Below, piece after piece: positions 1 through 64,000 of a stretch of 64,000 nt of DNA. Position 1 is the first letter of the stretch, and every line of letters starts with the position of its first letter. Source of the stretch: Planctomycetaceae bacterium (GTDB lineage Bacteria; Planctomycetota; Planctomycetia; Planctomycetales; Planctomycetaceae); contig JAKFUF010000011.1 of assembly GCA_021732845.1 (NCBI GenBank), forward strand, positions 62,001 through 126,000. The letters run 5' to 3'. The notes under the pieces are model-generated. The model made no database searches. It had not been told where the DNA came from and worked only from the letters and a program-made list of their open reading frames with translations. Both the position numbers and the translations under genes were made by a program.

Positions 1-1
1 C

Positions 2-2752
2 ACGCTGGTCAGCATCGTGGCCGCCAGCGGACCGGCGAAGAACGGGCGGATCCCGATTGAGGATGGATCTTGGATTGTTCCCGCCAACTGGGATTCGTCC
101 GAGGTGATTGACATCCAGTGTGAATCTTCAACAGGCCGGCGACGGGAGTTTCCGCAGGGAGTTCTTGAGCGCTATCGGGTCACGCTTCGCCGGACGATTC
201 CGTTCCACATTGGCGATGCGCTGGCAATCGCGGAGGTTAATTTCAAAACCACGGGAGCCGTTTCCGATGACTTGATGCCGCGCGACGCGGATGGCCATCC
301 CGCCGACATCGTGGTGCCAACAAGTGTGGCGGAGCGCCTGGGGCTGGCTGCCAAAACTGTCCAGGCATGTGAGGTGCGTCGTGTCGGCCAACCGGCCGTT
401 GATGTCTTGAAGGCGCGGGCGGTGGGGGCCTATTCGCTGATTACGATGCGACCGCATTGCGGGAAGCGAGTCTTGAGACCCGGCGTGCGGATGACTGCGG
501 AACAACTGCAGTGGCTCCAGGAGCGCAGCTTGTTCGCGCTGCTCGCCGAATTCACGAGTCTGCGGTCGGATGACCTGCAGAATCGTCCGCTGCTGGCAGC
601 CCTGGCCGATGGAGAGTTGTCGAACGTCGAGTCCCTCGTCCCGGCTGCGCCGGAATCGCTGTTTGAAGTGCAGGAATATCTTTGGGCTCTGGGGGTGGGC
701 GTTGCACTCAGCCCATCAGAGCACTGTGTCCAAGCGGTGCTCTGGCCCGCCGCTGATGCGGAGATCGTCGAGAGATCACATGGAGCAATTCGCAAGCCCG
801 AGACGCTCAACTACCGCACCTACCTCCCCGAACCGGGAGGGCTGTTCTGTACAACGGTGTTTGGTCCCGAAGATTCACTGCTCCGCCGGCGCAGTGCGGG
901 GCATATCGAGTTGTCGGAGCCCGTGATTCCGATTTTGTGGAGGCTGGGACCAGAACCGATCCTGGGGCAGATTCTCCAACTGTCGGAGCAGGATCTGGAA
1001 GCAATTATCTTCAGGCAATCAACGGTTTTTGTCCGTGATGGCGAGGTGAGTCTCAGGCCGGTGGACCAGCTTAAAAAGGACTCAGACAACGACGGCGGGA
1101 TGGACTTAGGGACCGGGTGTGACGCCATCGCTGCACTGTTGCTGAGACTGCCGCCAGCTTCAATTCCCGCCGCCTTCGGTCCGGCGGGCGAACGATTTTT
1201 CACCCGCTCGATTGCGATGGTGCCTCCGGATCTCCGCCCGCTTGTCCGGCTGGCGAACGGAAATTTCGCGACATCCGACTTGAATGACATGTATCGGCTG
1301 CTCACCAATCGCAACAACCGGCTGCGCAAGCTCAAGGATCTCAATGCGCCAGAGGTCATCATTCACAATGAGATCCAGCAACTGCAGCGAGAGGTTGATC
1401 GACTGCATGCGAACAGCTTCCTGCCCGCGTCCCGCCAACTCATGGGAAGCGCCCATCGCCCGCTGGTCAGTCTGCTCGACCTGCTGACGCACCAAATCAT
1501 GACGGCTGCCGAGCGCGTCGTGGAATGGTGTGGTCAGGCGCGCGGCGTCGCCTGCGCTAGCGTCGCGCCGCAGACGGTCCACATCCCCGCCGATATCTTC
1601 GACGAACTGCAACTGACGGAGGCGCACCCCGTCTTGCTGACCTCCGCCTGTGGCTCATTTCTGGCCCGCCGTCCCCATAGAATTGACGGCCCGGTGATGT
1701 TGCTCACGCCGGAGGATGCGGCGCTCCTGCTCGAACCTGAATCGACCGTGGTTGTCCACCGACTCATCACAGCCGCTGCAAGAGCCGAGGCGATGCAGCT
1801 TCTGAATGACGGATCCGGTCATGAGGCGCGGCGCATTCCAGGAGGCGACTGGTGTCAGTCAGACGATCCGCAGTCCATCAGCCAGCAGATCATTCTTGCG
1901 GCCTCGAACCGGCGGAAGACTCAGATGAAGTCGTTGCGGGGGGTGGCATTGTTCGGCACCGGTGCGGTCACGTCGGATCCGCCGGATGCATCGATCGATC
2001 GTAAAGATGTTGAGGCACATTGGATCGAGAAACCCGCCAAAAAAGACCCGAATCTGCCATCATTCGAGGAGATGGCGGAGGTGATTCGAGGCCATGCCCG
2101 GCCCGGCTGCATCTTTCATGTGGAGCGGGCCGCGGTAGAACCAGACGCTGGCCAAGGTCGGATTGGTGGACTCCCGTGGATGCCTCCTGGAAGTCGATGG
2201 CCACGGAATCTCAATGGACAACCATACGACTTTGTCGGACAGTTCCCGTTGGATGCTGCCCGCAGCAGTGGCTGCCTGCCATTCGATGTGCCACCGGGCT
2301 CGATCTTGACGGTGTTCGCCGCCGAGGAGTGGGATCATACCGCCTCCAGCCGCGATGGGTCACTGGTGGTCCACGGGAGCCACGACCTGCAGCGACTGCA
2401 ACCACCGCATGACGGCTACCGGCCAGGCAAACCCTGTAAAGTGGTTCCCGAAATCGTTTCGTTGTATCCCAGTCTCGATGAAGCCCTGCTGATCATCGAC
2501 TGGGAACTGGACTCGCCGAGTCGCAAGGCTGTCAGCCAACTGAAGGCGAAGTACGAGAAGGAGTTCTTCAACCCCGCTGACAAATCGCGCATCGGCGGCT
2601 ATCCGCACTGGATCCAATCCGCGGTGGACATCGCCTTCGTCGCCCAGATCAGCACGGATGAAGTGTCCGATCTCAATTTCGGAGACAGCGGAGCGATTTA
2701 CATCCATGGGTCTTCGCCGGAAGACCTGGAGGCGTTCATTCAGTGCTATTGA
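2..2752 (+). CDS. RNA polymerase beta/beta'-derived chimera with C-terminal YwqG (DUF1963) domain, 5' partial
   Basis: The reading frame is open to the left edge, so the gene probably starts outside the window; the first internal start is GTG at 17 (911 residues, numbering used here). Residues about 15-235 follow the C-terminal part of RpoB: a VGDKMAGRHGNKG-region equivalent near 66-82, DGHPADIV (93-99), [14 protein letters not shown] (137-150), [10 protein letters not shown] and a [10 protein letters not shown] stretch. Residues about 255-545 follow the RpoC N-terminus: [45 protein letters not shown] and NRNNRLRKL. The catalytic RpoB lysines, the RpoC zinc-ribbon cysteines and the NADFDGD loop are not present, so it should not polymerise RNA. 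Residues about 690-911 look like YwqG/DUF1963 ([16 protein letters not shown] and [10 protein letters not shown]). Domain identities are read by eye but the match is extensive and collinear. The function is unknown. Confidence 0.85.
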
Positions 2753-3043
2753 AGCGACGCCAGAGTGAGGGACCCGACAAGTGTCGTTTTCGGCTTGACG
2801 GGTCTGGAAACCGACCTCAGATCAGGTGCTTGAAACAATAGTGCCTTATGCTGGATACATCACTACTTCAGATGACATTCTTCGTTCCCTTCGTTTGCTT
2901 CTGTTCAAAATTCCTCAGGTCAACACAGGTTACCGTTACAGCGGTTATTTTTCGGCGATGTCCGAGTGAGCATCGCGTTCAGAAAAAAGTTCTGAACAGA
3001 AGGGAACAAAGGAAACGAAGATAAAGGGGGAAACGGCCAAATG
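2753..3043. other. Intergenic stretch with an imperfect inverted repeat
   Basis: No gene is visible. Two AT-richer arms at about 2880-2908 and 2994-3021 (TTCTGTTCA and TGAACAGAA cores) are imperfect inverted copies of each other, so this may be a degenerate small repeat element between two convergent genes. Confidence 0.4.
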
Positions 3044-3074
3044 GAAAAAGGGCCGCAAAATTGCGCCCTTTTTC
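3044..3074. terminator. Bidirectional rho-independent terminator
   Basis: AAAAAGGGCCGC and GCGCCCTTTTT arms face each other across a short AT loop, giving an A-tract on one side and a T-tract on the other. It lies between the convergent ends of the polymerase-like gene and the STAS-like gene and could serve both. Confidence 0.7.
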
Positions 3075-3119
3075 TTGCCTTCTCCAAGTGTTCAGCCGGC
3101 TGACATCACGCCCGGCCGC

Positions 3120-3560
3120 TCAGCGGGCGGCGTAGGCCAGTTGGTCTGCGACATCGACTTCGTCTTCCTCGACTTCCGGCTCATCGCCTTCCACCATCGC
3201 GGTGTCGTGTTCCGGGCGGAGTTCGTAGCCACCGTCACCGATCGGCTGGAAGAACCGGCTGAACCACAGCATCCGCTTCACGTTCGGCTGTGGCTGGAAC
3301 AGGTAGACCTGAACACCTTCGTCCCACCAGTCGAACAACATGCCGAAGAAGCCACTGGGAATGTATTTGACGAAGGTCATGTCGACGCCAACGGCCCGGC
3401 GGCGGTCGCCGCGAATCAAGCGGGTCAGCGATTCCCGCAGCAGTGCCAGATCGGCACCATCCCAAATCTCCATTTCGCCAACATACAGGACAATCACCTC
3501 GTCGTTGAACGTGGCCACGTCGTGTGACTCAACCCGGCAGAACTTCTTGCTGGCAGCCAT
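3120..3560 (-). CDS. STAS-domain-like protein
   Basis: The 146-residue protein has the layout of a STAS (anti-sigma factor antagonist) fold: a beta strand with FNDEVIVLYVG, a helix with LALLRESLTRLI, a strand reading AVGVDMTFVKYIPSG followed by FFGMLFDWWDEG, and a later strand (VQVYLF). The usual phosphorylatable Ser/Thr position appears as YIPSGFFG. The tail is acidic (GDEPEVEEDEVD). The start at 3560 is preferred over an upstream in-frame ATG at 3608 because AAGGAT lies just upstream. No partner kinase or phosphatase is adjacent. The assignment is by fold pattern only and the protein could instead be a structural STAS relative. Confidence 0.55.
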   Translation of the reverse strand: MAASKKFCRVESHDVATFNDEVIVLYVGEMEIWDGADLALLRESLTRLIRGDRRRAVGVDMTFVKYIPSGFFGMLFDWWDEGVQVYLFQPQPNVKRMLWFSRFFQPIGDGGYELRPEHDTAMVEGDEPEVEEDEVDVADQLAYAAR

Positions 3561-3813
3561 GGCGATCCTTGGTGTTTGGCACTGGAGGCAGTTGTCAGAT
3601 GTTGACAATGCCTTAACGCAAACTCCGGACCATGTTGTTTCGGATCAATTGGAAACGTCGCATCTTGTTCTTCAGACTTGATTTGCAAAGAATACGCCAC
3701 TTGTATGCAAACGTTGACAGTGTTGCGGAACTGAAACATCCGCGTGGCCAATGTGGAGCCCGCACAACTTTGAGGACCCAGCCGGCGGCCGGCGTGCACC
3801 TCAATGGGTTCGC

Positions 3814-4059
3814 TCATTTCCTTCTGGCGTCGAGGATCGCCCTGACCAGATCCTCCGGGACGCTGGATTCGTCCGCGTCAGTCGGCAGGGGTTTGAAGGC
3901 CTGCTGGCCGAGGCGGACCGTTGTGCGGTACGTGTTCAGATAATTGACGCACGCCGGACAAACGGCGAGATGCTCCTCGAACCGCACACGTTCTTCGGGC
4001 GTGACGTTCCCTTCCGCGTAGTTCATAAGGAACTCGATGACTTCGCGGCAGGTCAGCAT
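3814..4059 (-). CDS. Putative zinc-finger anti-sigma factor (zf-HC2 family)
   Basis: This 81-residue protein carries the zf-HC2/ZAS signature: Cys4 near the start and H30-x3-C34-x2-C37 in EEHLAVCPACVNYL. No membrane segment is visible, so it is a soluble anti-sigma factor, in keeping with metal or redox sensing rather than envelope sensing. Its ATG overlaps the end of the upstream sigma-factor gene by 7 nt, which implies translational coupling and a 1:1 pair. Established for the family: the zinc-binding helix bundle sequesters an ECF sigma factor. Inference: it holds the neighbouring sigma factor until a metal or thiol stress occurs, and the target may be the divergent bufferin operon. Confidence 0.8.
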   Translation of the reverse strand: MLTCREVIEFLMNYAEGNVTPEERVRFEEHLAVCPACVNYLNTYRTTVRLGQQAFKPLPTDADESSVPEDLVRAILDARRK

Positions 4060-4673
4060 GGTTCATGTCCACGGAAATGAGCGTCCAGTCTGGTCCTCAG
4101 GGCCTGCCGGGCCCGGTGCAGCCGCGTGTTCACTGCCGTCAACGTCACCCCGAGCAACCGGGCGGTCTCGTCAGTGCTCAGCTCTTCGATGTCGCGCAGC
4201 AGCAGGACTGTTCGATACAACTCTGGCAACCGCTCGATATTTTCACGAACAACCTTCCTCAGCTCGCGCTGTTCGGCAAGTGAGTCGGCCGTCTGGTCCC
4301 AGGCCGTGGCCGGTTCAGCCGCGTGACCATCGGCGACAAACTGCGGCAAAAGGTCGTCAATGTTTTGTTCCGGGCGCCGTTTCCGGCTCCGCAACTTCAT
4401 CAGTGCCGAATTGACGGAAATCCGGTGCAACCACGTCGACAGGCTGCACTGCCCGTCGAACTGGTGCAGCGATTTGAAGGCCGAGAGGAAGGCATCCTGA
4501 ACGGCATCGCGGGCATCTTCGTCGTTTTGCAGCAGCCGTCGGGCCACCGCGATGAGCCGCGCGCCATGCTGGCGGACCAGCAGTTCATACGCCGTGTCGT
4601 CTCCAGACCTCAATGCCGCCAAGTATGCAGCGTCATCGGCATGCGTGTTGGGCGTGACCTGCAGATCGGACAT
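4053..4673 (-). CDS. ECF-type RNA polymerase sigma factor
   Basis: A 206-residue sigma-70 family ECF protein. Region 2 is visible as AYELLVRQHGARLIAVARRL and EDARDAVQDAFLSAFKSL, and region 4 as LPELYRTVLLLRDIEELS followed by DETARLLGVTLTAVNTRLHRAR with its helix-turn-helix. The frame stays open upstream to 5105, but the ATG at 4673 fits the normal ECF N-terminus and the extra residues resemble nothing. No clear Shine-Dalgarno is seen at this start. The gene overlaps its anti-sigma gene and is divergent from bufA across 317 bp, so autoregulation plus control of the bufferin operon is the simplest model, although no promoter motif was identified with confidence. Confidence 0.88.
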   Translation of the reverse strand: MSDLQVTPNTHADDAAYLAALRSGDDTAYELLVRQHGARLIAVARRLLQNDEDARDAVQDAFLSAFKSLHQFDGQCSLSTWLHRISVNSALMKLRSRKRRPEQNIDDLLPQFVADGHAAEPATAWDQTADSLAEQRELRKVVRENIERLPELYRTVLLLRDIEELSTDETARLLGVTLTAVNTRLHRARQALRTRLDAHFRGHEPC

Positions 4674-4734
4674 GACGGACGTCAGTGACCGTGGAACATG
4701 AAGGGGTGTCGGAGACACGACAGAACCGATTCTC

Positions 4735-4751
4735 GAATTCTTGAAGAATTC
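4735..4751. promoter_or_regulatory. Perfect 17-bp palindrome between sigma factor and bufA
   Basis: GAATTCTT-G-AAGAATTC is a perfect inverted repeat located 61 bp upstream of the sigma-factor start and 240 bp upstream of bufA. It could be an operator in this divergent intergenic region. It could also be chance; there is no second copy in the region. Confidence 0.3.
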
Positions 4752-4990
4752 CTGCAACTGTGGCTCCCGTCCGGCATCCAAGAAAGGGTCAGCCACGCCG
4801 CGTTGATTCCAGACGCGGGGCAGCGATGGCCGACAATTTTGCCCATCCCGTGGCTCAAAACATCCGGGTCCAACGGGAAGTTCTCCAGTGTTTCGCTGCG
4901 CCTGCGGTGCGCTCTCATTGCGGTGTTGAGTGCCCGCGGGTGGCGGTTCGAATTTTCGTGTGAAGCATTCCCAACCTGAGGAGAAGAGAG

Positions 4991-5476
4991 ATGCTCCGTT
5001 CGTCCCTGAACCGTCGTGATTTTTCGAAGCTGGCCGCAGCGGCCATGGGTGGCGTGGTGGTCGGGTCGCTGGCGTTCGGCGTGCCAGGCTGCAACAACGC
5101 CCCACCCGCCGGCGCGGGTGCCACGCCTCCTGCCGCCACGGCCGAAGCCACGCCCGCCAAGAGTGACTCCCATGCCTGCGCCGGCCTCAATGGCTGCAAG
5201 GGCCAGGGAGCCGATGGAAAGAACGCCTGTGCTGGACAGGGAACCTGTGCCACGGCCGGCATGCACCACGAGTGCAAGGGCCACAATGCCTGCAAAGGCG
5301 AGGGCGGCTGTGGCGAGAAGGGCGGTGCTGATGTCGGCAAGAATGAGTGCAAGGGGCACGGTGGCTGCGCGGTTCCCATGAAGGATGAGACCGCCTGGAA
5401 GAAGGCCCGCGAGAAGTTTGAAGCCAAGATGAAAGCCGATGGCAAGGAAGTCGGCCCGGCACCCGCCAAGTCCTGA
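4991..5476 (+). CDS. bufA: Bufferin-type metallophore precursor (BufA2-like)
   Basis: The 161-residue precursor begins with a twin-arginine signal ([15 protein letters not shown]) that ends in a possible lipobox, GVPGC (Cys about 34), then an Ala/Pro-rich linker. The core has nine cysteines, arranged as five C-x5-C units (CAGLNGC, CAGQGTC, CKGHNAC, CKGEGGC, CKGHGGC). The C-terminus is charged ([12 protein letters not shown]). A strong Shine-Dalgarno (GAGGAGAAGAGAG) precedes the ATG. Established for bufferins: DUF692/BufB converts core cysteines to copper-binding thiooxazole-type heterocycles with BufC as partner, and the peptide protects against copper. The gene order bufABCD supports the call. 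The Tat signal and the repeat density differ from the classic proteobacterial precursors. Confidence 0.8.
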
Positions 5477-5550
5477 TCCTCCTCCGATTCCGGCGGCAGA
5501 CTCTTTCACTGCCGCCGGCAGTTTGTCCTGACGCTTGTCTCAACCACTCC

Positions 5551-6444
5551 ATGACGGCTCGCGACGCGGAAACTCACATGCTCACTCTGGCTCAACCCGC
5601 TACCCGCCATCGTCTCGGTCTCCCCAATCTGGGGCTGGGGGTCGGACTGCGTTCTGTGCACTTTCCGTACATTCTCGAGCATTACCCAAAGGTCGATTGG
5701 TTCGAGGTGATTTCGGAAAACTTCATGGATTCGCGGGGCCGTCCGCGCTACGTTTTGGATCAGATTGCCGAGCGCTACCCCGTCGTCATGCACGGAGTCT
5801 CGCTCTCGATTGGGTCCACCGACCCGCTCGATTTTGATTATCTCGCCAAGCTCAAACGGCTGGCGAACGAAACCAAAGCCCGCTGGGTTTCCGATCACCT
5901 CTGCTGGACTGGCGTCCTGGGTCTCAATTCGCACGACCTGCTGCCGATTCCGCTGAATGACGAGTCGCTGGCGCATGTCTGCCACCGCATTCAGATCGTG
6001 CAGGATTTCCTCGAACGCCCGCTCGTGCTGGAGAACCCCAGCACGTATGTCACGTTTGCCGACTCAACGTACTCCGAATGGGAGTTCCTGTCGTTGATGG
6101 CCCTCGAAACGAACTGCGGCCTGCTGCTCGATGTCAACAACGTGTATGTCTCCAGCGTGAATCATGAATTCGACGCTGAGGACTACATTCGCCATGTGCC
6201 CCACGATCGCATCGTGCAGTTGCATCTCGCCGGCCACAGCACGTTCCCCACGCACCTGATTGACACGCACGATCACCCGGTGATTGATCAGGTGTGGGAA
6301 CTGTACGCCCTGGCCCACCAACTCACGGGCGGCGTCTCGACACTGCTGGAGTGGGACGCCGAGATCCCTCCGTTTCCGGTGGTGCATGCCGAGGTGCTGA
6401 AGGCGCGGGAGGCCGTGAGAACATTTTCGATTTTCGATTTGTGA
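5551..6444 (+). CDS. bufB: DUF692 multinuclear iron enzyme of bufferin maturation (BufB/MbnB family)
   Basis: A 297-residue TIM-barrel protein of the DUF692 family. Conserved pieces are [84 protein letters not shown] and LLEWDAEIP, which supply the His, Asp and Glu iron ligands of the family. Family members oxidise peptide cysteines to oxazolone/thioamide or thiooxazole groups using two or three iron atoms, with a DUF2063 partner. The enzyme acts in the cytoplasm on the product of the preceding gene. The start is either ATG 5551 or ATG 5578; the conserved domain begins after both. The length is normal for the family. Confidence 0.92.
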
Positions 6445-6462
6445 TTTTCGATTTGGGTCGAA

Positions 6463-7365
6463 GTGATGGCGCTCCGTTCTTCTGTCCTTCCAAGTCTTGA
6501 GGCCGAAATGTTGGCTAAAACGGGCGAGCGGTCCCTGCTGCGGCTGGAGTCGTGGATGCTGGCCGCGATCACTTCTCCACAGGGCGTTCCCGAGCGTGTC
6601 AATTCGCGGGAAGAGCGGCCGTTCATTCACGAGACGAACACATGGGATGCCCGATCGCGGATGGAAGTTTACTGGAGTGCCTTCCGCATTCGGCTGCAGG
6701 AGTGCATGGCCGTCGACTACCCGACTTTCAAACTGGCGGTGGGCGATGAGTTGTTTGAGAACTTCGTGGCGGAGTACTTGGAGGCGCATCCGCCGCAAAG
6801 TTACACGCTCGGGCGGTTGGGGATGAAGTTTCCGGACTTTCTGTCGGCATCGCGTCCCAGGCGTGAAAGCGCTGACACACCCGACTGGGCCGACTATCTG
6901 GCAGATCTCGCCCGGTTTGAGCTAACCCTGAGCGAAGTCTTTGATGGTGCCGGATTGGAGTCGCACCCCGGAGCCGCACCCTCCCGATTTCAGGATCTGT
7001 CGAGCCTGAACGGCGAAGAGTTCGTGAATCTACGGTTTCAGGTGGCCCCTTGTCTCAGACTGCTGACCACCCGCTTTGCCGTCCGTGACCATTACCTGTC
7101 ACTGAAGCAAGGCCGGGCAGAGGAGCCGGTACCAGCCTCACAGCACATGGCGGTGACGCGCGTCAACTACGCCGTCAAGCATTATGAACTGTCCCGCGTG
7201 CAGTGGCAGTTGCTGTGTGCCCTGCGAAACGGCGACTCCCTGGGGGCCGCCCTCGAACAGGCATGCGAGGCACACCCCGAAGCCTGCGAGACGATCGCAG
7301 TACAACTCGGTCCTTGGTTTCAAACCTGGACGGCCGCCAACTTCTTCCAATCCATCACGCTGTAA
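6463..7365 (+). CDS. bufC: DUF2063 partner protein of bufferin maturation (BufC/MbnC-like)
   Basis: A protein of up to 300 residues with the DUF2063 pattern: LRLESWMLAAITSPQGVP near the start, then RMEVYWSAFRIRLQECMAVD, YPTFKLAVGDELFENFVAEY and HPPQSYTLGRLGMKFPDFL. In the methanobactin and bufferin systems this protein binds the DUF692 enzyme and presents the precursor peptide. It starts 18 nt after bufB, or 63 nt after it if the second ATG at 6508, which fits the conserved N-terminus better, is used. The short gap contains a GATTTTCGATTT repeat that is also seen in other intergenic spots of this window. Confidence 0.85.
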   Translation: MMALRSSVLPSLEAEMLAKTGERSLLRLESWMLAAITSPQGVPERVNSREERPFIHETNTWDARSRMEVYWSAFRIRLQECMAVDYPTFKLAVGDELFENFVAEYLEAHPPQSYTLGRLGMKFPDFLSASRPRRESADTPDWADYLADLARFELTLSEVFDGAGLESHPGAAPSRFQDLSSLNGEEFVNLRFQVAPCLRLLTTRFAVRDHYLSLKQGRAEEPVPASQHMAVTRVNYAVKHYELSRVQWQLLCALRNGDSLGAALEQACEAHPEACETIAVQLGPWFQTWTAANFFQSITL

Positions 7366-7425
7366 ATCTTCCGACGACCTCCGTCTCTCATGTGAACCAA
7401 TCAACACCGTCAAGGAATCGAAATC

Positions 7426-7968
7426 ATGTCCATGATGCGCCGTGCCTACTCGATGCAGATCGATTTGATGACCCGCGTTCAACCGGTGCTGCTATTGGCG
7501 ATTCGCCTCTACTGGGGCTGGCAGTTCTTTTTGACGGGACGCGGAAAACTGATGAACCTCGAACGGACCGCCGCGTTCTTCGACAGCCTCGGGATTCCGC
7601 TGCCAATGCTGAACGCCGGCATGGCCGGCACCACCGAATGCCTCGGCGGACTGTTGATGCTGGCCGGTCTGGGGTCACGCATGACAACCATTCCACTCGT
7701 CGCCACGATGCTGGTGGCTTACGCCACCGCGCACCAGGCAGAACTGGGCGCGCTGTTCAACAACCCCGATGCCTTTGTTTCCGCTCCGCCGTTCCTTTTC
7801 CTGTTGGCCTCGCTGATGGTCATGATCTTTGGCCCCGGCTGGATCTCTGCCGACGGAATGCTGCAGCACTTCTGCTTCGGGAAATGCCCGCTGAATTCGA
7901 GCCGGCCTGCGGCACCCTCCGCAACCTCTGACATGCACACGCAACCTGTCGTTGCATCACACCGTTGA
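7426..7968 (+). CDS. bufD: DoxX-family membrane protein of the bufferin operon
   Basis: This 180-residue protein has the DoxX signature: an N-terminal arginine-anchored helix with LLLAIRLYWGWQFFLTGRGKL, then FFDSLGIPLP, GTTECLGGLLMLAGL, a third helix (IPLVATMLVAYAT) and a fourth (FLFLLASLMVMIFGPGW). Four membrane segments are expected. DoxX proteins are regular members of bufferin and methanobactin-like operons; their exact role is unknown. It is the last gene of the buf operon and its 3' end overlaps the convergent transglutaminase gene by 12 bp. Confidence 0.85.
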   Translation: MSMMRRAYSMQIDLMTRVQPVLLLAIRLYWGWQFFLTGRGKLMNLERTAAFFDSLGIPLPMLNAGMAGTTECLGGLLMLAGLGSRMTTIPLVATMLVAYATAHQAELGALFNNPDAFVSAPPFLFLLASLMVMIFGPGWISADGMLQHFCFGKCPLNSSRPAAPSATSDMHTQPVVASHR

Positions 7969-9933
7969 GGGTGTCGGATCTGCCGCACCATAGCGCAATG
8001 CTGCGTATTCCAGGTATTGGTCCGCCAGCGACTCGGCGGCGGGCACCTGCCGGACACGTTCCGAAAACTGGTGCAGCGTTTCTGCCGGCTGGCGGATGAG
8101 CGCAAGCCGTGCAGCGCGGGCATCCAAGGCTGCCAGCGAACGCCGCAGGCTGGAAGACGCCACCGTGGCTTCCACCACTTCCCAGCGGAGCCACCGGCGG
8201 GCGATCTGAACCCCCCAGATGATCAGTCCCGAGAGAATCGTGAGGCCGGGAATCGTGGTCAGCAACAGTGACACCAGGGACCAGCCCGCCGCTGCCAGCC
8301 CGCGCAGTCCCCCCTGCATGATGCGGGTGCGCACGATCTGCAGACGCAGCCAAAAGTCGTCGAAGTAATGCATCACGCTAAAGTGGGATTCTCCCTCCGG
8401 CACGCCAGCCTCGGGCGTGGGCTCGACGGTCACCCACCCGCGTTCCGGATCGAACGCCTCGACCCAGGCGTGGGCATCCGCGTTGCGGGCCACCCAGTAG
8501 CCACCGGTTTCATTTCGTTCTTTGGCAACGAATCCCGTCACATACCGGGCGGGAATCCCTTCCAACCGCAGCAGTGCCGTGGCGGCCGAGGCAAAGTATT
8601 CACAGTGCGCGGCGGGGCGGTTCAGCAGGAACCACCGCATCGGCTCCTCGCCCTGGGGGACTTTGACTTCCAGGCTGTAGGTATACCGCGTATGGAACCA
8701 GTGCTCGACCGCGGCCAGCTTCTCACGCGGAGTCTGACTATCGGCAAAAACTTCCCGCGCAAGCTGCAACACTCGCTCGTCTTTGGCCAGTGCTGGCGGC
8801 ACCTGCAGGAGCGAGAGGGTTAACTCGGGTGACTGGGGGACCTCAGCATTGCCAGCTTGCGCAAGGTGGACTTCGTAGTTGGTGACCGGCAGTTCGGGCA
8901 GCGACACGGCGATCTGGTGCTCGTCAAGTTGCAGGGACTCGCTGATCGTTTCGAGCCACGCCGTGTGGAGGGGGGTGAAGATGGCATCGACGGGAGTCGA
9001 GGGATCTTTCCAGATGTCCATCTGAGCCACGATTTTGCCGGGATGCTCTTGGATCTGAAACAGCGGATTCGCGGTGCGTGGCGTGCCCGGCATGTGCAGC
9101 CGAGTGGGGGGCACCGCACGGAACTGACTGCCGGCGCTCCACCGGCCGTCGACGTACTGATCGTAGGCCGCCCCCCGCAGATAGCCGGGTGCCTTCTCGG
9201 CGTAAATTCGGAGTGCCGGCCACTGGCTGCTTTGCGACTGCTGAAACTCGACACTGCCCAGCCGTGCCTGCCGGTTGAAGCCAAAACCGCTGATCCTCGA
9301 TTCTGGAGCCTGCCGGTTGATGAACCGCTCCAATTCATCCCAGTGTGTGCGCAACAGTGCGCAGCCCACCCAGGCCGCCGCGGCGATGCTGACGAGGCAG
9401 GCCGTTGACAGGACTGTCCGCAATGTGGTCCGGGCGGCGATGTCCCAGCGATGGTCCTGCCGCGCCCCGTAGTAGGCAGTCGCGAGCATGCCAAAACAAA
9501 TGGCACAGGCTTGATAAAACAGCGCACGCCATCCCGTCACATACAAATCGCCCGAACAGACGAGGACCCCGGTGGCAAATATTGGGATGAAGGGAGACAG
9601 CCGCTCTCCTCCGCGGCGAACCAAATACTCGACGGCCTGCAAGGTGAGAAACCATTGCGCAAGCACATGCGCCAGGGGATACTGCAAGAACACCCGCCCA
9701 TACGGTGGCTCGTGCGGGGCAATGGCCCATTTGATCAGGAATAGCCCCAGCAGGATCGCCCCGCCCAGTGGCTTTCGGCCACCTGGCACCGCGATGCGCA
9801 ACGGCGACAACCAGCCGACCATGGCCAGCGCAATCACACCCAGGGGAAACGCAATCGTCTCAGAAAAGACGGCCAGCAACGCCGCCTCCAGCACGATGAG
9901 AATCAGGGCGATTCCTTCATGCATGGGAGGCAC
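7957..9933 (-). CDS. Membrane-anchored transglutaminase-like protein (TgpA type)
   Basis: A 658-residue protein with several N-terminal membrane helices (residues about 5-200), an extracytoplasmic part, a transglutaminase core and another membrane helix near 560. The catalytic triad is visible: Cys in PAAHCEYFASA (about 446), His in NADAHAWVEAF (about 488) and Asp in DPERGWVTVEPTP. This is the DUF3488-transglutaminase (TgpA) layout. In such clusters a MoxR ATPase and a DUF58 protein usually sit beside it; none is seen here. The enzyme probably acts on periplasmic or cell-wall proteins, but the substrate is unknown. The gene is convergent with the buf operon. Confidence 0.85.
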   Translation of the reverse strand: MPPMHEGIALILIVLEAALLAVFSETIAFPLGVIALAMVGWLSPLRIAVPGGRKPLGGAILLGLFLIKWAIAPHEPPYGRVFLQYPLAHVLAQWFLTLQAVEYLVRRGGERLSPFIPIFATGVLVCSGDLYVTGWRALFYQACAICFGMLATAYYGARQDHRWDIAARTTLRTVLSTACLVSIAAAAWVGCALLRTHWDELERFINRQAPESRISGFGFNRQARLGSVEFQQSQSSQWPALRIYAEKAPGYLRGAAYDQYVDGRWSAGSQFRAVPPTRLHMPGTPRTANPLFQIQEHPGKIVAQMDIWKDPSTPVDAIFTPLHTAWLETISESLQLDEHQIAVSLPELPVTNYEVHLAQAGNAEVPQSPELTLSLLQVPPALAKDERVLQLAREVFADSQTPREKLAAVEHWFHTRYTYSLEVKVPQGEEPMRWFLLNRPAAHCEYFASAATALLRLEGIPARYVTGFVAKERNETGGYWVARNADAHAWVEAFDPERGWVTVEPTPEAGVPEGESHFSVMHYFDDFWLRLQIVRTRIMQGGLRGLAAAGWSLVSLLLTTIPGLTILSGLIIWGVQIARRWLRWEVVEATVASSSLRRSLAALDARAARLALIRQPAETLHQFSERVRQVPAAESLADQYLEYAALRYGAADPTPSTV

Positions 9934-10171
9934 CGTCCATTGTCGATCCGGGTGACTGCAAAGGTTGCGCGTGTCAAATTGGACACACCCTCACTGTACC
10001 GGAATCGGCGAGTCCGTCCATCGCTCGGCGTAGAGGGTATTTGTGTTTCAACCCGCAGTGTCGCGCCAGGCGCCAAACGAAAATCCGTCTTCGAAAATCG
10101 AAAATCAACCGGTCAACTGCTCCTTGTCATCACAGGGGAGATCGACTAAACTTGGGATCCAATGACCGCTG

Positions 10172-10256
10172 GCCCAAATGGCGAAATTGGCAGACGCGCT
10201 AGGTTCAGGTCCTAGTGCCCGTAAAGGGCATGGGGGTTCGAGTCCCTCTTTGGGCA
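10172..10256 (+). tRNA. tRNA-Leu (anticodon CAG)
   Basis: An 85-nt class II tRNA. The acceptor arms GCCCAAA and TTTGGGC pair with A as discriminator, the anticodon arm is CTAGG-TTCAGGT-CCTAG with anticodon CAG, a long variable arm TGCCC-GTAA-GGGCA is present as expected for leucine, and the T arm holds GGTTCGAGTCC. The CCA end is not encoded. Confidence 0.95.
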
Positions 10257-10304
10257 ATTGAAGCAAGTAGAAGCAGAGAAGACAGTTACAGCTCAAAATG
10301 AAAT

Positions 10305-10346
10305 AAGCCGACCAAGTGATCCTTGCTAAGGATGGCTGGTCGGCTT
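10305..10346. terminator. Strong hairpin after tRNA-Leu
   Basis: AAGCCGACCA and TGGTCGGCTT form a perfect outer 10-bp stem, with an inner ATCCTT/AAGGAT stem. It lies about 50 nt after the tRNA and probably ends its transcript; there is no long T tract after it. Confidence 0.55.
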
Positions 10347-10602
10347 GTTCGTTTGGCCATGGGGGGGACTGACAAGCCCCGTGGCTCATTTTGCGAATTG
10401 AGGTGCTGGCTTCTTAATTGGGATCGCTGAATGATCCAAGTCATCCGCCTCGGGGCGGCACCGAAAAGTCCGCGGCCGTCGCTGGATAAACTCGCAGTGC
10501 CATTTCAGCACATCGCCGCAGCGGCTGCTTCGCGATGCGATGGCACTGCGGTGCTTTTCGACCGAATTCATGGAGTGCCCAAAGCGGTCGTTCCATGCTC
10601 GT

Positions 10603-10713
10603 TCATTTCGAGGCTTTCTTTTCGTTCTTGGCCTTGCGCTTTTCCTTGAGGCTCAGCACGGGTTTCTTCTGGGCCTCTTTTTTCGCCTTGTCACCCTTGC
10701 CCTTCTCTGCCAT
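10603..10713 (-). CDS. Tiny lysine-rich basic protein
   Basis: A 36-residue ORF, MAEKGKGDKAKKEAQKKP then VLSLKEKRKAKNEKKASK, with about 40% lysine and no cysteine or aromatic residue. AGGAAGG lies about 9 nt upstream of the ATG, supporting real translation. It is probably helical and binds nucleic acid or acidic partners. I recall short basic proteins of this kind from planctomycete genomes but no function is known to me. The stop is at 10603. Confidence 0.6.
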   Translation of the reverse strand: MAEKGKGDKAKKEAQKKPVLSLKEKRKAKNEKKASK

Positions 10714-11270
10714 GGTGATTGCCCTTCCTGGTGTCGACGCATATGAATAGCCAGTTGCCGATCGATACGGTAACCACTATGGTTTCGAGGGGCAATCGCA
10801 CTCGACAACTTGCATGCTTCGGATCATCTGTCGTGGATTTGTTCGCTGGTACTCGCTCCAGCTCCCCGGCCTGGGTCACGGAGTCATGCAAGGCGATTTG
10901 GGCCGCGATCAATCGGGTTCATCAACGAGGTCGTCTTTGCAAGCTGACAGAGGCAGGCACGGGTTGACGGTGGTCAGCGTGTTCCCGCCACTCCCCGCGT
11001 TGTTCGTCAGACCGCCACCAACCGTGAAGCGAGAACCTGCTGCTGCCAGCCACAACGCCCACACGCATGCTGTTTTCCGCAGGCAAGAACCTCGATTCTG
11101 GTTGCCAGCCTCAGGACAGCGGTTGGAATTGCCTGTCCCGGCCAGAAGATGGCCTGTTCCTGCATTGCAGGCTAAGACTGTGGCCTGAGACTGCGAGCGG
11201 ATTGAGACTTTGACACGGATGACGACAATAGGGCGCTGAATTTGGCGTCGAGAGCTTACGGAGCAGGTGG
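10714..11270. other. Intergenic stretch with no recognised gene
   Basis: Short overlapping ORFs of up to 124 codons occur, but none shows a domain, a ribosome site or protein-like composition. The region must contain the promoter of the downstream decarboxylase gene; no specific motif is claimed. Confidence 0.5.
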
Positions 11271-13547
11271 ATGAAATTTCGATTTCCGATCGTCATCATT
11301 GACGAAGACTTCCGGTCTGAGAACGCCTCTGGCCTGGGCATCCGGGCACTCGCCGGTGCGCTCGAACAGGAAGGCGTGGAGATTCTGGGGGCGACCAGCT
11401 ACGGCGACCTCTCACAGTTCGCGCAGCAGCAAAGCCGCGCCTCGGCCTTCATCCTCTCCATTGATGACGAAGACCTGATGGGCGGGGCCGACATCGACCC
11501 GGCGATCATCAAGCTGCGACGCTTCATCGAAGAGATCCGCTTTCGGAATTCCGAAATCCCAATCTATCTCTACGGCGAGACGCGGACCTCGCACCATATT
11601 CCCAACGACATTCTGCGGGAACTGCACGGCTTCATTCACATGTTCGAGGACACGCCGGAGTTCGTGGCCCGGCATATCATCCGCGAAGCCCGGGCGTACC
11701 TCGACAGCCTGCCGCCGCCGTTCTTTCGCGCCCTCATGCACTATGCGCAGGACGGGTCTTACTCGTGGCATTGTCCGGGGCACTCCGGCGGCGTGGCGTT
11801 CTTGAAGAGCCCGGTGGGGCAGATGTTCCACCAGTTCTTTGGCGAGAACATGCTCCGCGCCGATGTCTGCAATGCCGTGGAGGAACTGGGGCAGTTGCTG
11901 GACCACTCCGGCCCCGTGGCGGCCTCCGAGCGGAATGCCGCGCGAATCTTCAACGCCGACCACTGCTTCTTCGTGACGAACGGGACCTCGACCTCCAACA
12001 AGATGGTGTGGCACTCGACGGTGGCCTCGGGCGACATTGTCGTTGTCGACCGGAACTGCCACGTGTCGATCCTGCACTCGATCATCATGACCGGCGCCGT
12101 GCCGGTGTTCCTGATGCCCACGCGGAATCACCTGGGAATCATCGGACCGATTCCGCTCGACGAGTTCCGGCCCGAGAGCATCCAGGCGAAAATCGAGGCC
12201 AATCCGTTCGCCCGCGCGGCGCAGGCCCGCAACCCCGGCCGCCGGCCACGGATCCTGACCATCACGCAAAGCACCTACGACGGCATCATCTATAACGTCG
12301 AGACGCTCAAGGAACTGCTCGACGGCAAGATCGGCACGCTGCATTTCGACGAGGCGTGGCTGCCGCATGCAACGTTCCACGAGTTTTATAAGGACATGCA
12401 TGCCATCGGCCGGGACCGCAGCCCTCCCAAGACCTCGATGATTTTCGCCACACACTCCACCCACAAGCTGCTCGCGGGGATCTCGCAGGCCTCGCAGATT
12501 CTTGTGCAGGAGTCGGACGCCGAGAAGCTTGACCGGCACATCTTCAATGAAGCGTACCTGATGCACACCTCGACCTCGCCGCAGTATGCGATCATCGCCT
12601 CCTGCGACGTGGCGGCGGCGATGATGGAGCCACCGGGCGGGACGTCGCTGGTGGAGGAGTCGATTCTCGAAGCGCTCAACTTTCGCCGGGCGATGCGGAA
12701 AGTCGACGATGAATGGGGCCAGGACTGGTGGTTCAAGGTCTGGGGACCCGACCGGCTCGCCGCCGACGGGATCGGCCATCGTGACGAGTGGCTGCTGCGG
12801 GAGAACGACGCGTGGCACGGGTTCGGCAACATCGCCCCCGGCTTCAACATGCTCGACCCGATCAAGGCCACGCTGATCACCCCCGGCCTCGACCTCTCCG
12901 GACAGTTCTCCGAAACCGGCATTCCCGCCTCCATCGTGACACGGTACCTGGCCGAACACGGGGTGATTGTCGAGAAGACCGGGCTGTATTCCTTCTTCAT
13001 CATGTTCACCATTGGCATCACCAAGGGCCGGTGGAACACGCTGGTGAGCGCGCTGCAGCAGTTCAAGGATGACTACGACAAGAACCACCGCATGTGGCGC
13101 GTGTTGCCGGAGTTCGTGGCTCAATATCCGCAGTACGAGCAGCTCGGCCTGAAGGATCTTTGCCAGCAGATTCACGACACCTACAAGGCCAACGACGTGG
13201 CCCGCGTCACAACCGACATGTACCTGTCGGTCACGCAGCCGACCTTGAAACCTTCCGATGCCTTCGACCGCATGGCCCACCGCGACATCGACCGCGTGGA
13301 GATCGACCACCTCGACGGCCGCACCACGGCGGTGCTCCTCACGCCGTATCCGCCCGGCATTCCGCTGCTCATCCCCGGCGAACGATTCAATGCGACGATT
13401 GTGCAGTACCTGACATTCGCCCGCGACTTCAACGATCGCTTCCCTGGCTTCGACACCGACATCCATGGGCTGGTGGAGACGGTCGAGAATGGCAAACGCC
13501 GGTATTTCGTCGACTGCATTCACTTCAATGGCGAGCCGCCGAAGTGA
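11271..13547 (+). CDS. Orn/Lys/Arg decarboxylase (biodegradative arginine decarboxylase-like)
   Basis: A 758-residue fold-type I PLP enzyme, close in length to AdiA/LdcI. It has the receiver-like N-terminal wing (FRFPIVIIDEDFRSENASG), the large PLP domain with SWHCPGHSGG, FFVTNGTSTSNK, QSTYDGIIYNVE, LHFDEAWLPHA and the PLP-lysine motif THSTHKLLAG (lysine about 400), and the C-terminal domain (DRFPGFDTDIHGL). Family members remove CO2 from Arg, Lys or Orn to give polyamines and consume protons. The exact substrate cannot be decided from sequence alone; length and the N-terminal wing favour arginine or lysine. AGGTGG just upstream of the ATG supports the start. The gene is followed in the same direction by an M81 peptidase gene. 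Confidence 0.9.
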   Translation: MKFRFPIVIIDEDFRSENASGLGIRALAGALEQEGVEILGATSYGDLSQFAQQQSRASAFILSIDDEDLMGGADIDPAIIKLRRFIEEIRFRNSEIPIYLYGETRTSHHIPNDILRELHGFIHMFEDTPEFVARHIIREARAYLDSLPPPFFRALMHYAQDGSYSWHCPGHSGGVAFLKSPVGQMFHQFFGENMLRADVCNAVEELGQLLDHSGPVAASERNAARIFNADHCFFVTNGTSTSNKMVWHSTVASGDIVVVDRNCHVSILHSIIMTGAVPVFLMPTRNHLGIIGPIPLDEFRPESIQAKIEANPFARAAQARNPGRRPRILTITQSTYDGIIYNVETLKELLDGKIGTLHFDEAWLPHATFHEFYKDMHAIGRDRSPPKTSMIFATHSTHKLLAGISQASQILVQESDAEKLDRHIFNEAYLMHTSTSPQYAIIASCDVAAAMMEPPGGTSLVEESILEALNFRRAMRKVDDEWGQDWWFKVWGPDRLAADGIGHRDEWLLRENDAWHGFGNIAPGFNMLDPIKATLITPGLDLSGQFSETGIPASIVTRYLAEHGVIVEKTGLYSFFIMFTIGITKGRWNTLVSALQQFKDDYDKNHRMWRVLPEFVAQYPQYEQLGLKDLCQQIHDTYKANDVARVTTDMYLSVTQPTLKPSDAFDRMAHRDIDRVEIDHLDGRTTAVLLTPYPPGIPLLIPGERFNATIVQYLTFARDFNDRFPGFDTDIHGLVETVENGKRRYFVDCIHFNGEPPK

Positions 13548-13623
13548 CCTGCGGCACCATGCAGTGTTATCAGTCGGGCCTGAGTGAAAAGCCCTGAACG
13601 GTTCCAACCGATGGAGAACTCTC

Positions 13624-15114
13624 GTGACGCGGATCTTGGTCGCGGAATGCAAGCAGGAAGTCTCCTCGTTCAATCCGTTCTCCAGCCACTATGCCGACTT
13701 CGCCATTTGCCGCGGCGAAGACCTGTTCAAATACCACCGCGCAGTCCGCGAAGAGATCGGCGGGGCACTGGAGATTTTTGACGAACAGGCGGATGTGACA
13801 CTTGTGCCGACTTTCGGCGCGCGGGCGATCACTTCCGGCGGCACGCTCGCAGCGGCCGATTTTTCGCGGTTGGCCGAAGAGTTTTTGAACGCCCTCCGCG
13901 CGGCTGGTCCCGTCGATGCCGCCTATTTTTCGCTACATGGCGCGATGTCGGCAGAGCAGGAGGACGATCCCGAGGGCTATCTGCTCGCCGAGTCGCGGAA
14001 GATTCTGGGAGAAAAGATACCAATTGTCGTCTCGCTGGACCTGCACGGGATCCTGACCGACCGCATGCTTGAGCACAGCGATGCGATTGTGATGTTTCAC
14101 ACCTACCCGCATGTGGATTTTGTCGAAACCGGACGACGGGCGGCGAAGCTGCTGATGCGGATCGTCCGCGGCGAAGTCCAGCCCGTCACGGCCAAGGTCG
14201 AAATTCCCGCCCTGGTTCGCGGCGATGAATTGATCACCGCCACCGGGAGTTTTGGCGAGTGCATCCGCGCGGCCCAGAAGATCGAACAGAGCGCGGCGGG
14301 GCTGTCGGCTGGCATGTTCATCGGCAATCCGTTTACCGATGTCCGCGAACTGCGAACAAACAGTTTGGTCGTCATGGACGGCGATGCGGTGGCCGCCGAA
14401 AAGCTGGCGATCGACATGGCGGCGATGTTTTGGAGCCACCATGAGAAGATGCAGGTGCCGCTCACCAGCATCGCGGAGAGCATCCGGATCGCCAACACAA
14501 CGCCAGGCACAACGGTCTTGATGGATGCGGCGGACGCGACCAGTTCCGGGGCCTCCGGCGACAGCAACGCCATCCTCCGCGAACTGATCGCGGACAACTT
14601 TTCGCGGAACGCGCTGCTGCCCATCGTCGATCCGGCAGCGGTTGAGCAGGCTCTCGCGGTCGGCCCCGGAGCGACGATTCGCACGACACTGGGCGGTGCG
14701 TTCAACAAGCGCTTTACTCCGCTGGAATGCGAAGCCAAAGTGCGGATGCTGTCGGACGGACATTTCCGCAGCGAGTCCTTCGGCGTGCATTGGTACTCAG
14801 GAATGACGGCAGTCCTCCAGATCGGCACCATCACCGTGGTCGTCGCGAGCCGCGCGGTGAGCCTGTACGACCGCGCGTTTTTCCTCGCCAATGGCCAGAA
14901 CCCGCAGCATTTCGACCTGGTGGTCGTCAAGTCGCCGCACTGCGAGCGGCACATGTTCGCCGACTGGTGCAGCCGCCAGATCAACGTCGACGCCCCCGGC
15001 TCCACCAGCGCCAACCTCAAAGCCCTTGGCCACACCAAGTGCCCGCGGCCAATCTTTCCACTGGACCCCGATGTGAGCTTTGTGCCCAAGGCGAAGATCT
15101 TCCGCCGCGGCTAA
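13624..15114 (+). CDS. M81 family metallopeptidase (MlrC-like)
   Basis: A 496-residue protein starting with GTG behind GGAG. It matches the M81/MlrC pattern from its first residues (RILVAECKQEVSSFNP), through AAYFSLHGAMSAE, EDDPEGYLLAESR, IVVSLDLHGILTDRML, MFHTYPHVDFVETGRRAAKLL and VRGDELIT, to a C-terminal domain with DVRELRTNSLVVMDGD and a late HCERHMFADW segment. The family is named after the microcystin-degrading MlrC; most members are of unknown substrate and are thought to be zinc hydrolases acting on amides or small peptides. It lies 76 bp after the decarboxylase gene and may be cotranscribed with it. Confidence 0.85.
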   Translation: MTRILVAECKQEVSSFNPFSSHYADFAICRGEDLFKYHRAVREEIGGALEIFDEQADVTLVPTFGARAITSGGTLAAADFSRLAEEFLNALRAAGPVDAAYFSLHGAMSAEQEDDPEGYLLAESRKILGEKIPIVVSLDLHGILTDRMLEHSDAIVMFHTYPHVDFVETGRRAAKLLMRIVRGEVQPVTAKVEIPALVRGDELITATGSFGECIRAAQKIEQSAAGLSAGMFIGNPFTDVRELRTNSLVVMDGDAVAAEKLAIDMAAMFWSHHEKMQVPLTSIAESIRIANTTPGTTVLMDAADATSSGASGDSNAILRELIADNFSRNALLPIVDPAAVEQALAVGPGATIRTTLGGAFNKRFTPLECEAKVRMLSDGHFRSESFGVHWYSGMTAVLQIGTITVVVASRAVSLYDRAFFLANGQNPQHFDLVVVKSPHCERHMFADWCSRQINVDAPGSTSANLKALGHTKCPRPIFPLDPDVSFVPKAKIFRRG

Positions 15115-15117
15115 GCT

Positions 15118-15180
15118 AGACGAATGTCACGAATGGCAACGAGCAGGATTCCATCGCCTGCGAAGCCATGCCGGATGAGA
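15118..15180. repeat. Fragment of the CACGAAT repeat family
   Basis: The stretch with GACGAATGTCACGAATGG, the GCAGGATTCCATCGCC piece and GAAGCCATGCCGG is a partial copy of the palindromic family found complete at 31154-31274 and 60860-60981. Confidence 0.6.
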
Positions 15181-15222
15181 GAGGATTTGTTGGGACCGTC
15201 TGTCAGCAAGCACATCCTTGAC

Positions 15223-15412
15223 GTGTCCGACAAAAGTCCATTCGCTGGTTTCAACGCAATTTCAAATTTCAGATTTCAAATTTCACAGTAAAATACTTTG
15301 TCGCAGTATCCACACTATGGGGCAACAGTTACGTTCGCGCCATTGAAGCTCAGTCGACAGTTCGGTGTGGCTGAACAGACTGTGAAATTTGAAATTGGCT
15401 TTTGTCGGACAC
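15223..15412. mobile_element. MITE-like element, 190 bp, perfect terminal inverted repeats
   Basis: The ends GTGTCCGACAAAAG and CTTTTGTCGGACAC are perfect 14-bp inverted repeats. Inside each end lie TTCAAATTTCACAG-type arms. It has no coding capacity. Related copies are at 50681-51067 (opposite orientation, interrupted) and 60998-61195. It fills most of the gap between the M81 and DUF1553 genes. Confidence 0.75.
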
Positions 15413-15488
15413 ATCCTGTCCAAATACCCTGTCACCCGCGCCCCTGCCTGATACCTCAGGGGAGTGACGGTCAGGAAATCCGCAGCCT

Positions 15489-18400
15489 CTATTGCCGCGT
15501 GACCACCTCATCCAGGTTCAGCAGCATGCTGGCGACCGCCGCGTGGGCTGCCAGTTCGCTGAGGGGCAGATCCTTGGGGCGGGGGTGTTCGCCGACGCTT
15601 AAAAACTTCTCGGCACTGGCCTGATCCGCCGCAAACCGAACTCGTTGGCGTGCGAGGGCGGCAGTGAGAATCAGCAGTTCGCGCTCGACGGGTGGCCGGC
15701 CGACTGCCAGGCGGAACGCGCGTGAGAGCCGCGCGGCATCGGTGCCGGGCTCCAGCAGGACCCGCTCGGCCAGTGCGCGGGCCGCTTCAACGAACGTGAT
15801 CTCATTCAACAGCGTCAGCGCCTGCAAGGGCGTGTTGGTGCGTGTCTCCCGCACCGTGCAGGTTTCGCGGGCGGCGGCGTCGAAGGTCATCATTGTTGGC
15901 GGCGCGACGGTGCGCTTCCAATAGGTGTACATGCTGCGGCGGTAAAGTTCGCCCCCGTGGCTCTGGGGGTAGTCCGTCAACGTGGCGAGATCGAGCCACA
16001 GTCCTTCGGGTTGATACGGCAACACCGACGGGCCGCCGACGTTCTCCACGAGGAGCCCGCTGGCAAACAGCGCCTGGTCGCGAATTGCCTCGGCGGAGAG
16101 CCGGAACCGAGGACCGCGGGCCAGCAGGCGGTTCTCGGGATCTTTTTGTTGCAGGGCGGGCGTGACCCGCGAACTCTGCCGATAGGTGCTGCTGAGCACG
16201 ACTTGCCTGAGCAGGCCCTTCACGTTCCAGCCCGAATCCATGAATTCCAACGCCAGCCAATCCAGCAGTTCCGGGTGACTGGGGGGATCGCCCTGCGAGC
16301 CAAAATCTTCCAGGGTACGGACCAATCCCGCCCCAAAAAACTGCTGCCAGTAGCGGTTGACGATGACGCGGGCCATCAACGGATTGCGGCGGTCCACCAG
16401 CCACTTGGCCAACCCCAGCCGATTGTTGGGGACACCTTCGGGCAGAGTGTGCAGCACGGCCGGGACCCCGGCCGTCACGGTCTCACCCGGCTTGTCGTAC
16501 TCGCCCCGCAGCAGCACATGCGTCGTCCGTGGCTCAGGCATCTCGACCATCACCATCACGGTGGGCAGGCTGTCGACAAAGCGTTCCCGCTGCCGCTGCA
16601 GATCGACAATTCGGCGACGCGCTTCGCGAAGTGCGGGAGGAGCGAACGCCTCAAGAAACGCCGTCCGCACAGCCAGCGTCTGCCCCCGTGTCCGCCGATC
16701 CGCTGGAATGGCGAGAATCTCACCGAGGGCTTCGGGGACGGCAAGAACCAGGGCCTCATCGTGTGTCAGCACACGTTGATACAGCCGGGTCTCATCGATC
16801 ATCCCGTCGAACCGTTTGCCCACGCCCCCGCCGCCACCAATCCGCAGTGGCTCCGTGGTTTGAATCTCCTGATTCAGGGCGTCCAAAATCACCGTCAGCT
16901 TTTGCGGAATTCCATCCACAAAGATCTGAATTCCCGAGGCCATCCGTGTGCCATCGTAGGTCACCAGCAGATGCCGCCAGGCATTGATCGGCAGTACCGC
17001 GTCGGTGCGAACCTGAATGGAGTCATCCAGCCAGCGCTTGATCAGATTGACGTGCAACCGGCCCTGAACCAGTTCGAGGCTCCAGCCATCCGGTTCTGGC
17101 TTCTCCGCCATGCGCGAGATGAGGACGCCTGAGGGCGTGCGGGGATTCGCCCACAAACTGACCGAGAATTTGTCGAGGTAGCTGAAGTTTCCCAGGTCGC
17201 CCGCGTCGACGAATTCCTTTCCGTGCAGATCGATGGCCGTCGCCAACTGCCCCTCGTTCCACACGGCCGATCCGCCGTCCACTTTTGGTTCAGCCACGTA
17301 CTTTGCGGGCGCTGTGCCCGGAGCCAGCGGAAGTGTCACAGGCGCTGGTGCCCCGGTGGGACCGCGGTTCTGCAGGTTTTGGTCGAAATCGAACTGGGCA
17401 AACGGCAGCGAGGGAACAGTGGGGGCCATCACCGTTCCGGGCGCACGCTCCCATTCCGCTTGGGCGGCATCGATCTCTGGTTCCAACGTCCGCAGCGTTT
17501 GCTCGGCGGAAACCAAAGCCTGGTCCAACCGCTTCAATTCCTGCTGCTGCGCTGCGGTCGGGGCCGACATGATCGGCGGGGAGTTGCCAAATTTGATCGC
17601 CCGCCCGCGCTCGGGCACATTGTTGAAGTAAGCGAACATCCGATAGAAGTCGCGCTGCGTCAGCGGGTCGAATTTGTGGTCATGGCAGCGGACGCAGCCC
17701 ATCGTCAGGCCGAGCCACACGGTCGAGGTGGCTTCCACGCGGTCGACGACATACTCGACGGCGTATTCCTCGGGGATGATCCCGCCTTCGGCATTGCCAC
17801 GATGATTACGGTTGAAGCCCGTGGCGATCCGCTGCTCCAGAGTGGGATTTGGAAGCAGGTCGCCAGCGATCTGTTCAATGGTGAACAGATCGAAGGGCAT
17901 GTTGTGGTTGAAGGCGTCGATCACCCAGTCCCGCCAGCGCCACATCGAGCGTTCGCCGTCGCTCTGATAGCCGTTCGTATCGGCGTATCGCGCCCCGTCC
18001 AGCCAGCGGGCGGCCATCCGCTCGCCGAACCGCGGTGACGCCAACAGGCGGTCGACCACTGTTTCGTGCGCTGTGACGGAATCGTCTGCCAGAAACGCGT
18101 CGGCCTCTTCCAAAGAGGGCGGCAGACCGGTGAGGTCGAGCGACACGCGTCTGAGCCACGTGAGTTTGTCGGCGGCGGCCGTGGGGGCGAGCCCTTCGCG
18201 TTCGAGCCGCGCCAAAATGTGGGCATCAATCGGGTTTCGCACCCAGTCCGCCCGAGAGACGGTGGGAGTCGCGGGCCGAACGGGTGGGATCAAAGACCAG
18301 TGTGGCTGCCATTTTGCCCCTTGAGCCACCCATTGGCGGATCAGCTCGGCCTGCTTCGGCGTGAGTGACTTGCCGCTGTCGGGCGGCGGCATCCGTTCGT

Positions 18401-18713
18401 TGGCATCCGTGGAGAAGATGCGTTCGATCAGCGTGCTGTTCGCCAGATCTCCGGCGACAATGACGCGATGCCCATCGCGGTCGCGCAGCACATCCTTCTC
18501 GTCATCGAGCCGCAGTTCCGCCTTGCGCTGTGCCCCATCGGGGCCGTGGCATTGAAAGCAGGCATCCGAAAGGATCGGCCGGATGTCGCGATTGAAATCC
18601 ACCTTGCTCGCGGCGGTTGTCGACGCCGGGTTCTCGGCGGCCAGATATCCAGGGCTGGCCGCAACAACGACCGCCAGAACTCCAACGGCAACCCGGGCAA
18701 CGGAGGCGAGCAT
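15489..18713 (-). CDS. Planctomycete cytochrome c protein with DUF1549, LamG and DUF1553 domains
   Basis: A 1074-residue secreted protein. The start at 18713 is chosen over an ATG ten codons upstream because AAGGG sits correctly before it and a normal signal peptide follows ([18 protein letters not shown]). Order: PSCyt1 haem domain with [10 protein letters not shown] (about 50), DUF1549 (about 150-360, with [13 protein letters not shown] and [10 protein letters not shown]), a coiled-coil, a LamG/concanavalin-like domain (about 500-660, [18 protein letters not shown]), and DUF1553/PSD1 (about 780-1030, [51 protein letters not shown]). The family is abundant in planctomycetes and is usually paired with a DUF1501 gene, which is absent here. 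Its biochemical role is unproven; polysaccharide or redox functions have been suggested. Confidence 0.92.
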
Positions 18714-18992
18714 GGCCAACCCTTGTGAGATTTCAAACATCAATCATCGTTGTTCTGTGCATCCATTCTAAGGCAGTCCATGGCGGGACGGGAGTCAACC
18801 GTGAATTGGCCTCGAGAAACTGGCGTCAACGAGGCGATTCGGCTGGCGATCGCCGAGGCCACGTCAGCTCGCTTGATAGGCCAAAGTTCGCGGCTCCGAT
18901 TGACGCCATGGGGTTCAATAAGGCAACATACATTTCAATCCTTTTAGAATTGCCTTGTCCAAGGTGTTCGCCAAGCCCGCTGGCGGCTTTTC

Positions 18993-20969
18993 ATGCCTGG
19001 TCTGACACTGAATTGTCCCGGCTGCGGCCGGTCAACGCCGCTGTCTGCCACCGAGAGTGGCAGTCCGCCGGCTCGCTGTCCGCACTGTCAGACGGCCTAC
19101 CCGGCGGGCTCATTCGCGGCCTCCGCAGCCGGTGCCGTGGCTCACACCGACACCATGGCCCAGGAAGGCAGCACGCACCCCCGGTCGGGCGCGTCGCGTG
19201 GCGCGATGCCCCAGCGGATCCACCATTACCGGATCCTCTCCGAACTGGGACGCGGCGGGATGGGCGCGGTCTACAAGGCCGAACACGAGATGCTGCGGCG
19301 AATTGTCGCCCTGAAAGTGCTGAAGCAGGAACTCACGTCGGGTGCCGAATTCATCGAACGCTTTAAACGCGAGATGCTGGCGGTGGGACGGCTGGACCAC
19401 CCGAATATCGTCCGCGCCCTCGATGCTGGCGAAAGCGGTGGCACGCTGTATCTGGCAATGGAGTACGTTCCCGGACACGATCTGCAGCAGCACCTGTTGA
19501 ACCGCGGCCGCCTGCCGCTGCAGGAGGCCTGTGACCTGATCCGGCAGGCCGCGACCGGTCTCCAGCATGCCCACGAAAACCGTCTGGTCCACCGGGACAT
19601 CAAGCCGTCGAACCTGCTGCTTAACACGCAGGGGCAGGTGAAGATTCTGGATCTTGGGCTGGCGCGGCTCACCGGCGAGGACCGCCCGGCGGCCGACATT
19701 TCCTACGGGATGTGCCTGGGCACGCCCGACTACATGGCTCCCGAACAATGGGAATCGCTGATTGAAGTCGACGGCCGGGCGGACCTGTATTCGCTGGGCT
19801 GCACCCTGTTCGTTCTTTTGGCGGGACGGCCCCCCTTTGCCGAAGCCACGTCGATTCCCGCCAAGGGCGTGGCTCACATGCGGACGGCGGTCCCCGATGT
19901 CCGCAAATTCGCCCCGGAAGTCCCTGCTCCGGTTGCCATCCTGATCAATCGGCTCCTGGCCAAGGAGCGGGAAAAACGGCCGGCTTCGGCCGCCGAAGTG
20001 GTGAGCATCCTCAGCCCGTTCTGCAATCAGGCGGCCCCGCTGTTCTTTCCCGACCCCGATTCCGCCACAAACACAGTGACCGAACCAGCGGCAACAAAGC
20101 CCGGCGGTTCATCGGTGGTCGTTCGATCGGCAACCGGCCCCGTGAGCATGCCTCCACGGCTGCCAACCGATTCGCTGGACGTGTCGCGCTCGGACGTGTC
20201 GCGGTCGCAGTCCTCCCGGACGCCTCCGCCTCCCCCTCCGCCGCTGCAGTCTGGAGCCACGCCCGCGCAGCTCCCTGGCCGCCCGAATTCGAAACCACCG
20301 GGGACCGGCGAAAACAGCGGCAGCTCATTGCACCGATCCGCCTCGGCGGGAGATTCGTCCATCAGTGGTCCACCTGGCAGCGGTTCCGGTCGCCGTGCGC
20401 CGGCCATTCGTCCCGCCGGCAGCGACACGCGCTCATCCGGTTCGCTGCCAACCATGGGCGGGCCATCGCCCCTTCCGGTGGTGCCCTATGAACTGCCTGG
20501 TGCCCGCCAGCGCCGTGCGGCGGCGCATCCGCAATCCGCCTTCTGCCTGGTGATCTACAACCTGAGTTTGATCTTCCTGATCCTGCGGGTGTTCGATGTC
20601 GCCTTCTCGATGAGCCGGCTGCTGCTGGCGAGTTCCGAGTCCGCACCGTGGCTCATCACGGACACCTTCCATCTGCTGGCCGGACTGGGCATGGTTCTGG
20701 TGGGAATTCCTGCCAACCTGCTGCTGCTGTTCGGCAAACCCTCCGGCCGCGTGCTGGGCTGGTTCCTGGTGATGTTCGTCGTAGGCTCAATCCAGGTCGA
20801 CCTGTGCCGCTGGCTGATCTTCCAAAGCCAGCACGCGACCGGCTCCGGTGGCCAGATGTTCGGCCTCCTCGGCCTCGGCGGCGAACTCTTGTTCCGTGGA
20901 ACCCTGCTGGCTTTCTACGTCACGGCGCTGATTCAGTTCGCGAAGTGGCTGCGGGCAAAGCCGGTGTGA
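18993..20969 (+). CDS. Ser/Thr protein kinase with N-terminal zinc ribbon and C-terminal membrane domain
   Basis: A 658-residue protein. Residues 8-35 hold a zinc ribbon (CPGCGR...CPHCQ). The kinase domain spans about 78-350: glycine loop LGRGGMGAVYKAEHEM, catalytic lysine in IVALKVLK, HRDIKPSNLLL, DLGLARL in place of the usual DFG, GTPDYMAPEQW, and a conserved DGRADLYSLGCTLF. A Pro/Ser/Gly-rich linker follows (about 360-510), then about four hydrophobic segments (about 520-650). This is a PknB-type Hanks kinase of the planctomycete kind. The DLG for DFG substitution is common in these and does not by itself mean inactivity. No phosphatase gene is nearby. Confidence 0.9.
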   Translation: MPGLTLNCPGCGRSTPLSATESGSPPARCPHCQTAYPAGSFAASAAGAVAHTDTMAQEGSTHPRSGASRGAMPQRIHHYRILSELGRGGMGAVYKAEHEMLRRIVALKVLKQELTSGAEFIERFKREMLAVGRLDHPNIVRALDAGESGGTLYLAMEYVPGHDLQQHLLNRGRLPLQEACDLIRQAATGLQHAHENRLVHRDIKPSNLLLNTQGQVKILDLGLARLTGEDRPAADISYGMCLGTPDYMAPEQWESLIEVDGRADLYSLGCTLFVLLAGRPPFAEATSIPAKGVAHMRTAVPDVRKFAPEVPAPVAILINRLLAKEREKRPASAAEVVSILSPFCNQAAPLFFPDPDSATNTVTEPAATKPGGSSVVVRSATGPVSMPPRLPTDSLDVSRSDVSRSQSSRTPPPPPPPLQSGATPAQLPGRPNSKPPGTGENSGSSLHRSASAGDSSISGPPGSGSGRRAPAIRPAGSDTRSSGSLPTMGGPSPLPVVPYELPGARQRRAAAHPQSAFCLVIYNLSLIFLILRVFDVAFSMSRLLLASSESAPWLITDTFHLLAGLGMVLVGIPANLLLLFGKPSGRVLGWFLVMFVVGSIQVDLCRWLIFQSQHATGSGGQMFGLLGLGGELLFRGTLLAFYVTALIQFAKWLRAKPV

Positions 20970-21164
20970 GTGGCTTCTCAACGACCCGAGGAGTAGGGCT
21001 TCGTGAACTAATCTCGCATCGGAACACGCAGCTTTGCGTGACGCGCAATGAAATTCGCAAATTCTGAAGTCAGACTCGCAGCGTATCTGTTTCCAATAGC
21101 ATACTTGGTGAGTTTTGGCCCAGCATGCTGGATGGCAAGCCATTCATTGATCCCAGTGCGCTAT
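20970..21164. other. Intergenic stretch before the long repeat
   Basis: No gene, RNA or clear motif is seen between the kinase stop and the start of the 548-bp repeat. Confidence 0.4.
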
Positions 21165-21712
21165 GGATCGCAGCAACAATAACAGGGGCATTTTGCTTGC
21201 TAGATGGCTGGCCGATGTGAACGAGTCCATCAGCCGGCACGCGTTAGGACCGCGGCATCAATTAGAATGAACTTTATGTCGGTGCACTGATGACAGCACA
21301 AGCGCCACGCTGACAGGGGTGGCGTGACCAGGGATGATCCCGGAGGGATCACAGCTCTTAGCCGGGGGTTGAGCGAAGTGTCGACAGACACGAAGCGACA
21401 CCCCCGGAAAAGCAGGTGTGACGAACGCACCCCGGCAGGGGTGCCAGCACCGTTCCTCGCTGTATCAAATTGCGAGATTCCGGAACACCTATCGTGAAGC
21501 CATTCGCTCTGGCTCCACTGGCGGTGTCCCGGAATCACGCAAGGCATGCTGCGATCCCTCCGGGATCGGATCTTTTCCTGGTTCCTAACCGGGGGTGTCG
21601 CTTCGCTCAACCCCCGGCTAAGAGCTGTGATCCCTCCGGGATGATCTTTTGGCATCGTCGCCCGGGAGAGTAAATCGTTCCAAGAATGCGACAGTTATTC
21701 TTTCTCCGACCC
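21165..21712 (-). repeat. 548-bp dispersed repeat, copy 1 (inverted relative to copy 2)
   Basis: This stretch is the reverse complement of 57979-58526, is collinear over the same 548 bp without gaps, and has about seven mismatches by eye. It contains internal inverted motifs (CCGGAGGGATCA with TGATCCCTCCGG, and the GGGGGTTGAGCG class). A 141-codon ORF runs through both copies but shows no domain, so I treat it as non-coding. Confidence 0.85.
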
Positions 21713-21800
21713 TTAGCGTCCGGTTCGTGGCGTTGGCGTCTTCCGATCATCCTCCAACCGGGGGCTAAGGCCGGCTAAGGCCCTCCGGCTCATTGGCTGT
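21713..21800. repeat. Fragment of the GGGGCTAAGG repeat family
   Basis: The stretch with GTCCGGTTCGTGGCGTTGGC, the CTTCCGATCATCCTCCAACC piece and GGGGGCTAAGG recurs at about 30915-30967 and, inverted, near 58720-58795. Confidence 0.6.
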
Positions 21801-21934
21801 CCTAAGAACCAAACCGGTAATCAAGCCACTGGCACACTGGCACTGGTGATGAGAACCTTGGGGCGGGACATGGCGGGCAGCTTTCTGAAAGTGGAAGGCC
21901 ACGTCGAACCGTCGCGGCTTCTCACGCGTTCCAG

Positions 21935-24019
21935 TCATTCTGCAACCACGAACTGCACCGCATCGACAATGACATGGCCATTCGTTCCGGCGTTGGTGAT
22001 GGTCACCGTGGGCATCGTGCCCAGGTCGAACATGCCGAGGGTGGCAAACCCGTCCTTGACGGCCTTCTGCTGGTTCAGCGTCAGGGTTTTGTCTCCCGCC
22101 GCCGTTGCGATTGTGACGGGCACATTGGTGGCTCGATTGGCGTTGGGAGTGCAGGCGACGCGGACTTCATAACGTCCTGGTTTGGGAAGCGTGGCTGAGA
22201 ACACCGCCCGGCAACTGCCCTTGTTGGCATTGCCGTCGTGCAGATAGCTCACGCCAACGAAGCCGGGAATGGAACTGCTGTGCGACCAGTCGCCGGTGGT
22301 CTTGGCGGCGGTGTCGTCGACAACCACCCCCGGCAGTTTCTTGGGATCGCGACCCAAGGGGGCTCCGGTCCAGGCCAACACCTGCTGGTCCGCCAGAAGG
22401 CGTTTCTGCAGCTTGGCGGGATCAATCTGCTGGACGGAAACTCCCTCGTCCAGCGCATGCACCGCGGCCGTGGCGGCCGACTGCCCCAGCACCATGAACA
22501 CGGGCTCCATCCGGATCGAGCCGTAGGCAATATGCGATGCTGAAAGGCAGACAGGCACCAGCAGGTTCTTGCATTCCGACTCGCGCGGCCGGATCGAACG
22601 ATAGGCAATCGGGTAGGGGGTGATGCCATGGATCTGAACATCGCCCTCGTTGTAGACGCGTCCATCCCGCGCATAACGCTGCACGTTGTGCGAATCCATG
22701 CTGTAGGCCGCGAGTCCCACCGGATCGTCCACCGTGGCCCGGCCCTGGCAGTTGTGCTGCGTCATCACATGGTCCGACACCATCCGCCGCGCCTCGCGAA
22801 CATACAACTGATGCGGCCAGCCGCCATTGTCGGTGAATTCATCCTTGCAGAGTCCCCACTGGCTGATTTGTGTCCTGATCTTTTCGGGCACGCGCGGATC
22901 ATTGGCCAGGAACCACATCAATCCCTGCTGATAGGTGACGTGTTCCGTGAACAATCGCTCACGCGTGGCATGGTCGCCCTCCGGCCAGGCATAGTTCATG
23001 CCAATGTTGTCGGTGGAAAAACCACCGCAATTGTTGGTGTCTGTCTTATGGTTTGGCATCGGCAGGTTGGAGCAGAAGGCGTCCCACACACCGCCTTGTA
23101 TGTAGCGGGCCAGAAGTTCATAGCGCAGCGGGTCATATCCGGCAGGCTTGGGGAACGGAATGCGGTTTTCGGCAACATCGGTCAGGCACATGCGAAAGTT
23201 GTAAGCCTGCACACGCTTGTCGCCCGCCCCCTCTTCACCCGGACCTTCTTCTTGAATACCCGGCAGCAGGCCGCTTTGAGGATTGCCCGGCATGCGAAAC
23301 GGATCGACAGGCACCATGAACTGGTGCTTCGTCGCCTGCTGCGTCTGAACGCCGTTATAGGTTTCCCGATAGGTGGCGTTCGCCTCGCGCCCGATATGAT
23401 GCGAGACGCCGGCACCGGCCAGCAAATCGCCTTCATAGGTGGCGTCAATGAACATCCTCGCATCGCACGTCAGGCCGCTTTCCATCGTGATGGAGACAAT
23501 CCGGCCGTCCTGTTTGCTGACCCCTTGCTTCAGATCGAGCCGTTCGCCAAGGATGACGGAAACATTGGCCTCCCTGAGCCAGTCGCGCAGGATCATCTCC
23601 GCCACATGTGGCTCAAACGTCCACATTTCCAGTTCCTTGGTCGGCTGTCTGCGTTTGAGAAACGCGTCGGGCGGTTGAAAGGTCCACGCCGAGGGCTGCT
23701 CGTAATGTTTGCCGAGCCGTCGATAGAACTCCCTGGCAACGCCACCGATGGCCTGCTTGTTGCCAATGTCCGTGGCTCCCAGGCCGCCGGACGTCAGGCC
23801 GCCCAAATGCCGGCCCGGTTCGACAAGCAGCACCGTCTTTCCCATCCGCGCCGCCTGGATTGCCGCGGCAATTCCGCCCGCCGTGCCGCCATAAACCACA
23901 ATGTCGGCAGTTTTCGGCGGCGGCCTGTCAGCGAGATCCACCATTTCGGCGGCGGCCGCACACCTGGCGGCAATCGCCAATGACACCACAAGAACGGCGA
24001 TGACTGCGCGGCTGGCCAT
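21935..24019 (-). CDS. Secreted FAD-dependent oxidoreductase with C-terminal golvesin-like domain
   Basis: A 694-residue protein with a signal peptide (VIAVLVVSLAIAARCAAAAE), a Rossmann FAD-binding start (ADIVVYGGTAGGIAAAIQAA then VLLVEPGRHLGGLTSGGLG), the FAD_oxidored pattern through about residue 550 (DATYEGDLLAGAGV, TDNNCGGFSTDNIGMNYAWP, MDSHNVQRY, SASHIAYGSIRMEP, MVLGQSAATAA), and a C-terminal beta domain (about 560-694, DDTAAKTTGDWSHSS, GRYEVRVACTPNANRATNVP) like the golvesin/xanthan-lyase carbohydrate-binding-like module. Such proteins are common in planctomycetes and may act on sugars outside the cytoplasm; the substrate is unknown. Confidence 0.87.
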   Translation of the reverse strand: MASRAVIAVLVVSLAIAARCAAAAEMVDLADRPPPKTADIVVYGGTAGGIAAAIQAARMGKTVLLVEPGRHLGGLTSGGLGATDIGNKQAIGGVAREFYRRLGKHYEQPSAWTFQPPDAFLKRRQPTKELEMWTFEPHVAEMILRDWLREANVSVILGERLDLKQGVSKQDGRIVSITMESGLTCDARMFIDATYEGDLLAGAGVSHHIGREANATYRETYNGVQTQQATKHQFMVPVDPFRMPGNPQSGLLPGIQEEGPGEEGAGDKRVQAYNFRMCLTDVAENRIPFPKPAGYDPLRYELLARYIQGGVWDAFCSNLPMPNHKTDTNNCGGFSTDNIGMNYAWPEGDHATRERLFTEHVTYQQGLMWFLANDPRVPEKIRTQISQWGLCKDEFTDNGGWPHQLYVREARRMVSDHVMTQHNCQGRATVDDPVGLAAYSMDSHNVQRYARDGRVYNEGDVQIHGITPYPIAYRSIRPRESECKNLLVPVCLSASHIAYGSIRMEPVFMVLGQSAATAAVHALDEGVSVQQIDPAKLQKRLLADQQVLAWTGAPLGRDPKKLPGVVVDDTAAKTTGDWSHSSSIPGFVGVSYLHDGNANKGSCRAVFSATLPKPGRYEVRVACTPNANRATNVPVTIATAAGDKTLTLNQQKAVKDGFATLGMFDLGTMPTVTITNAGTNGHVIVDAVQFVVAE

Positions 24020-24212
24020 GTCTCACTCCGGTCGTGTCACAAGTTCATGAAATAATGTTCTGATGAATTTGCCGCTAATCATTAACACCGTGCGCCCATC
24101 TTTGCTATTGTCATGTCCTGCATTGGAACTATTGGCGTCCGGAATGTCCACAAGCCGGATTCCGGCCCTATGAACTATGTCTTCCCAACCCGGACACCCA
24201 GGATCAAGTGCG

Positions 24213-24659
24213 ATGGCAAAGCGGCAGTTTGTAGTCGGTGAGACAAATCGCGCAGAGGCGCTGCGGGAGGCGGTCAGCACGTGCGGACTCGACTCATCGA
24301 ACAAGACCGTCAAGGACTGGGTGGCTGAGAACTGGACCGACTTCACCTGGGGATCAAACCCCGCGGCGGAACTGTTTGCCGCGCGAAACTCGCTGCGGAA
24401 GGCGGAAGGCGTCACGATCAGCAAAAAACGCGGTCGCAAGAAGAAGTCCAAGGCGACCTCGGTCATCATCGCCAGCGGCGCCGCCCAAACCAAAGCCCCG
24501 AAGGCTGCCGTTGTCGTGGGCACCCGTTCGGCACTGTCCCTGGCGGTCGAACTGCTGTCTGCGACAGACGACGCAGAAGGCGTATTGGAGAAGGCGCGGC
24601 AGATTGTTTCCGCCGCTGGATCAAGCGGCAAGGCTCTCGAAATCGTAAACCTGATTTAG
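24213..24659 (+). CDS. Hypothetical protein with basic KKRGRKKK stretch
   Basis: A 148-residue protein when started at ATG 24213, preceded by AGGA; an upstream in-frame ATG at 24177 would add 12 residues. The N-terminal half contains REAVSTCGLDSSNKTVKDWV and WTDFTWGSNPAAELFAARNS, followed by a lysine-rich segment (SKKRGRKKKSK) that would suit nucleic-acid binding, then an alanine-rich linker and a helical C-terminus. I do not recognise a family. An ORF on the other strand covers much of the same DNA but looks like a shadow. It is convergent with the DUF2357 nuclease gene. Confidence 0.55.
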   Translation: MAKRQFVVGETNRAEALREAVSTCGLDSSNKTVKDWVAENWTDFTWGSNPAAELFAARNSLRKAEGVTISKKRGRKKKSKATSVIIASGAAQTKAPKAAVVVGTRSALSLAVELLSATDDAEGVLEKARQIVSAAGSSGKALEIVNLI

Positions 24660-24764
24660 TCGGACGCGCCAGGATGCAGTGCGGCGCAACACGACCACCA
24701 GACGAACCGTGTTGCGCTGCTGAAACTGCAGTCCCAATTCTCCCCGGGAATCGACCGACGCTTG

Positions 24765-26672
24765 TTAGTCGGTTCGCAGAATCACGCCGGAGCGGGTCAG
24801 CAGCATCCGCAGCAGGGAATTGAGCGGGCTCTTGTGCGGCAGCACACCGGGCACCGCCTGAACAACTCCCGTCACCGAACTCCGCATGTCGAACTCTTCG
24901 GACCAGAAGGCGTCGTTGTCGACGGTGCAGGTCGCCTGCGCCCAGTCGGGCTGATCTTCCATTGGGCCGCCGACGGCGGGAGTCGGAGCCATTGCCCACA
25001 CCTGCCGCGACAACATGCTCCCGCTTTTGAATACGCCGATCTTGCCATACTTTCGCCGCACTTCGTCCATCTTGACGTTGTGCGCCGACGACGAGTATTT
25101 GGCATCAATGACGATGATCATTTCGGGCAGCACGACGTGCGAGGCCCGGTCATAAATCTCCAGGGCAATGTCCGGCGTCCGCTCTTCATCGGACCCGAGC
25201 AGCCCATACGGCGCGCCTTTCGACCGCACCCGTGAAAGATAGCGCGGAACATAGCGGATCCGTACGAGACGATCTTTCTCATCGTAAAAGTCGACGGCCT
25301 GATTCGCCTCGAATTCCACGACAAACCGCTCGCGCTCGTCGCGCAGGCGGCGGAACGGCGTGGTTCGGTCGGCACCCGGGGCTTCAACCTGACGCAGGCA
25401 GCTCTGCAGCACCCGCAACACCGCCAGCAGGCACCACCATTCATACAGGACGGGCAATGAGCGGGCGCGTGTCAGCAGATGCTCATCGTCGAGCTGGACG
25501 CGGTACGCCTGGAAGTGTGATTGAATCAGCCGGTAGGCATGCGCATAAGCCGGGTGCGCGCGAATCAGCGGGGTCGATGGCGGAACTTCGTGAAGGATGG
25601 GCGCGGGGGGCAGGAACTCGTGCCGCAACTGGCGGCCCAACTGTTCCTCGACGGGGCGCAGATCCTGCAACATCCGCTGCATCTCTTCGATGCGGGGCAG
25701 ATCCTCCTGTTCCCACCACGTTTTTTCGCCCGACTCGCCCCGCACGTTGCGCGTGGATTTTCTCGCCCGCCGGATCTGAACCTCCCGCAGCATGCGGTTG
25801 CGCAGGTCGGTCGTCTGCCGCTGCAGGAACAGCAGAAAACTCTTCAGCATCCGGTTCTCGCGCAGGTCAAAATCCGACAGGGCGGTTTCGTGGATCTGCT
25901 CGCGAAACATCACCCCGCGCCGCGAATGGAAAGCCAGCGTGGGGTCCGTGCAGGCCTCTTCCAGCGTCAATTCCGAGACACTGGCATCGGGCAGGGCCAG
26001 TTCGCGCGAGCGCGTCGTTTTCAGGCGGCAGGCGGGACGGCGGGCGATGTCGCGCAGCACCGAGTCCATCTGATGCACCACCTGCCGCAGCAGTTGCATG
26101 ATGGCAATCGGCGCCGATTCTCCCTGCCGTCGCTCGGGTCGAAGCCCAATGAATGTCTTCCCGTAAACATCCAGCAGCACCGCGGCCGAATAGTCGGCGA
26201 TCTCCTTGCACAGCGCATCAAAGGCCGCATCGGAGATTTTCCCCGCCGAGATCTGCAGGCCGGCGGTGACTATCGGGACCCAGTCGTCCTCCCGCTGAAC
26301 CCGCACCTCCAGCTCCGTCGAGCCCGCCCAGTCACGGAAGATCTGGCCGCGGCAGGCAAAATACTCCTCGCCAGGTTCGGCGTCAGGCGACAAGTCCAGG
26401 TGGAAATCTGGCCGGTCGCGCTCCAGCGTCGAGGCGACCAGGACGTTGCCCACATACAACCGGGCCTGGAAATCAATCAGTTGGTCGGGGTAGATCCGCA
26501 GTTGCAGAATGCTGCTTTCCGCGACGGACACCGCCCCCTGCACCTCCAGCACATCCCGCTGGCCAGGCGTGGCCGCGGCATCGAAGATGGGAGCCCATCG
26601 CCGCAACTGCGGGTTTTGCTCCCGCAACGAGACGCGAATCGGACCCGAATGGGGCTCTGTGGACAAAACCAT
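24765..26672 (-). CDS. DUF2357/PD-(D/E)XK nuclease-like protein (McrC-like effector)
   Basis: A 635-residue protein. The N-terminal two thirds match the DUF2357 type: a beta-rich first 150 residues, then FDALCKEIADYSAAVLLDVYG and VFHSRRGV-like LAFHSRRGVMFREQIHETAL, DFDLRENRMLKSFL. The C-terminal part is a nuclease: LYEWWCLLAVLRVLQ, then TPDIALEIYD (about 504) and IIVIDAKYSSS (about 526), the D...D-x-K core of the PD-(D/E)XK fold. Such proteins pair with McrB-like ATPases in type IV restriction-type systems; a coiled-coil AAA gene lies directly upstream in the same direction. The predicted job is cutting of foreign or modified nucleic acid after ATPase activation. Target and modification dependence are unknown. 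Confidence 0.8.
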   Translation of the reverse strand: MVLSTEPHSGPIRVSLREQNPQLRRWAPIFDAAATPGQRDVLEVQGAVSVAESSILQLRIYPDQLIDFQARLYVGNVLVASTLERDRPDFHLDLSPDAEPGEEYFACRGQIFRDWAGSTELEVRVQREDDWVPIVTAGLQISAGKISDAAFDALCKEIADYSAAVLLDVYGKTFIGLRPERRQGESAPIAIMQLLRQVVHQMDSVLRDIARRPACRLKTTRSRELALPDASVSELTLEEACTDPTLAFHSRRGVMFREQIHETALSDFDLRENRMLKSFLLFLQRQTTDLRNRMLREVQIRRARKSTRNVRGESGEKTWWEQEDLPRIEEMQRMLQDLRPVEEQLGRQLRHEFLPPAPILHEVPPSTPLIRAHPAYAHAYRLIQSHFQAYRVQLDDEHLLTRARSLPVLYEWWCLLAVLRVLQSCLRQVEAPGADRTTPFRRLRDERERFVVEFEANQAVDFYDEKDRLVRIRYVPRYLSRVRSKGAPYGLLGSDEERTPDIALEIYDRASHVVLPEMIIVIDAKYSSSAHNVKMDEVRRKYGKIGVFKSGSMLSRQVWAMAPTPAVGGPMEDQPDWAQATCTVDNDAFWSEEFDMRSSVTGVVQAVPGVLPHKSPLNSLLRMLLTRSGVILRTD

Positions 26673-26801
26673 GTTCGAACTTCTGCACGCCGTTCCCTGG
26701 AAAACCGTGGCTCAACCACGGAGGCAATTCAGTGTATCAGACCCGCAACGAGTTCGGTTCGTGCCGGCAAAGCTGTGCGTGAATCGTAGGGTTAGAAGCT
26801 G

Positions 26802-26923
26802 AACCACGAATCTTCACGAATCTTACAAATTCCACCAATCGTCAACCGGCTTGTCACCGCGGTTGATGATACCCATCTCGTTGCTATTCGTGACATTCGT
26901 CTTATTCGCGAAAATTCGTGGTT
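26802..26923. repeat. Palindromic ACCACGAAT element between AAA and nuclease genes
   Basis: AACCACGAATCTTCACGAAT at one end is mirrored by ATTCGCGAAAATTCGTGGTT at the other. It belongs to the 120-bp family also found at 31154, 57784 and 60860. It sits in the 334-bp gap between the two presumably cotranscribed genes. Confidence 0.75.
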
Positions 26924-27006
26924 CCCCTTCTCGTTGACTACGATCAGCCTTCGGTCAACATCTTTTCTCCAACGAGGTGGCTCAGACCGCTCGGAGACCC
27001 CTGAAT

Positions 27007-29433
27007 TTACAGGTACGCCAGGAAGTCGATGTCGCCGAAGTTGGAATCGGCCAGGGTCAGCGCATCGCGGACATGGCGGGCCGAGCGTTCAAAACCGGAA
27101 TCGGTGAGCCTCTGCTGCAACGCGCGGATCCGCGCGCTAAAGCCCGTTCCGCGGCCCCGCAGCACTGGCAGCACGCGCTGCTGGAAGGCGAAGTCCACCG
27201 CGCGGTCGGGGGTGAGCAGGCCCTTCGAATTGGCCAGGTAGCGTTTCACGGCTTCGATCACGCGCGGCGAGACATCGGTGCCCGGCCCCCATTCCTCCGT
27301 CTGCTGCTTCAACAAATCCAGCAGCGGAATGATGAGATCCCATGTGCGTTCCGGGCACTGGTCGGCGGCGCGCACCCAGGATTCGCAGATTCTCCCGGCG
27401 CTGACCCCCTTGGCCCGGTTCAGGGGGGTCGGGTCGACGCCCGCGAAACCCTGAGCCACGTCTCGGGAGTTGAGGAAGATCATCCCCGTGCGGTCCAGCA
27501 GGCGGGGGCTGAGCCGTTCGGTTGTTTCGTCGTAGTTGATTGTTCCCCAGAAACTCACGTTGGGGTGGATCTGGATCTTGTTGACGTTGTCCGTGGATTC
27601 GCCGGGGAGCATTCCCAGGTCGAACAACTGCACGACGCGCTGATCCACCGGGCGTGTCAACAACTGCAGGAGCTGCGAGAAATAATATTCGGGCGCGGCG
27701 AGGTTGAATTCGTCCAGCAGAATCAGATAAACGCCACGCTTCAGTTGTTCCCAGTCACGCTGGGCCTGGTAAAGCCGGGAGGTCAACCCCGTTGGACCCG
27801 GATCGTAGCGGCCGTGGAAGGTGTCGAAGAAGCCCAGCAGGTGGCGGTCATCGGACCAGGACCGGCGGATGGCGATTTCAAGCAGCGACTGCGCGTGTCC
27901 CAGAGCCCGCGACAGGCCGCCAATCACACTGGATTTGCCGTGCCCCGGCGGCCCCATGATCAGGTTCAGGGCCGACGATTTAAAACACACGAACAGATTT
28001 GTGACAAAATCCCGCGTGAAACAGAGCTGTTCTCCCGCCAGGATTTCCACCAGCCGGTCGACGAACGGCTGCTCTTCCTGCTGGTCGTCAATTTCGCGGC
28101 TGGGGATCGGCAGCGCGGTCTGGCTCCAACTGCCATGCACCACGGGTGACGCCTGAGCTTCTGGTTCCGAGCCACGCCGCTCGATGACGGGGGCGACGAC
28201 CGTCCGGTTCTGGCCGCCCAGCAGGGCGGCGAACAGCGGGACATTCTCCTTGAGCTGCCGTGTCCAGTCGTCCATCTTGTCGTCGAACTGCGTCCGCAAT
28301 TCCGCCACGGCGGCGGAGGCCTTGGACTCCTCGGTCCGCAGCAGGTTCAATTCCTGTTCCAGCCTGGCCTTTTCGCGGGCAAATTCATCGCGCATTTCGC
28401 CCGTCCGCTGCGCGAACTGCCGCTCCTCCACGGACAGTTCGATCCGGCGCTTTTTGACCTCCACATCCATGCTCTGGGCACGGCGGTCAACCTCGGCCGC
28501 GATCTGCTGGTCGAGCATCCGCCGGCCTTCTTCGGAATCGAGAAAGCGCCGGGCCACGTTGCGGCGCTCGGCCTCCAGGATTTCCGTCCGCGTGATCAGC
28601 GTCGCGATCCGCTTGCATCGCTGGCGGATGATTTCGGGCGTGGCTTCCGACAGGTGGTCGGTGACGTTTTTGAAGAACCGGTGCAGCCCCTCCGACTGTT
28701 CTTCAAGGTTCTGCCAGCGGGCATACCATTCGGCCAGCGACGTTTCCGGCACTCGGTCGAAGGCTTTGGACGAGGTCGCCGTCAACACGGGGCCGAACAC
28801 GAGGTTGATCGGCTCCCGCAGCACCTCGTTGAGGCCGGGGTCGGGGTGATGGTACTTGAAGATCTTCAAGTCTTTCTGCCACATCGACTCGGGCGTGAAT
28901 TCGTAGATCACGCTCTCTTCGCCGCAGGGTGTCCACTGGATCGCCGCCAGCGTGTCATACTCCGTGCGGATGATCTTTGTGCGGTGCAGGGGGCCATAAA
29001 TCCGCTGCTGCATGTCGCGGACGTAGAAGACCGGTGTCACGCCCTGTGCCGGATTGCGGATGATCCCGGAGGTTTCGACGGGATCAAACGTCGGCACATC
29101 GAGCAGCACCGCGTAATGACAATCGGCGGTGACAGTCTCCAGCGGGGTCGGGGCGCGGCGGGGAATAAAAAAGCAGTCGCGGGCGGAGGCGTTGGAATAT
29201 TTATGATTCTGCATCGGCCGGACCAGGACAAAGTCCCAGACGTTCAAGTCGCCCCGCGCCGTGAGAAAGATCGCTCCCGGGTTCGGAAATTCGTCCTGCG
29301 GCCGCTCGACGACTTCACCGCGTGTCAGGCTCAGCAGCGGGTAGGCATTGCCCACCCGGCCTCCCGCGTGCCCATAACTGGACCACTCACTGACAACCGC
29401 GAGATACTCTTCGTTCGTGGGGTCTGGTGCCAT
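27007..29433 (-). CDS. McrB-like AAA+ ATPase with central coiled coil
   Basis: An 808-residue protein when started at ATG 29433 (an in-frame upstream ATG at 29469 is possible). Residues about 1-270 form a beta-rich N-terminal region with DYAVLLDVPTF-like motifs. A long coiled coil follows (about 285-400, with ERRNVARRFLDSEEGRRML and EFAREKARLEQELNLL). The AAA+ domain lies at about 480-700: Walker A GPPGHGKSS (about 496), Walker B YLILLDEFNLA (about 571), a sensor/arginine-finger region WGTINYDETTERLSPRLLDR. The layout resembles McrB-type motors that drive a DUF2357 nuclease, as in the coiled-coil type IV systems recently described as CoCoNuTs, but the match to that class is only suggested. 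The downstream nuclease gene and a divergent radical-SAM gene form one locus. Confidence 0.8.
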   Translation of the reverse strand: MAPDPTNEEYLAVVSEWSSYGHAGGRVGNAYPLLSLTRGEVVERPQDEFPNPGAIFLTARGDLNVWDFVLVRPMQNHKYSNASARDCFFIPRRAPTPLETVTADCHYAVLLDVPTFDPVETSGIIRNPAQGVTPVFYVRDMQQRIYGPLHRTKIIRTEYDTLAAIQWTPCGEESVIYEFTPESMWQKDLKIFKYHHPDPGLNEVLREPINLVFGPVLTATSSKAFDRVPETSLAEWYARWQNLEEQSEGLHRFFKNVTDHLSEATPEIIRQRCKRIATLITRTEILEAERRNVARRFLDSEEGRRMLDQQIAAEVDRRAQSMDVEVKKRRIELSVEERQFAQRTGEMRDEFAREKARLEQELNLLRTEESKASAAVAELRTQFDDKMDDWTRQLKENVPLFAALLGGQNRTVVAPVIERRGSEPEAQASPVVHGSWSQTALPIPSREIDDQQEEQPFVDRLVEILAGEQLCFTRDFVTNLFVCFKSSALNLIMGPPGHGKSSVIGGLSRALGHAQSLLEIAIRRSWSDDRHLLGFFDTFHGRYDPGPTGLTSRLYQAQRDWEQLKRGVYLILLDEFNLAAPEYYFSQLLQLLTRPVDQRVVQLFDLGMLPGESTDNVNKIQIHPNVSFWGTINYDETTERLSPRLLDRTGMIFLNSRDVAQGFAGVDPTPLNRAKGVSAGRICESWVRAADQCPERTWDLIIPLLDLLKQQTEEWGPGTDVSPRVIEAVKRYLANSKGLLTPDRAVDFAFQQRVLPVLRGRGTGFSARIRALQQRLTDSGFERSARHVRDALTLADSNFGDIDFLAYL

Positions 29434-29737
29434 GACCTGAATTCCAAAAATCCACCGCCGCACAAGCATTCAATGAGGGCGGCAACATGGTACAATTCAA
29501 CAAGAATTCCGGAGTTGCGGCCATCGGGCCGAACTCATTTTTGAAATCATCGTGAAATATCAAATCGCTTGCAAGCATTTGAAAGATAAACCGTTACGTC
29601 TGTTGCAGAATTGCACATCTGACGGGTCAGTCATAATTAGATAAAAGAAATACCCGAGTTGGGATTGCGTCGCAACAGAGCCACCTGCTCCCAACTTTTT
29701 GCCTCAGGGACGCTAATTCCGGTTCAGTTGCTCGATA

Positions 29738-30382
29738 ATGGCGCGAAACACTACTGCCCGGTTGCAAATTGCCCAAGTGGTCCCGGTGACTGCGGCGGAG
29801 GGACCCGGCAAGCGTTTTGCAATCTGGTTTCAGGGATGCCCCCTGCGATGTCCGGGGTGCTGCAATCCTGAGATGCTGCCATTTTCAGGAGGCACTTCGC
29901 GTTCGAGCGAGGAACTGCTCCGCGAAGTCGCGGGTGCCATCCGTGCCGGGATTGAAGGCGTGACCCTGTTGGGCGGTGAACCATTCGCACACGCGGAGGC
30001 GGCGGCACCGTTCGCGAAAGCCGTCCGGGAGCTTGGGCTCTCCGTGATGATTTTTAGCGGATTCACGCTGGAAGAATTACGGGCCAACCCTTCTGTCGCG
30101 GTCGGTGAACTCCTGCGGCAGACGGACATTCTGGTTGACGGTCGGTACATCCGTGAATTGCCGGAATCGGGCCGTCGCTGGATCGGCTCGTCGAACCAAC
30201 GGATCCATTTCTTGACCGACCGCCATCAGGCGGACGATGCGCGCTGGAATCAGCCCAACACCCTGGAAATCCGCTTGAATCACGGAGAGGTCCAGATCAA
30301 CGGATTTCCGGCGGGACAGGCCACGGGGTTGTGGAGGCGAATTCCTGGAGGTGCGCCGGTTGGTCCGGAATCAGCACAATAA
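29738..30382 (+). CDS. Radical SAM single-cluster protein (NrdG-like activase family)
   Basis: A 214-residue protein with the short NrdG/PflA-like radical-SAM layout. IWFQGCPLRCPGCCNPEML gives the C34-x3-C38-x2-C41 cluster motif, followed by GVTLLGGEPF (the GGE SAM-binding strand), VMIFSGFTLEEL and LLRQTDILVDGRYI. Proteins of this family normally make a glycyl radical on a partner enzyme, but no glycyl-radical enzyme is seen in the window. It is divergent from the McrB-like ATPase gene, 304 bp apart, which suggests shared control. The C-terminal 50 residues (NTLEIRLNHGEVQINGFPAG) are typical for stand-alone 4Fe-4S single-cluster proteins in accessory loci. No clear Shine-Dalgarno is seen. Confidence 0.85.
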   Translation: MARNTTARLQIAQVVPVTAAEGPGKRFAIWFQGCPLRCPGCCNPEMLPFSGGTSRSSEELLREVAGAIRAGIEGVTLLGGEPFAHAEAAAPFAKAVRELGLSVMIFSGFTLEELRANPSVAVGELLRQTDILVDGRYIRELPESGRRWIGSSNQRIHFLTDRHQADDARWNQPNTLEIRLNHGEVQINGFPAGQATGLWRRIPGGAPVGPESAQ

Positions 30383-30399
30383 TCACCGGAAGCATGCCG

Positions 30400-31445
30400 C
30401 CCACCGCGCCCGCCCTTCAACAAGTTGACGCGGCGACAGTTGTGACTGGTGCCACAATAACAGGAGGCTTTTGCTTGCGCGATGGCTGGCCGATGTGAAC
30501 GAGTCCATGAGCCGGCACGCGTTAGCGCGCGTTAGCGTCCAGTTCGTGGCGGTCGCACAACCGGACGCCAAGGACCGGACAAAGAATTAAGCACGCTTCA
30601 AGATGCTGACCGAAGGCCGGTCTTAGGCAACGAGAAGGGGGAACCACGAATTCTCACGAATACGACGAATGCCACGAATAGCAAGGAGCAGGATTCCATC
30701 ACCCGTGAAGCCATGCCGGTTGATCATTCGTGAAATTCGCATTACCTCGGCATGAAACTCACTGACTGCACCGAGCGATTAGAATGGTTCCACCAACATT
30801 TCTCATATCGGTTGTCCTCACGCGGGTTCGTGTTCATCGTGCCTTTCGTGGTTATTCCTTCACGGAATAAAATGGTGCTGATTGAGGGCAGATTCATCAG
30901 CCAGCACGCGTTAGCGTCCGGTTCGTGGCGCTCGCGTCTTCCGATTATCCTCCAACCGGGGGCTAAGGATCTCACCAACAATAACTGGGGGATTTTGTTT
31001 GCGAGATGGCAGGCCGATGTGAACGGATGCATGAGCCGGAACGCGTTAGCGTCCGGTTCCGGCAGTCGAAAAACCGGACGCTAAGGACCGGACAAAGAAT
31101 AGAGCACGCTTCAAGATGCTGACCGAAGGCCGGTCGTAGGGAGCGAGCGGGGGAACCACGAATTTTCACGAATAAGACGAATGGCACGAATGGCAACGAG
31201 CAGGTTTCCATCGCTCGCGAAGCCATGCCGGTTGATCATTCGTGAAATTCGTAAGATTCGTGAAAATTCGTGGTGAATTTATGACCGTACGATTCCCGCA
31301 CCGTTTTGCCAGGCCTGTCGACTTCACCACCAACTTCATTCGTTGTCCCTGGTGGCATTCGCTGCTCGATAGGGAGACAAATGTCACAGTTATTGTTGCT
31401 GCGATCCTAACGCGTGCCGGCTCATTGGCTGTACGGCTTGTCAAA
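30400..31445. repeat. Field of dispersed non-coding repeats
   Basis: A mosaic of repeat pieces: GCGTTAGCGTCCGGTTC units, AAGGACCGGACAAAGAAT with GCTTCAAGATGCTGACCGAA, two ACCACGAAT palindromes (30642 to about 30745, truncated; 31154-31274, complete), and 31275 to about 31412, which matches 57660-57783 in reverse. The same pieces reappear at 57650-58880 and 60785-60981. No gene is visible in this field. Confidence 0.75.
31154..31274. repeat. Complete ACCACGAAT palindromic element
   Basis: AACCACGAATTTTCACGAAT at the left end and ATTCGTGAAAATTCGTGGT at the right end are inverted copies; between them are more CACGAAT/ATTCGTG heptamers and the GCAGGTTTCCATCGC segment. Confidence 0.75.
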
Positions 31446-31630
31446 AGTCGACAGTTATTCTTGCCGCGGTTCAGCCCCCGCCAGATCGTCTGGTTCGTGC
31501 GGGGTGGCGAGGTCGTGGAAGCGGAAGTCATCAGTTGCGACGATCACTTCCGTCGGTTGCCAGTCGTGCCAGTGTCGTTGAGCCCCGTGCCGCGCCTTCG
31601 ATCGCTCCCGGGTGGCTTGCGTGTTCAAGC

Positions 31631-32422
31631 CTACTGGACGGTGGCCATTCCCACTTCAGCCGTGGCGGGAACGACCAGCGAGTCGACATGCACGGCTTTG
31701 CGGCTGTTCTGCCGGTCATCGGCCTTGGTGACGGCCTCTTTCTGGCCGCTGGACTGCTGAAGCTTCGCCCAGTCGCGTTCCATTCCGGCAAGCTGCACCA
31801 GAGATTCAGAGGCCTTGCGATTCTTGGCATCCAGTGACAGGGCGCGGCTCAGCTCAGCCTTCGCTTCGTCGACCCGCCCCGCCTGCAGCATCGCGAACCC
31901 GAGATTTGAGCAAGCTTCCGATTCGCTCAGCACCGAGCGAAACTCTTCGCGGGCCTCGCTGTAGTTCTCCTGTCGGGCCAGAATCATCCCCAGATTGACG
32001 TGCGCCCGCTGGTGCTTGGGAACCTGGGTCAGCACTTCGCGCACGGTGGCTTCAGCACCCGGCAGATCGTCCTGCAGATACTGGACATACCCTTTGTCCA
32101 GCAGGATCTCAATGTTTTTTGGGTCGTGTTTCAGCGCCTCGTCGAAGTGCTGCGCGGCCTCTTCGAATTCCCCATTCTTGCCGGCCAACAGGCCCAGCCG
32201 GTGGTGGGCTTCCACGCACTTCTTGTCGGCCTTCAAAACACCTTCGTAAATCTCGCGGGCGCGGGGCGACTGGTTCTGCTTTTCGCACATCCGCGCCATG
32301 CTCAGTTCAGTGTTGAACGACTTCTTTTCCATGGCGAAGAAAGAGCGTCCGCCGGCTGCGCAGCCCATCATGCTCGCCGCCAGGGGGAACATCAGCAATA
32401 TTGTCCGGACAGAGGTGCGCAT
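31631..32422 (-). CDS. TPR lipoprotein (TadD-like)
   Basis: A 263-residue protein with a lipoprotein signal (TILLMFPLAASMMGCAAG, Cys about 21) and several tetratricopeptide repeats at about 35-215 (AREIYEGVLKADKKCVEAHH, AAQHFDEALKHDPKNIEILL, YSEAREEFRSVLSESEACSN, AKAELSRALSLDAKNRKASE). The C-terminus is charged and unrelated. AGGAG stands before the ATG. It follows two other outer-membrane-type genes in the same direction, a small lipoprotein and a pilus secretin, and in Tad pilus loci a TPR lipoprotein (TadD) helps assemble the secretin. That role is inferred from context. Confidence 0.8.
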   Translation of the reverse strand: MRTSVRTILLMFPLAASMMGCAAGGRSFFAMEKKSFNTELSMARMCEKQNQSPRAREIYEGVLKADKKCVEAHHRLGLLAGKNGEFEEAAQHFDEALKHDPKNIEILLDKGYVQYLQDDLPGAEATVREVLTQVPKHQRAHVNLGMILARQENYSEAREEFRSVLSESEACSNLGFAMLQAGRVDEAKAELSRALSLDAKNRKASESLVQLAGMERDWAKLQQSSGQKEAVTKADDRQNSRKAVHVDSLVVPATAEVGMATVQ

Positions 32423-32527
32423 CGTACACTCCTGGATTCCGTGGCTCCGTCGGCGTGCTTTGGAAATGAGCCCGCTGCGACAGTTTGCACTCGATGAGCG
32501 CCGGCAGGAACTTGTGGGACAGGTGGC

Positions 32528-33088
32528 CTAAAAGAATCCACCACCGCCACCGCCTCCGCCACCACCCCCACCCTGGCCGCCTCCGCCAGCATTGCTGAAC
32601 CCGCGAAAGTAGGCCCGCTCGGCTTCGAAGGACTGGAACCCCGGCCCATAGTAGCGGCTGATGACGACGCGCGAATCGGCATCGGGCACGCCCATCGCCG
32701 CGAGGAGCGCCACGACCTGTGTCCTCCGCTCCAAATCCAGTGCCTCGTTGCGACGAACCGGGAAGTGATATTTGTCTCGATCGCGGGCGGAAATCTGACT
32801 TTGAACCACCAGCACCGGGAAGTCGTTCATTGCGACCCGCGCGGCGATTTTTGAAAGGTGGTCGCGGCCGGCGTCGTTCAACTCCGTCGTGGCCCCCACG
32901 AACTCATGTTCATGAATCACAAAGTCGGACGCCTCGGCATTCCGTTCCTGCATCTGAAACATCGGGTCGATCGTCGAGCCAATCGGAGCCGGGGGATTGA
33001 TGAGCCCCCGGTCTCGGATGCAACCCGCGGCCAGTCCGGCGACGGCGGCAGCCGCGGCGGCGGAGGCAAACAAACGGAGTGGGTGCAT
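32528..33088 (-). CDS. Small lipoprotein with glycine-rich tail, possible CpaD-like pilus protein
   Basis: A 186-residue protein when started at ATG 33088, supported by CAGGTC upstream and a perfect lipoprotein signal (LRLFASAAAAAAVAGLAAGC). The middle part (FVIHEHEFVGATTELNDAGR, VLVVQSQISARDRDKYHFPV, LDLERRTQVVALLAAMGVPD, RVVISRYYGPGFQS) looks like an OmpA/CpaD-type periplasmic domain. The end is almost pure glycine plus two Phe. It lies between the secretin gene and the TPR lipoprotein gene, which supports a role in the outer-membrane part of a Tad-type pilus. The family assignment is tentative. Confidence 0.6.
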   Translation of the reverse strand: MHPLRLFASAAAAAAVAGLAAGCIRDRGLINPPAPIGSTIDPMFQMQERNAEASDFVIHEHEFVGATTELNDAGRDHLSKIAARVAMNDFPVLVVQSQISARDRDKYHFPVRRNEALDLERRTQVVALLAAMGVPDADSRVVISRYYGPGFQSFEAERAYFRGFSNAGGGGQGGGGGGGGGGGGFF

Positions 33089-33164
33089 AATGACCTGTTT
33101 CGTGGAATCGGGTGGCGGAATCTGCAAACGTGCGGTCCAAGCCAGACGGCGGATCGATCAGTGG

Positions 33165-34748
33165 CTAATCCGTGAAACCGTAAGGCCCCTGGATGTAGTA
33201 GGCCTCGGAACTCTGGAAGCGGGCCCACTTGGCGGCGCCCCGCAGCCGGTCCCGATACAGCGGCCAGACGGTGCTGCGGTGATGCGTGTTTGGGCGGCCT
33301 TCGATGTGTCCGCGGAAGTAGAATTCGAAATCGTCCGGTTCGGTGATTTCCATGCCGGGCAGCAGTTGGGGAGCTTCCTCGGGTTCCATGGGACGCACAA
33401 GTTCTGGCGTGACCACCACGATCAGTTCCGTTTCATCGCGGCTGATGCTGCGGTTGCCAAAGAACGTGCCCAGGTAGGGGATGTCACCCAGGAGCGGGAT
33501 GCGGGCGTCTTCGCCACGCTGCTCCTCCTGGATCAGTCCGGCGATGGCCAGAACCTGGCCTTCCCGAAGGTCGACCGTGGTGCTGGTCGAACGGGAGTCC
33601 AGACCGAACACGCCGCCGACCGAGTTGTTCTTGTTGAGCGTGGTGAAGCTCGGGTTCACCTGCAGCCGGATGCGGTCCTTGTCGAGCACGGTGGGCGTGA
33701 ACGAGACGCTCGTTCCAAAACCCTTGAAGTACGTCTGAATCCCCTGCACGCCGCCGACGCCTGTCACCGTCGGCACGGCGAACTCGCCGCCAGAAAGGAA
33801 TGTGGCCGGATGTCCGCTGAGTGTCACGAGGTTGGGCTCCGCCAGGATCTTGGCGGTGCCGTTCGACTGCAGGGCGGTCAGCAGGGCTTGAAAACTCACG
33901 TTGTCAAACGTCTGTGACGCAAACAGCGTGGCGCCGCCGCCGAGCAGCGAGCTGAGGAACAGGTCGTCGATCTGCAGGTTGAGCTGGCCGCCGAACCGGC
34001 GGATCGCCGACCGCTTCAGTTCCGCGATGCGGACCTTCAGCATCACCTGCATCTCACCAGGGACTTCAAGCAGATTGATGACGGTATTGTCGTACAGCCG
34101 CGAACCCAACGGGAACGGCTGTGCCGCGGTGCCGCCCGAGACAAAGTTTGAGGTCGCGCCGCCGCCACCGCCGCCTTGTTCCTTGCGGATCAGCGACATG
34201 ATGCGGGTGGCATCCTGCGCGTCGCGGGCTTCGCCGCGCACAATCAGTTTGTCGGCGATCGGGATCAACTGGACTTTGCTGTCAGGAAACATTTCATTGA
34301 TCATGTCCTGCAGTTCGCCGAACTCCAGTCGCCGCTGGTCCTCCGTGGAGGTGTCCGCGTCGACGGTGACCAGCATCGACAGCAGTTTTGGCTCGTTGCC
34401 AGCATCATCGTCGCCACCCAGCCAGATGGTGATGGTGGTGCTGCCGGTCTCCTTGCCAATCAGCTCGAACTCGCGGACGCCGAAGGCCACGACCTCGACG
34501 ATTCCCGGGTCGGAGACAGCGACGCGCGTGACGTCGAGTTTCGTACGGACCAGTTTCGACCGTCGAAACGTGATATTGACTTCAACCTCGGGGTCCGAGA
34601 TTGTTTCGATCAACTGATTGACCTTAGCCTTAAGCCTTTTATTGGCAGGCGGTTTCGGAGCAGGGATGTCCTGCGCGGTGGCGGGACCAGCGATGCACCA
34701 CAAAGCCAGCGGCAGCATCGCAGCAATTCTTAAGCCTCTGCCAAGCAT
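33165..34748 (-). CDS. cpaC: Tad/Flp pilus secretin (CpaC/RcpA type)
   Basis: A 527-residue protein when started at ATG 34748, preceded by GAGGAG; 28 additional upstream codons look non-coding. It has a signal peptide (GLRIAAMLPLALWCIAGPATAQ), the pilus N-terminal domain (VEVNITFRRSKLVRTKLDVT, VVAFGVREFELIGKETGST), a BON-like domain (IPIADKLIVRGEARDAQDAT), a secretin core (MLKVRIAELKRSAIRRFGG, ILAEPNLVTLSGHPATFLSG, FGTSVSFTPTVLDKDRIRL, VDLREGQVLAIAGL) and IPYLGTFFGNRSISRDETEL with VVVTPELVRP. It forms the outer-membrane pore of a Tad pilus. The pilin gene lies 15 kb away. Confidence 0.9.
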   Translation of the reverse strand: MLGRGLRIAAMLPLALWCIAGPATAQDIPAPKPPANKRLKAKVNQLIETISDPEVEVNITFRRSKLVRTKLDVTRVAVSDPGIVEVVAFGVREFELIGKETGSTTITIWLGGDDDAGNEPKLLSMLVTVDADTSTEDQRRLEFGELQDMINEMFPDSKVQLIPIADKLIVRGEARDAQDATRIMSLIRKEQGGGGGGATSNFVSGGTAAQPFPLGSRLYDNTVINLLEVPGEMQVMLKVRIAELKRSAIRRFGGQLNLQIDDLFLSSLLGGGATLFASQTFDNVSFQALLTALQSNGTAKILAEPNLVTLSGHPATFLSGGEFAVPTVTGVGGVQGIQTYFKGFGTSVSFTPTVLDKDRIRLQVNPSFTTLNKNNSVGGVFGLDSRSTSTTVDLREGQVLAIAGLIQEEQRGEDARIPLLGDIPYLGTFFGNRSISRDETELIVVVTPELVRPMEPEEAPQLLPGMEITEPDDFEFYFRGHIEGRPNTHHRSTVWPLYRDRLRGAAKWARFQSSEAYYIQGPYGFTD

Positions 34749-34948
34749 GTGCTTACATCTCCTCGGCGGCCAATTTCCGCCGTCTTGCAGTCCGCTCTGT
34801 GAAGTGAGCCCTGCGCAGTCACGGCAATGCAATTTTTATCGGAAGTTCACAGCGTGAGTGTCCAAGGAATTTGGCAGACTGTGCCGATTATGCCGATCTC
34901 TCTGTCAATGCCGGTTCTTCGGCATTTGACGACCATGCCGGCAGGCAC

Positions 34949-37165
34949 TCAGTTTGCGGCGGCAGGGAGCGACTGCAGCACCAGATGGGTCACCACGATG
35001 CGAATCGCATCGTACGGGACCTCTTCGTTTAAAGCCGAAAAGATCGGCTTGAGGTGGGTCAGCCCCTGCTCTTTGGCAGCCACGGCGATTCGTTCATAGG
35101 TCGCTTCACTGACCCAGCGGCTGATGCTTTTCGGGCGGTCGACAGTGATCCAATCACACAGGTATTGGACGGTGGTGCTCCGCGCCCGGCCGGTTTGCCG
35201 CATCACTTCGGCCAGATTCGCCCCTGAACGGAAGAGATCCATCGCCTGCACCGAGTTGGTGGAGATTTTGGGGGGAGCCACCGGAGGGGTGATTGGCGGA
35301 CGCGTATCAACGACATCCTGCGTCAATCCCTGGGTCCCGCAGTGCGCGGCGATGGCGTCGATAAAAGCGCGCCCGAAATCTTTGAGCTTCGCTTCGCCGA
35401 CTCCATACAACGTGTGCATCCGCTCTGGAGTTGACGGCCGGAATCGGGCCAGGTCACGCAACGTGGCATCGCTGAACACGATATAAGGTGGCACGCCCCG
35501 TTCGGTGGCCAGCGTCTTCCGCAATTCCTTCAGCACATCGAACAACGGACGGTCGACCCCCTCCCACGAACTCGTGTCCATCCGGGCGGGCCGAGCCGTG
35601 CCCGAGTCGGCCCCGGGTGTCTTCAGCAGGGTGACCGTTTTCTGATCCTTCATGATCTCCCAGCCGAACGGCGTGAGCTTCAGCACTGGGCGGTCGTTGC
35701 TGGCCTGCCGCAGCGCCTCGAAGCTCAACAATTGCAGGATCCAGTCCCGCAATTCGCTCTTCGCATGCTCCTTCAAGAGGCCGTAGGTGGTCAGGTTCTC
35801 GTGGCCCCATTGCCGAACACTGGCCGTGTCGCTTCCCCGCAGCACGTCGATCACGTGGTTCATTCCGAACCTCTCCTGCACGCGAAAGACGCAGGACAGG
35901 ATTTTCTTGGCAATGAGGTTGCCCTCCGCCACGGGTTCGGCCATTCCCAGACACAAGTCGCACGCGCCGCAGTTTTCATGCGGATACCGCTGCCCGAAGT
36001 ATTCGACGAGCGCCTTGTGCCGGCAGACAACCGGCCGGCAATACCGCTCCATGTCGGACAGGTGCCGCAGCGCCGCGCGCGTGAACTCGGGATCGACCGG
36101 GACATTGGCCTCGTCGACCGACTTCTCCATGATGGACCGCCAGGTCATCACGTCGGCCATGGAGAACAGCAGCACGCACTCCGCCTCCAACCCGTCTCTT
36201 CCCGCGCGGCCGGTCTCCTGTTGATAATGTTCAATCGACTTGGGCAGCCCGGTATGCAGCACATAGCGGATGTTGGACCGGTCGATCCCCATGCCAAACG
36301 CGACGGTGGCCACGATGACATCGCAGGATTCCTGGATGAAGGCATCCTGGGCCGATTTGCGGGTCTGGGGATCAAGCCCGGCGTGATAGGGCAGCGCCGA
36401 GATGCCGCTTTTCTGCAGCATGCCGGCGATCGCATCGACATCCTTTTTGCGGATGCAGTAAATGATTCCCGCTTCGCCCTTGTGCCGCTGAACACATTCC
36501 ATTACCTGCACCGGCAGGCTCTGCCGCGGCAAAATGGAATAGGACAGGTTGGGACGATCGAAATCGCCAACGAGAACCTCGGGAGCCCGCAGTCCCAGTT
36601 GTTCAATGATGTCGGCCCGTACCTGTTCGGTCGCCGTCGCCGTGAAGGCATGCACCGAGGCTTGCGGAAACAGTTCCTTCAACTGGTTGAGCTGCCGGTA
36701 TTCCGGACGGAAATCATGCCCCCAGTGGCTGATGCAGTGGGCCTCGTCGATGGCGAACGTCCTCACATCCATCTGCCGCAGCAGCGCGCGAAACCCAGCC
36801 GTGGCCATCCGCTCAGGCGAGGCGAAGACCAGCCGCACCTCATTGCGCAAAATCGCCTGCTCGGCTTCGCGAATCTCAACCTGCGGCAGCGCGCTGTTGA
36901 GCTGCACGGCCGGAATCCCGTTCGACCGCAGCGAATCGACCTGGTCCTTCATCAAGGCAATGAGCGGAGAAATGACGACCGTGGTTGCCTGCTTCAAAAC
37001 AGCGGGTGCCTGATAGCACAGCGATTTGCCACCGCCGGTGGGCAGCACCAGCAGGGAATCGCGGTGGTCGAGCACCGCCTGAATGGCCGCCTCCTGCATC
37101 GGCCGCAAGGAGGAGAATCCCCAGTGACGGGAGATAACGTCGAGCAGTGAGTTTGGCGTGGTCAT
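34949..37165 (-). CDS. recQ: ATP-dependent DNA helicase RecQ
   Basis: A 738-residue superfamily 2 helicase. Motifs: FRPMQ-like LRPMQEAAIQAV, Walker A LPTGGGKSLCYQ, AIDEAHCISHWGHDFRPEY, FTATATEQVRADI, then YCIRKKDVDAIAGML, FGMGIDRSNIRYVLH and QQETGRAGRDG. The RecQ zinc site follows (CGACDLC), then a winged-helix region, an HRDC domain (about 530-615, FDVLKELRKTLATERGVPPY) and a C-terminal helix-turn-helix (GANLAEVMRQTGRARSTTVQ). It unwinds 3'-5' in recombination and replication-fork repair. Longer than E. coli RecQ because of the C-terminal HTH, which is usual in this phylum and Bacteroidetes. Confidence 0.95.
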   Translation of the reverse strand: MTTPNSLLDVISRHWGFSSLRPMQEAAIQAVLDHRDSLLVLPTGGGKSLCYQAPAVLKQATTVVISPLIALMKDQVDSLRSNGIPAVQLNSALPQVEIREAEQAILRNEVRLVFASPERMATAGFRALLRQMDVRTFAIDEAHCISHWGHDFRPEYRQLNQLKELFPQASVHAFTATATEQVRADIIEQLGLRAPEVLVGDFDRPNLSYSILPRQSLPVQVMECVQRHKGEAGIIYCIRKKDVDAIAGMLQKSGISALPYHAGLDPQTRKSAQDAFIQESCDVIVATVAFGMGIDRSNIRYVLHTGLPKSIEHYQQETGRAGRDGLEAECVLLFSMADVMTWRSIMEKSVDEANVPVDPEFTRAALRHLSDMERYCRPVVCRHKALVEYFGQRYPHENCGACDLCLGMAEPVAEGNLIAKKILSCVFRVQERFGMNHVIDVLRGSDTASVRQWGHENLTTYGLLKEHAKSELRDWILQLLSFEALRQASNDRPVLKLTPFGWEIMKDQKTVTLLKTPGADSGTARPARMDTSSWEGVDRPLFDVLKELRKTLATERGVPPYIVFSDATLRDLARFRPSTPERMHTLYGVGEAKLKDFGRAFIDAIAAHCGTQGLTQDVVDTRPPITPPVAPPKISTNSVQAMDLFRSGANLAEVMRQTGRARSTTVQYLCDWITVDRPKSISRWVSEATYERIAVAAKEQGLTHLKPIFSALNEEVPYDAIRIVVTHLVLQSLPAAAN

Positions 37166-37403
37166 GATGCAGCCTGGCAGGGTTCAAATGTACATACTGC
37201 CATACTGCATGTGGGGGCGTCAATCGATCGACGGGGGAAGTGGGGGAGGCACGGGACGGCTTGGTTGCCAATCCAAGCATCGCCGATCGACCACTTGCAA
37301 CCCGACGCGTCAGTTTTAAAGCCGCGCGCTTTCGACACGCTCCTCCACGAACGACTGCGGCGAGCGGGGCGTTCGTCGTGCAGTGTCGTTGCTGGAGGCA
37401 GCC

Positions 37404-38048
37404 TCAATTGGCGAACAGGCCCTGCTCGCGGGCGAAATGCGCCAACTCGACGCGGTCGTGAATGTCCAACCGCTGCATGATGCGGTACTTGTGGCTGTCA
37501 ATCGTTTTGGCTGACAGATGCATCAGCTTGGCGACTTCCTTGACACTTGTGCCCCGGGCCAGATGCCGCAGAACCTCAAGCTGACGTTCGCTGAGATCGG
37601 ACATCGGATTGGACACACGCAGCCGCAGGTTGCCATGGGGGTCGGTGATCAGACGCTCGGCGATCGACGCCGAATAACGCTTGTCGCCCGCGGCAATGCC
37701 CAGAATGGCGCTGATCAAAAAATCGAAGGGCTCGGTTTTCAGCAAATAGCCATCCACGGGAACCCGCACGGCATGTTCAAGCATCGCATCCGTGCAGTGC
37801 GCGGAGAGCAGGACGATGCGCGGGACGACCACGCCCATCCGCACATCCCTGGCAAATTCAAACACATTGTCATGGGGAAGATTCACATCGGCAAGGATCA
37901 TGTCCGGCCGCGTCGAATTCACCAACCGCTCGCCATCCGTGAGGTTTGTCGCCACTCCCGCCACGGTGAAACCATTCACCGAACTGAGCCCCAAAGCCAA
38001 TGCTTCGCCAAAGATGCGATGATCGTCAATGATGAGAATGCGCACCAT
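37404..38048 (-). CDS. NarL/FixJ-family response regulator
   Basis: A 214-residue protein when started at ATG 38048, which is directly before the receiver strand MVRILIIDDH; an upstream ATG at 38096 would overlap the previous gene by 7 bp. Receiver: IDDHRIFGEAL, phosphorylation Asp in MILADVNLP, VLLSAH and YLLKTEPF. The DNA-binding domain is LuxR-type: LSERQLEVLRHLARG, TSVKEVAKLMHLSAKTIDSH, KYRIMQRLDIHDRVEL. It probably shares an operon with the small upstream gene at 38090-38344; no full histidine kinase is adjacent, so it may be an orphan. Target genes are unknown. Confidence 0.88.
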   Translation of the reverse strand: MVRILIIDDHRIFGEALALGLSSVNGFTVAGVATNLTDGERLVNSTRPDMILADVNLPHDNVFEFARDVRMGVVVPRIVLLSAHCTDAMLEHAVRVPVDGYLLKTEPFDFLISAILGIAAGDKRYSASIAERLITDPHGNLRLRVSNPMSDLSERQLEVLRHLARGTSVKEVAKLMHLSAKTIDSHKYRIMQRLDIHDRVELAHFAREQGLFAN

Positions 38049-38089
38049 GGCACCAGACCGTGAAAGGGTGTCGGATTCTTGTGGTTCGT

Positions 38090-38344
38090 TCAGCATGAGG
38101 CGGTGTACGACGACCGCTCCACCTTGGGAAGGGATGGACTCAGGCCCTGCAACTCTCGAATCGCCTCGCGCATTTCATCCAGAATCAGGTCAATGTCCGA
38201 AGCTGTGACGACGACTTCGCGAGCTTTCAATTCCTCCTGCAACAAATACCAGCGGCAATTCAGCGCCCCCATCAGGCTGCCCAGATCATGCACCCGTTGT
38301 CGGAGATCCGGCGAAAGGGCCGGCGCGGGAAGGTGGGGGGGCAA
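38090..38344 (-). CDS. Small helical protein upstream of response regulator
   Basis: An 84-residue ORF with a TTG start behind GGAG. Its helical segments LRQRVHDLGSLMGALNCRW and IDLILDEMREAIRELQGL resemble a dimerisation/phosphotransfer helix pair of a histidine kinase, with His in VHDLGSLMG, but there is no ATPase domain. It overlaps or nearly touches the response-regulator gene, which makes cotranscription likely. It might be a phosphotransfer or connector protein, but this is a guess from length and helix pattern. No close family is known to me. Confidence 0.5.
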   Translation of the reverse strand: MPPHLPAPALSPDLRQRVHDLGSLMGALNCRWYLLQEELKAREVVVTASDIDLILDEMREAIRELQGLSPSLPKVERSSYTASC

Positions 38345-38428
38345 ATTGACTCCATCCGTAAGAAAAAGGCCTGCAAGAGCGATATCGGACGATATCTTAG
38401 CATCGACGATTGTTAAAGTTCTCGATCA

Positions 38429-38857
38429 ATGTCAATTCGACGGAATCGCGCACGACTCGGGTTTTTACTAATGCTGGCACCGGCGTGTTTGGTTTTCGAG
38501 ACCCTGGCAAGGCGGTTCGAAGCCGCGCTCAAGCGAGAATTCGCCACAAGCTCCATCGCAGTTCGCCCTTGCCGCCGCGTTCAGGATCTCTTTGAGCAGT
38601 TGCAGCCGCGGCCTGGAAGCATCGTGATTTTCGATTGGCAGGGCACGGCCGACGCCCTCACCGTCGTCGCCCGCCTCGCTGAGGAGCGCCTCGCCGGTGG
38701 AATCATCGTTCTGGTCCCTCCCGAAAGTGACGCTGAACTTGCGCTGAGGGAGGTCGGTGCCACCAACGTCTTTCCCGCAACCGTTGCGCCGGCCCAACTT
38801 GCCCGCCAGTGTCAGCAGTGGCTCGACAGCACGCGTCACAATCAGCCGAGGCGCTGA
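38429..38857 (+). CDS. Receiver-like protein without a clear phosphorylation site
   Basis: A 142-residue protein (second ATG at 38471). It shows alternating strands and helices like a response-regulator receiver or flavodoxin-type fold: CLVFETLARRFEAALKREF, GSIVIFDWQGTADALTVVAR, GGIIVLVPPESDAELALREV, ATNVFPATVAPAQLARQC. The typical Asp pair and Lys of receivers are not obvious; DWQG is the only Asp near the expected place. It is divergent from the small helical protein and response regulator. Its role is unknown; a pseudo-receiver is the best reading. Confidence 0.5.
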   Translation: MSIRRNRARLGFLLMLAPACLVFETLARRFEAALKREFATSSIAVRPCRRVQDLFEQLQPRPGSIVIFDWQGTADALTVVARLAEERLAGGIIVLVPPESDAELALREVGATNVFPATVAPAQLARQCQQWLDSTRHNQPRR

Positions 38858-38879
38858 AGGTCTGCCGTCAGGTTGTGAG

Positions 38880-41850
38880 TTTGTGGCTCCCCGCTGAGTT
38901 CAGGGCCTGTCGGTTGAATCGGTCGTTGCCATCGCCGGACCGCCGAGCCTCTCGCAGAGCGAGAGGCAACACAAAGTCGCCGAGTCACTCCGTGACTCGC
39001 AGCGTGGCCTCTTCGACGGCTTGCCCTCCAATGCGAGCGGCAGGGCGCAAGCTCTCTGGTGAGTCTCACAGTCGCCCAGTCACTCCGGCCGGCTTCGAGT
39101 CACGGAGTGACTCGCCTACTTTGTGACTCACGGCCGCCGCAACCAGTCCTTGCCACGCCTGTGATGGTCGCCGCCCCACTGAGTTCATCTCGGTGGGGTT
39201 GCGGTCGCACAACCGGCACGGGGTACCCTGAAAGTAGCGGCTGGGCGCAAGCCCTCCGGTGAACCACAAAGTGCGAAACTGATCACCGGACGGCTCGCGC
39301 CGTGCCGCTATCAAGACGGCGTAAACCAGACCACGCCCGCGTCCTTTCGCGGAAGCGAGAGGCAACACAAAGTCGCCCAGTCACTCCGTGACTCGCAGCG
39401 GGGCTTTCTCGACGGCTTGCCCTCCAACGCGCGCGGCAGGGCACAAGCTCTCCGGTGAGTCTCAAAGTCGCCCAGTCACTCCGGCCGGGTTCGAGTCACG
39501 GAGTGACTCGCCTACGGTGTGACTCACGACCGCCGCAACCAGTCCTGGCCACGCCTGTGTCCTCCACGACCCCACCGAGTTCATCTCGGTGGTGAACGGG
39601 CCTGTGCACTACGCCGCGTGCGCCGGCGATTGACGTAGTGCAGAGGCCCGAATCCACTGAGGCAAGCTCAGTGTTGCGGTGTCGCACAACCGGCACGGGG
39701 CCGCGGGGCACCCTGAAAGTAGCGGCTGGGCGCAAGCCCTCCGGTGAACCACAAAGTGCGAAACCGATCACCGGACGGCTCGCGCCGTTCCGCTATCAAG
39801 ACGGTGTAAACCGGACCACGCCCGCGGTCTCTCGCGGAGCGAGAGGCAACACACAGTCGCCCAGTCACTCCGTGACTCGCATCGGGGCTTTCTCGACGGC
39901 TTGCCCTCCAACGCGCGCGGCAGGGCACAAGCTCTCCGGTGAGTCTCACAGTCGCCCAGTCACTCCGGCCGGGTTCGAGTCACGGAGTGACTCGGCTACG
40001 GTGTGACTCACGGCCGCCGCAACCAGTCCTTGCCACGCCTGTGTCCTCCACGACCCCACCGAGTTCATCTCGGTGGTGAACGAGCCTGTGCACTACGCCG
40101 CGCGCCGGCGATTGACGTAGTGCAGAGGCCCGAATCCACTGAGGCAAGCTCAGTGGGGTTGCGGTGTCGCACAACCGGCACGGGGCCGCGGGGCACCCTG
40201 AAAGTAGCGGCTGGGCGCAAGCCCAGCCTTTTGAAGGTGTGAAAACAACGGGAAACTCCGGGCTTTCTGAAGAGTCCGGCCACCTGGATCCAGCGTCGAA
40301 AGACGCCAAAGTCCCGAATTCTCGGTGTTTTTCACGACAATGCACCTTCAAAAGGTTGGGCGCAAGCCCTCCGGTGAACCACAAAGTGCGAAACCGATCA
40401 CCGGACGGCTCGCGCCGTGCCGCTATCAAGACGGCGTAAACCAGACCATGCCCGCGTCCTTTCGCGGAAGCGAGAGGCAACACAAAGTCGCCCAGTCACT
40501 CCGTGACTCGCATCGGGGCTTTCTCGACGGCTTGCCCTCCAATGCGAGCGGCAGGGCGCAAGCTCTCTGGTGAGTCTCAAAGTCGCCCAGTCACTCCGGC
40601 CGGGTTCGAGTCACGGAGTGACTCGGCTACGGTGTGACTCACGACCGCCGCAACCAGTCCTGGCCACGCCTGTGATGGTCGCCGCCCCACCGAGTTCATC
40701 TCGGTGGATTCGGGCCTGTGCACTACGCCGCACGCCACCGTTCTGCGTAGTGCAGAGGCCCGAATCCACTGAGGCAAGCTCAGTGGGGTTGCGGTCGCAC
40801 AACCGGCACGGGGCCGCGGGGTACCCTGAAAGTAGCGGCTGGGCGCAAGCCCTCCGGTGAGCCACAAACTGCGAAACCGATCACCGGACGGCTCGCGCCG
40901 TGCCGCTATCAAGACGGCGTAAACCGGACCACGCCCGCGGTCTCTCGCGGAGCGAAAGGCGACACAAAGTTGCCGAGTCACTCCGTGACTCGCATCGGGG
41001 CTTTCTCGACGGCTTGCCCTCCAACGCGAGCGGCAGGGCACAAGCTCTCCGGTGAGTCTCACAGTCGCCCAGTCACTCCGGCCGGGTTCGAGTCACGGAG
41101 TGACTCGGCTACGGTGTGACTCACGGCCGCCGCAACCAGTCCTTGCCACGCCTGTGATGGTCGCCGCCCCACCGAGTTCATCTCGGTGGATTCGGGCCTG
41201 TGCACTACGCCGCACGCCACCGTTCTGCGTAGTGCAGAGGCCCGAATCCACTGAGGCAAGCTCAGTGGGGTTGCGGTCGCACAACCGGCACGGGGTACCC
41301 TGAAAGTAGCGGCTGGGCGCAAGCCCTCCGGTGAGCCACAAACTGCGAAACCGATCACCGGACGGCTCGCGCCGTGCCGCTATCAAGACGGCGTAAACCA
41401 GACCATGCCCGCGTCCTTTCGCGGAAGCGAGAGGCAACACAAAGTCGCCCAGTCACTCCGTGACTCGCATCGGGGCTTTCTCGACGGCTTGCCCTCCAAC
41501 GCGCGCGGCAGGGCACAAGCTCTCCGGTGAGTCTCAAAGTCGCCCAGTCACTCCGGCCGGGTTCGAGTCACGGAGTGACTCGCCTACTTTGTGACTCACG
41601 GCCGCCGCAACCGGCACGGGGCCGCGGGGGCCTCGCCCCTCCCGCCACGTCGCCCTGTGGGTCGGCACCATGAAATCCCCGATGCCGGCAACTTGTGTGT
41701 AACAACGAGGGCGCAAGCCCTCCGGTGAGCCACAAACTGCGAAACCGATCACCGGGCGGCTCGCGCCGTTCCGCTATCAAGACGGCGTAAACCAGACAAT
41801 GCCCGCGGTCTCTCGCGGAGCGAAAGGCGACTCTACGTCGTCCTTCACGA
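38880..41850. repeat. Tandem array of about six hairpin-rich units (393-631 bp each)
   Basis: The anchor GAGAGGCAACACAAAGTCG, with variants, recurs at 38961, 39357, 39841, 40472, 40954, 41429 and a degenerate copy at 41822. Each unit carries a set of perfect inverted repeats: GAGTCAC-TCC-GTGACTC, GAGTCAC-GGA-GTGACTC, CACCGAG-TTCAT-CTCGGTG, CCACTGAG-GCAAG-CTCAGTGG and CTCTCGC-GGA-GCGAGAG, and in some units TGCACTACG/CGTAGTGCA. Many 60-160-codon ORFs run through it on both strands but they are the repeats translated. No gene is visible. It is not CRISPR: the units are long and lack unique spacers. Confidence 0.85.
40225..40356. mobile_element. 132-bp insertion with terminal inverted repeats and 13-bp target duplication
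   Basis: AGCCTTTTGAAGGTG and CACCTTCAAAAGGTT are inverted repeats (14 of 15). The 13-mer TGGGCGCAAGCCC stands on both sides (40212-40224 and 40357-40369), and the other array units carry it once. It explains why one unit is longer. Confidence 0.75.
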
Positions 41851-41979
41851 CCCCACCGAGTTCACCTCGGTGGTTGCCGGGCTTTTGCACCACGTAGGTC
41901 TTCGGTCGTGCCGTGGAAACAGAACTTGTCGCCATCTGACAAAAAACGCAGGTTGACGAAGTGAAGGCCAGAGACTGTC

Positions 41980-42006
41980 GGTGCTCTACCACTGAGCTAC
42001 GGCGCG
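41980..42006 (-). other. tRNA 5'-half-like fragment
   Basis: Read on the minus strand, GCGCCGTAGCTCAGTGGTAG plus AGCACC is a typical acceptor and D arm, but the following sequence has no anticodon arm or T arm. It lies downstream, on that strand, of the tRNA 3'-half at 42019-42064. Confidence 0.6.
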
Positions 42007-42018
42007 GCAAAGAAACGA

Positions 42019-42064
42019 TGGCACCGGTGGGAATCGAACCCACGACCTCCCCATTATGAGTGGA
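42019..42064 (-). other. tRNA 3'-half-like fragment (CAT anticodon loop)
   Basis: On the minus strand it reads CCACTCATAATGG, then a T arm GTGGGTTCGATTCCCAC and acceptor end CGGTGCCA. The loop CTCATAA would give anticodon CAT (Met or Ile2). No D arm lies upstream on that strand. It is probably a remnant, perhaps from a past integration at a tRNA-Met gene. Confidence 0.65.
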
Positions 42065-42292
42065 TGTACTCCAAGCCGGCAGTCAACCCGTGTGTCAAAG
42101 GGCGAGCGCAAATCTCGTCAAAAGCCGCAACGAAGTGTTCGCCAAGATCTCGTGCCTTACGGCACACCGTGACAGGGTGGTGAGGTAATCCTGACAGGCA
42201 GTTGAGGCGTTGGCAAAGACACGAACCGGGAGACCCCGGTTCGCGCGTTCTTCAGCAATGCGTTTGAACGTTCCTACGCCCCAGGGCGACCG

Positions 42293-43207
42293 TCACTTGT
42301 CGGCCTGCTTGAACAGCCCCTGAATTTTCTGATACAGCCGGGTCGTCTGGTATTTGAAGCCGTCCCGGATCGAGCAGACACCCCGGGGAACGGGGGTCAT
42401 GCCGTACTTTCGCACCCCGGCATTGAACGAGTAGACACCGCGCCGTTGGTCGAGGTCGGGAGTGCGGAATGTGATGCTGAACGACACCGAGACTTCCAGG
42501 CCGTTTTGCACCCAGTGCGGATAGGTGACCGGGAAGTGCAGGCCTTTTCCGGATTCGAGATGGATCACCCACTTCTTGTCGCGGTTCTCGTCCGCGAGGA
42601 TCATGTGCCGTGAACGGGTTCCGTAAAACTGTTCCAGATCCCGTTCGGAAACGATCGAACGGTCGCGGCCATCGAACATATGGACGGTTTTGCTGCCGCG
42701 GACCTGCAGCAGGAAGTTGTGTTCGGGGTCCATGTGATAGGGTGTCACCGAACCCGGTGAGGTGATGAAGATGAATGCATGGGGCTTCATCATCCCCGGA
42801 GTGAGCTGTTCGGTCAGCGGCCGGATCTGGTTCAGGCAGGAGTCCAAAAGAGCGCGGTATTCCGGGTCATTTTCCACATACTTGAGTACGAGCCACGACT
42901 GGCACTCTTCGATCCGCTGGATCGTGGCTTCCGGCGACAATCCGTTGCGCGGCGTGAGCGCGGGATCCTGGTTCACTGGCAGGTCACCCCCGTTGTACTC
43001 GATGTGCTTCTCGTTCAGCGAACGGGCCAGTTCCATCAGACGGGGCAGTTGAAAGAGCGGATGATCGCTGAACGCATGTTGGATCAGAAACGGCCGCTGA
43101 CTGTAGTTCTTCAGAAAATCCGCACGGTCATAAGTCAGGAACTCACGGTTGCTGGTGCCGGGCACAATCGGCGACTGCGGCGCGGAGCGTTCAAGCGTGG
43201 CGGACAT
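42293..43207 (-). CDS. Cupin-like/JmjC-type oxygenase-like protein
   Basis: A 304-residue protein. The double-stranded beta-helix core is visible: FIFITSPGSVTPYHMDPEHN with the HxD iron motif (His and Asp about 160), FLLQVRGSKTVHMFDG, and the later His in HFPVTYPHWVQNG with VSFSITFRTP. The N-terminal region (YNGGDLPVNQDPAL, LVLKYVENDPEYRALLD) is typical for cupin_8/JmjC-like proteins of unknown target. Family members are 2-oxoglutarate and Fe(II) dioxygenases that hydroxylate proteins or small molecules. An acyltransferase gene lies upstream in the same orientation, 65 bp away, so they may form an operon. Confidence 0.8.
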   Translation of the reverse strand: MSATLERSAPQSPIVPGTSNREFLTYDRADFLKNYSQRPFLIQHAFSDHPLFQLPRLMELARSLNEKHIEYNGGDLPVNQDPALTPRNGLSPEATIQRIEECQSWLVLKYVENDPEYRALLDSCLNQIRPLTEQLTPGMMKPHAFIFITSPGSVTPYHMDPEHNFLLQVRGSKTVHMFDGRDRSIVSERDLEQFYGTRSRHMILADENRDKKWVIHLESGKGLHFPVTYPHWVQNGLEVSVSFSITFRTPDLDQRRGVYSFNAGVRKYGMTPVPRGVCSIRDGFKYQTTRLYQKIQGLFKQADK

Positions 43208-43272
43208 GGATGGGCTTTCGTGCGGAGAACCGTTGGACGAGGTTGGCTGATGTTAAGGCTTTTGTCAGGTTT

Positions 43273-44568
43273 TTATTTTTGATTTTCGATTGGTTTGCTT
43301 CCGCTTGCTTGTCGAGTTGCCGCTTTTCTGGGAGAGCGCCGGAAGCAGCGGCGAAGAGAACGGACGAACGGGAGCAGGCCGACAGTCAGGTCGCCGGTTC
43401 GGCTGCCCGTGGAAATCAGAAGCTTCTGGATGACCCTCCTGTCCTGCCACAGCCGGTTGATCATGAAGTGCTTCGGAATCGCACACGAATCCATCCATTT
43501 CAGTTCAGGCCGCTGATGGACCTGGAGTATGTTTTCAACCTCCAGTTGCACACCCGGCGAGAACCGGGCAAATTCCTCGTCAAAGGCGATCTTCATGGCG
43601 AAGGAGCCTTCTCCCGCCAGAAAATTGCACTTCATGGCGATCGGGCGGCCATTCAGAAAGACGCCCAAGAGGAACACCTGTTTTCTCGCAAACCCTTCGC
43701 GAACGATTGAGCGAAAGTATTCACCATTGGATCGGTCGAATTTCAGGGCGGTTTGTTCCTGGCCTTTCCAGCCTCGGGCTTCGAGATCGAGGAACCACTC
43801 GGTCCACTGCTCCAACTCGGCGGCAGATTCAAGGACGCGGACTTCCACCGTTCCCTGTTCCGACAGCCGGCGTTTTTGCCGGCGCAGCTCCTGCCGGTTG
43901 TGGCAGGTGGATGCCGCCGCGAGGTAGGTCTCGGCGTCGGCAGCGGGCTTGAGGAAGGCGCGGCCGAAGCTGTCCACCACCGTGTGCATGCTGCCGCGTT
44001 CGTTCAAAACTTCAATCAGCGCCTGGGGGAACGGCCCTTCGCCATTGATGTGGGGCAGTTCGAGCAGACTCGCTCCCAACGGGTCGGTTGCCATCCAGTC
44101 CAGCAGGACGTTGAGCGTCTCGGTGGCATGCCCCTTCCGCACGAGGGGCGTGCACAGCATGCAGTAGAGGTGCTTCCACAGGGACAGGACCGTCACGGGC
44201 AGGCGACCATAGCCACGCCGGCTTTCCAGTGGCAGCAGCCCCGTCAACAACGGCGGATCTTTCGGCTTTGCGCCGCGGCGAAAAATGAGCACCCCGCGGA
44301 AAGTGTGGCCCGCGCCGAACATTTCCACGGCCTGCGGCAGCATCCAGGATTCGTAGAACGGGTTCGGCTCAATCGCATGCCGCGCCAGGTCATCCCATGC
44401 CTGGCGGTGGGCCAGCAGCGCCGGCACGTCATGCACGACTTCAACCCAGGTCTCGGGGGCTTGCGGACTTGGCACGGCCTTCGGCGGTGGTTTGGCCGCC
44501 TGGGGCTTGGCAGTGGGCGCGGTACCCGTGTCAGGAGCAGCCGGCTTCCGTGCGAGTTCTGTGGTCAT
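43273..44568 (-). CDS. GNAT/FemAB-like acyltransferase (BioF2-like)
   Basis: A 431-residue protein when started at ATG 44568; an upstream GTG at 44601 is possible and neither has a clear ribosome site. After a Pro/Ala-rich start, VVHDVPALLAHRQAWDDLAR and NPFYESWMLPQAVEMFG open an acyltransferase fold that continues with LPVTVLSLWKHLYCMLCTPL, then CHNRQELRRQKRRLSEQG and FLLGVFLNGRPIAMKCNFLA, FAMKIAFDEEFARFSPGVQL. This is the BioF2/FemAB-like branch of the GNAT superfamily, often found with exopolysaccharide or lipid genes. Two glycosyltransferases follow nearby. The acyl donor and acceptor are unknown. Confidence 0.75.
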   Translation of the reverse strand: MTTELARKPAAPDTGTAPTAKPQAAKPPPKAVPSPQAPETWVEVVHDVPALLAHRQAWDDLARHAIEPNPFYESWMLPQAVEMFGAGHTFRGVLIFRRGAKPKDPPLLTGLLPLESRRGYGRLPVTVLSLWKHLYCMLCTPLVRKGHATETLNVLLDWMATDPLGASLLELPHINGEGPFPQALIEVLNERGSMHTVVDSFGRAFLKPAADAETYLAAASTCHNRQELRRQKRRLSEQGTVEVRVLESAAELEQWTEWFLDLEARGWKGQEQTALKFDRSNGEYFRSIVREGFARKQVFLLGVFLNGRPIAMKCNFLAGEGSFAMKIAFDEEFARFSPGVQLEVENILQVHQRPELKWMDSCAIPKHFMINRLWQDRRVIQKLLISTGSRTGDLTVGLLPFVRSLRRCFRRSPRKAATRQASGSKPIENQK

Positions 44569-44656
44569 GGCGCGTGCGACAGGGTGTAATCGAGGAATCA
44601 CCTCGAAAACCTAGGTCGCGAACCGGCAGAAGCAAGTGCCTGGGTGACACTTCACA

Positions 44657-45886
44657 TCACGCCACCCGTCGCACCTTGCCCGACACGACGACCTGCAGTG
44701 CCTGCAGGACGCGCTCGGGTGTGATCGTGTCAAAGCAGGCGTGATGAGCCACGCCGCGCAGGGGACAGGTCTTTTCGTAGCTCGCGGCACAAGCCGTGGC
44801 TGCGGCCAGCAATCGGTGCCGAGGACCCGCCGGACCAGAAAGGTGCGGACTCGTGCAGGTGAAGATCCCCACCACCGGGGTACCCACCGCGGCGGCCATG
44901 TGCATCGGCCCCGAATCGTTTGACACCATCGCCGTGGCCTGCCCGAGGACCGCAGCCAGTTGCTTCAGCGTGGTCTTTCCCGACAAATCGCACAGCTTCC
45001 CGCCAACTGCCCGCACGGCGTCCGCGATCGTCTTCGACAACGGCTGCTCGGACTTCGTGCCCACCAGGACGATCCCCATCCCGGCCTTGGATGCTCCAAC
45101 GGCCACCGCCGCGAACCGTTCGGCCGGCCAACGCTTGGTCACCCACTTCGCCCCGGCGTGCATCGCCACGATTGAAGTGCCAGCCAACGGCCCAAGCTCT
45201 GCGACTGACCATTCCCTGTCCGCGTGGCTCACAGGAATTCGTGCCGGCAGCACATCACGCGAACCCAAGACCGTCCAGGCAACCTGCTGATAACGTTGAT
45301 GCGCCGGGATATCGCGGGAGGTCCCATCCACCACGAAATCGCATGCGAGGTTGGCCCCCTCCCTCGCCGTCTCCATGCCAATCCGCAGCGTCGCCCCTGT
45401 CGCACTCGTCATCACCGCTGAACGCAGCAGGCCCTGCAAATCCACCACCAGATCAAAGCGGGCGGAATGCAGCTTGGCCAGCAAGCGCCATTGGTCAAGC
45501 CAGCCTCCTCGGCGATTGAACGGAATAATGGTGTTCAGAGCCGGGTGCCCCTCCAGCAGGTCCGCCAACTCCTGGTTGACGATCCAGGAGATTTTGGACT
45601 GGGGAAACCGCAACCGCAGGGCCTCCAGGACAGGCAGACTCTGCACGATATCCCCGAGCGCGCTGGGCTTGATGATGGCGATTCGCGGCGCGGAACCAAG
45701 TGCTTGAAGTTGTTCGCGGATCGCGAGTTGGTGGTCTGCCAAAGCAGTCTCCAGAAGGGATTTGCGGCAGATTCTACGCAGATTTCGCAAAACGGGCCAA
45801 GAGGATTCCCACGCGTCCACAAAGCCACTACAATGGCGCACCCTGTGGAATCCCGTGCGCCATCGCGGCTGCGGGCGCAAGACCAT
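44657..45886 (-). CDS. Glycosyltransferase family 9 (heptosyltransferase-like)
   Basis: A 409-residue ORF. The GT9 core begins near residue 65 with IAIIKPSALGDIVQSLPVLE, followed by ISWIVNQELADLLEGHP, FDLVVDLQGLLRSAVMT, MHAGAKWVTKRWPAERF and the nucleotide-sugar site SNDSGPMHMAAAVGTPVVGI. Members transfer heptose or related sugars to lipopolysaccharide. The first 60 residues are not family-like, so the true start may lie further in, although no better ATG is available; a non-ATG start is possible. It is divergent from rpsR. Confidence 0.85.
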   Translation of the reverse strand: MVLRPQPRWRTGFHRVRHCSGFVDAWESSWPVLRNLRRICRKSLLETALADHQLAIREQLQALGSAPRIAIIKPSALGDIVQSLPVLEALRLRFPQSKISWIVNQELADLLEGHPALNTIIPFNRRGGWLDQWRLLAKLHSARFDLVVDLQGLLRSAVMTSATGATLRIGMETAREGANLACDFVVDGTSRDIPAHQRYQQVAWTVLGSRDVLPARIPVSHADREWSVAELGPLAGTSIVAMHAGAKWVTKRWPAERFAAVAVGASKAGMGIVLVGTKSEQPLSKTIADAVRAVGGKLCDLSGKTTLKQLAAVLGQATAMVSNDSGPMHMAAAVGTPVVGIFTCTSPHLSGPAGPRHRLLAAATACAASYEKTCPLRGVAHHACFDTITPERVLQALQVVVSGKVRRVA

Positions 45887-45909
45887 ATTCCATTACATAG
45901 CAAGAGTTT

Positions 45910-46197
45910 ATGCCCCCACCATTCGCGAAGCGACCGAACCGTCCGCCCACAAAGCGGAAGACCAACAAGACGAAGCGTCCCGTCAAGTGCCGCTTCTGCA
46001 CGTCCGACGGTTGTCCCCGTCCGGTCTATGTGGACTACAAAGATCTGCGGACCCTGAAGGTGATGATCACCCGTGACGGGCACATCATCCCCCGCCGCCG
46101 CACCGGCAACTGCGCCAAATTCCAGCGTGCCGTGCGCCGCGCCATTCTCCGTGCCCGGTTCATGGGTCTCCTGGCCTACGTGAACCGCGAAGATTGA
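45910..46197 (+). CDS. rpsR: 30S ribosomal protein bS18
   Basis: A 95-residue protein with the S18 core YVDYKDLRTLKVMITRDGHI and RRTGNCAKFQRAVRRAILRA. The N-terminal extension is basic and holds Cys27, Cys30 and Cys35 (KCRFCTSDGC), which with a later Cys would bind zinc, so this is the zinc-carrying form. It binds 16S rRNA in the small subunit platform next to bS6. It is not in an rpsF-ssb-rplI operon as in many bacteria and ends in a strong terminator. Confidence 0.95.
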   Translation: MPPPFAKRPNRPPTKRKTNKTKRPVKCRFCTSDGCPRPVYVDYKDLRTLKVMITRDGHIIPRRRTGNCAKFQRAVRRAILRARFMGLLAYVNRED

Positions 46198-46213
46198 GAT
46201 GCGCGAAGCGATG

Positions 46214-46255
46214 CAAAGACAAGAGCCACGGCTTTCGCCGTGGCTCTTGTCTTTG
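46214..46255. terminator. Bidirectional terminator after rpsR
   Basis: A perfect 19-bp stem with a TTTC loop: CAAAGACAAGAGCCACGGC pairs with GCCGTGGCTCTTGTCTTTG. It lies between rpsR and the convergent glycosyltransferase gene. Confidence 0.85.
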
Positions 46256-46287
46256 GTGCCCTGCCGTCCACGCGGTATTCGCGACTG

Positions 46288-47157
46288 CTAACCTCGATCG
46301 TCAATCGTGGGCGATTCGCTGGCGAGGTCGAGCAGCGACTGGCCCCAGGTGCGGACCAGTGGCTTGCGCCAGAACAGCAGTTCCCGCCAGAACTGGAAGT
46401 AATAGGCGGCACCCCACTTGAAGATCCGCAGCTTTCGTTCACCGCCAACGCGGGCAGGCTCATCGCCAGGGATTTCAGCGATTTTCAGCCGCTGCTTGAT
46501 CGCCCGCACCGACAGCAGTGGCTCCCAACTGATCAGCGTCTGAAACAACCATTCTGGAGTGCTGTAGCTCGAGTCCTTGTCGAGATCGAGGGCGGAAATC
46601 ATCTCACGCCAATAGGCGCGGTAGATCACCATGACGTCGGTGTAGGAGCCACGGTACAGCAGGTTGACCGTGCGGGTGAAGAGCCAGTTGCCGAAAGCGG
46701 TCAGCAAATCGTCATCGTCGCTTTTGGCCCCTTCCAGATAGCGCGAGGCGATGACCATGTCATGCCCTTCCTGCAACTTGTCCAGGACCACTGGAATCAG
46801 ATGCGGAAGCGAGTTGCCGTCGGGGCTGAATGTCAGGATGACATCGCCCGTGATGTGCGGCAACGCATCCATATAGGCAAAGCGGATGCCCGGCCGTCGC
46901 TGGACGACAAGGTCGTACCCATGCTCCAGGGCATACTCGGTGGTTCCATCGGTTGAGCCACCGTCGAGGATCAAAATCTGATCCACCCATTCGCGTGAAA
47001 CGAGAGGCATGACCGACCGCATGCCGTCGATTTCGTTCAGCGTGGGAACCAGTAGCGTCGTGGTGAACGGCCGCCGTCGCGGCGGCGGACCAACCAGCTT
47101 TCTGTCCTCGGAAGCGGGAAGCGGCCGCGGCAATGCGGAAATTGAACTGGTGGTCAT
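46288..47157 (-). CDS. Glycosyltransferase family 2 (dolichol-phosphate-mannose-synthase-like)
   Basis: A 289-residue cytoplasmic GT2 enzyme. FTTTLLVPTLNEIDGMRSVM starts the nucleotide-sugar fold, then ILILDGGSTDGTTEYALEHG, RFAYMDALPHITGDVILTFS with DGNSLPH (the DxD-like site reads SPDGN), MVIASRYLEGAKSDDDDLL and FTRTVNLLYRGSYTDVMVIY. The C-terminal third is charged and lacks membrane helices. It probably uses a GDP- or UDP-sugar and a polyprenyl acceptor. It is convergent with rpsR across a shared terminator. Confidence 0.85.
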   Translation of the reverse strand: MTTSSISALPRPLPASEDRKLVGPPPRRRPFTTTLLVPTLNEIDGMRSVMPLVSREWVDQILILDGGSTDGTTEYALEHGYDLVVQRRPGIRFAYMDALPHITGDVILTFSPDGNSLPHLIPVVLDKLQEGHDMVIASRYLEGAKSDDDDLLTAFGNWLFTRTVNLLYRGSYTDVMVIYRAYWREMISALDLDKDSSYSTPEWLFQTLISWEPLLSVRAIKQRLKIAEIPGDEPARVGGERKLRIFKWGAAYYFQFWRELLFWRKPLVRTWGQSLLDLASESPTIDDRG

Positions 47158-47299
47158 GAGTGTTTGTCGACCGGAGTGCGAATCGCAAATCCTGCAGGCA
47201 GAGGGCGGCGGGTTATAGTCGGGTCAAAAATGCCGGTCAATGTCATTCGACCACGGGCACGCGCCTTGAATCGTGCTCACCGCCACGGATTTTGGCGGT

Positions 47300-47430
47300 C
47301 CCAACCCCTGATCAGCGGCGGGGCGCAAGCCGTTCCGATTTCATTTGAGCGGCACGGCGCACGCCATCCGGTGAGTGAGGACCGACCCGTGGTGGCTTCA
47401 CCGGAGGGCTCGCGCCCTGCCGCTTTCATG
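47300..47430. repeat. Single degenerate copy of the 39-41 kb array sequence
   Basis: GGGGCGCAAGCCGTTCCG, CATCCGGTGAGTGA and TCGCGCCCTGCCGCTTTCATGG resemble the GGGCGCAAGCCCTCCGGTGA and TCGCGCCGTGCCGCTATCAAG pieces of the array units. It fills the gap between the glycosyltransferase gene and the next gene. Confidence 0.5.
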
Positions 47431-47435
47431 GCAGC

Positions 47436-48551
47436 TTACTTCGAAGCGGCGGCGTTGGCGGGAAGCGCATCGCACAGCGACAGCGCGAGCAGCGGGTAGC
47501 TGGTGCCGCTGTAGGTGATGAAGTGCCAACTGTCGGTGTTGAGCGAGCGGGTCCACCAGCGGCCGGATTCGCGTTGGTGGGTCAGCAGCCACTGGACACC
47601 CTTCTGCATGCGGGGATCCTTGGCATCAACACCAGCGGAGCGAAGTACGATCAGCGAGAGCCCGGTCTGGTGGCCATCGCTGGCGGGGGTGGCGAAGTCG
47701 GGTTCTTCACGAAGTTTCTTCGCCCGGTTGCCACCGCCCCAGGATTCTGGCGCGGCAAACGTTCGCACCGACCAGCCACCGTCTTCACGCTGATGTTGGA
47801 AAATCAGCGTCACCAGTTCTTGTTTCTGCACATCCGTCAGCAGGTCTGGCAAACGGGTGGAGGCCCACAACAAGAGGACCCGGCTGTAATCGTGGAGCGG
47901 TGTCTGGGTGGCAAGATAGGACTTCAGGCGAGCCACGCCCGTCTTGAGTTTTCCGTCAGTCGCCTTGGCGAGCCAGCCGGGCGCGGTGCCAATGGCCATC
48001 GCCGCCACCGTGGCTTCATGGTAGGCGTCCGATTCAAACGGCGGCCAGCAGTCGAGTGAGCCCCAGGTCCCCGACTCCAACTGGATGTCGAACATCAGTG
48101 CCAAGGCTTCTTCCGTCTCTGGAGACAACTGCTTGGTGACATGCGCATCCCATTCCGCCAGCCCCGCCGCGACGTAGATGACCTGTGCCGGGCGGGTTGA
48201 AGTTCGCAGTGTCTCGACCGGTGTGCCTTTCAACGTCTTCAAAGTGCTGACGAAGAATTCGCGGGCCGCCGCCGGGGGCGGCCCAAGCACCGGCGTGAGC
48301 GCCGGACGGATGCTCATGTAGGTGCCGTTGGTGTGGCACGAAACACATTTGCGGGAGTTGCTCCAAGCCAGGTTGCCCTGTTCGAGATGCTCGGCGGCAA
48401 GTTTGAGGGAAAATGTCTCGCGAACAGGTTCGTCGGCCCGCGCGGCGGGAACCTTGACCGCCTCAAACTCATATTGAGGCTTGTCAGCCGCCTGGAGTTG
48501 CGAGGCAAGCACGATCACAATCGCAGCGAACAGGCTTACTTTGGTGCGCAT
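47436..48551 (-). CDS. Secreted haem-motif protein with terpene-cyclase-like toroid repeats
   Basis: A 371-residue protein when started at ATG 48551, which is followed by a clean signal peptide (KVSLFAAIVIVLASQLQAAD); the longer ORF upstream has no sense. A single c-type haem motif follows (RKCVSCHTNG, about 70). The rest is alpha-helical with QW-like repeats (QREDGGWSVRTF, QRESGRWWTRSL, DLIQLESGTWGSLD-like) as in squalene-hopene cyclases and other alpha/alpha toroids, but without the DXDD catalytic motif. Prenyltransferase/cyclase-fold cytochrome proteins of this type occur in planctomycetes; function unknown. Confidence 0.75.
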   Translation of the reverse strand: MRTKVSLFAAIVIVLASQLQAADKPQYEFEAVKVPAARADEPVRETFSLKLAAEHLEQGNLAWSNSRKCVSCHTNGTYMSIRPALTPVLGPPPAAAREFFVSTLKTLKGTPVETLRTSTRPAQVIYVAAGLAEWDAHVTKQLSPETEEALALMFDIQLESGTWGSLDCWPPFESDAYHEATVAAMAIGTAPGWLAKATDGKLKTGVARLKSYLATQTPLHDYSRVLLLWASTRLPDLLTDVQKQELVTLIFQHQREDGGWSVRTFAAPESWGGGNRAKKLREEPDFATPASDGHQTGLSLIVLRSAGVDAKDPRMQKGVQWLLTHQRESGRWWTRSLNTDSWHFITYSGTSYPLLALSLCDALPANAAASK

Positions 48552-48711
48552 GGCTTTTCCGCAGTCCAGAGAACACTTCAATGCTTGTTGATTTGTTCGC
48601 AGTATGCCGAACAATGGGTGCGATGACAAGGCGGGCCAGGAGTATCTCGCACGGCCTGCAGCCCCCTCAATCGAAAATCGAAAATCCCGTACCGGTTTGG
48701 ACTTGGTCGCC

Positions 48712-48858
48712 ATGAGACAGCTCCCCGGACGCGATGTGTGGATTGGGAATGCTGGCGATCTGCGGGACGTTGGCCGGCTGATGTCACTGGGCGTGGAAGC
48801 CGTGGTGGACCAGTGGATCTTTCACCGGAATTTGCCATCCAGATTCGGACCTGCCTGA
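48712..48858 (+). pseudogene. N-terminal remnant of a phosphatase-like protein
   Basis: From ATG 48712 the first 33 residues, MRQLPGRDVWIGNAGDLRDV then GRLMSLGVEAVVD, look like the start of a dual-specificity-phosphatase-like family I know from planctomycetes, which continues with a CxxxxxR loop. Here the resemblance stops after VVD and the frame ends soon after, so only a fragment remains. Confidence 0.5.
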
Positions 48859-49086
48859 ACACCCCCGGCTCGTCCTGAACGCTCGTGCGGAACGGCGGAT
48901 TCGTGTGGCAAGCGGTTCGCACGCCGCACCGCGCAAGACGCCGTTTTTCGCCCCGCAGACAGCGAAAATTGGCCGCGATTCGTTTTTTGAAAAACCCTCT
49001 TTACAAACCTCCACTTAATTAATATACATATTACCACTCCCCACGCGGGGGAGGTGTGAGCCGCTTATCCACCAGGAGGGGGAAAC

Positions 49087-49338
49087 ATGCTGGTACTGCA
49101 ACGAAAAATGGAACAGTCGATCGTGGTCGATGGCCGGATCGAAATTCAGATTCTGAGGATTTCCGGGGGCAAAGTGACGCTGGGAATTTCCGCCCCCAGC
49201 GATGTCCGGATCGAGCGTGACGAATGTCGGACGGATTTCGGCCGGCTGGATGCGGTGGATCCGCGGGAGACGTTTGCCCAACCCCTCGAAAGTCCAATTG
49301 TGACTGGGGGCATGGAACTGAAGATGGGGACGATGTAG
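49087..49338 (+). CDS. csrA: CsrA-family carbon storage regulator
   Basis: An 83-residue protein with the CsrA core MLVLQRKMEQSIVVDGRIEI, ILRISGGKVTLGISAP and DVRIERDE, plus a C-terminal extension of about 25 residues. CsrA dimers bind GGA motifs in mRNA leaders and block or stabilise translation. The ribosome site AGGAGGGGG directly upstream contains GGA, so self-control is possible. It is next to, and convergent with, the Flp pilin gene, but no functional link is proved. Confidence 0.93.
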   Translation: MLVLQRKMEQSIVVDGRIEIQILRISGGKVTLGISAPSDVRIERDECRTDFGRLDAVDPRETFAQPLESPIVTGGMELKMGTM

Positions 49339-49377
49339 CGACTGGACAATGCGGCGGGAACTATGGCCCCGGCCAAA

Positions 49378-49414
49378 ACGACGAAACCGTCGGGAATTCC
49401 CGACGGCTCGTCGT
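49378..49414. terminator. Hairpin after csrA
   Basis: CCGTCGGGAA/TTCCCGACGG is a perfect palindrome enclosed by ACGACGA and TCGTCGT. It probably ends csrA transcription, although no T tract follows. Confidence 0.55.
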
Positions 49415-49437
49415 ACAGTCGAAGACGGCGCGACCGT

Positions 49438-49461
49438 GCCGGCGGGAACTAGCCCGCCGGC
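49438..49461. terminator. Hairpin at the 3' end of the pilin gene
   Basis: GCCGGCGGG and CCCGCCGGC pair with a 6-nt loop, eight bases beyond the stop of the pilin gene on the minus strand. Confidence 0.55.
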
Positions 49462-49468
49462 GGGTCAC

Positions 49469-49645
49469 TCAGCTTCCGAGCTGGCCGGAGACTGACGTGA
49501 ACGTGGTGGCGGCGTTGGTGCCGATCGCCTGGATGGCGGTCAAGCAAACGACCACGATCAGGGCCAGCATGACCGCGTATTCAACTGCGGTTGGGCCGTC
49601 TTCGGAAACGATGAACTTCTTCACGCTGTTGGCGAACTGAATCAT
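49469..49645 (-). CDS. flp: Flp/Fap-type pilin
   Basis: A 58-residue ORF: MIQFANSVKKFIVSEDGPTA then VEYAVMLALIVVVCLTAIQA and IGTNAATTFTSVSGQLGS. The short leader, the GPTAVEYAVMLALIV segment with the Glu-Tyr pair and the single hydrophobic helix are diagnostic of Flp pilins, which are processed by a TadV-type prepilin peptidase and polymerised into Tad pili. It is the pilin that could pass through the secretin encoded at 33-35 kb; the ATPase and platform genes are not in this window. Confidence 0.9.
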   Translation of the reverse strand: MIQFANSVKKFIVSEDGPTAVEYAVMLALIVVVCLTAIQAIGTNAATTFTSVSGQLGS

Positions 49646-49805
49646 GATTGCGTCTCGTGTTTGATGGAGGTGAAAGGCACCGACACCAAAAGCTAGGTCG
49701 CAGATTTAGATCGTCAAATGGATCCGTTCACTTTTTTGGGTTGCGCAAATTGCGGCGGCTGGTGAAGCATTTCGCGTGAATCGACGCCGGATGTCGTGAA
49801 ATGCC

Positions 49806-50630
49806 TCAAGTTGAAGCCACGCCCAATTCAGCCATTGGCCGCAGCCCTTCGCAATAGCCCGAGTCGATGATCGTGCGGTCTGGTTCGTCGCCGGCATAGA
49901 CCCACACCATGGCCATCGGTTTTTGCGACCGGTTGAGAAACCGATGGGGACGGCCGGTGGGGATGCAGGCGGTGTCGTAGCCACCGACCTCGTATTCCTT
50001 GCCCGCCACCTGGCAAATGGCCGTCCCTTCGACAATCGTGATCGATTCGTCATACCCGTGAATGTGGCAGGGCAGGGACGAGCCCGGTGCGAACACGCCA
50101 TAGCCGCCGCATATGCCCTGTGACCCGAACCGCTTGGCGAACAGGTCGCGAAACATCGATTGGGGGGCGAGTTCGTAGACCGCGGAGGTCGCGAACCGCA
50201 CCAGGCTCTCGGGACAATCGGGACCGGTGGCGATCCGTTGCGAAGCGGGAAATGTGGCGGCAACGGCCTCCCGCGTGGGAACATCCGCAGCGAATGACGA
50301 ATGCAGCAGTGCCGGCTGGGTCTGCTGCGGGTTGCAGACCGTATGCGCGGTCCCCTGCGGCAGGTGCAGGGCATCAAACGGCGTGACCCGGTAAGTCCGG
50401 CCTTCGACCGTCACGTCCGCTTCACCCTCCAGCACGACAATCACTTCGCTGAACGCATGCTTGTGATAGGGCAGCGTGGCTCCCGGCTGGAAGCGGGTCA
50501 GTGCCGTGGTCAGACCGCGTGAGCCCATGGCTCCCGTCGCCAGCACCAGGGTTCGCACCCCTTCCGCCAGTGCGAGGATGTTTTCGCCATCGAGACCGGT
50601 GCCACGCGTGAGGATTTCCGTCCGATTCAT
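49806..50630 (-). CDS. Two-domain cupin protein
   Basis: A 274-residue bicupin started at ATG 50630, which has AGGAC upstream (the longer ORF adds six residues). First cupin: LPYHKHAFSEVIVVLEGEAD with metal-binding His and Glu, then HLPQGTAHTV. Second cupin: LPCHIHGYDESITIVEGTAI, ACIPTGRPHRFLN. Both halves keep the GX5HXHX3,4E-type metal site. Such proteins include oxalate decarboxylase-like and gentisate-like enzymes and sugar-binding proteins; the substrate cannot be told. The gene is monocistronic as far as visible. Confidence 0.85.
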   Translation of the reverse strand: MNRTEILTRGTGLDGENILALAEGVRTLVLATGAMGSRGLTTALTRFQPGATLPYHKHAFSEVIVVLEGEADVTVEGRTYRVTPFDALHLPQGTAHTVCNPQQTQPALLHSSFAADVPTREAVAATFPASQRIATGPDCPESLVRFATSAVYELAPQSMFRDLFAKRFGSQGICGGYGVFAPGSSLPCHIHGYDESITIVEGTAICQVAGKEYEVGGYDTACIPTGRPHRFLNRSQKPMAMVWVYAGDEPDRTIIDSGYCEGLRPMAELGVAST

Positions 50631-50680
50631 ATCTGTCCTGCTTTCCACCGAATGGCTGGATGCTCTTTATCAAGAGTGAC

Positions 50681-51067
50681 GTGTCCGACAAAAGTTAATT
50701 CCAAATCTCAAATTTCAAATTTCCTGACCGTCACGGATTTTGGCCGGCCGGTTGTCTTGAGTGAGGATTTTGGGACAGGATTGGAAGGATGAGAGAGGAT
50801 CAGCGAGGATGATTTCATCGAACGCCAACACAACCATATCCTTTCCTGATCCTTTACCATCCTTTTCATCCTGTCCACCTCCATCCACATGACGGAGCCC
50901 GCCCCCAAAATCCGTGACGGTCAGCAAATTTCAAATTTCACAGTCTGTTCAGCCATACCGAACTGTCGGCTGAGCTTCAATGGCGCGAACGTAACTGTTG
51001 CCCCTCAGTGTGGATGCTACGAAAAAGTATTTTACTGTGAAATTTGAAATCTGAAATTTGAAATTCC
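50681..51067. mobile_element. MITE-like element, inverted copy, interrupted by a second element
   Basis: The left end GTGTCCGACAAAAGT is the terminal repeat of the 15223 family, and 50925-51065 is the reverse complement of its interior (the GCCATTGAAGCTCAG class). The right terminal repeat is missing, so this copy is truncated. A second element is inserted near the left end. Confidence 0.75.
50724..50924. mobile_element. 201-bp nested element with perfect 20-bp terminal inverted repeats
   Basis: CTGACCGTCACGGATTTTGG and CCAAAATCCGTGACGGTCAG are exact inverse copies. The sequence CAAATTTCAAATTTC stands on both sides, which would fit a target duplication of up to 15 bp, though it is ambiguous because the target itself is repetitive. 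No coding capacity. Confidence 0.8.
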
Positions 51068-51111
51068 ACTGCCCCGACGGCCAGAATCTGATCGAACACG
51101 TCGGTGTTGTG

Positions 51112-52149
51112 TTATCTGGCAGACTTCCTGACGAATTTCTGCAGCGAATGACACGTCGGATCCACCAGTCCGCGGTTGCCGCCAGCCGACATGACGACTT
51201 CTGAGACGTACAGGTCGCCGCGAGAATCGACGCGGACATCGTGCGGCGCGAAAAAGTCGCCGGGAGCGCACGGATTCACACCGCCGCCCCACCGCGCCTT
51301 GACCTCGCCCTGGGCGTCCAGAATGCTCAAACAGCCGCCCGTGGCTTCTGCAAACGGCGGATGGGTTCCAGGCCACATTCCCGCCCGAAAACCAAGCTCC
51401 GCTACAAAAATGTCTCCGCCGGGCGTGATGCAGAGCTGACAGGGACGGACCACATTCGTCCATTCGGTCAAAAACTTGCCGTCCGGCGAGAATAATTGAA
51501 TCCGGCTGTTCTCCCGGTCGGCCACGTAGACGATCCCCTCCCGGTCGACCGCGATCCCATGTGGCACGCGAAACTGGCCGGGTCCATTCCCGGGTTCGCC
51601 CCAGGAGAACAGCAGTTGCCCCTCGGCGGAGAACTTATGAACCCGCGCGTTCCCGTAGCCGTCGGAAATGTACAGGTCGCCCGTGGGGCTGAGCGCCAGA
51701 TTGGTGGGGTAATTGAACGGTTCGCCGGCCCGCACGATGGTGCGAAAGTCGATGCTGGTGGAGCCGGTCTCCGAGGGTTTTCCCCGCGTGCCCAGGGTGA
51801 ACAGCAACCGCCCCTCGGGCGTGAATTTCTGAACCGTGTGGCCCAGGTCATCGGTGCAGTAGACGGCATCATCGGGGCCGATGAAGATCCCGTGCGGCCG
51901 CGTGAAGACGCCTTCTCCCCACGAGCGGAGAAACTTTCCGTTCTGGTCAAACACCATCACCGGATGTTCGCCGCGGTTGAAGACAAACACGCGGTCCTGC
52001 CGATCCACGGCGACCGCGGTCACTTCCGCCCAGCTCCAGCCCGCGGGGACCTGCGCCCAGGTGTCTTGAGCCACATAGCCAAAATCCTCACAGGATTTTG
52101 TGGGCACCGTGAATCGGTCGGAAGACTTCGATGTGGTTGTCGTCGGCAT
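51112..52149 (-). CDS. NHL-repeat beta-propeller protein
   Basis: A 345-residue protein when started at ATG 52149 (GAGGTC upstream); the longer frame adds 31 residues without meaning. Five to six NHL-type blades are visible: VTAVAVDRQDRVFVFNRGEH, PHGIFIGPDDAVYCTDDLGH, YPTNLALSPTGDLYISDGYG, PHGIAVDREGIVYVADRENS, and PHDVRVDSRGDLYVSEV. The arrangement resembles peptidylglycine-lyase-like and SMP-30-like propellers. No signal peptide is obvious. Function unknown; probably ligand or carbohydrate binding or hydrolysis. Confidence 0.85.
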   Translation of the reverse strand: MPTTTTSKSSDRFTVPTKSCEDFGYVAQDTWAQVPAGWSWAEVTAVAVDRQDRVFVFNRGEHPVMVFDQNGKFLRSWGEGVFTRPHGIFIGPDDAVYCTDDLGHTVQKFTPEGRLLFTLGTRGKPSETGSTSIDFRTIVRAGEPFNYPTNLALSPTGDLYISDGYGNARVHKFSAEGQLLFSWGEPGNGPGQFRVPHGIAVDREGIVYVADRENSRIQLFSPDGKFLTEWTNVVRPCQLCITPGGDIFVAELGFRAGMWPGTHPPFAEATGGCLSILDAQGEVKARWGGGVNPCAPGDFFAPHDVRVDSRGDLYVSEVVMSAGGNRGLVDPTCHSLQKFVRKSAR

Positions 52150-52514
52150 GGAGACCTCGGGTCGCGGCGCTGGGCTGTGCAGCGATAGTCTCGTGCCCAA
52201 AGCGGTTGAAGACAACCGTGACGACCGTCGATTCGCCCCCAACGATCGCGACGGGGAAACCGAGCGGGAAGCACTCGATGCGACACCTGCGCGGCATGGT
52301 CATGCTCCAAGCCATGGACACTCTGAACCAAGCTGGGGGTGTTGCTCACGCAGATTCAGGGCTCGGACGCGGTCGCGGTTTGACCGAGGTGAGAACAACC
52401 GCTTAAGCTTTACTTGGGCGGGTAAGCGCCCCGGAATTCGCGGGCATCGCATTTGCCGCAAGTGGCCATTTTCACCACCAGGCGTGGCCCGCGCCACTTC
52501 CTTCGGGACGACTG
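52150..52514. other. Divergent intergenic region
   Basis: No gene is supported. It holds the promoters of the NHL gene and of the hybrid kinase gene; no specific motif is claimed. Confidence 0.4.
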
Positions 52515-55500
52515 ATGACCAACCCTGTCCATCCCCCCGCTTCTGGCCACAAAGCGGATTACACGCTGTCGGTGGGGCTGACGGCAGTCACGTTGTTTTT
52601 TGTCATCAGCGGGGTGGTTCTGTATCTCAATACCCGCGCCCTGCTGCGCGATGCCAACTCAATTATCGCAACCCACGAGACGTTGATCTCGCTGGCGGAT
52701 GTGCTGTCGCAGTTAAAGGACGCCGAGAGCGGGCAGCGGGGGTTCATCATCACGGGTGATGAGCAGTATCTGGAAACCTATGCGGCGGCAACTGGCCTGA
52801 TCCAGGAGCGGATGGATCGGATTGAGGAGAAGTCCCAGAAGAATTCAATGCAACTGACGCGTCTGGGAGAATTGAAGCAACTGACGCAAGTCAAGCTGGA
52901 TGAAATGGCCAGTACCATCGAACTGCGGCGGAAACAGGGGTTCGAGGCGGCGCGGCAGTTGGTGGGGAAGGGCCGTGGCAAGGCGGCGATGGATGGGATC
53001 CGGGCCCGTGTGGACGAGATGCAGAAATCCGAGCGCGAGCTGCGGCTCAAGCGCATGGCCGAAATGGACGACGCCTACTGGGTCGCTGTCGCCAGCGGCA
53101 TCATGAGCGCGGTGCTGGGGGTTTTTCTCACCATTATCATCGGCTATCTGCTGCGGCGGGCGGTCCGTGCCCGGCAGCGGCAGGAGTGGCTCCAGGCGGC
53201 ACAAGTCGGGCTGAGTCTGGCGATGGTGGGTGACCAGCGGCTGGATCAGCTCGGCGGCAGCATCCTGCGGTTTCTGGCGGAACATCTGAATGCCCAAGCC
53301 GGCGCGCTGTTCGCCCGCGATGGCACTCTCTATCGGCGCATCGCCACGCATGGTGTTCCCGTGGTCAACAGCATGCCGCAGTTGGTCGTGGTCGGTGACG
53401 GGCTGTTGGGGCAGGCCATCAAAGACACCCGCACGATGCTGCTGCACGATGTGCCCGATGGCTATTTGAACATCGGTTCGGCGCTGGGCCAGGGAAAGCC
53501 AAGCCACCTGGTCATCGTGCCGCTGGTGGCCGATGGCGACGCCAACGCGGTCTTGGAACTGGGGTTCATCCAAAAACTGGACGACTCCCTCACCGAGGTC
53601 TTCGACCGTGTCTCCGAGTCCGTGGCGGTGGCCATCCGGTCGGCCAATTATCGGCAAAATCTGCAGAATCTGCTGGAAGAGACCCAGCGGCAGGCGGAGG
53701 AGCTGCAGGTCCAAAGCGAAGAGCTGCGGGTCGGCAACGAAGAGCTGGAAGAGCAAAGCCGCGCGCTGCGGGAATCCCAGAACCGCCTCGAACTCCAGCA
53801 GGCGGAACTGGAGCAGACGAATTCCCAACTGGAGGAACAGACGCAACTGCTGGAAGTGCAGAGGGATGATCTGGCGAAGTCGCAGGCTTCGCTGGAGTCT
53901 CAGGCAAAGGAACTGGCCCAGGCCAGCCAGTACAAGTCCGACTTTCTGGCGAACATGTCGCATGAACTGCGGACTCCGCTCAACTCCTCCCTGATCCTCG
54001 CCAAGCTGCTGGCGGACAATCCCACACACAATCTGACGGACGAACAGGTCAAATACGCGCAGACGATCCAGTCGGCGGGAAATGACCTGCTGGCACTGAT
54101 CAACGACATTCTCGACCTGGCAAAGATCGAGGCCGGGCGGATGGAGATGCGGCCGGAAGTGGTGTCGCTGAACCAGGTGATCAAGGGGTTAAGCCGCACG
54201 TTTGAGCCCCTGGCGAGCCAGCGGGGCCTGCAATTCTCCGCACAGATCGCCGCCGATTGCCCGGACACGCTGGAGACCGACCGGCAGCGGTTGGAGCAGA
54301 TTCTCAAGAACCTGCTCTCCAACGCGATCAAGTTCACGGACACAGGCGCGGTCACGCTGCGGGTGTGCCGGGCGGCACACAGCGGGTTGGCGTTCGAGGT
54401 GCATGACACGGGCATCGGCATTCCAGCGCACCAGCAGAAAATGGTCTTTGAAGCATTCCGCCAGGCCGATGGAACGACGAACCGGCGTCACGGGGGGACG
54501 GGGCTGGGGCTGTCGATCTCGCGAGAATTGACCCGATTGCTCTGCGGCGAGATCGAGCTGCAGAGTGAAGTCGACCGGGGCAGCACGTTCACCGTGACAA
54601 TCCCGGAAGCCTACGACCCCAGGCAGGTTCAGGGGGCGTCGCAGAGCCCCCCTGCCTCGTTGCAGTCCGCGATTGACGCGGCGACAAAACCGGTGACATT
54701 GCCCAAGGACCTGCCGGAGGCCAAATCCACCCGATCGATACCGGCCCGCCGCAGTGACGACGATCGCGAACGGCTGAGCGGCAGCCACAATCTGATTCTC
54801 GTGGTTGAAGACGACGAGTCGTTCGCGCGCATCCTTTACGATTTGGTGCAGGAACTCGATTTTCAGTGCCTGATCGCCCACACGGCCGAAGATGCGCTGC
54901 TGGCCGCGAGGCAGTTCGAATTGAGTGCGGTGGTGCTGGATGTCGGCCTGCCCGACCATTCTGGGCTCTCGGTGCTGGACCGGCTCAAGCACAACCCGCG
55001 GACGCGGCATATCCCCGTGCATGTGGTGTCTGCCGGTGACTATGCGGAAACCGCCCTCGCGCTGGGGGCCGTGGGCTACATGCTCAAGCCGGTGAAACGC
55101 GACGAATTGCTCCAGGCACTGCAGCGGCTGGAATCGCATTTTGCCCGGCGAATGCGGCGTGTGTTGGTGGTCGAGGATGATCCCGTGCAGCTCGACAGCC
55201 TGAAAAAGCTGCTGAGTTCCCACGAGGTGCAGACCGTGGGGGCGGAGAACGCGGCGGCCTGCCTCGAATGTTTGAAGAACGAGACGATTGACTGCATGGT
55301 TCTCGACCTGACGCTGCCCGATGCCTCCGGTTACTCGCTGCTGGAGACGCTGGCCCAGGAGGACGCCTATTCCTTCCCCCCGGTCATCGTCTACACCGGC
55401 CGCGACCTGTCCAGCGATGAAGAGCAGCGGCTCAGGCGGTACTCGAAGTCGATCATCATCAAGGGGGCGAAATCGCCCGAGCGGCTGCTGGACGAGGTGA

Positions 55501-55988
55501 CACTGTTCCTCCACCAGGTCGTCTCGGAACTGCCGCCCGAGCAGCAGCGGATGCTGGAGCAGGCGCGCAGCCGCGATGCCGCCTTGGAGGGCCGCCGGAT
55601 CCTCATCGTCGAGGACGATGTGCGGAATGTCTTCGCCCTGACGAGCATTTTGGAGAACCGCGGAGCCACGGTGCAGATCACGCGAAACGGCCGCGAATCT
55701 CTGGAGGCGCTGGAGAATTCCCGCGGCGATCCCAAACTGGCGATCGACCTCGTGCTGATGGACGTGATGATGCCCGAGATGGACGGACTGACCGCCACCC
55801 GGGAAATCCGCAAGCAGGCACAGTGGAAGAAGCTGCCGATCATCATGCTGACGGCCAAGGCGATGAAGGACGACCAGGACCGTTGCCTGGAAGCCGGGGC
55901 CAACGACTACATGTCGAAGCCACTGGATGTCGAAAAACTGCTGTCGCTCGTTCGGGTCTGGATGCCCCCCGTGAAGCACGGGAGCTGA
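52515..55988 (+). CDS. Hybrid sensor histidine kinase with CHASE3, GAF and three receiver domains
   Basis: A 1157-residue protein: a membrane helix (about 17-38), a CHASE3 sensor (about 45-190, LKDAESGQRGFIITGDEQYL), a second helix (about 195-215), a GAF domain (about 230-375), a long coiled coil, HisKA with FLANMSHELRTPLNSS (His about 483), HATPase (ILKNLLSNAIKFTD, VHDTGIGIPA, GGTGLGLSIS) and three receivers starting near 760 (VVEDDESF, Asp in VVLDVGLPDHS), 883 (VVEDDPVQ, VLDLTLPD) and 1029 (IVEDDVRN, LMDVMMPEMDG). CheR follows after one base. This is the CheB/CheR-associated class of chemosensory-like hybrid kinases. Confidence 0.93.
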   Translation: MTNPVHPPASGHKADYTLSVGLTAVTLFFVISGVVLYLNTRALLRDANSIIATHETLISLADVLSQLKDAESGQRGFIITGDEQYLETYAAATGLIQERMDRIEEKSQKNSMQLTRLGELKQLTQVKLDEMASTIELRRKQGFEAARQLVGKGRGKAAMDGIRARVDEMQKSERELRLKRMAEMDDAYWVAVASGIMSAVLGVFLTIIIGYLLRRAVRARQRQEWLQAAQVGLSLAMVGDQRLDQLGGSILRFLAEHLNAQAGALFARDGTLYRRIATHGVPVVNSMPQLVVVGDGLLGQAIKDTRTMLLHDVPDGYLNIGSALGQGKPSHLVIVPLVADGDANAVLELGFIQKLDDSLTEVFDRVSESVAVAIRSANYRQNLQNLLEETQRQAEELQVQSEELRVGNEELEEQSRALRESQNRLELQQAELEQTNSQLEEQTQLLEVQRDDLAKSQASLESQAKELAQASQYKSDFLANMSHELRTPLNSSLILAKLLADNPTHNLTDEQVKYAQTIQSAGNDLLALINDILDLAKIEAGRMEMRPEVVSLNQVIKGLSRTFEPLASQRGLQFSAQIAADCPDTLETDRQRLEQILKNLLSNAIKFTDTGAVTLRVCRAAHSGLAFEVHDTGIGIPAHQQKMVFEAFRQADGTTNRRHGGTGLGLSISRELTRLLCGEIELQSEVDRGSTFTVTIPEAYDPRQVQGASQSPPASLQSAIDAATKPVTLPKDLPEAKSTRSIPARRSDDDRERLSGSHNLILVVEDDESFARILYDLVQELDFQCLIAHTAEDALLAARQFELSAVVLDVGLPDHSGLSVLDRLKHNPRTRHIPVHVVSAGDYAETALALGAVGYMLKPVKRDELLQALQRLESHFARRMRRVLVVEDDPVQLDSLKKLLSSHEVQTVGAENAAACLECLKNETIDCMVLDLTLPDASGYSLLETLAQEDAYSFPPVIVYTGRDLSSDEEQRLRRYSKSIIIKGAKSPERLLDEVTLFLHQVVSELPPEQQRMLEQARSRDAALEGRRILIVEDDVRNVFALTSILENRGATVQITRNGRESLEALENSRGDPKLAIDLVLMDVMMPEMDGLTATREIRKQAQWKKLPIIMLTAKAMKDDQDRCLEAGANDYMSKPLDVEKLLSLVRVWMPPVKHGS

Positions 55989-55989
55989 C

Positions 55990-56817
55990 ATGGCAGACCG
56001 AACGAACGACATCGAATTGCGGCTTCTGCTGGAGGCGATTTTTCAGAAGTACCACTACGACTTCCGTGGCTACTCGATGGCCTCCATCAAGCGGAGGCTC
56101 AGCCACGCCCGCGAGGTGTTTGAATGCGAGACCTTTTCGCAACTGCAGGATCGGGTGTTGCATGACCCGTCCGTGCTGCCCGCGCTGCTGTCCTACCTCA
56201 CGGTGCAGGTGAGCGAACTGTTTCGGGATCCGGCCTATTTTCGCGCCATCCGCGAGAAAGTGGTGCCACACCTCAAGACGTTTCCATCCCTGAAGGTCTG
56301 GGTGGCGGGCTGCGCGCGGGGGGAGGAGCTGTATTCGCTGGCGATCTTGTTCCGTGAAGAGGGGCTGGAAGGCCGCACCATGTTCTACGGCACCGACATC
56401 AGCCACGAGGCCTTGAAGCGGGCGGAAGCGGGCGTGTTTGAACTGGACCGCATCCCCCTGTTTACCGAGAACCACCGCAAATCGGGGGGGAAAACCTCCC
56501 TCTCGGACTATTACACGGCGGCCTACGGCAATGCGGTGTTCGACAAGAGCCTCAGGCAAAAGACCGTGTTTTCCGATCACAGCCTGGTCTCCGACGCGGT
56601 GTTCGCCGAAGTTCAACTCGTCTCCTGCCGCAATGTCCTGATCTATTTCGACCGGGAACTGCAGGACCGCGCTGTCGGACTGTTCAAGGATTCGCTGTCC
56701 CGCCACGGTTTTCTGGGACTGGGAGCCAAAGAGAGCCTGCGGTTCGCCCGCGATGCCGATGCCTTTGCCGAATTCGCTCCTCAGGAACGGCTGTATCAAA
56801 AACGGGGTGACCGGTGA
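55990..56817 (+). CDS. cheR: CheR-type protein-glutamate methyltransferase
   Basis: A 275-residue CheR: an N-terminal helical domain (FQKYHYDFRGYSMASIKRRL), then LTVQVSELFRDPAYFRAIRE and the SAM site VWVAGCARGEELYSLAILFR, FYGTDISHEALKRAEAG, VSCRNVLIYFDRELQDRAVG. GGAG stands before the ATG, and the gene begins one base after the hybrid kinase gene stops. It methylates glutamates on a receptor or other signalling protein; no methyl-accepting receptor is seen here, so the target may be the kinase itself. The next gene, cheB, is only a remnant. Confidence 0.92.
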   Translation: MADRTNDIELRLLLEAIFQKYHYDFRGYSMASIKRRLSHAREVFECETFSQLQDRVLHDPSVLPALLSYLTVQVSELFRDPAYFRAIREKVVPHLKTFPSLKVWVAGCARGEELYSLAILFREEGLEGRTMFYGTDISHEALKRAEAGVFELDRIPLFTENHRKSGGKTSLSDYYTAAYGNAVFDKSLRQKTVFSDHSLVSDAVFAEVQLVSCRNVLIYFDRELQDRAVGLFKDSLSRHGFLGLGAKESLRFARDADAFAEFAPQERLYQKRGDR

Positions 56818-56924
56818 TTCCCCGGGCGGTCGTCATCGGGGCATCGACTGGCGCGGTGGGCTCGGGGCTCCGAAATCCGAAATCCGGGAATTCGACAGAT
56901 GATCCGCGCGCCGATCTTTTGTAG
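56814..56924 (+). pseudogene. Truncated CheB methylesterase start
   Basis: From a GTG that overlaps the cheR stop as GTGA, the frame reads IPRAVVIGASTGAVGSGL, the start of a CheB catalytic domain, and then ends after 36 codons. The rest of CheB is missing. Such a start is found directly after cheR in intact operons. Confidence 0.65.
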
Positions 56925-56971
56925 AATCGGGCTGCGGTCGCGACGTTTCTCATTCACCTGGGAAAGCTCTC

Positions 56972-57649
56972 ATGTCCATCGACAACGCACTGACTTGGAT
57001 TCGAGCGTCGATGACCTCCCCCGCTGCCCGGCGGGACAGCATCGCACTGCTTGAAAATGCAGCCACGCGGCAAGTTCAGGCGCACATGGTCATTGGACCG
57101 CGTGTGCTGAAATGCGGAGCGCCGCGGCTGACAAAGTGGGACGGACATGATCTCATCCATGTCGATCTCACCGAAGAGGAGCAGATCGCGTTCAGGGTTC
57201 CCGAGAATGGCATCGTGTCCGCCTTGGCATTGACCAACCCGCACATTCGGGCGCCGCGGGTGCAATTCACCATCTCCAACCTCGAATTCGACAACGCCCA
57301 AGCCCACGACGGCAACCGGCATCTGGCAGGGTTTTGTCAAATCAAGGCACCCGCGCGATCGGAGTCGGAGGCCGGCGGGCGGTACGTGATGGAGGCCACC
57401 TACTTTCGTCCGGACCTGCCTGCCGCCGTTCAGAGCTACTGGTACTTTCCGCAGCCGCACTATTGGGCGGTGGAGAACCGCGTTCGATTCGCGTTTTCGC
57501 CGTTCTACTCGCAATTCGTCCCGCGCATGCAAGGCCCCCTCATCGTGCAGATTGCCCTGCTTGAGTTGTCAGATCCCGTGGGGGGTGTCCAACGAGGGTG
57601 CTGGAGGGTCAGCAATGCGGCCGCGGGGCATGTGAAGCTCTCCGGATAA
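56972..57649 (+). CDS. Hypothetical protein
   Basis: A 225-residue protein with no family I recognise. It has no signal peptide and no membrane helix. Several beta strands are visible (HMVIGPRVLKCGAPRLTKWD, VQFTISNLEFDN, GRYVMEATYFRPDLPAAV, YWYFPQPHYWAVENRVRF) and it is rich in aromatic residues, which fits a beta-sandwich. It lies about 50 bp after the cheB remnant in the same direction and may or may not belong to that operon. No clear Shine-Dalgarno is visible. Confidence 0.6.
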   Translation: MSIDNALTWIRASMTSPAARRDSIALLENAATRQVQAHMVIGPRVLKCGAPRLTKWDGHDLIHVDLTEEEQIAFRVPENGIVSALALTNPHIRAPRVQFTISNLEFDNAQAHDGNRHLAGFCQIKAPARSESEAGGRYVMEATYFRPDLPAAVQSYWYFPQPHYWAVENRVRFAFSPFYSQFVPRMQGPLIVQIALLELSDPVGGVQRGCWRVSNAAAGHVKLSG

Positions 57650-57975
57650 GGCATCGCAGCAAAAATAACTGTGACATTTGTCTCCCTATCCAGCAGCGAA
57701 CGCCATCAAGGACAGCGAATGAAGTTGGTGGGTGAAGTCGACAAGGCTGGCAAAACGGTGCGGGAATCGTACGGTCATAAATTAACCACGAATTTTCACG
57801 AATCTTACGAATATCACGAATGATCAACCGGCATGGCTTCGCGGGTGATGGAATCCTGCGCGTTGTTATTCGTGACATTCGTCTTATTCGTGAAAATTCG
57901 TGGTCCCCCCTTCTCGTTGCCTAAGACCGGCCTTCAGTTAGCATCTTGAAGCGTGCTTTATTCTTTGTCCGGTCC
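57650..57975. repeat. Dispersed repeats, including a complete ACCACGAAT palindrome
   Basis: 57660-57783 is the reverse complement of about 31275-31412. A complete palindromic element, AACCACGAATTTTCACGAAT to AAAATTCGTGGT, covers 57784-57904. AGCACGCTTCAAGATG-class pieces follow in reverse. Confidence 0.75.
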
Positions 57976-57978
57976 TTA

Positions 57979-58526
57979 GGGTCGGAGAAAGAATAACTGT
58001 CGCATTCTTGGAACGAATTACTCTCACGGGCGACGATGCCAAAAGATCATCCCGGAGGGATGAAAGCTCTTAGCCGGGGGTTGAGCGAAGCGACACCCCC
58101 GGTTAGGAACCAGGAAATGCTCCGATCCCGGAGGGATCGCAGCAAGCCTTGCGTGATTCCGGGACACCGCCAGTGGAGCCAGAGCGAATGGCTTCACGAT
58201 AGGTGTTCCGGAATCTCGCAATTTGATACAGCGAGGAACGGTGCTGGCACCCCTGCCGGGGTGCGTTCGTCACACCTGCTTTTCCGGGGGTGTCGCTTCG
58301 TGTCTGTCGACACTTCGCTCAACCCCCGGCTAAGAGCTGTGATCCCTCCGGGATCATCCCTGGTCACGCCACCCCTGTCAGCGTGGCGCTTGTGCTGTCA
58401 TCAGTGCACCGACATAAAGTTCATTCTAATTGATGCCGCGGTCCTAACGCGTGCCGGCTGATGGACTCGTTCACATCGGCCAGCCATCTAGCAAGCAAAA
58501 TGCCCCTGTTATTGTTGCTGCGATCC
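57979..58526 (+). repeat. 548-bp dispersed repeat, copy 2
   Basis: The inverted partner of 21165-21712, collinear and about 99% identical by eye. The two copies bracket 36.3 kb. Confidence 0.85.
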
Positions 58527-58880
58527 TTAGCGCGCGTTAGCGTCCGGTTTTACGACTGCCGGAACCGGACGCTAACGCGCGCTAACTAACGCGTTCCGGC
58601 TCATCGACTTGTTCACATCGGCCAGCCATCTCGCAAGCAAAAATGCCCCTGTGATTGTTGCTGCGCCCCTAAGGACCGCGGCAAGAATAACTGTCGATTT
58701 TTGACGAGCCGTACAGCCAATGAGCCGGAGGGCCTTAGCCCCCGGTTGGAGGATGATCGGAAGACGCCAACGCCACGAACCGGACGCTAACGCGTGCCGG
58801 CTGATGAATCTGCCCTCAGTCGGCGTCCATCCCAAGCAACTTCACCATGTTATTGTTGCCGCGATCCTAAGCTAAGGCAT
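58527..58880. repeat. Repeat fragments after the 548-bp unit
   Basis: GCGCGTTAGCGTCCGG, AACCGGACGCTAACGCG and GGGCCTTAGCCCCCGG pieces, the same classes as at 21713-21800 and 30400-31130. No gene. Confidence 0.6.
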
Positions 58881-58905
58881 CGTGGCCTGTCCCACCAGTC
58901 GCGTG

Positions 58906-60423
58906 TCACTCCGTCGCCGCGGCTGTCAGCACCCGGTTCAGTTCTTCAAGGCCGACGGGCTTGACCAGGTGCCGGTCGAAGCCTGCGGCCAGGCACTGGG
59001 CGCGATCCTCCGGCTGACCCCACCCAGTGACGGCCACCAGCAGCGACTGCTGGAAGTCTGGAGTCTTTCGGAGCCGCGCCGCCAGGTCGAGGCCGCTCAT
59101 GCCAGGCATCCCCAGATCGAGCAGGAATGTATCAGGCCGAAACTGGGGGGCGATGATTAGCGCCGAGCTGGCGTCGAACGCCAGTTCGCAGACATGCCCC
59201 TGGCTCGACAGCAACATCGACAGCCCCCGTGCCGCATCCTGGTTGTCGTCCACAATCAGGATCCGGCGGCGGGGAGGTGTGCCTGACGTTTCGGTCCGCG
59301 CAAGGGGGCGGCCCTGAAGATCAGCCGGACGCGGCAGCCGCAGGATGAATTCGCTCCCCTTCCCCAGGCCCTCACTGGTGGCTGCAAGCGTCCCGCCGTG
59401 CATCTCAGCCAGGGTTCGAGCCAGGCTGAGTCCGATGCCCAGCCCGCTTTGCGACCGGGTCCGCACATCCGCCGCCTGGACAAACAGTTCAAACATCTGC
59501 GGCAGGAACTCCGGGGCGATGCCGATGCCGTTGTCGCGGACACGGATCTCCACGAACAGGCCGTCGGAACTGGCCGAGAGCCAGATGCGCCCGCCGGCCG
59601 GGGTGAATTTGGCGGCATTGTTCAACAGGTTCATCAGCACCTGTGAGGTCCGCGTGGCATCGACATCGAGCAGCACCGGTTCTGCAGGGAGAGAGACAGA
59701 CAGCTCAAGCCCGGCAGCCGCAATTTGCGGGCGTGCCGAATCGGCCCCGTCGCGAATGACATCGGCCAAAGGGACACGCTGCCGCCGGATCTCAATCTTT
59801 CCCGTGTTGATCCGGCTCACATCCAGCAGGTCATCAATCAGCCGCACAAGGTGATCGACCTGCCGCTGCATCATCTGCCGCAGTTCCTGGACCTTTCCGA
59901 CATCGGACGGCGATCGGCCGAGCAGGCGCATCACTTCCAGCCCGGTTCTGATGGGTGCCAGCGGGTTTCGCAGTTCATGCGCCAATGTGGCCAGGAACTC
60001 ATCCTTGCGCCGGTCCTGTTCCTGCAGTTGCCGCGATCGCTGCTCGGCCACGGCCAGCGACCGCCGTCGCAGGGTGCCCGCGACGCCCACCGCCGTCGTA
60101 AATCCAGTGATGATGATGAGGTCGAACAGTTGCTTGCCGGTGAAGCTCCACAATCCACTGAACCCGTGCTCGCGCACATGAAACGTCGCGATCAGCATCA
60201 GCGGCGAGAGCATCGCCGGACCGGTCCCCAGAAACCAGGCACAGGCGATCAGCACGGCGAAAATGAGGAACCCCGCGCTGTCTCCCAGGCCAGACAGCGG
60301 CAGCACCCACGACACGATGACGATCGCGGTCAAGCTGATCAGATACGGCGCGAGCACCGTTCCGGCACGCGACAGGAAACGCATGCCCATCGAGCCCGGA
60401 TTGCCAGAGGATATGGAACGCAT
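58906..60423 (-). CDS. Membrane hybrid histidine kinase/response regulator
   Basis: A 505-residue protein: about four membrane helices at the N-terminus (residues 20-120, VLAPYLISLTAIVIVSWVLP, FLIFAVLIACAWFLGTGPAM) without a large periplasmic sensor, HisKA with FLATLAHELRNPLAPIRTGL (His about 153), HATPase with LMNLLNNAAKFTPAGG, VRDNGIGIAPE and GLGIGLSLARTLAEMH, and a C-terminal receiver (ILIVDDNQDAARGLSMLL, Asp in FLLDLGMPGMSG, VTGWGQ, LVKPVG). It lies just upstream of nothing obvious; the cytochrome oxidase genes are on the same strand and 48 bp away on the other side. The signal is unknown. Confidence 0.92.
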   Translation of the reverse strand: MRSISSGNPGSMGMRFLSRAGTVLAPYLISLTAIVIVSWVLPLSGLGDSAGFLIFAVLIACAWFLGTGPAMLSPLMLIATFHVREHGFSGLWSFTGKQLFDLIIITGFTTAVGVAGTLRRRSLAVAEQRSRQLQEQDRRKDEFLATLAHELRNPLAPIRTGLEVMRLLGRSPSDVGKVQELRQMMQRQVDHLVRLIDDLLDVSRINTGKIEIRRQRVPLADVIRDGADSARPQIAAAGLELSVSLPAEPVLLDVDATRTSQVLMNLLNNAAKFTPAGGRIWLSASSDGLFVEIRVRDNGIGIAPEFLPQMFELFVQAADVRTRSQSGLGIGLSLARTLAEMHGGTLAATSEGLGKGSEFILRLPRPADLQGRPLARTETSGTPPRRRILIVDDNQDAARGLSMLLSSQGHVCELAFDASSALIIAPQFRPDTFLLDLGMPGMSGLDLAARLRKTPDFQQSLLVAVTGWGQPEDRAQCLAAGFDRHLVKPVGLEELNRVLTAAATE

Positions 60424-60470
60424 TGGACTTCGGCAACGCCGCCCGGGGAATCATGGGTCGTAGTCAGCCA

Positions 60471-60761
60471 TCAGCTCGCCCGCGCTGCGACATCCACTCC
60501 CGTCAAGGTGAAGAGAGTGGCGAGGCAGATCAGGCCGGCGATGATCGCCACGACGGTCAGGGGTTGGTTCCAGCGCAGGTGCATGAAGTAGACGATGATG
60601 AGCCACGTCTTGACGAAGGCGATGAGCAGGGCCGCCGCCAGGTGCCAGTGCCCGAGGGGAAACTGTCCCACGACGACCGTGGCAATCAGCAGTCCGAGGA
60701 GCGCGGCATAGATGGTGTAGTACGTCTTCACCTGCGCCGCGGTGGTGGAGTCTGTTTGCAT
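60471..60761 (-). CDS. ctaF: Cytochrome c oxidase subunit IV (caa3 type)
   Basis: A 96-residue protein when started at ATG 60761 behind GAGGG; a longer frame upstream is repeat-derived. Three membrane helices are visible (YYTIYAALLGLLIATVVV, LAAALLIAFVKTWLIIVYFM and LTVVAIIAGLICLATLFTLT), with the conserved K-T-x-L-I-x-x-Y-F-M-H-L-R stretch of COX4_pro. It is the small accessory subunit of the caa3-type terminal oxidase encoded just upstream on this strand, separated from subunit III by repeats. Confidence 0.88.
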   Translation of the reverse strand: MQTDSTTAAQVKTYYTIYAALLGLLIATVVVGQFPLGHWHLAAALLIAFVKTWLIIVYFMHLRWNQPLTVVAIIAGLICLATLFTLTGVDVAARAS

Positions 60762-60784
60762 CGTGACACCCTCGTTAGACTGCG

Positions 60785-60981
60785 CGATTAGGACCGGACA
60801 AAAATATAAGTGCGTTTCAAGATGCTGAACGAAGACCGATCTTGGACGACACGAAGGGGAACCACGAATTTTCACGAATACGACGAATGTCACGAATGAC
60901 AACGAGAAGGATTCCATCGCCCGCGTGGCCAAGCCGGTGGATCATTCGTGACATTGGCAGGATTCGTGAAAAGTCGTGGTT
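60785..60981. repeat. Dispersed repeats with a complete ACCACGAAT palindrome
   Basis: 60785-60859 has the AGGACCGGACAAAAA and TTTCAAGATGCTGAACGAA pieces; 60860-60981 is a full palindromic unit with AACCACGAATTTTCACGAAT and GTGAAAAGTCGTGGTT ends. Confidence 0.7.
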
Positions 60982-60997
60982 AATTTCAAACCTTGAG

Positions 60998-61195
60998 GTC
61001 TCCGACAAAAGTCGGGCGTCTCGGTTTCATGGAATTTCAAATTTCAGATTTCAAATTTCACAGTAAAATGTCTTTTGCCGCCATTCAATTGGCGCGGCGA
61101 GAGTCATGTCCTGCACTGCGGAGATGACGCTGACCGTTCGACGCAACTCGACAGACTGTGAAATTTGAGATCTGAAATTCACTTTTGTCGGAGAC
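60998..61195. mobile_element. MITE-like element, 198 bp, perfect 15-bp terminal inverted repeats
   Basis: GTCTCCGACAAAAGT and ACTTTTGTCGGAGAC are exact inverse copies, with TTGA and TCAA just outside extending the symmetry. The interior keeps the TTTCAAATTTCACAGTAAAAT arm and its inverse but a different centre from the copy at 15223. Confidence 0.8.
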
Positions 61196-61326
61196 GTCAA
61201 ACTTACGATTCACGCACCGTTTTGCCGTCAGGTAGCATGGTCTTCCTAGGCCGTGGGCTTCACCAAGCAGCGTGGATCACCCAAGGATGGGCCAGGAAGC
61301 GATAGGAAGCCCATCTCATCACGGTC

Positions 61327-61985
61327 CTAAATCAAATACAGCAGCGGAAACAGAAACACCCAGACGACGTCGACAAAGTGCCAGTACAGACCCGTGATAT
61401 GGACCCGCGACGCCAGTTCCGACACCGGCTTGTCGTGTGTGGCTTGAGCCAGATAAATCCCCAGGATTGCCAGACCGATCACCATGTGCAGGGCATGCAC
61501 GACAGTCATCAGGTAGTAGAGGTTGAAAAACTGATGGGCCTGCGTCCGGTGCTCCCCCTCCCAATGAAACGGCAGGCCTCCCAGCGGCATCAGGCCATGT
61601 TCGTACTTGAGGTAGTATTCGTAGGCCTTGATCAGCAGAAACAGCGTCCCCAGGCCAATTGTCAGCGAGAGCGAGCGCACGAAGTGTTTGCGGTCGCCAT
61701 GTTCGGCGGCATGGGCGGCGAAGACCATGAACAGGCTGCTGGTGAGCAGAATGGCGGTGTTGAACGTGCCCATCAGCACATCCAGCTTGTGGCTCGCCGC
61801 CGCAAAGCCGGCGTAACCCTGATGGCGGTAGATGGCATACGCCAGAAACAGCCCGCCGAAAAACATGATTTCGGTGCAGAGAAAAATCCACATCCCCAGT
61901 TCGCTGGCTTCACGCTGCTGCGTGGCGTCGTCGAACTGATGGGCGACAGTGTGCGGGTGTGGCGTATGCGGCATGGTTTCAGTGG

Positions 61986-61989
<4 letters not shown>
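61327..61989 (-). CDS. ctaE: Cytochrome c oxidase subunit III
   Basis: A 220-residue protein with five to six membrane helices and the subunit III pattern: [50 protein letters not shown], then [30 protein letters not shown] and [20 protein letters not shown]. It binds subunit I and shapes proton uptake. The ATG overlaps the end of subunit I by 4 bp (ATGA), so translation is coupled. Confidence 0.93.
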
Positions 61990-63671
<1,682 letters not shown>

Positions 63672-63682
63672 GGGTTGCTCAG

Positions 63683-64000
63683 TTATTGTGCTGAGGGATT
63701 TGTGCTCAGAGATTTGATATACACGAGCAGTTGCATCAGTTGTTCTTCATCGACCTGGCCTTCGTAAGTTGGCATCAGGGGCTGAAACCCGGCCACCACT
63801 TTGGCCCGTGGACGCAGGATCGATTCCCGCAGGTAGTCTTCGTCGGCCATCACCTTGGAACCGGTGGTCAACTGCACCTCGTGCCCATAGACGTTCGTCA
63901 GCGGCGGGCAGGTCAGCACCGGCTGGCCCTGCCCCGGCGTGTGGCACGTGGCGCAGCGGAGTTCCTCGAACAGCCGCTTGCCGGCGACGGCAGGCGATTC
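63683..64000 (-). CDS. ctaC: Cytochrome c oxidase subunit II, C-terminal cytochrome c domain (partial)
   Basis: Only the last 105 codons are inside the window; the frame is open to the right edge. The visible part reads [20 protein letters not shown] (CATCH haem motif), ends of a class I cytochrome c ([40 protein letters not shown] with the Met ligand, LLVYIKSL). A cytochrome c domain fused to subunit II defines a caa3 oxidase. The gene stops 11 bp before subunit I begins, in the normal II-I-III-IV order. Confidence 0.93.

Follow-up and report, generated by a model that had tools for sequence, protein, structure and literature searches.

A Buf2-like bufferin cluster from a planctomycete with a predicted twin-arginine precursor signal and an adjacent ECF sigma/zinc-site anti-sigma pair

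In Caulobacter, sigmaF is held at the membrane by NrsF and controls DUF2282/DUF692/DUF2063/DoxX genes, a precedent which the original prediction for the present locus had cited correctly. According to the parts of that study considered here (PMC3511200), the sigmaF regulon includes YedY as well as the two buf operons. The sections considered here of a survey of Buf systems (PMC12452194) describe bufferin export as Sec, and section 4 calls Sec export of a RiPP precursor highly unusual in bacteria. In one step of that survey, precursors were picked by predicted Sec signals; therefore, Tat-type precursors may sit elsewhere in its sets.

The window analyzed here is a stretch of 64,000 nucleotides from a Planctomycetaceae bacterium. 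Six genes were confirmed at the predicted coordinates, with the anti-sigma and sigma genes on the minus strand and bufABCD (4991-7968) on the plus strand. The divergent ECF sigma factor and soluble zinc-site anti-sigma factor beside buf were borne out by Pfam profile matches and gene coordinates. The anti-sigma factor (3814..4059, minus strand, 81 aa) is of the zf-HC2 (ZAS) type (PF13490, 44.8 bits, cut-off 22.2), and its gene shares positions 4053-4059 with that of the ECF sigma factor (4053..4673, minus strand, 206 aa; Sigma70_r2 63.8 and r4_2 62.2 bits, both over cut-off). The divergent region of 317 bp between the sigma gene and bufA (4674..4990) includes a perfect 8+1+8 palindrome, GAATTCTTgAAGAATTC (4735..4751, pair I6), which is a candidate operator.

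The precursor, MNIO, DUF2063 and DoxX genes are all present, as revealed by Pfam and NCBIfam matches. The gene bufA (4991..5476, plus strand) encodes a protein of 161 aa with 10 Cys. BufB (5551..6444, plus strand, 297 aa) belongs to the Pfam family MNIO/MbnB_TglH_ChrH, formerly DUF692 (PF05114, 359.4 bits, over cut-off), and meets the NCBIfam model "MNIO family bufferin maturase" (NF050167, 355.5 bits, cut-off 310). The DUF2063 partner gene bufC (6463..7365, plus strand; PF09836, 63.7 bits, over cut-off) starts either at GTG 6463 or at ATG 6508, and bufD (7426..7968, plus strand) encodes a DoxX family membrane protein of 180 aa (PF07681, 65.2 bits, over cut-off). The products of bufC and bufD are below the HvfC and HvfX equivalog cut-offs (41.1 vs 142 and 68.2 vs 80 bits, respectively). 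Judged by these profile matches, the cluster is a predicted Buf2-like bufferin set, complete with bufA, bufB, bufC and bufD, as the original prediction had it. The reading favored here, by a narrow lead over its being wrong, is that this Buf2-like cluster has a precursor exported by Tat and its own ECF sigma/zinc anti-sigma switch.

BufA is below the cut-off of the BufA2 model NF050166 (28.7 vs 60 bits) and is therefore filed as Buf2-like; the same model was matched by 39 of 40 relatives at E-values up to 0.1. One of its 10 Cys falls in a possible lipobox (Cys34), and the other nine constitute the core at residues 63-126 (5177..5368, plus strand). In the alignment of 40 BufA proteins, C63, C80, C95, C101, C120 and C126 are invariant, while C69, C86 and C107 are kept in at least 90%. 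Unmodified BufA gave no confident fold with AlphaFold2 (pLDDT 52). Two further MNIO genes were found in the genome: one on contig C199, in a bufBC pair with no recognizable bufA adjoining, and a more distant one on C27. A second bufA is on contig C150, which has no MNIO match. In a quick tree, the window BufB groups with those of loci L065 and L066 at 94% SH-aLRT, the program's mark being 95.

The original prediction had counted loss of the sigma/anti-sigma pair from buf in relatives against the association. Near relatives show this loss: of the 31 MNIO loci from the same genome, family or class, 25 of which carry a close BufB, none has an orthologous pair next to it. The phylum as a whole does not, as G259 and G264, two distant planctomycetes, carry an orthologous pair next to buf. 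One of the 31 near loci, L046, has a different ECF sigma factor. No orthologous pair was found in the best 80 BufB loci by closeness, 10 of which have less than 2.5 kb upstream. G259 has the same divergent layout as the window, while in G264 bufABCD, NDH2, sigma and anti-sigma genes are all on one strand. The anti-sigma orthologs of G259 and G264 are identical to that of the window at 42/79 and 40/80 positions, and the G264 sigma factor is 57% identical; "ortholog" here means a one-way best match at 45-62% identity. Gene calls in loci L376, L394 and L401 are partly misframed because of high GC, and assignments there come from phmmer matches and clusters, those of the G264 bufA also from reading frames. 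With 8 candidates scored per genome, sigma matches at E ≤ 1e-40 were found in 48 of 392 phylum genomes, the own genome included. The sigma factors linked to buf do not group as one clade in the tree. G264 BufA resembles a Sec lipoprotein and the Tat signal of G259 BufA is doubtful; since neither pair-linked relative has a clear Tat signal, the switch and Tat are separate features.

It is possible, if rather unlikely, that sigma and buf are neighbors by chance, the pair being one of up to ~58 ECF-like systems with another target and the buf promoter lying elsewhere. The genome has 58 sigma region-4 matches over cut-off, and the pair is away from buf in the family. Any ECF within 2.6 kb of bufB is present in only 6 of 112 loci, by a profile trained on sequences that include those of the window, L046, L137 and L108; ~1.6 immediately adjacent ECFs are expected by chance. 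The promoter motif common to sigma and bufA that the original prediction had anticipated was not found in the divergent region, a search of little power, and a sigma-70 scan revealed no site between the two genes. Bipartite word searches in 12 and in 33 sigma upstream regions, as well as in the divergent region, revealed nothing beyond shuffles. Against chance, what G259 and G264 have beside buf is the orthologous pair rather than an arbitrary ECF, and the G264 cluster includes DoxX. Of 21 other genomes that contain the pair and buf alike, 2 have them adjacent, where about 0.05 (range 0.01-0.07) would be expected. This linkage has P 0.00005-0.002, depending on the assumed gene numbers, or a probability of ~0.001, by a rough count made post hoc. 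Counting five adjacent ECFs of any kind (window, L046, L137, L108 and L091) gives P 0.025.

RsrA is a redox switch, and the spacing of its zinc ligands is the same as in the window anti-sigma factor. The latter has a full Cys3His site, C4-x25-H30-x3-C34-x2-C37, in which H30, C34 and C37 are invariant in 12 rows (the window and 11 orthologs) and C4 is kept in at least 90%. It was modeled as four helices (pLDDT 81.8), and all 12 Foldseek matches of the model are anti-sigma factors, including RsiW, RslA and ChrR, the best with E 0.24. It has no NrsF (PF06532) match in Pfam and is below the cut-off of the RsrA equivalog TIGR03988 (28.3 vs 62.5 bits). The sigma orthologs at L228, L229, L230 and L233 adjoin MsrP-like, MsrQ-like or cytochrome b561 genes. 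Redox neighbors were found at 9 of 12 family loci (two of them near-identical sisters) versus a background of 4.7%, a figure biased because the queries were taken from those same loci and treated here as no more than a lead; the same queries matched 1 of 41 phylum loci (L417).

Direct copper sensing, the proposal of the original prediction, is considered unlikely; in this scheme Cu(I) would take the place of zinc at the Cys3His site and thereby release sigma. The intact site and a product that is copper-buffering by homology are in line with it, but the ligands and their spacing equal those of the redox switch RsrA, and the family sigma orthologs are often beside redox or methionine-repair genes without buf. 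From this RsrA-like ligand spacing and these neighbors of several orthologs, sensing of thiols or oxidants by the anti-sigma factor would be no less likely than sensing of copper.

The original prediction overlooked the Tat signal of BufA. The predicted signal (4991..5092, plus strand) contains LNRRDFSKL and ends in the possible lipobox VPGC (Cys34). Its RR-x-F type motif is followed by a weakly hydrophobic stretch; the signal passes a strict Tat test and is, judged by sequence motif, of the twin-arginine rather than the Sec type. The curated Tat models TIGR01409 (13.3 vs 16.7) and PF10399 (18.6 vs 24) remain below cut-off for this protein. A TatC gene was found in the same genome. BufA relatives were collected by a core-only search of the phylum and then subjected to the strict test. 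All 28 BufA proteins of the own class (25 genomes) were positive, as were 19 of 40 in the rest of the phylum, with two doubtful; among the 21 negatives, three allow no verdict, as L284 is truncated at an early Cys, L310 lies at a contig end and L315 is a doubtful match. Only 1 of 20 Pseudomonadota BufA2 proteins over cut-off passed (Fisher P=1.7e-12 versus the own class, relatedness ignored); 18 weaker rows of that search (0/18 positive) were left out, as several look Buf1-like, some are not from Pseudomonadota and L341 is misframed. That BufA is an ordinary Sec lipoprotein with an incidental RR pair is very improbable: a possible lipobox is present, ~16% of Buf2 carry lipoprotein signals (PMC12452194, section 14) and 21 of 40 proteins outside the own class fail the test, three of them not judgeable, but R8 and R9 are invariant in 40 of 40 aligned BufA, F11 is kept in at least 90%, a weakly hydrophobic AAAxGGxxAG region follows, and the Pseudomonadota control is almost entirely negative. 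The words "Tat" and "twin-arginine" are absent from the text of PMC12452194, PMC12636315, PMC12538549 and PMC13097082, and the passages of PMC12509749 that contain "bufferins" and "twin-arginine" are unrelated. The literature search revealed no paper linking Tat or an anti-sigma factor with MNIO/DUF692 in the sense meant here, one match being to azurin.

Under the favored reading of a Tat-exported precursor with its own switch, BufA would be synthesized in the cytoplasm, as the presence of its gene suggests, and BufB and BufC, going by their families, would turn core cysteines into thiooxazole-type groups. The twin-arginine signal would route the modified, probably folded peptide via Tat. Exported BufA may then be lipid-anchored at Cys34 or released, and, like published bufferins, may buffer copper or another thiophilic metal in the envelope; the DoxX protein would assist. 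The soluble anti-sigma factor would keep sigma bound until oxidants or thiol-binding metals attack the Cys3His site, and released sigma, whose gene is linked to buf, would transcribe it. A bolder proposal, which we regard as quite unlikely, is that planctomycete bufferins fold and take up metal in the cytoplasm once their cysteines are modified and are Tat-exported as finished metallopeptides, each BufA taking copper out of the cytosol in a peptide-borne metal efflux. The switch in this genome would be a thiol-sensing ECF system of a kind also found next to buf in distant planctomycetes and, among relatives, next to genes for a Met-rich peptide and MsrP-like proteins.

If BufA is Tat-routed, its export differs from that of its published relatives, which would alter the view of copper handling. 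A Tat-routed group would imply that modification, perhaps with metal loading, is completed in the cytosol before export, and would make the site of copper acquisition by bufferins directly testable. The recurrence of the pair with its zinc anti-sigma factor points to more than one origin of ECF control over periplasmic peptides, sacrificial or metal-binding, with different sensors.

Compared with known systems, the window anti-sigma factor is similar to the RsrA/SigR-type ZAS switches in being small and soluble with a Cys and HxxxCxxC ligands, and differs in falling under the curated RsrA cut-off. The likeness to Caulobacter sigmaF/NrsF, as far as the parts of PMC3511200 considered go, lies in an ECF sigma factor with a precursor-DUF692-DUF2063-DoxX operon, for which control is shown in Caulobacter and linkage only here. 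The anti-sigma factor is the membrane protein DUF1109/NrsF in Caulobacter and a soluble zf-HC2 protein in the window, and the precursor is Buf1 (DUF2282) in the former and Buf2-like in the latter. The Buf2 clusters of the survey, in its sections considered here (PMC12452194), share with the window the precursor, MNIO, DUF2063 and DoxX genes and a Cys-rich core, and some published Buf2 are lipoproteins, as the possible lipobox of the window BufA would allow. They differ in the signal (Sec versus Tat-type) and in the number of core Cys (6 or 12 versus nine). Section 14 of the survey assigns sigma and NrsF genes to Buf1 and not to Buf2 BGCs, whereas a Buf2-like set is accompanied by an ECF/anti-sigma pair in the window. 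The sigF/nrsF-mrpX-yedYZ hypochlorite system, as described in part of PMC4623255, is resembled by the sigma orthologs at L228-L230, which lie by genes for a small protein with Met-rich repeats and cytochrome b561, L228 and L230 also with MsrP-like genes. That system has NrsF, whereas the planctomycete pairs have a zf-HC2 anti-sigma factor, and the window has a Cys-rich peptide in place of the Met-rich one.

The original prediction placed a complete bufferin operon divergent from a sigma/anti-sigma pair, and gene calls and profile matches confirm all six genes at the predicted positions. The interpretation given there is supported in part. The genes bufA (4991-5476), bufB (5551-6444), bufC (6463-7365) and bufD (7426-7968) are encoded on the plus strand. 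On the minus strand, the gene of the anti-sigma factor, a small zf-HC2 protein (3814-4059), overlaps the ECF sigma gene (4053-4673), and bufA starts 317 bp from the sigma gene. BufB scores above the cut-off for bufferin maturases (355.5 bits versus 310), while BufA is below the cut-off of the BufA2 family model (28.7 bits versus 60); judged from its sequence, the precursor is only Buf2-like. A weak STAS-domain gene (3120-3560; 17.2 bits, below the cut-off of 22.6) lies downstream of the anti-sigma gene on the same strand, and in locus L233 the sigma ortholog lies between a SpoIIE phosphatase and an ORF that looks STAS-like by eye.

In the N-terminus of BufA, a twin-arginine motif precedes a weakly hydrophobic stretch, after which comes a possible lipobox; BufA is therefore predicted to be a Tat-type precursor. 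R8 and R9 are invariant in the alignment of 40 BufA proteins, which were picked by full-length similarity (≥90 bits). Because this selection could favour the signal, 392 genomes of the phylum were searched with the BufA core alone, and 57 showed a match at E ≤ 1e-5. The Tat rule applied to 68 loci required RR.[FLMVIY] at most 20 residues after a start codon, with a hydrophobic stretch behind it. All 28 BufA proteins of the own class (25 genomes, the own genome twice) follow this rule, as do 19 of the 40 from the rest of the phylum, where L257 and L312 are doubtful positives and three of the negatives were not assessable. Of 20 Pseudomonadota BufA2 proteins that score above the family cut-off, each from a different genome, 1 follows it, a doubtful case (KRRL); the difference from the own class is significant when relatedness is ignored (Fisher P = 1.7e-12). 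A TatC gene was found in the own genome. Curated Tat models match BufA with scores below cut-off, and a loose pattern finds a lipobox-like Cys in 23 of the 28 own-class proteins. The available text of the bufferin survey describes Sec signals, with 16% lipoproteins (PMC12452194), and neither "Tat" nor "twin-arginine" is present in its main text. A Tat signal on a bufferin precursor is unreported in the literature searched, including that main text. This signal is a stronger feature than the sigma link.

The own genome (9.25 Mb, 262 contigs) encodes a second Tat-type BufA, with a core 71% identical, on contig C150 (L237), where no MNIO match was found. Two MNIO genes exist beyond bufB: one on C199 (L033) is in a bufBC pair with no recognisable bufA adjoining, and the other, on C27, is more distant.

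Unusual precursors were observed at other loci. A BufA2-like Cys core is fused behind a Ferritin-like domain (PF12902) directly before bufB in L089:1679-3796 and L139:4731-6983; "Ferritin" is absent from the main text of PMC12452194. Similarly long N-terminal parts, seen by length alone, occur in L094, L107, L122, L126, L133, L136 and L140. BufA-like proteins from Flavobacteriaceae (L106, L109, L111-L113, L115, L117, L118, L120, L121, L123 and L127) lack an evident signal peptide (MSELVTKELHVCMGLNSCK...), contain 13-14 Cys and are possibly cytosolic bufferin relatives. A Blastocatellia precursor before bufB (L102:6442-6915) starts in a Tat-like way and contains numerous CKGEKAS repeats; it has no Pfam match.

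The pair was expected to stay with buf genes in relatives. It does not do so in the family and class: the orthologous pair was beside MNIO genes at 0 of 31 loci (29 from the family and class, two from the own genome; 25 with close BufB), and at 0 of the 80 closest BufB loci, 10 of which have <2.5 kb upstream. Probable sigma orthologs (best matches by identity, 48-61%) are present in 12 other genomes of 101 searched in the family. The stretches fetched around them, some of which stop at a contig edge, contain no buf genes; a distant MNIO lies ~7 kb from the ortholog in L230.

Linkage was found in two distant genomes. The sigma matches at E ≤ 1e-40 in 48 of the 392 phylum genomes, own included; 54 sigma loci were examined, leaving out G423, G175, G084, G254 and G371. 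G259 (L376) has the divergent layout of the window, with the pair reading away from bufA-bufB-bufC, and no DoxX match. In G264 (L394), a single strand carries bufB, bufC, DoxX, a probable NDH-2 and the genes of sigma and anti-sigma; frames read directly showed that bufB is preceded by a short bufA whose product is Cys-rich and resembles a Sec lipoprotein. DoxX and NDH-2 also adjoin the pair in G180 (L401), and an NDH-2 domain protein adjoins the sigma in L230. Sigma and buf are both present in 22 genomes, own included, and are linked in 2 of the other 21. With linkage taken as lying within five genes of each other, 0.05 such genomes would be expected, a value calculated with assumed gene numbers after the cases were seen; for G423, linkage was excluded solely because sigma and buf are on different contigs. 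The sigma link is probably real, although it is not conserved across planctomycete buf clusters. The buf-linked sigmas form no clade in the tree, and we therefore read the pair as having been recruited to buf repeatedly. The precursors of the two linked relatives are doubtful or Sec-like, so the sigma link and the Tat signal are independent of each other.

Direct control of bufA by the sigma was not backed by a promoter: no motif common to sigma and bufA was found in the sigma upstream regions and the divergent region. A perfect 17-bp palindrome, GAATTCTTgAAGAATTC (4735-4751), lies between the two genes and may be a site of another regulator.

Counting every kind of ECF, 6 of 112 loci have one at most 2.6 kb from bufB. 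The 58 region-4 matches in the own genome predict 1.6 adjacent ECFs; if five of the observed ones are taken as adjacent, the excess is mild and post hoc (P = 0.025). L088, L091, L108 and L137, among the 80 closest BufB loci, have non-orthologous ECFs, and L046, among the 31 MNIO loci, has a different ECF. The order ECF, small HxxxCxxC protein, bufA on a single strand is seen in L046 and L137; the small protein has no Pfam family in L046 and a sub-cut-off zf-HC2 match in L137. The Buf2-like cluster at L108:6558-9946 is acidobacterial; its precursor starts in a Tat-like manner, and bufC is followed by an ECF and by a protein resembling NrsF (20.6 bits, below the cut-off of 26.8). The available text of the survey reports sigma/NrsF-type genes for Buf1 and not Buf2 clusters (PMC12452194).

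The original prediction proposed direct copper sensing at the anti-sigma zinc site. The ligand pattern is C4-x25-H30-x3-C34-x2-C37. Across the 12 aligned rows, made up of the window protein and 11 orthologs, H30, C34 and C37 never vary and C4 is nearly invariant. The structure model has four helices (pLDDT 81.8), and its 12 Foldseek matches are all anti-sigma factors, none with a significant E-value. The redox switch RsrA has the same ligand spacing. Redox genes (MsrP-like, MsrQ-like, cytochrome b561, AhpC/TSA, thioredoxin-like or flavohaemoprotein) lie near the sigma in 9 of 12 family loci, two of them near-identical sisters; the queries, taken from those same loci, matched 1 of 41 loci in the wider phylum set.

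Met-rich small proteins with DKM repeats were observed beside sigma-pair orthologs in three of these nine family loci, L228:7994-8185, L229:3806-4045 and L230:3150-3401, lipoprotein-like in the latter two. They have no NCBIfam match, and no Pfam match in L229 and L230. The gene is followed by cytochrome b561 in all three loci, plus an MsrP-like gene in L228 and L230.

The RsrA-like spacing, the redox neighbours in the family and two published parallels favour an anti-sigma that would sense a thiol or oxidant, rather than one with a dedicated copper site. Caulobacter sigmaF is reported to control YedY and two precursor-DUF692-DUF2063 operons (PMC3511200). The sigF/nrsF system is reported to come with mrpX and yedYZ (PMC4623255), and is paralleled by the family sigma orthologs located near a Met-rich protein and redox genes.
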